From a virus, in IMG/VR virus record IMGVR_UViG_3300046507_000485, positions 1-28,462 of that record: a stretch of 28,462 nt of DNA. The stretch is one strand, 5' to 3'. The notes below the pieces were generated by a model. It had not been told where the DNA came from, ran no database searches, and was given only the letters and a program-made list of their open reading frames with translations. How positions within the stretch are numbered: the stretch's first letter is position 1; each line of letters starts with the position of its first letter. The position numbers and the translations under genes are program-made. Shown in pieces: positions 1 to 28,462 of the stretch.

Positions 1-1
1 G

Positions 2-697
2 CTGGATAGCGTGCCAATGCTCACGAAATTGGAAGAGAAGAAGTCGAGCCGCAAGCCCTACCCGATGTCCTGGCAAGAGCAGTCGATTCTATTTGCGGAA
101 TTGCCGGCTCACCTGCAAACGATGGCGCTGTTCAAGGTGAACACCGGCACCCGGGAGCAGGAGGTCTGCAAGCTGCGATGGGATTGGGAAATCTCGGTAC
201 CGGAACTCGGCACGAGTGTATTTCTGATCCCTGCTGATTTTGGCGGCAGACATGAAAGGTCTGGAGTCAAAAACGGTGACGAGCGACTAGTCGTGCTCAA
301 CAGCGTGGCCAAGTCGATCATCGAACAACAGCGAGGCCTGAGCAAGGAATGGGTTTTCCCCTACAACGGCAGCGCGATGCACCGGATGAACGACTCGGCC
401 TGGAAGAAAGCGCGGGTGAGAGCGGCGAAACTCTGGCAGGAGGAAAACCTTCGCCCCGCTCACCCAGGTTATGCATCCATAAGGATCCACGACCTCAAAC
501 ACACATTTGGCCGTCGGTTACGCGCAGCAGGCGTCACCGAGGAAGACCGAAAGGCACTTCTGGGCCACAAGAACGGCAGCATCACCAGTCACTATTCGGG
601 CGCTGAGCTCGGGCATCTGATTGAAGCTGCAAACATGGTATCAGCAACCGATTCGCGTGGACCGGTGCTGACAATCTTGAAGAGGAAACAGGCGTGA
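2..697 (+). CDS. int: Tyrosine recombinase integrase, C-terminal part (5' end off window)
   Basis: Site-specific recombinase that would integrate and excise the phage at the adjacent tRNA-Pro attachment site. The frame is open to the left edge, so the GTG at 11 and ATG at 17 are probably internal and the N-terminal arm-binding domain lies outside the window. What is visible is the catalytic domain: box I arginine in NTGTREQEV, then IHDLKHTFGRR, LLGHKNG and the nucleophile tyrosine in SHYSG. The usual HxxR arginine is lysine here (codon 497-499); I recall the same HDLKHTF form in many proteobacterial phage integrases, so the enzyme is probably active. The gene points toward the att core 79 bp downstream, as in lambda. 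Family assignment is secure; the partner excisionase is not in view. Confidence 0.95.
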   Translation: MDSVPMLTKLEEKKSSRKPYPMSWQEQSILFAELPAHLQTMALFKVNTGTREQEVCKLRWDWEISVPELGTSVFLIPADFGGRHERSGVKNGDERLVVLNSVAKSIIEQQRGLSKEWVFPYNGSAMHRMNDSAWKKARVRAAKLWQEENLRPAHPGYASIRIHDLKHTFGRRLRAAGVTEEDRKALLGHKNGSITSHYSGAELGHLIEAANMVSATDSRGPVLTILKRKQA

Positions 698-706
698 AAA
701 ATCGAG

Positions 707-728
707 AAGTCACGCAAAAGTCACGCAC
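707..728 (+). repeat. Integrase arm-type repeat, left copy
   Basis: A 22-bp sequence beginning 9 bp after the integrase stop and repeated exactly at 914-935. It is itself two tandem copies of AGTCACGCA with an 11-bp period, about one helical turn. Position on both sides of the tRNA-derived core and the tandem spacing fit arm-type integrase binding sites; binding is inferred. Confidence 0.7.
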
Positions 729-735
729 ATGAAAA

Positions 736-759
736 AGCCCAACTCGCGAAAGTTGGGCT
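736..759 (-). terminator. Intrinsic terminator between int and att core
   Basis: A 9-bp perfect stem (736-744 with 751-759) with a 6-nt loop. On the minus strand it is followed by a short T run (complement of 732-735), so it would stop leftward transcription before it runs antisense into int. On the plus strand the following sequence is not T-rich, although the hairpin could still protect the int mRNA 3' end. Confidence 0.6.
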
Positions 760-775
760 AAGTCATTGAAAAATA

Positions 776-822
776 TGGTCGGGACGGAGTGATTCGAACA
801 CTCGACCCCTAGCACCCCATGC
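776..822 (-). other. attP: Phage attachment core: 3' part of tRNA-Pro(GGG)
   Basis: Read on the minus strand this is the 3' portion of a tRNA: anticodon loop with GGG at 818-816, variable loop, T arm (5-bp stem 787-791/799-803 around a TTCGAAT-type loop), acceptor 3' strand, discriminator A and encoded CCA ending at 776. The acceptor would pair with a C1-starting 5' strand, as in tRNA-Pro. The 5' half is absent: past 822 the sequence no longer pairs as a tRNA, so this is a fragment and not a functional gene. The same arm repeat lies on both sides, so I call it an attP-like site. The exact core limits are approximate. Confidence 0.75.
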
Positions 823-903
823 ACGCAGGACCCATGCAAGCCCCTTTGTAATGGCCGTTTATACTGGCGCTCGCTGCAACCGAATGCCTACAAGAGCTTA
901 TAA

Positions 904-935
904 GTGCGTGAGAAAGTCACGCAAAAGTCACGCAC
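904..935 (+). repeat. Integrase arm-type repeat, right copy plus inverted half-site
   Basis: Positions 914-935 are identical to 707-728 (two AGTCACGCA units, 11-bp period). Just before it, 904-911 carries the motif inverted (GTGCGTGA). Together with the left copy this gives four direct and one inverted unit around the tRNA-derived core, typical of arm-site organisation in lambda-type att sites. Confidence 0.65.
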
Positions 936-1362
936 GCTTTATCCCCCTCCCCGGCTTCCTGCCGACCGAACATCCTCATCTCAATACCAAGTGAAAAGCG
1001 ATGAAACTTAATGACAATCCGATAGCAAAAATTACCAATCCAAGCGTGGCACCTTGAAACAGGGGATATTTCCACAAGGCACTAATCTCCCATTAGCCTC
1101 ATCCTTGAGTGTTGAGTTCGAGCATCTGAGCAATATCCAAGCCACTTAAAAATTATCATGTCCAGATCGTTCATTAGGACCATGGCACAGCGAGAGGGCG
1201 TTCTTTAGGGGGGTGGATGATCCAAATTGCCTAGCGGGAATTCCCCAAAATTGGGGGGCAGCATTCCCTGCATTAGGTGCTTAGATCCCGAATAATGGGG
1301 CAACGGGGTAGCCTCCACCTACATCTTCCCTGCTACGCTCACCTCTTCATGGAGGATTCGCG
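936..1362. other. Intergenic region without a recognisable gene
   Basis: About 430 bp with stop codons in all frames and no convincing small gene. It holds an inverted repeat at 1243-1256 (CCCCAA-AA-TTGGGG) and short ATTCCC-type words at 1240-1246 and 1263-1269 that recur in the 2389-2456 gap. The ribosome binding site of the next gene is at 1350-1355. I see no clear sigma70 promoter. Confidence 0.5.
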
Positions 1363-1572
1363 ATGCCAAACTCAGACCTGCTCCCTTCCCTGCTGTTCAA
1401 GATCAATGAAAACCAGCTCGCCCTCGAAGCGGCCATCCTGGAGCTTTCGAACTGGGTCGAGCAGCGCGGCGCGGCCGACGTCGCCGATAACGTCCGCGGC
1501 GCCCTGGACACCATCGACAAGAACGAGGAGTTCATCAAGATGACGCTCGCGGTGATTATGACCCCGGAATGA
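1363..1572 (+). CDS. Small conserved-type phage protein, unknown function (69 aa)
   Basis: A 69-aa acidic, probably all-helical protein without membrane segments or cysteines. The ATG is preceded by a good ribosome binding site (GGAGGA, 7 bp spacing), which decides the start. I have a memory of closely similar small proteins (starting MPNSDLL, with a WVEQRG segment) annotated as hypothetical in Pseudomonas phages and prophages, but no function is known to me. It stands alone on the plus strand, convergent with the DUF1643 gene, with a weak hairpin (1598-1616) at its end. Real gene: likely. Function: none assigned. Confidence 0.75.
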   Translation: MPNSDLLPSLLFKINENQLALEAAILELSNWVEQRGAADVADNVRGALDTIDKNEEFIKMTLAVIMTPE

Positions 1573-1597
1573 CGGCGATCGGACGTGGATTCAACCG

Positions 1598-1616
1598 GCC
1601 AATCAGTTGGCGTTTT
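1598..1616 (+). terminator. Weak terminator-like hairpin after the 69-aa gene
   Basis: A 5-bp stem GCCAA/TTGGC with TCAG loop followed by GTTTT. It overlaps the stop of the convergent DUF1643 gene. The stem is short, so activity is uncertain. Confidence 0.35.
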
Positions 1617-2169
1617 CCTTGAAGTAGGGTTTCAGGCAAGCTTTGCGCGCTTGAAAGAGTGGATGGACTGGAGCCCCTGTCTTGTTCATGCCGAAACAAA
1701 AGACCTTCGCTGGGTCGCACACCTCTCGCAAAATTCTCTCCACCTCCGCTCCACGACCTCCCTTGTGCCCGTCATTCCCCCAACTCACTACAACTCTTGC
1801 TGCAGCTGCTGCGATCCGCCGAATGTGCTCATCGTTCTCCGGGAGGTTGACTACCGATGTTTTGGCCAGGTCCGACGAATAGGTACCGCGAATTGACATC
1901 ACGTTGAGCTGGTAATAGGCGCCGTAGCCCCAGTCCTTTGCTCTTTGTTCCATGGCATTAACAGTATCATCGCCGTCCTCTTCCGTCGCACCTGAGGGGT
2001 TCATACTGATTACGCACACGTAATGTTCTGGATTGCCCCACCACCTGAAGAGCGTGAACCGGTGAGTTCGGTCGGCGCTGAAAACTGTCCGCTCCTTGAC
2101 TAGTGGATCTACGGGCTGAGTAGGCAGCGGGGCCGCAGACCCGATGGCAGCGATTGCGGTTTTAGACAT
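1603..2169 (-). CDS. DUF1643 domain protein
   Basis: 188-aa protein matching the DUF1643 pattern: a core segment with ISMNPSGATEEDGDDTV, then WGYGAYYQLNVMSIRGT, and a C-terminal FCFGMNKTGAPVHPLFQ stretch. The domain is widespread in phages and bacteria; its biochemical role is, to my knowledge, undetermined. I start at ATG 2169; a TTG three bases upstream is possible but ATG is preferred. Only a weak GAG-type ribosome binding site precedes it. The gene is monocistronic, lies opposite to the SOS pair on its right and converges with the 69-aa gene on its left. It sits in the accessory block between the att site and the lysis gene, so a role in host takeover or lysogenic benefit is more likely than a structural role; that is inference. 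Confidence 0.85.
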   Translation of the reverse strand: MSKTAIAAIGSAAPLPTQPVDPLVKERTVFSADRTHRFTLFRWWGNPEHYVCVISMNPSGATEEDGDDTVNAMEQRAKDWGYGAYYQLNVMSIRGTYSSDLAKTSVVNLPENDEHIRRIAAAAARVVVSWGNDGHKGGRGAEVERILREVCDPAKVFCFGMNKTGAPVHPLFQARKACLKPYFKENAN

Positions 2170-2556
2170 CAATTAGTCTCGAACTGAATGGGAGGAAAGG
2201 AGACGGCTCGGCTCTATCATCGCATCATCGTCGGCGTTATGAGCATCGTGGAAAATCTTCTGCAAAAGACAGTGCTTGAGTGCTCAGCGACCGAATTGAA
2301 AAAGGTATACCTTCGCGAGCGCTCGTCGCACCGGCTGGTGGAAAAACGTAGACGCGACATTTAATTATGACGTCGACACGGGGTTGAGCGGGGATTCTGG
2401 CCCCTGAAATCAAGGATCCAGCCTCAGGGATTCCCCGCAGCCCTCCGCCATTCCCCGATAAATTGGCCCAGCCCTCTTTGGCGTTCTGCCACCCGAAACT
2501 CCCACATCAAAGTCACCTCGTCGCAACGCCCTCGCGGAAATGTCACACCTCGTTTA
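2170..2556. other. Intergenic region with two adjacent palindromes
   Basis: Roughly 390 bp between divergent genes and without a credible ORF. It contains a perfect 12-bp palindrome at 2302-2313 (AAGGTATACCTT) and, 2 bp further on, a 10-bp palindrome at 2316-2325 (CGAGCGCTCG), which could be operator sites. Recurrent GGGATTC/ATTCCCC words occur at 2391, 2427-2436 and 2450-2456. A weak minus-strand promoter for the DUF1643 gene is possible but not clear. Confidence 0.45.
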
Positions 2557-2572
2557 CTGTATATCCAAACAG
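2557..2572 (+). promoter_or_regulatory. LexA (SOS) box
   Basis: CTGT-N8-ACAG with an AT-rich centre (CTGTATATCCAAACAG), an exact match to the gamma-proteobacterial LexA operator form. It lies 18 bp before the GTG start of the coiled-coil gene, where a bound repressor would block the promoter/start region. It implies DNA-damage induction of the 2591-3609 gene pair. Confidence 0.85.
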
Positions 2573-2590
2573 TATCCGTAAGGCGCAACC

Positions 2591-2911
2591 GTGGACCCCT
2601 ACGACATCGAAGACACCAGCGATTGGCTCGGCACTCCGACCAGGCTGGAAACCGTCAAACATTACGCCCATATGCTTGAGGAGGACATCGAAGAGCTGAG
2701 GCGGCAACTGCATGCGGCGAAGGAAAACATTTCCACCCTTGTCGAAATGAACGACCAGCTGTCAGCCGAACTCCAAAAGAAGCGGGTATGGATGGCGAGC
2801 CTGGAGGCGGAAACCACCGACCAGCTTTCCCAGATCCAAAGTCTGACGCTGGTCCTGGATCAAAAAGAAAGGATCATTCGCGAGTTGCATGCGGGCAATC
2901 AGAGGGGCTGA
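2591..2911 (+). CDS. Coiled-coil protein of an SOS-controlled pair
   Basis: 106 aa, GTG start with an AAGG ribosome binding site 8-10 bp upstream. The first ~20 residues are acidic (DPYDIEDTSDW); residues ~25-100 are a continuous heptad-like coiled coil rich in Leu, Glu, Gln and Lys. No catalytic motif, no membrane segment. The stop is 2 bp from the SRAP start, so the two are one transcript under the LexA box at 2557-2572. Being first in the unit, it may be a dimeric partner or DNA-damage accessory factor for the SRAP protein, but nothing in the sequence proves this. I do not recognise a named family. Confidence 0.8.
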   Translation: MDPYDIEDTSDWLGTPTRLETVKHYAHMLEEDIEELRRQLHAAKENISTLVEMNDQLSAELQKKRVWMASLEAETTDQLSQIQSLTLVLDQKERIIRELHAGNQRG

Positions 2912-2913
2912 AC

Positions 2914-3609
2914 ATGTGCGGACGACTTTCCCAATACGATGGCATCCACGACTTTGTAGCGGCACTCAGCATGCCCAACCCTCTGGTCAACAGCACCGGT
3001 GACCGACCTTTCGAGCGGTACAACGCCGCCCCGACAACCCAGCTCGCCATCTTTCACCAGGAAGGTCAATATCTGCATGCCGACATGGTGCGCTGGGGCT
3101 GGCGCCCGCATTGGGCCAAGGACCGCGCAGCACCGATCAATGCCAGGGTGGAGAAAGTTGCCCACGGCCCTTTCTTCCGCGCCATCTGGCCGCACCGGGC
3201 GATCATCGCCATCAACAACTGGTTTGAATGGGTGGATGAAGGCGGACCGAAAAAGCAGCCGTACCTGATCCGCCGCCGAGACAGGGCGCCGATACTGTGC
3301 GCAGCGATTGGCCAATACCCGAACGTCGAGCATGAACCGAGCGAGCATGACGGCTTCGTCATCATCACCGCCGACAGTGCCGTCGGTATGGTCGACATCC
3401 ACGACCGCCGACCGGTGACGCTATCGCCAGAGCTCGCCCGGGAATGGCTCGACCCGGTCACGCCAAAGGAGCGCGCCGAACAAATGATTATGCACCAGGG
3501 CGAGCCCACCGAGGCGTTCGAGTGGTTCAAGGTGGATCGCGCGATTGGCAACGTGCGCAATCAGGGGCCCGAGTTGATCAAGCCAGCCGATGAAAGCGGC
3601 TTGTTCTAA
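2914..3609 (+). CDS. SRAP (SOS response-associated peptidase / abasic-site processing) protein
   Basis: 231-aa YedK/HMCES-type protein. SRAP proteins cap abasic sites in single-stranded DNA through a thiazolidine link formed by Cys2 after removal of the initiator Met, and have autoproteolytic-like chemistry. All signature residues are visible: MCGR start (Cys2), YNAAPT (Asn37), WGWRPHW, INAR, NNWFEW (Glu105) and IHDRRPV (His163). The start is fixed by Cys2 and by a GAGGGG ribosome binding site; an in-frame upstream extension would bury the cysteine. It follows the coiled-coil gene by 2 bp under a LexA box and overlaps a minus-strand gene by 4 bp at its end. Likely protects replicating phage or host DNA after damage, or during induction. 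Full length and apparently intact. Confidence 0.95.
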   Translation: MCGRLSQYDGIHDFVAALSMPNPLVNSTGDRPFERYNAAPTTQLAIFHQEGQYLHADMVRWGWRPHWAKDRAAPINARVEKVAHGPFFRAIWPHRAIIAINNWFEWVDEGGPKKQPYLIRRRDRAPILCAAIGQYPNVEHEPSEHDGFVIITADSAVGMVDIHDRRPVTLSPELAREWLDPVTPKERAEQMIMHQGEPTEAFEWFKVDRAIGNVRNQGPELIKPADESGLF

Positions 3610-3836
3610 GTTGCAGCCAGCGATCTCAGCCGCTCTTCAGTCGCTGAATCGAAGATGACATAGAGCCGATCAATGGTTGCCTCACTCAAAGCTCGGGCAG
3701 ATTCCAAGCCAAGAACAAAGCCCTCAGCGCGTGCGCCTGCTTTCGCTGCAACAATCATCGAATCCGCTTGGGCGATCTGAGCAAGAAGCTTGTCCGCCTC
3801 GCGCTCGATCTTTGGGCTCAGTTCTACGCCTTCCAT
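3606..3836 (-). CDS. Small unknown phage protein (76 aa)
   Basis: 76-aa mainly helical protein, no membrane helix, no cysteine, unlikely to be a holin. I chose ATG 3836 (MEGVELSPK) because a GGTGG ribosome binding site lies just before it; the longer reading to 3914 adds a basic, low-quality N-terminus. It is convergent with the SRAP gene and their stop codons overlap by 4 bp. Function unknown. Confidence 0.65.
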   Translation of the reverse strand: MEGVELSPKIEREADKLLAQIAQADSMIVAAKAGARAEGFVLGLESARALSEATIDRLYVIFDSATEERLRSLAAT

Positions 3837-3937
3837 TCCACCACCTTTATTTAAACGATCGGCTACATGTGGCGGCATGCGTGCCGGCCGACAGCACCGC
3901 TGAAGCCTTCGCACGCGCGTCTCCTATCACATAGGCC

Positions 3938-3982
3938 TTCTTAAAAATTGTTACCGTTTCGTATAATCTATATGACAGAAAC
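3938..3982 (+). promoter_or_regulatory. Candidate promoter/operator for the 85-aa gene
   Basis: A perfect TATAAT at 3962-3967 with a poor -35 (TTCTTA, 3938-3943, 18-bp spacing). The -10 lies between inverted pentamers GTTTC (3956-3960) and GAAAC (3978-3982), which could be an operator. The local sequence is AT-rich compared with its surroundings. Confidence 0.45.
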
Positions 3983-4005
3983 TTTTCAGACCGGTAAGGA
4001 CGTCC

Positions 4006-4263
4006 ATGACAAAAGTAAAATATTCCGCCAACCTGATACCTCATCCATCAGCCGAAGGTTGGGTGCAAGGCTGGGCCGTCCTTTGTAGCACCCGTACTGA
4101 GTGGAATTTGGTGGCGGTGCACGCAGACCAAGTCCAAGCGGAACAGGAAGCCGCTCAACTCGGAGAGCCATATAAAGCAACCTGGGGCTCCTTCCGGCCG
4201 GAGACCGATGATTTCATCCATGGTCACGGCGTCGAAAGCTTCGCGCTTCCCTTGGTAGTCTGA
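4006..4263 (+). CDS. Small unknown phage protein (85 aa)
   Basis: 85 aa, soluble, mixed alpha/beta, with a WVQGWAVLCSTRTEWNLVAV core and a conserved-looking WGSFRPETDDFI end. ATG start after a TAAGGA ribosome binding site. It has its own TATAAT element upstream and lies between the SOS pair and the convergent endolysin gene. I recall similar short proteins (a GWAVL.. core and a DDF-type end) as hypothetical proteins in Pseudomonas phages; no function is assigned. Confidence 0.7.
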   Translation: MTKVKYSANLIPHPSAEGWVQGWAVLCSTRTEWNLVAVHADQVQAEQEAAQLGEPYKATWGSFRPETDDFIHGHGVESFALPLVV

Positions 4264-4302
4264 CCGACCAGTAGGCGCCCAGCCCGACTTCGCTCAACCA
4301 TC

Positions 4303-4929
4303 TCACGGCAGCACCCGCAGAGCTAGGTCGTACAATGCCAAGCGCTCAGAGGCTCCGTTGGGCGACCGGCCTGGCTGTCCGGTGTTGATGACGCTGCCGA
4401 TATCGCGAATTCGGCCGGCGTCAGCCATCTCGTTTAAGCCACGCTTCGCCCACCACCAGGATGCGGACTGAGCTGCGTGCTCTGGCTGCTCTAGCAACTC
4501 AGGCTGTTTCTCCAATGGGAGACCCAGCTCTACACCGGCCTCGCGGTAGTTGGCTCGTCCGGTTACCTGTAGCAGACCGCGCCCCCGGAATCGCCAACCA
4601 TCTCCTGTCACCTCCTCGCCGTTTCCCATTCTTCCGCCATAAACAGCGTTGGCAATCCTCTCAGGCTGGCGGGCATAGGCTCCCGCCGAAAAATCATTGA
4701 ATCGGTTTGGCCAGGTTCTAACGAGTGCGCTGGCACTGTAGTTCAGGTTCTCCACCAGATTGCGCAGCTGCCCAGACTCATGTCCGACCTGAGCTAGAAA
4801 TGCCGCCTGCCGCATTCGGCTGTCAATCTTCCATCGGATCATGGCCCGGTTCAGGGCTGGCAAAAAAATGCCCGCAACAGGGCGGGCTTTGGGAAGGATC
4901 TTTAGCAGTTGCTGCTCGGTAATCGGCAT
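4303..4929 (-). CDS. Endolysin, glycoside hydrolase family 19 (chitinase-like lysozyme)
   Basis: 208-aa peptidoglycan-degrading enzyme for host lysis. Hallmarks: FLAQVGHESG with the catalytic Glu51, a second acidic residue Glu60 in VENLNYSA, and WRFRGRGLLQVTGRANY (112-128), the GH19 endolysin signature. Length is normal for single-domain GH19 endolysins. No signal peptide or SAR helix at the N-terminus, so it should need a holin to reach the cell wall; none is visible beside it. A GGA ribosome binding site lies 8 bp before the ATG and directly follows a terminator hairpin. It is the last minus-strand late gene before the accessory block and is cut off from the tail operon by the plus-strand LicD-TagD insert. 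Confidence 0.95.
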   Translation of the reverse strand: MPITEQQLLKILPKARPVAGIFLPALNRAMIRWKIDSRMRQAAFLAQVGHESGQLRNLVENLNYSASALVRTWPNRFNDFSAGAYARQPERIANAVYGGRMGNGEEVTGDGWRFRGRGLLQVTGRANYREAGVELGLPLEKQPELLEQPEHAAQSASWWWAKRGLNEMADAGRIRDIGSVINTGQPGRSPNGASERLALYDLALRVLP

Positions 4930-4943
4930 AGGTTTTATCCAGG

Positions 4944-4969
4944 CAAAAAGAAGCCCGCTCGATGCGGGC
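4944..4969 (-). terminator. Intrinsic terminator just before the endolysin
   Basis: 6-bp GC stem (4953-4958/4964-4969), 5-nt loop, T-rich tail on the minus strand, followed at once by the endolysin ribosome binding site. One of a series with the same layout in this genome. Confidence 0.75.
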
Positions 4970-5249
4970 CTGATTGATTGTGAGCGGATAAGCAGTAGCG
5001 CGTTAGTTGCATCCCGAGGGGACGCCGAACGCCTTCTTGACCAAAGGTTTGGACGGGGCTCCCCTGCTTATATTACGATGTGATGACATTCGGATTGAGT
5101 TTCCGTGAACCCTGATGGAGCAGGATCGATCTATAGCGATGCTTAGAGGTCAGGTGATGCCGAGCCGGGACACCGAAGCGCCGAGATGATGGGCGAGCGC
5201 CAGTCTCTCCCCCTGCGTAAAATCCTAGAAGAGCTAAGGACCTAGCCTT
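4970..5249. other. Leader region upstream of the LicD-like gene
   Basis: 280 bp with no credible gene on either strand; in particular no holin. A TATATT at 5069-5074 may be the -10 of the plus-strand promoter, but its -35 is poor; a TTGACC at 5037-5042 is too far from it. ATTGTGAGCGGATAA at 4977-4991 equals part of the lac operator, probably by chance. The ribosome binding site AAGGA for the next gene is at 5236-5240. Confidence 0.4.
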
Positions 5250-6644
5250 TTGAATATCACCACCAATTTCAAAGAACTATTCCCCGGCGCCATATTCTTT
5301 GGCTCAAACACAGAAATGTGCCTTGAGTTGGATATAGGAAGATCAATCCGAGGCTTACGATTTTCCATATGCTCAGTCGCGCCAGAATTTCTTAACTTTA
5401 CAAAATTTCATATTTTTTCTGACGATGGCAAACCTGTAGCACTGAACAAGCAAAACTGCTCGGTTAAAATGAGCAGCGTGTTCAATGACAACCACACTCG
5501 ATTCGGCGCGGACTACATACAAGGTAACGACAGTGGTGAAGTACACACTGGAAAAGAGATTTCGCCGTATGTACAGGTCACTTTAAACACTGCCGCGTCC
5601 GTTTCGAAACTTAAAGTTCTGAACAGACCGGATCGGTGGTCAAAGCGCAACAAGAATCTGAGAATCGAAATCCTAGTTGATGATGCGTGGGAATTTTTGT
5701 GGCAGAACGCCAATAACGACACGTATTTTAACATCCAAAAATCAGCTAACAAATGGATTCCAAACTCAACGTTCGCATCATTAAATAATGGCAACCTCAA
5801 CACAACACGCACACAGATAAAAAAGACGATAATAAGCATCCTCAGAAGCGAGCTTATATACAAATTTCTCGAAGAGGATTCGTCTCTTTTTTCGATTCTT
5901 GATTTTTACGGCGACATCCCTGCTGATGAATACGACGTTGAAATTTTGGGTGCATACATCGCGGCGGCTTTGCGCAAAGATCGTGTAGTGTCAAATTTCT
6001 CATTTATTCAAAGTCTTATTTCAACCAAAGAATTAACTTCAAGACTGATTGACCAGATAAACATCTACACATCTAAACTTTTCAACGAGTCGTCATTCAT
6101 AATCACCAGGCACGGAATTCGCCAGAGCAACCTTCTGCAGAAAAAAACTGCGCTTCTTGATCATACTGCCGACGTCATGAATTTCGTTCAATCCTTAGGA
6201 TACCCCTGCACTCTGTTGTATGGAACGCTGCTAGGCGCGGTCAGAGACAAGGGTTTTATCCCGCATGACGATGACTTAGATGTATGTTTCTTTAGTAATC
6301 ACACCGATCTGAAATCGGCCAGTGACGATATGTATGAAAAATTGAAAGGTCGCGGCTATACAGTGGTGCGTAATCTTGGATGCAACCTTCATGTCATAGT
6401 GAACAGAGACGTATGCGTTGATCTGTTCCCTGGGGTAATTTCTGGTGAAGAAATATCGTTGCACATGGAGAAAATGCAGATCCGGACAATCCGCCTTGAC
6501 ACCATTCTACCTACAAAAACTATAAATTTTTATGATCGCACGCTAAGCATACCAAACAATCCAGAGGCTTTCCTAACTGAAAGATATGGTTCCGACTGGA
6601 CAGAATCCAATCCCTTCTTTGAATGGCCGTATGCACTATCATGA
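5250..6644 (+). CDS. LicD-family phosphotransferase with N-terminal galactose-binding-like domain
   Basis: 464-aa protein. Residues ~300-464 are a LicD/fukutin-type domain with the signature LYGTLLGAVRDKGFIPHDDD (323-342), whose DDDLD carboxylates bind metal; LicD enzymes transfer phosphocholine or related phospho-alcohols from CDP donors to glycans. Residues ~20-160 look like a discoidin (F5/8 type C)-like beta-sandwich (IDLG-like start, SKLKVLNRPDRW, NLRIEILVD), a domain known to accompany glycan-modifying enzymes; ~185-290 is helical linker. Start is TTG with AAGGA 9 bp upstream; no ATG fits. GC is much lower than the neighbours, suggesting transfer. It overlaps the cytidylyltransferase gene (ATGA), so donor synthesis and transfer are coupled. 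Likely role: decorating host surface glycan, altering serotype or phage adsorption. The transferred group (glycerol phosphate, choline or other) is inference. Confidence 0.85.
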   Translation: MNITTNFKELFPGAIFFGSNTEMCLELDIGRSIRGLRFSICSVAPEFLNFTKFHIFSDDGKPVALNKQNCSVKMSSVFNDNHTRFGADYIQGNDSGEVHTGKEISPYVQVTLNTAASVSKLKVLNRPDRWSKRNKNLRIEILVDDAWEFLWQNANNDTYFNIQKSANKWIPNSTFASLNNGNLNTTRTQIKKTIISILRSELIYKFLEEDSSLFSILDFYGDIPADEYDVEILGAYIAAALRKDRVVSNFSFIQSLISTKELTSRLIDQINIYTSKLFNESSFIITRHGIRQSNLLQKKTALLDHTADVMNFVQSLGYPCTLLYGTLLGAVRDKGFIPHDDDLDVCFFSNHTDLKSASDDMYEKLKGRGYTVVRNLGCNLHVIVNRDVCVDLFPGVISGEEISLHMEKMQIRTIRLDTILPTKTINFYDRTLSIPNNPEAFLTERYGSDWTESNPFFEWPYALS

Positions 6645-7114
6645 AAAAGCAGAAGACTTTAATCACTTACGGCACGTTCGACCTTCTTCATATTGGGCAC
6701 TTGAACCTATTGGAGAGCCTTTCGAAACTCTGCGACCGGCTTGTGGTAGGGGTGTCCACCGACGAATTCAATGCCCTTAAAGGAAAGAAATGCGTGGTGC
6801 CGTATGAAGACCGCGCTAGGCTTGTTCAGTCTTTGAGAGTTGTTGATCTGGTAATACCTGAGACGGACTGGGCGCAAAAAAGATCAGATATAATTTCCCA
6901 AGAAGCTGATATTTTTGCTATCGGTAATGATTGGGCTGGTAAGTTTGACGACCTGCAAGATATTTGCCAGGTACTCTATCTCCCTCGAACCGAGGGAATC
7001 TCAACAACCGAGATTAAAGACATCATATCAAAATCCAAAGATGACCAACTTATGGTTATCAAAAATACGCTTGAGCATGCGCTATCAATGATTGGATTAG
7101 TCGGCGCAAAATAG
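6641..7114 (+). CDS. Glycerol-3-phosphate cytidylyltransferase-like protein (TagD family)
   Basis: 157-aa nucleotidyltransferase of the cytidylyltransferase superfamily. It has TYGTFDLLHIGHLNLLE with the HIGH motif at 17-20 and RTEGISTT at 116-123, both diagnostic of TagD/TarD-type enzymes that make CDP-glycerol from CTP and glycerol 3-phosphate (or related CDP-alcohols). Length is somewhat above the ~130-aa TagD norm, with a helical C-terminal extension from ~127. I chose the ATG in the ATGA overlap with the LicD stop; an upstream ATG at 6623 lies inside LicD and would add six residues before the usual MKK start. Low GC like its partner, and followed by a strong bidirectional terminator. It supplies the activated donor for the LicD-like enzyme; substrate identity is not provable from sequence. 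Confidence 0.9.
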   Translation: MKKQKTLITYGTFDLLHIGHLNLLESLSKLCDRLVVGVSTDEFNALKGKKCVVPYEDRARLVQSLRVVDLVIPETDWAQKRSDIISQEADIFAIGNDWAGKFDDLQDICQVLYLPRTEGISTTEIKDIISKSKDDQLMVIKNTLEHALSMIGLVGAK

Positions 7115-7128
7115 GCTAAATCAAGCAC

Positions 7129-7161
7129 AAAAAGGGAGGCATTTAGATGCCTCCCTTTTTT
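7129..7161. terminator. Bidirectional intrinsic terminator
   Basis: 9-bp stem (7134-7142/7147-7155) with a TTAG loop, preceded by A5 and followed by T6, so it works on both strands. It ends the LicD-TagD transcript and the convergent tail-spike transcript; the spike stop codon (7160-7162) overlaps the T run. Confidence 0.9.
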
Positions 7162-9814
7162 ATGCCACCCTGATTTTAAGGACGCTGGCGGTTCTGTAGT
7201 GTCCGCCGATTGGAACACCACCCGTTGCAGCAGCGGCGTCATCTGCAAAGTTAGGAACATTCGCCACAGGGGTAATGATGTAGCCCGCCGACCCCTTTGG
7301 GGCTAGCAACAGGCTGACGCTACTGTCGGCTCCGAATGCCTCAAATCGCACCGCTGTGCCCGTAGCCGAAGCGCGCACAATCAACCCGTTAACAGCACCT
7401 GTAGCCGCTATGAGTTGAAGTGCGTTCAACAGCACCTCGTTGCCAAGCTCCGCGTTACCCGCCCCCTTGGCGCGACCTTTAAATGCCACGTCGGCCAGCG
7501 CGCCGTCCGTGCGATACGGAGCGTCATACACTCGCGGACCAGAGCCACCAAACAGCAACTGACCAGACGTGGTGTTCATCTGGACGTAGACCCCGGACGC
7601 AGGGCGAACAGAGCCGGCGCCAGAAGTCACCAGGAAGCCGTTAAAGGCGGCGATGGCGTTGATATTCAGCTCGGTCGCATTCGCCGATTGAATACGTCCG
7701 GTCATGGTCAGGGTTGGAGCATCGAACACCGGCACCCCAGGGGTGAGCTGCTGGCCAATAACCATGTCGACGTTGGTTAGCGTCACCGACCCAACAGAAG
7801 CGTCTTGCTTGATAGATGACAGCGCCGTGTGTGGCACGCCAACTTTAAAGGTGAAGCCTTCCAACGCACTGGCCGTACCGTCACCGACAAACTTGATCTG
7901 GTGTTTGCAGCCTGTGTTGCCAACGACTGGCGTGTCTTTGAACGTGGTTTCCATCAACCCTTCAATGGACAGGTTCTGGTGCACGCTGGTGGACGTCGTC
8001 CAAATCTCGAAAATGGCATCGTTGTAGCTGATGAAATAACAGCCACGGTCCCAGCCCCAGCCCCGGGTGAACTCCAGCCAAACGGGCGCACCGCCGCCGA
8101 TATGGCGCAGGTCGCAAGAATAGAACTGGTTGTTGGTGAACGACACCGCCACGCCAAACGCTCGCAACGCGGCGTAGTCGCTGGTCGCACCATTCCGCAT
8201 GCGGCCATCGCCGATGTAAACCTTCGACGTCGGGTCCTGGTTGTAGTTGGCCCCCCGCGTGCGCACGTAGGTGGTGGTTTCGCTGCCGATGTTCCAGAAG
8301 CATGTTTTGAGGAAGTGCCCGGTGACGTTGACCCCAAAGAAGGCGTTATTTCCGCTGGTTTCAGTGCCCTGCGGGCCAAGCAGTATGCCGCACTTCGGCG
8401 GATTGGCCTCGTCACCAAAAATGGTCAGCCCGTGGATTTGCAGCCAGCGCGTGCCGGTCATGTCCACGACGTTCTTGGTCGCCCCGCGCCCGTGGAACAC
8501 CGCACCTGACGCCTCAAGGATAGTGTTGCGCGCCTTGATGTTGGTCAGGTTGACGCTGCCGTCGATACGGTACAAGCCAGCCGGAATGTCACCGACGACT
8601 TTGACGTAGTCTTCTGAGGACACATCCACGAACGTGGACTTGATGTACTGCCAGAAGGCACTGAGCGCACTGGTCTGATCCACCAAACCGGTACCGGCTT
8701 TCAGGTCGGCGCGCTGGGCTGCGGTCATGAAGTCGTAAAGGGTTTTCTGCGGGCGCCACTGAGCCGCCCACTGGGTTTTCCAGCACCGACCATCAGCACC
8801 AACAATCACCGAGTCGTCATCGTCCGTGCTGGTGCTGTCGAGTGGGTCGAACAGGTAAGTAGCGATTACACCGCCGGTGCTGATCGATACGCTGTCAGCG
8901 CTGCCTGTATAGGCGCGAAGGACGGCCTTCGACGCAAGCTTTCGCACCGATTGCGCCGCTACGGTAGAGTCGTCCCAGCCAACCTCCGCTGCACCCTTGG
9001 CAGGGTCGGAGGCGTTGGCCAGGTCCGCTATGTTGGCTTTGGCATCGAGAGCGGGCTGTATCCCTGCAACCGATGCGGCTGCCGCTTCAGCGCTCGACTC
9101 GGCCGCCTCTGCCGAATCAGCTGCATCCAGCCTGTCCTGGTTGGTTTGCAGAGCGGCCGCCTGGCTGCCTTGAAGGTAACCCAAGCCAGTGATGGCGAAA
9201 CCTTCCGAGGCGTCACGCGCCGCAACAGCCTCGTCCCTTACCTCTGAAATGTCCTCCAGGCTGTCGCTGATCGACCAGCCGGACGACCTGTAGATGTATT
9301 CGGCCTGGTTGACCGTGTTTACATAGCGGTCACCGAACTGCAAGGGCGAGCCATCGTCGCGCACAAGCGGAGAGGTAGCGGCCGGCGCCAGGAATCGAGC
9401 GGTTCGAGCCGCGGCCTGCTGCGCGTTCTCGGCTGAAATCTGCTCAGAAAGCCCGGCCTCGACCTGGCTTTGAGCGGCCGCAGTCGCGCTGGCAGTCGCC
9501 GAGTCCTTACTGGCTTGGGCGGACACCGCAGAGAGTGCCGCGGCATCCTTGGCGTCTACCGCCACTGCGGAGGCTGAAAGGGTCTCGTCGTGCGCCTGCT
9601 CTACCTCGGCCGCGCTGGCCAAAACCTGAGCGGTCTGCGTGCTGACGGTGGCCGCCTGGGTCGCGACCTGACTGGCGTTATCGTCAACCTGGGCCGCCAA
9701 GGTGGCGACCTCAGCCCGATCGGCAGCCGTTGCGTCCCTGGCGCTTTGAATCTGCCCGAGCATTTCTACGGCGGCGTCAATCTGCGGGCCGGTATGGGCA
9801 CTGTTATAAGCCAT
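7160..9814 (-). CDS. Tail spike / tail fibre protein
   Basis: 884-aa receptor-binding protein. Residues 1-~130 are an Ala/Gln/Ser-rich trimeric coiled coil (repeated AATVSTQTAQV-like heptads), followed by a short globular segment and a second coiled coil (~215-260). The middle (~355-720) has the look of a right-handed beta-helix (repeating short strands such as NLTNIKARNTILEASGAVF and WLQIHGLTIFGD), as in polysaccharide-degrading spikes. The C-terminus (ADDAAAATGGVPIGGHYRTAS..KIRVA) is a motif I recognise from tail-fibre ends. ATG 9814 is chosen for its GGAGA ribosome binding site; a longer start at 9835 lies in the terminator tail. Whether it degrades a glycan is not shown. It lies next to the LicD-TagD glycan-modification module, which fits receptor modification against superinfection. 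Confidence 0.85.
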   Translation of the reverse strand: MAYNSAHTGPQIDAAVEMLGQIQSARDATAADRAEVATLAAQVDDNASQVATQAATVSTQTAQVLASAAEVEQAHDETLSASAVAVDAKDAAALSAVSAQASKDSATASATAAAQSQVEAGLSEQISAENAQQAAARTARFLAPAATSPLVRDDGSPLQFGDRYVNTVNQAEYIYRSSGWSISDSLEDISEVRDEAVAARDASEGFAITGLGYLQGSQAAALQTNQDRLDAADSAEAAESSAEAAAASVAGIQPALDAKANIADLANASDPAKGAAEVGWDDSTVAAQSVRKLASKAVLRAYTGSADSVSISTGGVIATYLFDPLDSTSTDDDDSVIVGADGRCWKTQWAAQWRPQKTLYDFMTAAQRADLKAGTGLVDQTSALSAFWQYIKSTFVDVSSEDYVKVVGDIPAGLYRIDGSVNLTNIKARNTILEASGAVFHGRGATKNVVDMTGTRWLQIHGLTIFGDEANPPKCGILLGPQGTETSGNNAFFGVNVTGHFLKTCFWNIGSETTTYVRTRGANYNQDPTSKVYIGDGRMRNGATSDYAALRAFGVAVSFTNNQFYSCDLRHIGGGAPVWLEFTRGWGWDRGCYFISYNDAIFEIWTTSTSVHQNLSIEGLMETTFKDTPVVGNTGCKHQIKFVGDGTASALEGFTFKVGVPHTALSSIKQDASVGSVTLTNVDMVIGQQLTPGVPVFDAPTLTMTGRIQSANATELNINAIAAFNGFLVTSGAGSVRPASGVYVQMNTTSGQLLFGGSGPRVYDAPYRTDGALADVAFKGRAKGAGNAELGNEVLLNALQLIAATGAVNGLIVRASATGTAVRFEAFGADSSVSLLLAPKGSAGYIITPVANVPNFADDAAAATGGVPIGGHYRTASVLKIRVA

Positions 9815-9833
9815 GTGTCTTTTCTCCAGGCAC

Positions 9834-9857
9834 AAAAAAGCCGCCCTTATGGGTGGC
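9834..9857 (-). terminator. Intrinsic terminator before the tail spike gene
   Basis: 7-bp stem 9840-9846/9851-9857 (one G-U pair), TTAT loop, six-T tail on the minus strand, 15-20 bp upstream of the spike ribosome binding site. Confidence 0.8.
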
Positions 9858-9876
9858 CCTGGTTAAATAGGTTTTT

Positions 9877-10497
9877 TCAGGACGCGGTGAGGATCAGGTT
9901 TCGCTCGGCGCCAGAAAGCGCGTCGACGTAGATGTCCGAAACCTCATGGGGGTAATCGATATTCGCTGAGTAAACCTGCATTGCCGGTGCCAGAGAGCGC
10001 TCAACACGCGACGTTGGTATCGCGCCGGTCATATGCACGGCCCAGCCGCTTGTGGTCCTTGGCGTGATGCCAATGCACAGCAAGAGCTCATTCTGTAGCC
10101 GCGAGGTGACGTCAATGGGTGCCCCTGGGGCTGTATGAGACTCAAGCTTGACGCTTGACCAGCCGGACGCCCGGAATGCTAAAACCGAAACAAACAATGA
10201 GTTCGACCTTTCCCTCGTCCACTTTGGCGGAGAAAGCCCCGGTGCATACCTTGCGGTGCAGACGTAATCCTGAGTTCCCTGCGCCCAGTGCTGCCAACCT
10301 GAAGCGGCCATAACGGTCTTGATCGACTCGCCAAGCGGCGACATGACCGCGACGACCAGGTCGCCCGCCTGTATGCCGCTGGGGAATGCCACTTCCGCTG
10401 GTGCTGATCCGCCCGCCAGCAGATTCGTCGCACCAACGAACTCCCAGCTGGACCATGGGCCGGGCAAGATGCCCCCCATCAATGCGGCCTCCATCAT
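9877..10497 (-). CDS. Unknown tail-region protein (206 aa)
   Basis: 206-aa protein of mostly beta character (AGDLVVAVMSP, SLFVSVLAFRASGW, NELLLCIGITPRTTSGW), possibly a beta-sandwich head or adhesin-type domain. Start ATG 10497 overlaps the stop of the preceding gene (ATGA), so translation is coupled; ATG 10476 is an alternative. A longer reading to 10614 would run through the upstream gene in another frame and is rejected. It lies between a coiled-coil fibre-like protein and the tail spike, so it is probably part of, or a chaperone for, the tail fibre assembly. I do not recognise the family. Confidence 0.75.
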   Translation of the reverse strand: MMEAALMGGILPGPWSSWEFVGATNLLAGGSAPAEVAFPSGIQAGDLVVAVMSPLGESIKTVMAASGWQHWAQGTQDYVCTARYAPGLSPPKWTRERSNSLFVSVLAFRASGWSSVKLESHTAPGAPIDVTSRLQNELLLCIGITPRTTSGWAVHMTGAIPTSRVERSLAPAMQVYSANIDYPHEVSDIYVDALSGAERNLILTAS

Positions 10498-11222
10498 GAG
10501 CGCGCCCCTACCGATCCAACCCAGCCCGTCCCTACCCATATCAGGATCACGGTCGTCCAGGCGGCACCCTGCACAGGCACTTGGCTGTTGTTCCAAAGAA
10601 TCCCACCCGGCCAAGTTACTTGGACAGCCCCAGTGATATGCACCACAACGGTCATTGCTCGACCAGCAGCCGGCGGATTAACAAAGGAAAGTGTCCGCGC
10701 AACGCTAGCGTCGACTTGGAAGACCTGACCGGCCGCCAGATCCAGCACCGACGTGGCCGGGTTCACGTCCAGGTCATAGCGTCGCAGGCTGCCGGTGTAT
10801 TCCACGCCAGTGTCGTCTGGCCTTGCCACCAGCGGAAACCCTCCCCTCCCCGCTACGGCCGGCAAGCCAGCAGAGGATTGGGCCGCGGCTGCAGCAGCCT
10901 GCGCAGTGTCGCGCGAGGCCTTACTGATCTCGGCCTGGGCCCTTGCGTTATCGGCTTGGGTAGCGGCAGTTTGTGCGCTTTGAGCAGCAGCATTGGCTTT
11001 CTGGGTTGCCGCGGTGACTTGGGTCGCGCCATTTGTGGTGGCCAGGGCAGCGCTCTCAGCGGCATCCTCGGCGCGCTGATCGATATAGGCCGCAAGCTGA
11101 TTGACCTGATCGCCGAATGGCGGCAGGGCCTGCATAAAGTTGTCCGCCAGCGTGGCAAACGTACCGGCCGCGTTCTGCCGGCTGGGCGCCTTTGGCAGTG
11201 GCGTGATGGTTGGCGTCGTCAT
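10494..11222 (-). CDS. Fibre-like tail protein with Ala-rich coiled coil
   Basis: 242 aa. N-terminus (MTTPTITPLPKAPSRQN.. FATLADNFMQALPPFGDQVNQLAAYID) resembles the virion-anchoring starts of short tail fibres; residues ~45-125 are an Ala/Gln/Thr coiled coil; the C-terminal ~110 residues are a beta domain (DVNPATSVLDLAAGQVFQVD, MTVVVHITGAVQVTWPGG) of the type that caps phage fibres. AAGGA ribosome binding site before the ATG, whose A overlaps the upstream stop (TAATG). Probably a structural tail-tip or fibre component, trimeric by its coiled coil. Specific function is inference. Confidence 0.75.
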   Translation of the reverse strand: MTTPTITPLPKAPSRQNAAGTFATLADNFMQALPPFGDQVNQLAAYIDQRAEDAAESAALATTNGATQVTAATQKANAAAQSAQTAATQADNARAQAEISKASRDTAQAAAAAAQSSAGLPAVAGRGGFPLVARPDDTGVEYTGSLRRYDLDVNPATSVLDLAAGQVFQVDASVARTLSFVNPPAAGRAMTVVVHITGAVQVTWPGGILWNNSQVPVQGAAWTTVILIWVGTGWVGSVGARS

Positions 11223-12202
11223 TAAACAAGTCCTTCAACAGAAATTGAGCAGTCCGACACCGTCGGGCTACTGATCACCAGGTTAAATTCCCGGTAATAG
11301 CCATAGAGAATGGTCGACTGATACCCGGCCTCGCCGATCCAGACGATCGGCTTTGCGCGATGCTTGGCGAGCGTGCGCTGAATCGCGCCCAATCTCGCCG
11401 TCTCGATCACCACGTCGAACTCGGCGCGCTTGGAATAGCCGCGCTCGATGACGGTTAGGTTGCCGAAGTCATCAACCTCTTTGCGGCTGTAATCTATGAT
11501 TCCCACAGATGAGCCATACAGCGCCTTTCCAATCTCGGCCATCTTCCCCAGAATCAGCGCGCCGGCCTTGGCCACGCCGCCCGGCTTGGAAATGACGATC
11601 TCGATAGAGCCGTAATTTCCAACCGGGATATCCAGCATCACAAAGTCCTCATTCAGCTCGACAGGACTGAAGAAGTAGTCATACCAGTCCGTGATCCCAT
11701 CGGTTGACACTGGCGAGGCCTGCGACTCGTACACGATGCCCTGATAGGGGTCGGTCACCCGCACCAGGATCGAGGCCGCATCGATGCCGAAGAACGCCAG
11801 CGCGTCAGCCGCCCTGCCCGGCGCGACCGTCACCGAAATGCTTTCGGGGTTTGTAGTGACTGTGCCGACTTTGTCGTCGAACATCTTCCAGCGGTTGGTT
11901 GGGCCCAGATCCAGCCAGGTCGGCGGGTCGGTAGGGACTGCCTCGGGGCTCACATTGGTGTTGGCGACAAGCGCTTCATAGTTTCGGCTATTCAGCATCA
12001 CCCGGCCGCCGACAACGTAGGCCGTGGTAGAGGACCAGACTGCATAGTCGGTTTCTGGAACGTTGGTAACGAGTGACGCAACCTGGAACGCCTGCCCCAC
12101 TTGAACAATCAGGGGCTCAGCATCCGGCTCAACCAACAAGGCCCCCATGGGGCCAAGGGCTGACATGCTGGGCGTGATCTCTATCGGCTCAATAATCCTC
12201 AC
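11222..12202 (-). CDS. Tail protein, carbohydrate-binding-like (distal tail component)
   Basis: 326 aa, GTG start overlapping the tape-measure stop by 4 bp (GTGA), so translationally coupled. A segment at ~55-105 (VWSSTTAYVVGGRV..YEALVANTN..P..PTWLDLGPTNRWKMFD) looks like a CBM5/12-type chitin-binding fold, and I recall the LGPTNRW(A/K)MFD block from structural proteins that follow the tape measure in other proteobacterial phages. The remainder is beta-rich and ends in SISVEGLV. In lambda order this slot is the tail tip, so it may form the distal tail or hub. Virion location is inferred from position and memory of homologues. Confidence 0.75.
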   Translation of the reverse strand: MRIIEPIEITPSMSALGPMGALLVEPDAEPLIVQVGQAFQVASLVTNVPETDYAVWSSTTAYVVGGRVMLNSRNYEALVANTNVSPEAVPTDPPTWLDLGPTNRWKMFDDKVGTVTTNPESISVTVAPGRAADALAFFGIDAASILVRVTDPYQGIVYESQASPVSTDGITDWYDYFFSPVELNEDFVMLDIPVGNYGSIEIVISKPGGVAKAGALILGKMAEIGKALYGSSVGIIDYSRKEVDDFGNLTVIERGYSKRAEFDVVIETARLGAIQRTLAKHRAKPIVWIGEAGYQSTILYGYYREFNLVISSPTVSDCSISVEGLV

Positions 12203-15200
12203 GCGAACAACTCCTGTTCCAGTTTCTGAGGCAGCAGGTCGGTGTTTTTCGCTGCTTTCATGGTGTTTTTTGCAATCGCAAACAGCGCCGACTTGAGCTC
12301 AGCCCGGAGCTGGCGAACCTCGTTTGCCGCTTCCTGGCCATTGCCACCCTTGAGCATGGCGGCCGTCTGGTTGGCGTTGTAGATCCGGCTCGGGCCTGTA
12401 ACCTCCAGTTCCGGGCCGTTCTCGCCGACCAGGCGCAGGCCGCCGCCGAAGTTGCCGCCGGCAGCGAAGCCCGGTACACCGGCCGCCTTTTTCTGCTGGT
12501 ACTCGTCCGATCCTGTAAATCCGGCCAAAAGCTGCTCATAGGTCACCGCGCCCGATTGCAGCAAGGCGACCCAGCGGGCTTTTCCTTCCGCCTCAGATTT
12601 TCGACCCAGCACCGAGTTATAAAGCGACTCGACCAGGGTTTCATTGTTGGTCGAGGTGGCGCCCGTTGCTGTGCCAGAGATAGCCGACAGCGCCGCCACA
12701 ACCGAGGCATTCATCGCCGAGATTGCTGCCGACACGCTAATGACCGATGAGTCGATTCCGTTCAGTGCATCCATCTGCGCCTGGGCGAACGCCAGTTGCT
12801 GATCGAATTTCGCCATTTGATCGTCATACGACTTTTCAGCCTGATCCAGCTGCGCTTGCAGGGTTTTCACTGTCTGCTCGGCAGTGGTCAATTGCTTGCC
12901 ATTCAGCGCTTCAAGCTCGGCAATCTCGTTGGCGGTGCGCCCCTGGTCGCGGTGAAAGTCCAGCATCGAGCCATAGGCGTCGGTGTTGTTGCTGTCGAGC
13001 ACGTCGAGTGCATCACTGAGCCCAGTGAAGCCTGCCAGCGATCCGCCCGAACGTGCCTTTTCCAAGGCGCCACGCAACGTGGCCTGAGCCTGGCTGCGCA
13101 GCGCCTTGACTGCCTCGTCAGAGTCGCCCCGCAGCCGCTTCAGCGCTTCGCCAAGGTCATTGCTGACTCCGGTCAGGTCGCTGACTTTGCTGCCTGCCGT
13201 GCTGAGCATGTTGTTGAGGGATGTCACGCGATCGTTGTAAGCCGCGGTGACCGCCTTCTGCTCGGCGGCAACGGCACGCTGCACCGCGCCATTTGCGGCA
13301 GTAACTGCCCCCATCAGCGAATCGACAATAGCCTTGGCAGCATCTGCAGCAGCCTGCTGGGCCTCTGCTGCGCGCTGCTCCAAGATCGAATAGGCCGCTG
13401 CCGCGTTCTGGCTCAGCCCTGTGAGCGTAAGGAGCATCGCCCGACCAGCTTCTGTCTGCCCGTCGATCCCTTCGACCATGTCCCGGAATCCCTGGCGAGT
13501 GCCAGGGAGTGCCAGATTCAGCGCTGCGAACTGCTGATTGATCGCCGCCAGTGTGTTGTCGGCCTTCTCCGAGTCGGTGTAGAAGTTGGCGTAGTAGTTC
13601 TGCGCAAACTCCGCCGCCTGCTGAGCGGCTGCCTGCTGGGCTGCCTGAGCTTCCGCCGCACGCTGCTCAAGGATCGAGTAGGACGCCGCTGCGTTGCCGG
13701 CCAGGCCAGTCAGCGTGATGAACATGGACCGGCCGGCCTCGGTGGTCACGTCCAGCGCTTCGATCATGTCCCGGTAGCCCTTGCGGGTTTCCGGCAGCGC
13801 AATATTCAGATCGGCAAACTGCTTGTTGACAGCCTCCAGGGTGTCGTCAGCCTTCTCGGTTTCGCTGAAGAAGTTGGTGTAGTAGGTGTTGACTCGAGCT
13901 GACAGCGCATCGAATCCGCCAGCCATGGCCGACAACTGCTCAGCCATCTTGCCGCCAGTCACCGACACATCGAACAGACCGACGTTCAGGTTGGTCATGA
14001 CCGAGTTGACGCTTTCGAGGTTCTGCACGAACGCCGTCAGCGCCTCGACGTTGTAGCCATCCAGGCCTGACCCTGTTGCCGAATTGATCGCCGAGGCCAT
14101 CGAGTCAGCGGTGCTGCTGAACCACTTGGTCACCTCCTCTTGGATCTGCTCGGCAGTCTTGTCCTTGGTGCTGATCTTTGTCGCGGCGACGTTCAGGCCG
14201 TCGAGCACGCCGTCGTTCAGGTTTACGTTGAGGCGATCGAACAGGCCAAGCACAGCCCCTTCGGTGGCGTCATAGGTCGCATCCAGCGATGCCTGCATTT
14301 CAGGATCGAGCGCAGACAGGCGGGTGCGCTTCTTGTTGCTGGAGAACAGCCCGCCTTTTTTCTTCTGGTACTCGAACTGCTTGGCACTGAGATCACCATC
14401 CTCAACGCCGAGCTGGATGCCCTGGTCCTTGGTCTGCCATTTTCCGCCAAACAGTGAGCCGCCCAGGTATCCGCCGATGGCCGCACCAATGGCCGCGCCT
14501 ATGCCTGGAATCGGTATCAGGATCTGACCGGCTACAGCACCGGCTGCAGCGCCGACCCCGCCAGCTACAGCACCCTTGACGCCGCTTTGACCGTAACCGT
14601 ACAGCGCACCGCCGAGCCCGTAACCGGCGGCACCCAGACCGCTCAGGCCTGAGCCCGCTATGCCGTTAACGCTGCCGCCAGCCCCGGCCGAGAAGTTCGA
14701 CACGTTGGCATATCCAGCCGCGGTGGAACCGCTGCCACTGCTGAACATGCCGCCGACTGCGCTGCTGCCGTAGTCGTAAACACCGCTCAGGCCGCCTGCC
14801 TGATAGGCGCCATAGAGATTGCTGCCGGTACCACTCAGGAACTTGTAGGCCGACGCTCCGTAGTTGGCAACGTCCGCAAGGCCAATACCGCCCGAACCAG
14901 CAGAGCCAGCGGAGCCGCCAAGAGCGCTTGCTGCTGCGCCGGCACTGCCGGTAAGGCCAAGCGTCCCCAGAATGATCGGCATCACCTGGGACTTGACGGC
15001 AATCCTTGCGATCTCGGCAATGATTGTGTTCGCGAAATCCTTGAACGATGCCTTGCCAGTCGTGATAAAGCTGACCAGCACGTCCTCGAGGCCGGTGAAG
15101 GCCTTGGTGAACGCCGAGTTGACTTGCCCTGCAACGTTCTTGACTTGCTCCAGATACGTCTCATAGGCCGATGTGGCGCCGTTGAGCCAGTTGGTCTGCT

Positions 15201-17277
15201 CTGCTTCGACGGCGCTGTAGTAATCCTTCTGCATGGCCAGGCGCTGAGCCAAGGCCTGCCGAACAGCCGCCGTTTCCTGCTTGTAGACGCTGTCGTCGAT
15301 CTGGTTTTTGTTTTTCTGAGCCAGCAGTCTGTCCAGCTTGTCCTGGTACTCCTGCTGGATCTTGATATCTTCCTGCAGGCGACGACGGGCCTCGTCGCCC
15401 ATGCCGACGCCGGCAACCGACAGCTCCAGTTGCTTCTTGGTCGTCGAAAGCTGATCGTTAAGCGCGTCAACGTAGGACTGCACCGCTGCCTCTTGCTTCT
15501 TGAGGCGGCCCGTTTCATTGGTGGACAGGATGTTGAGCTTGGTGTCTGCGTCCTGCTCGGCCTTGACCATATTGGCCCGGGCGTCTGCGATCTTCTGGTC
15601 AATCGCGATTCGCTGATCGGATGAAGTGCTTTTTCTGCCCTTGATCGATTCGAGCGCATCGATTTCAGCCTGATACGCCGCCGTGATTCTCCCTTTGTCC
15701 TTCTCGACCAGGGCCGCGCTCTGCTCGCTGTATTCCTTCTGCGTGATCAGGCCGTTCTTTTGCGCCGCATCCAGGATCCGCTGGGAATTCTGGTATTCGT
15801 CGGTGATCAGCTTCAGCTTGTTCTGGGCGTCGTTGAACGCGGTGAGATCGACTGCGGAGTTTGGCAACTTCGCAGCCTTGGCCTGGTCATCGGCAATCTG
15901 CTTTCTCAGTGCTGCCGCGGCCTTCTCATACTTGGCCTGCTCGTCAGAACTCCAAGAGTCATTGGTGATGTTCTTCGTTCGCGCCTTATCCAGAGCCGAA
16001 AGGCGATCATTCAGCTTCTCGACATTGGTGGCGGCCGCGCCGGCTTCTTTGTTGATCAGCTCGATGTCGGCGATGGCGTCTTTCTGGTTTTGCCCTCGAA
16101 GCCCTTCAGTTGCTTCATTCAGTGCGTTGTTTTGCAAGGCGATCTTGAGGCGGGCGATCTCTTTTGTGTCCGCCTCATAGCGGAACGGGTCTTCCTTCGC
16201 AGCATCGCGACCGCCAGCGGTCATCTGGGCTAGTCGGGCCTCAGCGTCTGCAAGTTGCTCGCTCATGCTGCGTTCACGGCCCACGCTGGCCAGCCCGCTC
16301 AGCGCTTCGCTGGTTGCAGACTTGATCCCGTTCCAGCCCCGCTGCCAAAGGTTCAGGTTCTCGACCACCTGCTTGGATCGGTTCTGAACGGTGTCTGCGT
16401 AGGTGTCCGTCAGCAGCTTGACCGCTTCCTGTTCGCGGCCCTGCTCCTTGAGAGAGGCGATTTGCGCGTAGACGGAAGCCGTCAGAAATCCGTATTGGTC
16501 GTTCAGCTCCTTGGCAGCTGCAACCGGGTCTTTGCCGATCTTGACGAACTCGGCGACCGTTTCGGCAACAGCCCGGCCGGTTGACTCCTGCATCTGCAGG
16601 GCCGCCGTAGCGACCGCCTCAAAGCTGCTGCTGGCAAGCTTTCCGCTGCCGGCCATCTGAGCCAGTACGTCGGCTGCTTTGCTAGTGGTTCCGACGGTTT
16701 CGCCGATTTTGCCGGCCATGGCCGACAGGCTATCAGCCGAGGTGCCGGCCGCATTGCCGGTCAGGATCAGTGCCTCCCTGTAGCGCGCAGACTCTTCGGC
16801 GCCATTGTAGTAGGCAAACCCAAGGCCAGCGGCTGCGGCCGCCGCCAGGGTGAATGGGTTGATCAGTCCTGCGACATAGCCACCCAGCGCCTTGGCTGCC
16901 GGCCCGACGCCACCAAACATGTCCTTCAGCTGGCCGCCTTGCTGCAGGAGCACGGTCAGCGGGGCTTGACCGGCCTGAATGCTGGTCACAATGTCAGTGA
17001 ACTGCGCCGGCACACCGCGCAAGGCTGCCGCCGTCTGCTTGGCGGAAACGCCCAGCTTTTCGGTTTGCCTGGTCAATCCTTCAGTGGATTTCTCGGTGGT
17101 CTTGGTCTGAGCCCCCAAGCCCTGCATGGACTCCTCAGCCTTATCAGCAGACTGGGCCAGCGACAAGGTGGCCTTTTCGGCCTTGCCGCCAGACAGGGCC
17201 AGCTTGTCGAGGTCGTCTGCCGCCTGCGTGGCCTCGTCCGAGTTAATGCGTATGCCAAGCTCGGCAATCGAGGTCAT
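12199..17277 (-). CDS. Tail length tape measure protein
   Basis: 1692 aa, lambda gpH-like. It spans the tail lumen during assembly and fixes tail length. N-terminal LGIRINSDEATQAADDLDKLA and helical region; a hydrophobic segment near 135-160 (GGYVAGLINPFTLAAAAAAGLGFAYYN); long coiled coil ~330-700; the lambda-family block GKASFKDFANTIIAEIARIAV with Gly/Ala-rich repeats after it (~750-950). Residues ~1130-1307 are a tandem duplication of ~96 aa. Near the end (~1549-1597) is a DUF4214-like domain (VESLYNSVLGRKSEAEGKARW), then the typical VPGFAAGGNFGGGLRLVGENGPEL motif. ATG with GGAGA ribosome binding site directly after a terminator hairpin. A tape this long predicts a long flexible tail of roughly 240-250 nm by the usual 0.15 nm per residue rule (estimate). 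Confidence 0.97.
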   Translation of the reverse strand: MTSIAELGIRINSDEATQAADDLDKLALSGGKAEKATLSLAQSADKAEESMQGLGAQTKTTEKSTEGLTRQTEKLGVSAKQTAAALRGVPAQFTDIVTSIQAGQAPLTVLLQQGGQLKDMFGGVGPAAKALGGYVAGLINPFTLAAAAAAGLGFAYYNGAEESARYREALILTGNAAGTSADSLSAMAGKIGETVGTTSKAADVLAQMAGSGKLASSSFEAVATAALQMQESTGRAVAETVAEFVKIGKDPVAAAKELNDQYGFLTASVYAQIASLKEQGREQEAVKLLTDTYADTVQNRSKQVVENLNLWQRGWNGIKSATSEALSGLASVGRERSMSEQLADAEARLAQMTAGGRDAAKEDPFRYEADTKEIARLKIALQNNALNEATEGLRGQNQKDAIADIELINKEAGAAATNVEKLNDRLSALDKARTKNITNDSWSSDEQAKYEKAAAALRKQIADDQAKAAKLPNSAVDLTAFNDAQNKLKLITDEYQNSQRILDAAQKNGLITQKEYSEQSAALVEKDKGRITAAYQAEIDALESIKGRKSTSSDQRIAIDQKIADARANMVKAEQDADTKLNILSTNETGRLKKQEAAVQSYVDALNDQLSTTKKQLELSVAGVGMGDEARRRLQEDIKIQQEYQDKLDRLLAQKNKNQIDDSVYKQETAAVRQALAQRLAMQKDYYSAVEAEQTNWLNGATSAYETYLEQVKNVAGQVNSAFTKAFTGLEDVLVSFITTGKASFKDFANTIIAEIARIAVKSQVMPIILGTLGLTGSAGAAASALGGSAGSAGSGGIGLADVANYGASAYKFLSGTGSNLYGAYQAGGLSGVYDYGSSAVGGMFSSGSGSTAAGYANVSNFSAGAGGSVNGIAGSGLSGLGAAGYGLGGALYGYGQSGVKGAVAGGVGAAAGAVAGQILIPIPGIGAAIGAAIGGYLGGSLFGGKWQTKDQGIQLGVEDGDLSAKQFEYQKKKGGLFSSNKKRTRLSALDPEMQASLDATYDATEGAVLGLFDRLNVNLNDGVLDGLNVAATKISTKDKTAEQIQEEVTKWFSSTADSMASAINSATGSGLDGYNVEALTAFVQNLESVNSVMTNLNVGLFDVSVTGGKMAEQLSAMAGGFDALSARVNTYYTNFFSETEKADDTLEAVNKQFADLNIALPETRKGYRDMIEALDVTTEAGRSMFITLTGLAGNAAASYSILEQRAAEAQAAQQAAAQQAAEFAQNYYANFYTDSEKADNTLAAINQQFAALNLALPGTRQGFRDMVEGIDGQTEAGRAMLLTLTGLSQNAAAAYSILEQRAAEAQQAAADAAKAIVDSLMGAVTAANGAVQRAVAAEQKAVTAAYNDRVTSLNNMLSTAGSKVSDLTGVSNDLGEALKRLRGDSDEAVKALRSQAQATLRGALEKARSGGSLAGFTGLSDALDVLDSNNTDAYGSMLDFHRDQGRTANEIAELEALNGKQLTTAEQTVKTLQAQLDQAEKSYDDQMAKFDQQLAFAQAQMDALNGIDSSVISVSAAISAMNASVVAALSAISGTATGATSTNNETLVESLYNSVLGRKSEAEGKARWVALLQSGAVTYEQLLAGFTGSDEYQQKKAAGVPGFAAGGNFGGGLRLVGENGPELEVTGPSRIYNANQTAAMLKGGNGQEAANEVRQLRAELKSALFAIAKNTMKAAKNTDLLPQKLEQELFA
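13357..13890 (-). repeat. Tandem duplication inside the tape measure gene
   Basis: Two copies with a 288-bp period, residues ~1130-1212 and ~1226-1307. Both read YYxNF..(S/T)(E/D)(T/S)EKAD(D/N)TL.A(V/I)N.QFA.LN(I/L)ALP.TR.G(Y/F)RDM.E and end YSILEQRAAEAQ. The copies have diverged at many codons, so the duplication is not recent. Confidence 0.85.
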
Positions 17278-17294
17278 ATGAGTCTCCAGGCAAT

Positions 17295-17314
17295 AAAAAA
17301 CCCGCCGATGCGGG
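17295..17314 (-). terminator. Intrinsic terminator before the tape measure gene
   Basis: 5-bp CCCGC/GCGGG stem (17301-17305/17310-17314), 4-nt loop, six T on the minus strand, then the GGAGA ribosome binding site of the tape measure gene. Confidence 0.75.
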
Positions 17315-17328
17315 CCCTGTGTTCTGAA

Positions 17329-17646
17329 TTAATCGCCGCGATTCGCCTGCATCACCTCAAGCGCCGCTGCTTCCATTGTGCGGATATCCTCGAAGGTGCT
17401 TTTGTGCTCGGCCTTTGGGATGCCCTGTAGCCGCATGACCGGCTCAAGTGCCACGTAGTCGAGGCCGGTTGCACCGGACATGCCCGTGCGCCACTGGGTC
17501 TGCATCGCTGCAAAGCACTCAAAGGACGCCCAGCAGTCCGGCCAGACGCCAACCTCAACCTCGAAGTCATCGGCATCGAAGCCGAACGCCGCCATTTCAT
17601 CCTCAGCCGCTGCGCCCTGGTACAGAGCGCGAGCCGAGGCAATCAG
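17329..17646 (-). CDS. Tail assembly chaperone T part, made by -1 frameshift as a G-T fusion (DUF1799-like)
   Basis: Encodes 105 residues that would follow G after a -1 shift at the slippery site 17646-17652, giving a ~208-aa G-T fusion as for lambda gpGT. The visible DUF1799-like signature is VGVWPDCWASFECFAAMQTQWRTGMSGATGLDY (in two parts: VWPDCW and TQWRTGMSG..GLDY). The frame is open back to a GTG at 17724 inside G, but there is no ribosome binding site there, so separate initiation is unlikely. The T domain would recruit tail tube protein to the tape measure. It lies immediately before the tape measure gene, the invariant location for this pair. Stop at 17329 is followed by a terminator. 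Confidence 0.88.
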   Translation of the reverse strand: MIASARALYQGAAAEDEMAAFGFDADDFEVEVGVWPDCWASFECFAAMQTQWRTGMSGATGLDYVALEPVMRLQGIPKAEHKSTFEDIRTMEAAALEVMQANRGD

Positions 17647-17954
17647 TTTTTTTGGCGAGCCTGGTTCAGTTCGGCGAGGTAGGCGTCCAGGATCACGCGA
17701 GGGGCGCCGGCGAAGTTCTGGCACAGCAGCTCCAGAGATTCGCGGCAGTACGGCTCGTCAATGTTCCAGCCGGCCAGCACGTCGTCGAGCAGGTCAACGT
17801 CTGCGCGCTTGGCGAGGCCCTTGGCCCAATCGGCAAGCTGGTCACGGGTGCGGTGCTTGAATTCGAACTCCAACTTGACGGTGTCGCCGCCGTGGAGTGG
17901 CATCTGGATTTCGGACTTGAAGGTCGGTTTTACTTCCAGCTTGAACTTGGCCAT
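17643..17954 (-). CDS. Tail assembly chaperone G
   Basis: 103-aa gpG-like chaperone that coats the tape measure before tail tube polymerisation; not expected in the virion. ATG 17954 with an AAGGAG ribosome binding site. The protein is beta then helical (MAKFKLEVKPTFKSEIQMPL, then DQLADWAKGLAKR and ESLELLCQNF) and ends ELNQARQKN at a TGA placed directly after a poly-A slippery run. Most ribosomes stop here; a minor fraction should shift to T. Function comes from gene order (major tail protein - G/T - tape measure) and from the frameshift, more than from sequence similarity. Confidence 0.88.
   Translation of the reverse strand: MAKFKLEVKPTFKSEIQMPLHGGDTVKLEFEFKHRTRDQLADWAKGLAKRADVDLLDDVLAGWNIDEPYCRESLELLCQNFAGAPRVILDAYLAELNQARQKN
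17646..17652 (-). promoter_or_regulatory. Programmed -1 ribosomal frameshift site (A AAA AAC)
   Basis: Heptamer A-AAA-AAC in the zero frame of G (codons AAA 17651-17649 and AAC 17648-17646), followed at once by the G stop TGA. A -1 slip continues into CTG ATT GCC of the T frame. X-XXY-YYZ rule satisfied exactly. Seven consecutive A residues are conserved as a run in an otherwise GC-rich gene. Confidence 0.9.
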
Positions 17955-17974
17955 GTCGGCTCCTTATGGGGTAG

Positions 17975-18008
17975 AAAAAATAAGGCGAGGGACCGTCTCC
18001 CCCGCCTT
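17975..18008 (-). terminator. Intrinsic terminator before chaperone G
   Basis: AAGGCG/CGCCTT stem (17982-17987/18003-18008) extended by a G-rich/C-rich inner stem with one mismatch, then a T6 run on the minus strand, then AAGGAG and the G start. Confidence 0.75.
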
Positions 18009-18017
18009 GACCGCTAT

Positions 18018-18665
18018 TTAGGCGGCGTAACGGGTTGGGCGGGAGAGCAGGGAGAACGACGAACTCACGGTGTCGACCTGGCCCTTGTTCTTGGTTGGCG
18101 TCTCGTTCAGGGACACGTAGCCGTAGTAGTAAATCTTCGAGCCGTTCTTGTTTTGCAGCAGCAGCGGGCGAATGGCGCGGGCGTCGGCGGCCTTCTTCAG
18201 GGCCTGATAACCAGCCAGAGTCGGGTCGTCGCCGATTTCCATGGACAGGCTCTGCGCCGAGTACATGGTCGGGATCTGGATTTCGAAGTCGGACTCGAGC
18301 GGCGACACGGTGGCGAACTGCTGATCACCACCGGAAGTGCTGATGCCGATCACCTGAGTGATCTGGGTGAAGGTCAGCGTTTTGACTGCGCTGCCCGCCG
18401 AGGTGCCGATCGGGAAGGCGCTGGTGTCGCTGGTGTCCAGGCCTTCCAGCTCGAAGGTGCCTGACGCCGGATTGGCTACGCGGAAAACGCGCTCGTTGAT
18501 GCGCTGCCAGCCGCTCTTGATGGTGATGATGTCGCCGGCAGCGAAACCGTGCGCAGCAGCAGTCACAACTGCGGTGGCCGCGTTGCTGATCGCGGTGATG
18601 GAGACTGCGGTGCCGAAGGTGGCGCCCAGGTGAATGGTGGTGCCGTCAGGGATCGAGAAAGCTAT
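18018..18665 (-). CDS. Major tail (tube) protein, probable ATA start
   Basis: ~215-aa tail tube subunit, lambda gpV position. Features: beta-rich repeated region with an AISNAATAVVTAAAHGF..GDIITI domain, a FELEGL strand, and QIPTMYSAQSLSMEIGDDPTLAGYQALKKA, a block typical of tube proteins; ends with SFSLLSRPTRYAA. The start is odd: the natural N-terminus should be (M)AFSIPDGTTIHLG, and a good AAAGGA ribosome binding site (18677-18672) sits 6 bp before an ATA codon at 18665-18663. There is no in-frame ATG, GTG or TTG between there and a TTG at 18719, which lies in the terminator tail without a ribosome binding site. I use ATA; a TTG start giving 233 aa is the alternative. Confidence 0.85.
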   Translation of the reverse strand: MAFSIPDGTTIHLGATFGTAVSITAISNAATAVVTAAAHGFAAGDIITIKSGWQRINERVFRVANPASGTFELEGLDTSDTSAFPIGTSAGSAVKTLTFTQITQVIGISTSGGDQQFATVSPLESDFEIQIPTMYSAQSLSMEIGDDPTLAGYQALKKAADARAIRPLLLQNKNGSKIYYYGYVSLNETPTKNKGQVDTVSSSFSLLSRPTRYAA

Positions 18666-18720
18666 GGTAGTTCCTTTGCGGCCGCATGGGCCGACGCTGG
18701 GTTGCGCCCGAACGGGCAAT

Positions 18721-18744
18721 AAAAAACCCGCTCAATGGCGGGTT
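18721..18744 (-). terminator. Intrinsic terminator before the major tail protein gene
   Basis: CCCGC/GCGGG stem (18727-18731/18738-18742) with flanking AA/TT extension and T6 on the minus strand. Sequence closely resembles the hairpins at 17295 and 23731. Confidence 0.75.
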
Positions 18745-18766
18745 GTGGTTTTGCGGTGCGGGTGGA

Positions 18767-19183
18767 TTAGTTGGTGTCGGCCCGGTACTGGAAGGACGCA
18801 GGCACTGTCCAGTTGCTGCCGTCCGGGATGCCCGGGCCTTGCTCAACTGGCGTCATCGTCACGACGGTCAGGCCTGCCTTGCTGTATCGATCGAACAGCG
18901 GGAACAAGGCAGCCAGTTCGTCGACGATGCCCTCGGACTTGCCGGTGCCGGCGCCCGCAGGGCCTATCACACTGACCTGAAACACGCCGGTGTATGCCTT
19001 ATGGTCTCCTCCAAGGGACTCGCTAGTGGTGCCGGCGGGCAGCACGAATGACTCCAGGTAGGTTTCTCCGGCAGCCTGAGTGAAGGTCACGCCTTGGTAG
19101 GCAATACGCAGCGCAGGCACTCTGGCGGTAGCCCAAGCCGCAAGCCGGGCCTCGTAAATCTGGCGGATGATCTTGTGGCTCAT
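18767..19183 (-). CDS. Tail terminator / tail completion protein (DUF4128-like)
   Basis: 138 aa. Tail terminators cap the growing tube and join it to the head. Pattern: helical start MSHKIIRQIYEARLAAWA, then PALRIAYQGVTF, YLESFVLPAGTTSESL, a VFQVSVIGPAGAGTGKSEGIVDELAALFP core and a C-terminal beta end (WTVPASFQYRADTN), which matches DUF4128 phage proteins. Length and place (between gp10-like and major tail genes) match. The ATG overlaps the stop of the zinc-ribbon gene by 4 bp (ATGA), so it is translationally coupled. Confidence 0.85.
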   Translation of the reverse strand: MSHKIIRQIYEARLAAWATARVPALRIAYQGVTFTQAAGETYLESFVLPAGTTSESLGGDHKAYTGVFQVSVIGPAGAGTGKSEGIVDELAALFPLFDRYSKAGLTVVTMTPVEQGPGIPDGSNWTVPASFQYRADTN

Positions 19184-19383
19184 TCGCCCTCCACCGTCAC
19201 AATGGCGGGCGACCGATCAGGCTCGCGCAAATAGGAATGCTCGCCGCACTTCTGGCACTTATGCAGGAATTGCGGCGGGTCGCTGAGCAGCATCGTCGAG
19301 CCGGGAATACCCTTAAGGCGGCCTCCGCAATTGCAAAGCGCGTAACGCAAGAAGGTCTTTACCGGGATGTCTTCGTATTTCAT
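19180..19383 (-). CDS. Small zinc-ribbon-like protein in the head-tail gene cluster
   Basis: 67 aa with CNC at 17-19 and CQKC at 43-46: two knuckles about 23 residues apart, suggesting a zinc ribbon. It overlaps both neighbours by 4 bp (ATGA at each end), so it is tightly coupled to the gp10-like and tail terminator genes. There is no known structural gene at this place in lambda or HK97. It could be an assembly factor or a small host-targeting protein; no function is assigned. Confidence 0.8.
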   Translation of the reverse strand: MKYEDIPVKTFLRYALCNCGGRLKGIPGSTMLLSDPPQFLHKCQKCGEHSYLREPDRSPAIVTVEGE

Positions 19384-20048
19384 ACCTGATTGTTCCTGAC
19401 TGCCTCGTTGACGATCTGCTGGAAGCGGGCCAAGGTCACGCGGACCATGCCCTGCGGCGCTTGCGTCGAGTGGCCGTACTCCAGCGGGATGGCGTAGGGC
19501 AGGTTGTTCACGATGTAGGCCGTCTGGCCTGCCGTCAGCGTTGCCACCTGAGACCTCAGCGCTTCAAGAGTCGCGGCGCCGCTCGGGTCGATCCGGTCCA
19601 GCTCGCCCGCGGCAGGAGCGCCGATGGTGAACTGCCAGTTGCCCCGGAAGCGGCCGCCGACGTAGCCCTTGCCAGACACAAGCCCGTTGACATTGAAGTT
19701 CTGGTCGCGCTCGGTCTTGGTCAGTGGCTTGGCGTACTTGACGCCTTTTTTCAGGTTGCCCGACTTGGTGAAATTGCTTTCGGCCAGGTTGGTGACCGTG
19801 TTACGCAGCTTCACGTTGTAGTCGTAGGCGTCCGCAGCAGCGGTGTTCTTCGCTCGGTGCGCGACGTTTTCAGCCCATAGCTCAGGGTTGCCGACTGGCG
19901 ATATCTTGATGAGGCTGCTGCCAATCTCGATCACGATCTCGCGCAGACTGGCATCGATCGCACCCTGGGCGTGCTCGGCGAACTGAGCCAACTGAAGAGC
20001 GAAGCTGCCGGACTGCCCGCCGTACCTGGTCTGCATGTGATTGGCCAT
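19380..20048 (-). CDS. HK97 gp10-like head-tail / tail component
   Basis: 222 aa. HK97 gp10/lambda gpZ-type proteins complete the tail-head joint. Recognised by order and by the C-terminal block AYIVNNLPYAIPLEYGHSTQAPQGMVRVTLARF, typical of this family, plus the N-terminal helix with SLREIVIEIGSSLIKISPVG. A basic middle region (residues ~85-140, rich in Asn, Lys, Gly) is longer than in the ~150-aa HK97 gp10. ATG overlaps the previous stop (TAATG). Confidence 0.85.
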   Translation of the reverse strand: MANHMQTRYGGQSGSFALQLAQFAEHAQGAIDASLREIVIEIGSSLIKISPVGNPELWAENVAHRAKNTAAADAYDYNVKLRNTVTNLAESNFTKSGNLKKGVKYAKPLTKTERDQNFNVNGLVSGKGYVGGRFRGNWQFTIGAPAAGELDRIDPSGAATLEALRSQVATLTAGQTAYIVNNLPYAIPLEYGHSTQAPQGMVRVTLARFQQIVNEAVRNNQV

Positions 20049-20416
20049 TACGCGCGCACCTGCAATTCGTACAGCAGCGGAGTGCCGGCCGGGTTGATCT
20101 CTTTCAGCGGCGGCACGATGGTGTAGGTCTTGCCGTCGGCGATCACCTTGCTCAGCAGCGAAGGGGCCGATGTCAGGCCCTTGGCTGCGAGCTTGAGCTT
20201 CTTGTCGCCCTGCTTGATGAGGCTGTTGTTCTGGAATTCTTGCCCGGTGAAGTCGAGCAGGATGCCCTGAGCGGTTTGCTCGGAGACTGTGCCAGGACCG
20301 GCGGTGCCAGTATCAGGGTCGTACTCGCCGGCGATGGTCGCCCGGATGATCACGGGCTGGCCGAACTCTGTAATCATCTCCAGAGCCATCACGGCCATTT
20401 CGTCGTAGAAGGCCAT
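20048..20416 (-). CDS. Head-tail joining protein
   Basis: 122 aa starting at ATG 20416 (MAFYDEMA), preceded by GGAGA about 10 bp upstream; the longer reading to 20467 would run through the spacer and has no ribosome binding site. Beta-rich: QPVIIRATIAGEYDPDTGTAGPG.. and KTYTIVPPLKEINPAGTPLLYELQVRA, the pattern of small phage neck/minor tail proteins placed before gp10. Stop overlaps the next start by one base. Role in joining head and tail is inferred from order. Confidence 0.75.
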   Translation of the reverse strand: MAFYDEMAVMALEMITEFGQPVIIRATIAGEYDPDTGTAGPGTVSEQTAQGILLDFTGQEFQNNSLIKQGDKKLKLAAKGLTSAPSLLSKVIADGKTYTIVPPLKEINPAGTPLLYELQVRA

Positions 20417-20470
20417 GAGGCAATATCTCCGATATGCTTTATCAACAAACCACAGGGATGAATTCACGCG

Positions 20471-20821
20471 ATGTCTAATGCGAAGCCTTTCTTCGGTAAG
20501 ACCACGACCAACACTAACGAAGCCTTTCCAGATGTCACCTCACTTTCCTTGAAGGTCACTCAAGACACGTCTGGCTGGTACTGCGAACGAGAGGGAGCGA
20601 ATATCCATCATATGACGCTGAGAAGCCTTTCCCGGACGGTTGGCTGCCTCAACAAGAGGTGTCGCCAAGGCGGGCTGGATCTGCAGAACATCATCAGGTT
20701 CTACGAATCCGGAAAATTTGACTTCTGGTGCAACGGCCATGAAGGCAGCCCTTCAGGCCGAAACAAGGGGGATCCGTGCGGAAACCTATTCATTGTCGAG
20801 CTGGAAATAACCCGCAAATGA
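20471..20821 (+). CDS. Cys-rich unknown protein, opposite-strand insert (moron)
   Basis: 116 aa with five Cys (38, 59, 64, 87, 103) and nearby His residues; GCLNKRC and WCNGHEGSP..GDPCGN suggest metal-binding knuckles. Plus strand, while every neighbour from 7160 to the right edge is minus. It exactly fills the gap between the DnaT-like adaptor gene (stop-to-stop spacing 2 bp) and the divergent head-tail joining gene (54 bp). ATG 20471 with a weak AGGGA ribosome binding site 13 bp upstream. GC content is lower than its surroundings. I have seen similar unnamed proteins in Pseudomonas phages but know no function. Likely expressed independently of the late operon, for example in the lysogen. 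Confidence 0.75.
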   Translation: MSNAKPFFGKTTTNTNEAFPDVTSLSLKVTQDTSGWYCEREGANIHHMTLRSLSRTVGCLNKRCRQGGLDLQNIIRFYESGKFDFWCNGHEGSPSGRNKGDPCGNLFIVELEITRK

Positions 20822-20823
20822 CG

Positions 20824-21327
20824 CTAGGCGCGAACAGCAAACAGACCTCTCCGCTGTAGGTAGTCGGCGAACTGCGTGGCGCTAGGCCGATCCGGCGCCG
20901 CGGGCAACAGTCGGGCGCTAGTGTTGGAGATCGTCGCGTATTCGCGAGTCACTGCCCCTTCGACACGCTCCAGCGTCACCGCGCCTTTGCGCTTTTCGAT
21001 TGGGTCGATATCGTCCTGATGAATCTCGGAGGCCAAGGCCATCTGCCCGTACTGGATCCGCGCCGGCAGATAGTTGTCGGGCTTGATCTCGAAATCCAGC
21101 TCAACACCGCGACGCGGCCAGGACAGGGCCTGCTCGTTGTTGGACTTGCGCCCTTTCCACTTCATGCCATCCATCGCCAAGGCGGCCCGGCGCAGCAACG
21201 CCTCCTGCGCAGACACTTCCGTAGGGATGGTCACGCCGAACTTGCCGGCGTACATGACCAAGTCGTCTGCGCTTGAATAGCTTTCGGCGTTAGGCTTTCC
21301 GGTGCCGTCCTCGATGATGAGTGCCAT
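20824..21327 (-). CDS. Head-tail adaptor, DnaT-like (DnaT_2) phage protein
   Basis: 167 aa; N-terminus MALIIEDGTGKPNAESYSSADD..MYA and the middle WKGRKSNNEQALSWPRRGVE match the phage 'DnaT-like ssDNA-binding' family, which sits after the capsid gene in many siphophages and acts as head-completion adaptor rather than as a replication protein. ATG 21327. Position between capsid/HeH and joining genes supports the adaptor role. The DnaT name comes from remote similarity only. Confidence 0.85.
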   Translation of the reverse strand: MALIIEDGTGKPNAESYSSADDLVMYAGKFGVTIPTEVSAQEALLRRAALAMDGMKWKGRKSNNEQALSWPRRGVELDFEIKPDNYLPARIQYGQMALASEIHQDDIDPIEKRKGAVTLERVEGAVTREYATISNTSARLLPAAPDRPSATQFADYLQRRGLFAVRA

Positions 21328-21354
21328 GGATCAACTCTACATTGGTTTAAAGGT

Positions 21355-21378
21355 TGGCCACCGGGTTACCGGTAGCCA
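21355..21378 (-). terminator. Hairpin before the DnaT-like adaptor gene
   Basis: 10-bp stem on the minus-strand RNA (21378-21369 with 21364-21355, one G-U pair), 4-nt loop, tail ACCTTTAA. The weak U tail makes strong termination doubtful. Confidence 0.5.
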
Positions 21379-21384
21379 GCAGTA

Positions 21385-21951
21385 TCACGCCTTGGACAGA
21401 TCAGCGACGAGCTTTTCCAAGGATTCTTTCGAGGCGTTGGCCCGGTAAGTCACGCCGGCAGCATCGAGTTTAGCCTTCAGGGCTTCGACTTCCACGCCCT
21501 CGCCCAGCTCGGCAAGCTCGTTACGCAGCCTATCGTTTTCCGCTGCGAGATCATCGCGCGCGCGCGCCAGCTCCGCCATCTGCACGCGTATGCCATCGAG
21601 CGCATGAAACAGGCGGATTGCAAGTTCGCCGGCTTCCGGCTTTTGAATTTCGCCAGCATCCAGCCCGTCGATCACGGCACGTACCGTATCGCTTTCGATG
21701 CGCATTTTGCCGATCCGTGCTTGCAGTTCAGCCTGGATATCGCCAGCGCCAACGACCAGCACCTGGCGCGGCTCCACTTCTATCGACGTCACTTCGACAC
21801 CGACATGCTCGTAGGCTTCAACGACCTTCGGCCATTCGCCAAGGACGACAACACCTGTCACGCCAGCCTCTGGTCGGTTGAAGTGCTCCGGGTTGCGATA
21901 GCGCTTGTCTGGGTCAAAGCCGGAGCTTTGAGTGGAATAAATGAGTTCCAT
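21385..21951 (-). CDS. HeH/LEM-domain coiled-coil phage protein
   Basis: 188 aa. Start ATG 21951 with GGAGA ribosome binding site. N-terminal ~75 residues are compact (MELIYSTQSSGFDPDKRYRN, VVVLGEWPKV), the middle is a coiled coil (IRVQMAELARARDDLAAENDR), and the end (EALKAKLDAAGVTYRANASKE) resembles a HeH/LEM-type helix-extended-helix domain often seen in small proteins after the major capsid gene. Those proteins are usually annotated as unknown or as head fibre/decoration candidates. Follows the capsid gene in the operon; function not established. Confidence 0.75.
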   Translation of the reverse strand: MELIYSTQSSGFDPDKRYRNPEHFNRPEAGVTGVVVLGEWPKVVEAYEHVGVEVTSIEVEPRQVLVVGAGDIQAELQARIGKMRIESDTVRAVIDGLDAGEIQKPEAGELAIRLFHALDGIRVQMAELARARDDLAAENDRLRNELAELGEGVEVEALKAKLDAAGVTYRANASKESLEKLVADLSKA

Positions 21952-21963
21952 GGAAATCTCCGT

Positions 21964-21983
21964 AGCGGCCACTTCTGGCCGCT
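21964..21983 (-). other. Hairpin between capsid and HeH genes
   Basis: Perfect 8-bp GC-rich stem (21964-21971/21976-21983) with a GAAG tetraloop on the minus-strand RNA. No T run follows; the ribosome binding site GGAGA comes directly after. More likely an mRNA-stability or translation element than a terminator. Confidence 0.6.
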
Positions 21984-21995
21984 GTCTGGGCGAGC

Positions 21996-22946
21996 TTAAG
22001 GCGTGGTCGTGAGGGTGATCATCACGCCGGCGGTGACCTTGTTGCTGTCGGAGTGCTTGACCCAGTTGGCCGCCGAACCTACGGCTGCCAGGGTCGGGTT
22101 TGCGCCGCCGACGGCGTCCTTCCAGCTGTAACCCAACACGTCGATGTTGACGGTCCCCTCGGCGCGGTAGCCGATACCGAGGTTTTCCTCGTCGTCTACG
22201 TTATAGGAGCGGAAGCCCGGGGCCTGGGACTCGGTGATTACCACAGCATTCGGCAGCAGGCCGAAGATCACGTCCGCCGGAGCGGTGTCGGTCACCAGTA
22301 CCGGCTTGCCGAGGGTGCCCGGCAAGCCGCCGTAGATCACGACGCCAGCTTCTTCGTAGACCTTGCTGGCAATCGCCTCGTCGACGATGTCGAAGTAAGC
22401 GCTGGAGTGCATTACCCACAGCGCAATGCGGCCGAACTTATCACCGAACTTGCGCATGCCGCGAGTCAGGGTCTTCTTGCCGTCGGTTTCGATATTGGCG
22501 CTGACCACCATGCCGGCGTTGGAGCTGATAGCGGCACGCAGTGCGGCGGTGGCGTACTGGATGAAGCCTTCCAGGGTGGCGTCGGCCACATCGGCGCCGA
22601 TGATCTGGGAGAACTCATCTACCGGGCGACCGCGGCGCTTGAACGCCTCTTCGGTAGTTTGGTATGGGCCGTATTTCCACGGAGCTTTGACACCTACCGC
22701 TTCGCCGGCACCGATCTTTTTGGCGGTTACCTTGCCGATGGAGTTGACGTCGCGGTGCTCCAGCGAGCCACCGATTTTGTAGAACGAACGCTTGCGGAAG
22801 TCACCTTCGATCAGTTCGTTGTCGAGAACGATCGCGCCGTTGGACGATGCGTTGAACACATCGAGGTTGTCCTGGACGCGCTCCAGGTATGCGGTTTGCG
22901 CCTCATCGTTGTAGATGATCAGGTCGCTGTTTACGGTTGTAGCCAT
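21996..22946 (-). CDS. Major capsid protein
   Basis: 316 aa. Shell subunit with HK97-like fold expected. The place directly after the scaffold gene, the length, and segments such as DFRKRSFYKIGGSLEHRDV, WKYGPYQTTEEAFKRRGRPV and GKPVLVTDTAP..VIFGLLPNAV identify it; I recall the same blocks in major capsid proteins of proteobacterial siphophages with DUF4055-type portals. ATG 22946 with AGGGGA ribosome binding site. No N-terminal propeptide region long enough for an HK97-type delta domain is visible, consistent with the separate scaffold gene upstream. Confidence 0.9.
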   Translation of the reverse strand: MATTVNSDLIIYNDEAQTAYLERVQDNLDVFNASSNGAIVLDNELIEGDFRKRSFYKIGGSLEHRDVNSIGKVTAKKIGAGEAVGVKAPWKYGPYQTTEEAFKRRGRPVDEFSQIIGADVADATLEGFIQYATAALRAAISSNAGMVVSANIETDGKKTLTRGMRKFGDKFGRIALWVMHSSAYFDIVDEAIASKVYEEAGVVIYGGLPGTLGKPVLVTDTAPADVIFGLLPNAVVITESQAPGFRSYNVDDEENLGIGYRAEGTVNIDVLGYSWKDAVGGANPTLAAVGSAANWVKHSDSNKVTAGVMITLTTTP

Positions 22947-22958
22947 GGGTGAGTCCCC

Positions 22959-23687
22959 TTACTTGGGCAATGCGAGGTATGCAGTTTGGCCGTGCTTGCG
23001 CTGGAAATCGCGCTTTTGCTCGGAGGTCATTTCGGAGCGTTTGAATGCAGCCTGGCCGCCACCCCCGCCCGGGGCTTGTGTCCCTGAAGCCCTTGGCCAC
23101 AGGTGAGGTGCGCTTTCGCGCAGTGATTCCGCCCACTCGAGCGGAGTCAGTGGGGTTTTGCCGTCTTTGCCGAGGATGGTCTGGCCAGACTCATCGACCG
23201 CGACCGCTTCGCCCTCTTCATTCAGTGAGAAAACACCCTTGGCGCGCAGGATGATGTCGTCAGTTGCTTCCGGCAGAGCGCCGGCTTTCAGTGCTGCACC
23301 GCGCACCGAGTCGCCCAGGACTTTGCCCTGGAACTTGGCGGCGAAGGCTTCAGCCTTCTCGGCTCGCGCGGTGATGGTCTTCAGTTGCTTTTCGGTGTCC
23401 GCGCGCAAACGTTCCGTTCGGCGGTTGAAGACCTCGTCCACCTTGCCCTCTGTCAGCAGCTTGGTTTCTTCGTCTTGGCCGGCCCGACTGAGCAGGCCTT
23501 TGACGGCGTCGATGTCGATGCCTTCAAACTGGGTTTCGAACTGGGTCAGCTTGCCGGTGGCGTCTTTCAGCTTGCCCAGCAGTTCAGTGTTCTTGGTTTT
23601 CAGGCCCGAGACGGATGCTTCAACAGCAGTCGCGATAGCGGCCTTGATTGCCGGGTTTTCCAGGTCGACTTCGTTTTCTTCTGCCAC
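22959..23687 (-). CDS. Scaffolding protein
   Basis: 242 aa, GTG start (23687) with AAGGGG 9 bp upstream; a TTG reading from 23729 begins in the terminator tail and is rejected. Acidic N-terminus (MAEENEVDLENPAIKAAIATAV), long coiled coil ~25-130 (KTKNTELLGKLKDATGKLTQF..), a helical middle and a Gly-rich then basic C-terminal tail (QAPGGGGGQAAFKRSEMTSEQKRDFQRKHGQ), the classic form of a scaffold with C-terminal capsid-binding helix. Located just before the major capsid gene. No protease motif seen. Confidence 0.85.
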   Translation of the reverse strand: MAEENEVDLENPAIKAAIATAVEASVSGLKTKNTELLGKLKDATGKLTQFETQFEGIDIDAVKGLLSRAGQDEETKLLTEGKVDEVFNRRTERLRADTEKQLKTITARAEKAEAFAAKFQGKVLGDSVRGAALKAGALPEATDDIILRAKGVFSLNEEGEAVAVDESGQTILGKDGKTPLTPLEWAESLRESAPHLWPRASGTQAPGGGGGQAAFKRSEMTSEQKRDFQRKHGQTAYLALPK

Positions 23688-23730
23688 GGTTATGCACCCC
23701 TTGGGTTTGTTCGCCCGCTTTGCAGGCAAT

Positions 23731-23753
23731 AAAAAACCCGCAAGCGCGGGTTT
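23731..23753 (-). terminator. Intrinsic terminator between inserted gene and scaffold
   Basis: 8-bp stem (23734-23741/23746-23753), 4-nt loop, T6 on the minus strand, placed after the stop of the 23769-24080 gene and before the scaffold ribosome binding site. Confidence 0.8.
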
Positions 23754-23768
23754 GTTTGAACGCCTGAA

Positions 23769-24080
23769 TTAACCAGGCAAGAATCGGTAAGTGAAAGGTG
23801 CCAGACGCTCTATGCGCACGAGATCCCCTTCTTTCAACATGTACTTATCCAAGAAGGCAGTCACAAAGCGGGATTTTCTCTGTTGGAATATTTTTTTGTC
23901 GGAAACAATAAAGTCCTCAACGGTTTCTATGTCGCCGTATATCACATACGCCTTTTGAATTGAGGGCTCCGCTTTCTTCGTCCCCCCTACAATGCTTGCC
24001 TCGAACCAATCAAAAATGTCCGACAACAAAATGTAGTTACGCTTAGCGTTGGTTTGAAGCCTGATAACCCTGAAGCTCAT
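23769..24080 (-). CDS. Inserted low-GC small protein, possible B3/EcoRII-N-like pseudobarrel domain
   Basis: 103 aa; ATG 24080 with AAGGG ribosome binding site. Visible pattern: NYILLSDIFDWFEASIVGGTKK, then a short strand, GDIETVEDFIVSDKKIFQQR, and C-terminal LKEGDLVRIERLAPFTYRFL. This recalls a small domain (..AIGGS.., VETDI..KKIFR.R.W, GD.V.IER..PY.YR) that I remember beside restriction-modification type proteins and that looks like a DNA-binding pseudobarrel; this is memory, not a search. AT-rich compared with the portal-capsid genes around it, with a 90-bp AT-rich leader (24081-24170) and its own terminator. This makes it a moron-like insert between head genes. Function unknown; DNA binding or anti-restriction are guesses. 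Confidence 0.75.
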   Translation of the reverse strand: MSFRVIRLQTNAKRNYILLSDIFDWFEASIVGGTKKAEPSIQKAYVIYGDIETVEDFIVSDKKIFQQRKSRFVTAFLDKYMLKEGDLVRIERLAPFTYRFLPG

Positions 24081-24170
24081 GACGATAACCCTTGAAATGG
24101 ATCAGCTATGGTTTCAAGTGGGGATAGGCAATTCAATACTTTTAAATTCTCGAAAAAACAAAGAGTTGCT

Positions 24171-25256
24171 TCAAATTCTCGCTTTTTCGAAAGCCAACGG
24201 CTCAAGCTTTTTCATCTGCGCTAGATTCAGCGGCGCGAAATTCCGATCAAGTTGCAACTCAGCGAAGCGCTCGACGGTCAATCCACCCTCGCGGAACAGC
24301 TTGGCCCGGACCGGACCAATGGCCACTTCCTGGAACGACGCCGGTTGCTGCTGAAGCCAGTGGTAGTAATCAAGGCTCGCGCTGACCTGGCCAGCTCCAT
24401 CCGCCCCGATCGAAGCCCGCGTAGCGCCTTTGGCAAACATCTCGCTGAGCTTGGTCAGCAGAATGAACGTGGTGCGGCAGTTCGGATGAAACGGCGGGCG
24501 CGGCCCGGAATCGACCGGGAACCGTCGTTTATCCATCGATCGGCATTGCTGACTGGTTTTACTGTCCAGCGTGGCGACCATTTCGATTTCGGAAACGATA
24601 TCTAAGTTGGCCTTGGCCACTTCCATGCGAGCCTGTGACGACACATGCTGAATCGCGGTGTGCACGACCGTGCTGGCATTGCGATTGGTCGTTGCCAGGA
24701 GGCCGTCCTTATACCCCGCCGCCTTGGTGCCGCGGATGTTGCGGATGATCTGGAAGTTCGTTTGACCTTCGAAGAAGCCCTGCCGGATCGTGCCGGTGAC
24801 GCGCTCGCGCTCGTTACTGGTCCAGCCCTTGATGAACGACTTCAGCAGCTTGCCGCCGCCGGTGCCGCGTACGCTGAGAGGATTGGTCAGCACTGCGGTA
24901 CGGATGGCCGCTGCCGTTGGCGCTACCACATCCAACGAGACACCAACCGGCGCAGACCGGGCCAGACTCGACGCCTCGAACTCGGCCTCATAGTTGGCGA
25001 TGTCAATCAGGTCGAGGTTCAGTTGCGCACTGTAGCGGTCGAAGATGCCCAGCAGCAGGCTGTCGACCTCTTTCAGCAGCGCCTCCAGCCGCTTGGTGTT
25101 GTACTCGGTCAGATCCGACTGAGTGAGCCTGTCGCGAATCGAGCGGTCTATCTCCTTCAGTATGGGCGCGAACTTTCCGACTTCACCTGCCTTCAGTTTT
25201 TCGAGAAAGACCGCGTGCCGAATCGTGGCGTCAAGGATTGCTTGGTTTGCCGTCAT
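24171..25256 (-). CDS. MuF-like head morphogenesis protein (minor capsid)
   Basis: 361 aa of the phage Mu gpF/SPP1 gp7 group, a portal-associated minor head protein. The diagnostic C-proximal block is present: VVHTAIQHVSSQARMEVAKAN, then ATLDSKTSQQCRSMDKRRFP, and FHPNCRTT with HPNCR at 257-261 and Cys238. N-terminal half is helical and probably contacts the portal. ATG 25256 lies inside the portal gene (26-bp overlap), with GAGG upstream. Standard place directly after the portal. Confidence 0.92.
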   Translation of the reverse strand: MTANQAILDATIRHAVFLEKLKAGEVGKFAPILKEIDRSIRDRLTQSDLTEYNTKRLEALLKEVDSLLLGIFDRYSAQLNLDLIDIANYEAEFEASSLARSAPVGVSLDVVAPTAAAIRTAVLTNPLSVRGTGGGKLLKSFIKGWTSNERERVTGTIRQGFFEGQTNFQIIRNIRGTKAAGYKDGLLATTNRNASTVVHTAIQHVSSQARMEVAKANLDIVSEIEMVATLDSKTSQQCRSMDKRRFPVDSGPRPPFHPNCRTTFILLTKLSEMFAKGATRASIGADGAGQVSASLDYYHWLQQQPASFQEVAIGPVRAKLFREGGLTVERFAELQLDRNFAPLNLAQMKKLEPLAFEKARI

Positions 25257-26646
25257 CTACTTTGTCCTCGTCATCCAGACCCAAGCCGTCGTCCTGCTCT
25301 GCCAGCTCGCCATCGATCTGATTGTCAGTGCGCTCCGGCGCGATCAGGCCCAGTTTTCGCAGATAGGCACGCAAATCCGCTTTGGCGAATCCGCCGTTCT
25401 GCCAGAGGCCGACAAGAGCGGTGATCATTTGCGGATCAGCCGTCAGCTCGACAAACTCTTGATTGACCAGGTACGCGACCTTGTCGGAAATACCCATGTA
25501 CTGGCCGCACCACATGATCGCGCGCGTATAGGCTTCGCTGACGTTTGCCACGCAGCCGGCCAGCACTGATGTCGATGCAGACTGATCGCCACGAGACTCA
25601 GTAGCCGTCTTGGCAGCCAGTGACGCAACAACCATTCGAGCGCCCAGCTCGATCATCATCTGGTTCTTGTCGTTCATCGCCTCCCTGACAAGTGTGTTCG
25701 GCAGCGGCTGCGCGTAGCCAAATTGGCCGCCAGAGGGCAACATCATCGGAGCTCGGGAACCAACGTAAACGCCGTTCTTCTCCATCCAGTCGCGCCATTG
25801 TTCGTCCAGGCCAGAGATCCACGGCTGGGCCTGGCCACACCAGAAGACACTGTCTTCGTAGTCGGCGCTGTTGCGGTAATGTCCCAAGTTAATCATCGCG
25901 ATGTCGTACAGCGGCGACTCGTCAATTGTCGGATCGTTGTTCTGTGCGCCGATGAAGGTGAACGGGATTTCCTTGAGGCGCCCGGTAATGCCTTCCGGCG
26001 TGAACGTCTCGGTGACCTCAAGCGGACCGCCACCTCTCGGGCCAGATCGGCGCCAGACTCGGCAAACAAACCCGTCTGGCTCAAGTGCAAGCTCGCGGAA
26101 CTGCTCTACCACCTTGAAGCCAAAACCATCCTCAACCTCTGGCATCTCCCGCAACACAACCAGCGTCAGCACGTTATGACCATTCACCATGCCGGTGCGC
26201 CAGTTGATGATGTCCTCGGCGCAGTACGACAGGATCACCGAGTGGCCACCAGCACCATCATCTTGGTGGTAGTCGACGTAAAGACCGTGACGCCCAGCCT
26301 CAAGCACCTTCTCAAGCGTGCCCTGGGAGTGCTGGTAAATGCTCACCCCGGAGCCGTTGGCGTTGTCCTGAAGATATTCAAGCTTCTTCGGCACAGTGAG
26401 CGTCGGGTCTTTGTGAAAGGCCAGGCCCAGCAGACCGTTGCGAGTGTGGCCCGTGGCGTTCTTGAACACCGCGCGCTCGCGGTATGCCTTGTTGCGATCT
26501 TTGTTCTCTGGCGACTCGTCGTGTGCATTGATGTAGGGCAATCGGGAGACAACCCGATGTTGACCGGCGCAGACGTCGCGGACGGTCGCCCAACGGTCCA
26601 GCACTTCGATGTAGTCCGCCCGCTTGAAGGAGACGTCGTTGCTCAT
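25231..26646 (-). CDS. Portal protein (DUF4055-like)
   Basis: 471 aa; forms the dodecameric DNA entry channel and binds terminase. Pattern agrees with DUF4055 portals: YREERAVF-like NKAYRERAVFKNATGHTRNGLLGL, VLEAGRHGLYVDY, CAEDIINWR, ETFTPEGI and IPFTFIGAQNNDPTIDESPLYDIAMINLGHYRNSADYEDS. Acidic C-terminal tail (DDGLGLDDEDKVDDG). ATG 26646 overlaps the terminase stop (ATGA), and this start gives the usual N-terminus; upstream in-frame sequence belongs to the terminase gene in another frame. Confidence 0.93.
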   Translation of the reverse strand: MSNDVSFKRADYIEVLDRWATVRDVCAGQHRVVSRLPYINAHDESPENKDRNKAYRERAVFKNATGHTRNGLLGLAFHKDPTLTVPKKLEYLQDNANGSGVSIYQHSQGTLEKVLEAGRHGLYVDYHQDDGAGGHSVILSYCAEDIINWRTGMVNGHNVLTLVVLREMPEVEDGFGFKVVEQFRELALEPDGFVCRVWRRSGPRGGGPLEVTETFTPEGITGRLKEIPFTFIGAQNNDPTIDESPLYDIAMINLGHYRNSADYEDSVFWCGQAQPWISGLDEQWRDWMEKNGVYVGSRAPMMLPSGGQFGYAQPLPNTLVREAMNDKNQMMIELGARMVVASLAAKTATESRGDQSASTSVLAGCVANVSEAYTRAIMWCGQYMGISDKVAYLVNQEFVELTADPQMITALVGLWQNGGFAKADLRAYLRKLGLIAPERTDNQIDGELAEQDDGLGLDDEDKVDDGKPSNP

Positions 26647-27965
26647 CGGGCGAATCCCATTTTTATAGAGGTGACGATCGCTTTGATCGGATAACGCTTG
26701 GCGATGAAGTAGCCGGCAGCGTCGTTCATGTGGTCGTGACCCTTTTTCGGATCTTTGTCCGGCTCGCCCTTGTCGGTGTAGGTCTGTCGCTCCAGGCACA
26801 AAGTGAGCTGAGGGCATTGGTCGATGTTGACCTTCAGTCGTCGCTCGCCGTAAGCGTTCAGAAACATAGCGTTCACCGAGTTCACGCGGTCTTTCACGCC
26901 CGGGTTTGTGGAGTCGACGATCACCGTGAATTTTGCTTTCTTCAGTAGCGACAGGTCCGACTCGCTCGCGTTTTTGCTGCTGGTGTTCTGCCCGCTGGCG
27001 TCGGGATATACCGCCACTGAGTGACCAGGGAACCGTGCCTGGATCTTCTCGATCATCTCAGGCGTGTCCCGCACACCGTGAAACTCATCCAGGGCCATCG
27101 GCAGATCGTTACGCACGACATAGACGACGGCCGCCATTTTCATGACGTTGAAGTCCATGCCGATGTGCAGCACCTCGCCCGGCTTGATTCGTTCGCTGGT
27201 TCGGCACTCATCGCGATTGAACGTGTAGTAGACGACGCCCGCGTAGTTCTCGAAGCCGGCTTCGTACTCCTGCCGAAAGGTGCGCGGGTCCATCTTCCGA
27301 CGGGCCGCGCCCAGCTCTTCAGGAGGAACGTTACCGCCCTGCAATGACGTGTACTGCCAGCTCTTGTGGTCAGGCTCGCCACCCGACTTGCCATCCAGAT
27401 AGGTGTCGTAGCAGTGGTTGAAACCTTTGGGCGTGCCAATTCGCAGCGCATGGCCGCCCTTGCGCATCCCAATGCCGGGAATGTGGTACTGACAGGTCGA
27501 GAGCATCGGCCTCAGCACTTCTTCCCATGCAGCCCACGGGCAGTCCGCCCATTCATCCACCAGGACGAAGAACAGACCGGAGCCCCGCAGGTTGTCGTAG
27601 TTGTCGAGCCCCACCACGCGCAAGATGTGACCGGACTTGAGGGTGATCGAGCATTCCGTCTCATTCGGGCGGTGCGCACGCCACGCTTCGGGGATTGCCT
27701 GCTTCAGGCGCCGCCAGAACACACGCTTAGCCTGTTTGAAGGTCGGCGCGCCGTACCAGATCTCGTCTTCGACGCTTACGCCCCACTCAGCGGCGAGTCG
27801 CGCAGCTCGGCGCATCTCGGCCTTGCCCAAGAACGTCTTGCCAAACCGACGACCACACACCGCATCGCGAAAGCGCGCTTCAGGCTGAAAGCCCCAGCAG
27901 TAAATGTTCGCCTGTTTGGGCGTCAGCTTTACCGGCGGGTCAAAGGTGCGGGGTAGTCGGGACAT
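26643..27965 (-). CDS. Terminase large subunit
   Basis: 440 aa DNA packaging motor: ATPase with Walker A CGRRFGKT (37-44), Walker B FVLVDEW (Asp137-Glu138), coupling region, and RNase H-like nuclease with Asp271 (GMDFNV), Asp322 (YPDASG) and Asp415 (MNDAAGY). ATG 27965 is chosen because the protein family starts near MSRLPRTFDPPV; a longer frame to 28043 lies within the small subunit gene. Overlaps the small terminase gene by 26 bp and the portal by 4 bp. Complete and apparently functional. Confidence 0.96.
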   Translation of the reverse strand: MSRLPRTFDPPVKLTPKQANIYCWGFQPEARFRDAVCGRRFGKTFLGKAEMRRAARLAAEWGVSVEDEIWYGAPTFKQAKRVFWRRLKQAIPEAWRAHRPNETECSITLKSGHILRVVGLDNYDNLRGSGLFFVLVDEWADCPWAAWEEVLRPMLSTCQYHIPGIGMRKGGHALRIGTPKGFNHCYDTYLDGKSGGEPDHKSWQYTSLQGGNVPPEELGAARRKMDPRTFRQEYEAGFENYAGVVYYTFNRDECRTSERIKPGEVLHIGMDFNVMKMAAVVYVVRNDLPMALDEFHGVRDTPEMIEKIQARFPGHSVAVYPDASGQNTSSKNASESDLSLLKKAKFTVIVDSTNPGVKDRVNSVNAMFLNAYGERRLKVNIDQCPQLTLCLERQTYTDKGEPDKDPKKGHDHMNDAAGYFIAKRYPIKAIVTSIKMGFAR

Positions 27966-28416
27966 GCTCGTCTGGCTCCAACGTGTACTCAGCAACCGCG
28001 TGCTGCTGGTCCGCCTGGGAGCCAAGGGGTTTCTCAGGTTCAAGGCGGCGATTCACATACACGTCGCCGACTTCCTTCGCGGCCTGCTCCAACAACTGAG
28101 CAGTAAGCGCCATGTTCTTCATGCTCTCGGCTTTCTCAACCATGCGGCCAAGCGCCCGGAGTCGATACGCTCGGTTGGCGATCGGGATCTCCGCGGTTTC
28201 TTCACGGAAGCGCTTGCGGGTGTCGTGGAACAAGGTCGCCCACTTCGCAGCAAGCCCCTTCCCGGCTTTCTTGGTTGGGTCGTGCGTCTCTACCTGCTGA
28301 CGGCTCACAACCAGCCCATATTCAGTCTTGACGGACTCCACGACCTGGGACGGTGTGTCGAAGCACGCCAGGGCCTGAACGATGAAGCTCTTCACCTCAT
28401 TTTTCAGGACTGCCAT
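27940..28416 (-). CDS. Terminase small subunit (DUF2280)
   Basis: 158 aa; DNA recognition subunit. DUF2280 signature: VKSFIVQALACFDTPSQVVESVK, GLVVSRQQVETHDPTKKAGKG, AAKWATLFHDTRKRF. The first ~50 residues form a helix-turn-helix-like domain; the rest is helical and a C-terminal tail binds the large subunit by analogy. ATG 28416. First gene seen of the packaging operon; the late promoter and any cos/pac site would be to the right, outside the window, or within this gene. Confidence 0.92.
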   Translation of the reverse strand: MAVLKNEVKSFIVQALACFDTPSQVVESVKTEYGLVVSRQQVETHDPTKKAGKGLAAKWATLFHDTRKRFREETAEIPIANRAYRLRALGRMVEKAESMKNMALTAQLLEQAAKEVGDVYVNRRLEPEKPLGSQADQQHAVAEYTLEPDEHVPTTPHL

Positions 28417-28462
28417 AAATTCTCATCCGTCTAGTGCCTGTCAATAATCAGGCCGACTTGAG

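Follow-up and report, generated by a model that had tools for sequence, protein, structure and literature searches.

What could a low-GC pair of genes, placed between the lysis and tail-spike genes, contribute to a Pseudomonas phage? The window, by which we mean the whole stretch of DNA analyzed, is a 28,462-base virus fragment and not a whole genome. Portal, terminase, head, tail, and tape-measure genes lie on its minus strand, and its structural genes show matches of about 83% to those of the Pseudomonas phages phiAH14a and PseuP_222, so that a Pseudomonas host is likely. An integrase match starts at the left edge of the record, and the phage is presumably capable of lysogeny. A preliminary description had drawn the locus as a two-gene unit joined by an ATGA overlap and set between lysis and spike genes, and this layout is borne out (Table 1). 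The cassette (window 5250–7114; GC 0.426, against 0.59 for the remaining window) runs in the direction opposite to that of the late genes. Both proteins are conserved beyond chance, with pN of 0.03–0.28 against pS of 0.47–0.98. Also opposite in strand to the late genes is an SRAP (SOS response-associated peptidase) gene at window 2788–3609 (+; Pfam 1.5e-45). Searches of Rfam and of an anti-phage-defence library returned no match.

Table 1. Features of the cassette and its flanks (window coordinates; L003, Pseudomonas ovata; L044 and L045, phage contigs; GCT, glycerol-3-phosphate cytidylyltransferase).
Feature	Position	Strand	Remarks
Endolysin flank	4303–4929	-	phrog_181
Conserved promoter-like block with imperfect palindrome	5036–5080	+	ACCAAAGGTTTGGACG ... 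TATATTACGATG; kept in window, L044, L045, L003
Conserved ribosome-binding region	5226–5249	+	AGAAGAGCTAAGGACCTAGCCTT; directly before conserved TTG start
ORF1	5250–6644	+	TTG start, 464 aa, lectin-like + LicD transferase
Galactose-binding-like / F-type-lectin-like domain	5286–5705	+	aa 13–152; H99-x26-R126-x-D128-x4-R133
LicD/FKRP-type nucleotidyltransferase-fold domain	6108–6635	+	aa 287–462; D340, D342, D344, D391
ORF2	6641–7114	+	ATG start, 157 aa, GCT/TagD-like cytidylyltransferase
Bidirectional terminator-like hairpin	7129–7160	.	strong, z -6.8; shared with convergent spike gene
Tail fibre/spike flank	7160–9835	-	aa 365–891 common with cassette-bearing contig L045 (75%)

ORF1 contains the LicD motif GTLLGAVRDKGFIPHDDDLD recognized at the outset and passes the Pfam LicD gathering cut-off (PF04991; 54.6 against 22.6 bits). 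In its predicted structure (pLDDT 80 overall), the LicD region matches FKRP with Z 16.5 and an rmsd of 3.2 Å over 165 residues, aligning D340/D342/D344/D391 with FKRP D360/D362/D364/D416, which are essential by mutagenesis (PMC6965139); the four catalytic aspartates are unchanged across eight aligned sequences. FKTN and FKRP share this catalytic fold and these residues with ORF1 and can accept CDP-glycerol (CDP-Gro; PMC8587909), but they are animal Golgi enzymes that prefer ribitol phosphate and have no lectin domain. A simple hydropathy scan detected no transmembrane segments in ORF1.

The galactose-binding-like domain of the preliminary description falls under its Pfam cut-off (22.8 against 27.8 bits), yet the ORF1 family profile matches solved F-type lectins (best E 1.3e-6), and the modeled N-terminal region is a galactose-binding-like beta-sandwich. 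The structural search suggested for this region led to F-type lectins at Z 5.7–6.5, with a galactanase accessory domain as the best match at Z 10.6. The F-type lectin motif H-x-RxDx4(R/K) is present, unchanged in eight sequences, and aligned with FBP32 and 1K12; its spacing agrees with that of H52, R79, and R86 in the eel lectin. With F-type lectins (FBP32, eel lectin, SpX fucose-binding modules) the domain has in common a weak profile match and the H-x26-RxDx4R motif; unlike them, it is apparently soluble and intracellular and joined to a transferase, and its sugar binding is putative. The open-access literature yielded no paper treating an F-type lectin together with LicD.

We propose that the locus probably serves lysogenic conversion, producing CDP-glycerol and decorating surface glycan units of the host with glycerol phosphate. 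ORF2 would convert CTP and host glycerol-3-phosphate into CDP-glycerol. ORF1, soluble and cytosolic, would act on lipid-linked surface-polysaccharide units: its lectin-like domain would recognize one of their sugars, perhaps a 6-deoxy sugar, and its LicD domain would move glycerol phosphate onto it by metal-dependent catalysis involving the four aspartates. Export of the decorated unit would alter the host O-antigen or another surface polysaccharide, probably hindering phage adsorption. The computational analysis shows the domains, the catalytic residues, the coupling of the genes, their recurrence in phages, and the slot that they occupy. We regard the case for the enzyme-level reading, and for CDP-glycerol as the donor, as strong, while the biological role, argued partly by analogy, is plausible. 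Because ORF1 shows no transmembrane segment in the hydropathy scan and CDP-glycerol would be made in the cytosol, a cytosolic, probably lipid-linked acceptor is the simplest inference. We place moderate confidence in this site of action and in a host surface polysaccharide, O-antigen or other, as the target; the sugar that we name is a weak suggestion.

How general is the pairing of the two genes? Close relatives of ORF1 occur in P. ovata (71%) and in the two phage contigs (64%), and distant ones in Alteromonas (L004 and L005, 28–29%, each with an upstream paralogue) and in G1012, G1021, and G1046. The pair is retained in P. ovata, both phage contigs, and both Alteromonas loci. Each of the nine full-length lectin-LicD loci that were examined (the window and these eight relatives, not a random sample) has a GCT gene on the stretch retrieved, adjoining in most and in varied orientation, whereas GCT occurs in only 17 of 399 Pseudomonas genomes; non-random as the loci are, this is strong evidence of functional coupling. 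The fusion is rare in Pseudomonas, with a full-length match in one of 399 genomes, which was the centre of the search. No ORF1 relatives emerged from 50,697 phage records searched directly at the protein level or from a single-sequence scan of IMG/VR, while a profile search of IMG/VR recovered L044 and L045; E. coli genomes gave no DNA match, and a plasmid search only weak LicD-region matches. Records named Listeria phage (L145), with LicD and GCT beside a polymerase-like ORF, were excluded as phage evidence because their assembly is unverified and they probably consist of capsule DNA from a bacterium.

In bacteria, the distant lectin-LicD genes are located in polysaccharide clusters, and Pfam neighbors include pyruvyl transferase, GSCFA, hexapeptide transferase, GT2, and RgpF. 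The P. ovata pair adjoins a phage-type SGNH tail-like gene (phrog_14987) and a cluster of rml, glycosyltransferase, and pyruvyl-transferase genes, the names rmlBDAC being assigned by eye from the ORFs. Adjoining the Alteromonas genes is a large predicted secreted protein (L004 3372–5069, L005 3355–5055), for which, in L004, no Pfam or NCBIfam match was found.

In the capsule of Actinobacillus pleuropneumoniae, a GCT (Cps7B) provides CDP-Gro from which a LicD enzyme (Cps7C) transfers Gro3P (PMC11666461), the division of labor proposed here; unlike the phage pair, these enzymes serve a bacterial capsule linker, with a TPR instead of a lectin domain and with the partners CpsA and CpsD. Could ORF1 likewise build up poly(glycerol phosphate), as a short chain or as a linker, and not a single substituent? 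Cps7C, a LicD-family protein with a predicted N-terminal TPR, adds Gro3P residues (PMC11666461), and lectin-less LicD proteins are also paired with GCT, as TPR-LicD adjoining it in two Pseudomonas genomes (G053, G290) and further in G672 and G885; moreover, ORFs of L154 resemble an ABC exporter, as judged by eye. The phage unit, however, comes without a CpsA- or CpsD-like partner and has a lectin domain in place of the TPR, and we consider such chain synthesis unlikely.

Which alcohol would be transferred? ORF2 had been described as TagD-like, and its best solved match is indeed B. subtilis TagD (1COZ, a GCT; E 1.2e-44). It meets the cytidylyltransferase-like family PF01467 (81.3 against 21 bits), with HxGH and RTxxISTT signatures and invariant residues, and is named GCT-like because it lies 12 bits short of the NCBIfam GCT equivalog TIGR01518 (153 against 165.4 bits). 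That shortfall, together with the broad use of CDP conjugates by LicD enzymes (PMC11666461), would suit transfer of ethanolamine, choline, or another polyol, but GCT/TagD is by far the best solved match (ethanolamine-phosphate cytidylyltransferase, E 1.1e-17), and we judge another CDP-alcohol to be rather unlikely. The donor-plus-transferase pairing first suggested thus stands, with an F-type-like lectin half, an FKRP-like transferase half, and ORF2 closest to GCT/TagD.

GCT-like proteins with N-terminal extensions are also encoded on two large viral contigs (L142, 424 kb, 2643–4396; L143, 107 kb, 3752–4396), adjoining a TagF-like CDP-glycerol glycerophosphotransferase (PF04464, 4.4e-33) and a Stealth-type gene, respectively; this is a further way in which phages use CDP-glycerol, unrelated to the first.

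The cassette had been credited with a leader and a terminator of its own. The promoter-like block lies about 180–210 nt 5' of the ORF1 start in the window, both phage contigs, and P. ovata, in which the pair has the same block, ribosome-binding region, and TTG start; in the alignment, each of the four close relatives starts with TTG. Preceded by CAAAG, the block was found only in cassette-bearing contigs within the scans made. A looser pattern hit 41 IMG/VR stretches, with CAAAG before it only in the two cassette contigs, and the others, chance-like, were set aside. The block does not match the sigma-70 consensus, and its spacer of 13–14 nt is short for sigma-70; its role as a promoter is putative. 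An imperfect palindrome (CCAAAGGTTTGG, window 5041–5056) overlaps the block, is kept in relatives, and is possibly a regulator site. The leader is upheld as a conserved block and not as a sigma-70 match, and the terminator as a strong hairpin that the cassette shares with the spike gene.

What is the relevance of the position between endolysin and spike? In L044 and L045 the pair again lies between lysis genes and opposite-strand tail genes, the slot being common although the endolysins of the three phages belong to different PHROGs (181, 873, and 90). The L045 spike resembles that of the window across 527 aa, and the L044 tail protein is of SGNH/lipase type. L009, with a related endolysin and integrase region, has a predicted O-acetylase in the slot in matching orientation (phrog_3333, 1.5e-59; phrog_6705, O-antigen acetylase). 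Elsewhere the slot holds a low-GC gene of 326 aa with a weak glycosyltransferase hint (L007), a low-GC gene of 675 aa with about 10 transmembrane segments and no Pfam or PHROG match (L015, 5825–7852, minus strand), and another low-GC gene (L026). Since L137, with a closely related spike (86% similar over 461 aa), carries a different slot gene (4129–5295, 388 aa, no Pfam match) in place of the cassette on the stretch seen, the pair and the window spike are not strictly linked. Slot ORFs opposite endolysin-linked tail genes in L035, L039, and L031 are antisense-like by composition and were not counted, and L043 5586–7091 is a ParB-type gene, not glycan-related.

As in serotype-conversion modules, the cassette stands apart as a low-GC unit placed in an accessory slot, and the conversion module first envisaged gains support from the O-acetylase of L009, the bacterial surface-polysaccharide neighbors, and the published biochemistry of LicD with CDP-glycerol; the O-antigen as target and a block of the spike's receptor are kept as proposals. 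The pair might instead alter surface glycans for host fitness with phage adsorption unaffected, as its occurrence in bacterial polysaccharide loci would allow, but the slot is common with a predicted O-antigen acetylase and the pair adjoins tail spikes in the window and L045; we doubt this reading about as much as transfer of another alcohol. That the pair modifies a glycan on the virion or a tail protein, as its nearness to tail genes might suggest, is highly improbable, since the pair has a conserved leader of its own on the other strand and since bacterial homologues occur with no phage genes around them.

Membrane enzymes take part in conversion by acetylase and Gtr modules, and it is in its proposed cytosolic action that the glycerol phosphate cassette is set apart. 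The effect on adsorption is proposed by analogy with phage D3, whose O-acetylase changes LPS and blocks phage binding (PMC11436027), albeit by acetyl chemistry and a different enzyme family; with this precedent, receptor blocking may be advanced with moderate confidence. The lpt-O gene of Shigella flexneri likewise places an O-antigen phospho-modification on a mobile element (PMC3458804), but there a plasmid directs phosphoethanolamine conversion and no CDP-donor gene is named.

The recurrence of the pair in phages and in bacterial surface-polysaccharide clusters suggests that phages may re-label their hosts with teichoic-acid-like chemistry, and our literature search found no earlier phage case of glycerol-phosphate conversion. 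We put forward, tentatively, the more general possibility that phages of Gram-negative bacteria bring about conversion by transferring glycerol phosphate in the cytosol, guided by a lectin, to surface-polysaccharide units still being made, with CDP-glycerol that they supply themselves and with a chemistry and site unlike known phage acetylation and glucosylation. If this is true, prophages would equip the surface glycans of Gram-negative bacteria with a charged group resembling teichoic acid by means of a self-contained two-gene cassette, and a single testable unit would bring fukutin-type enzymes and lectins together with phage receptor exclusion. The known chemistries of phage conversion would be widened, and some of the glycerol phosphate in Gram-negative surface polysaccharides would perhaps be explained.
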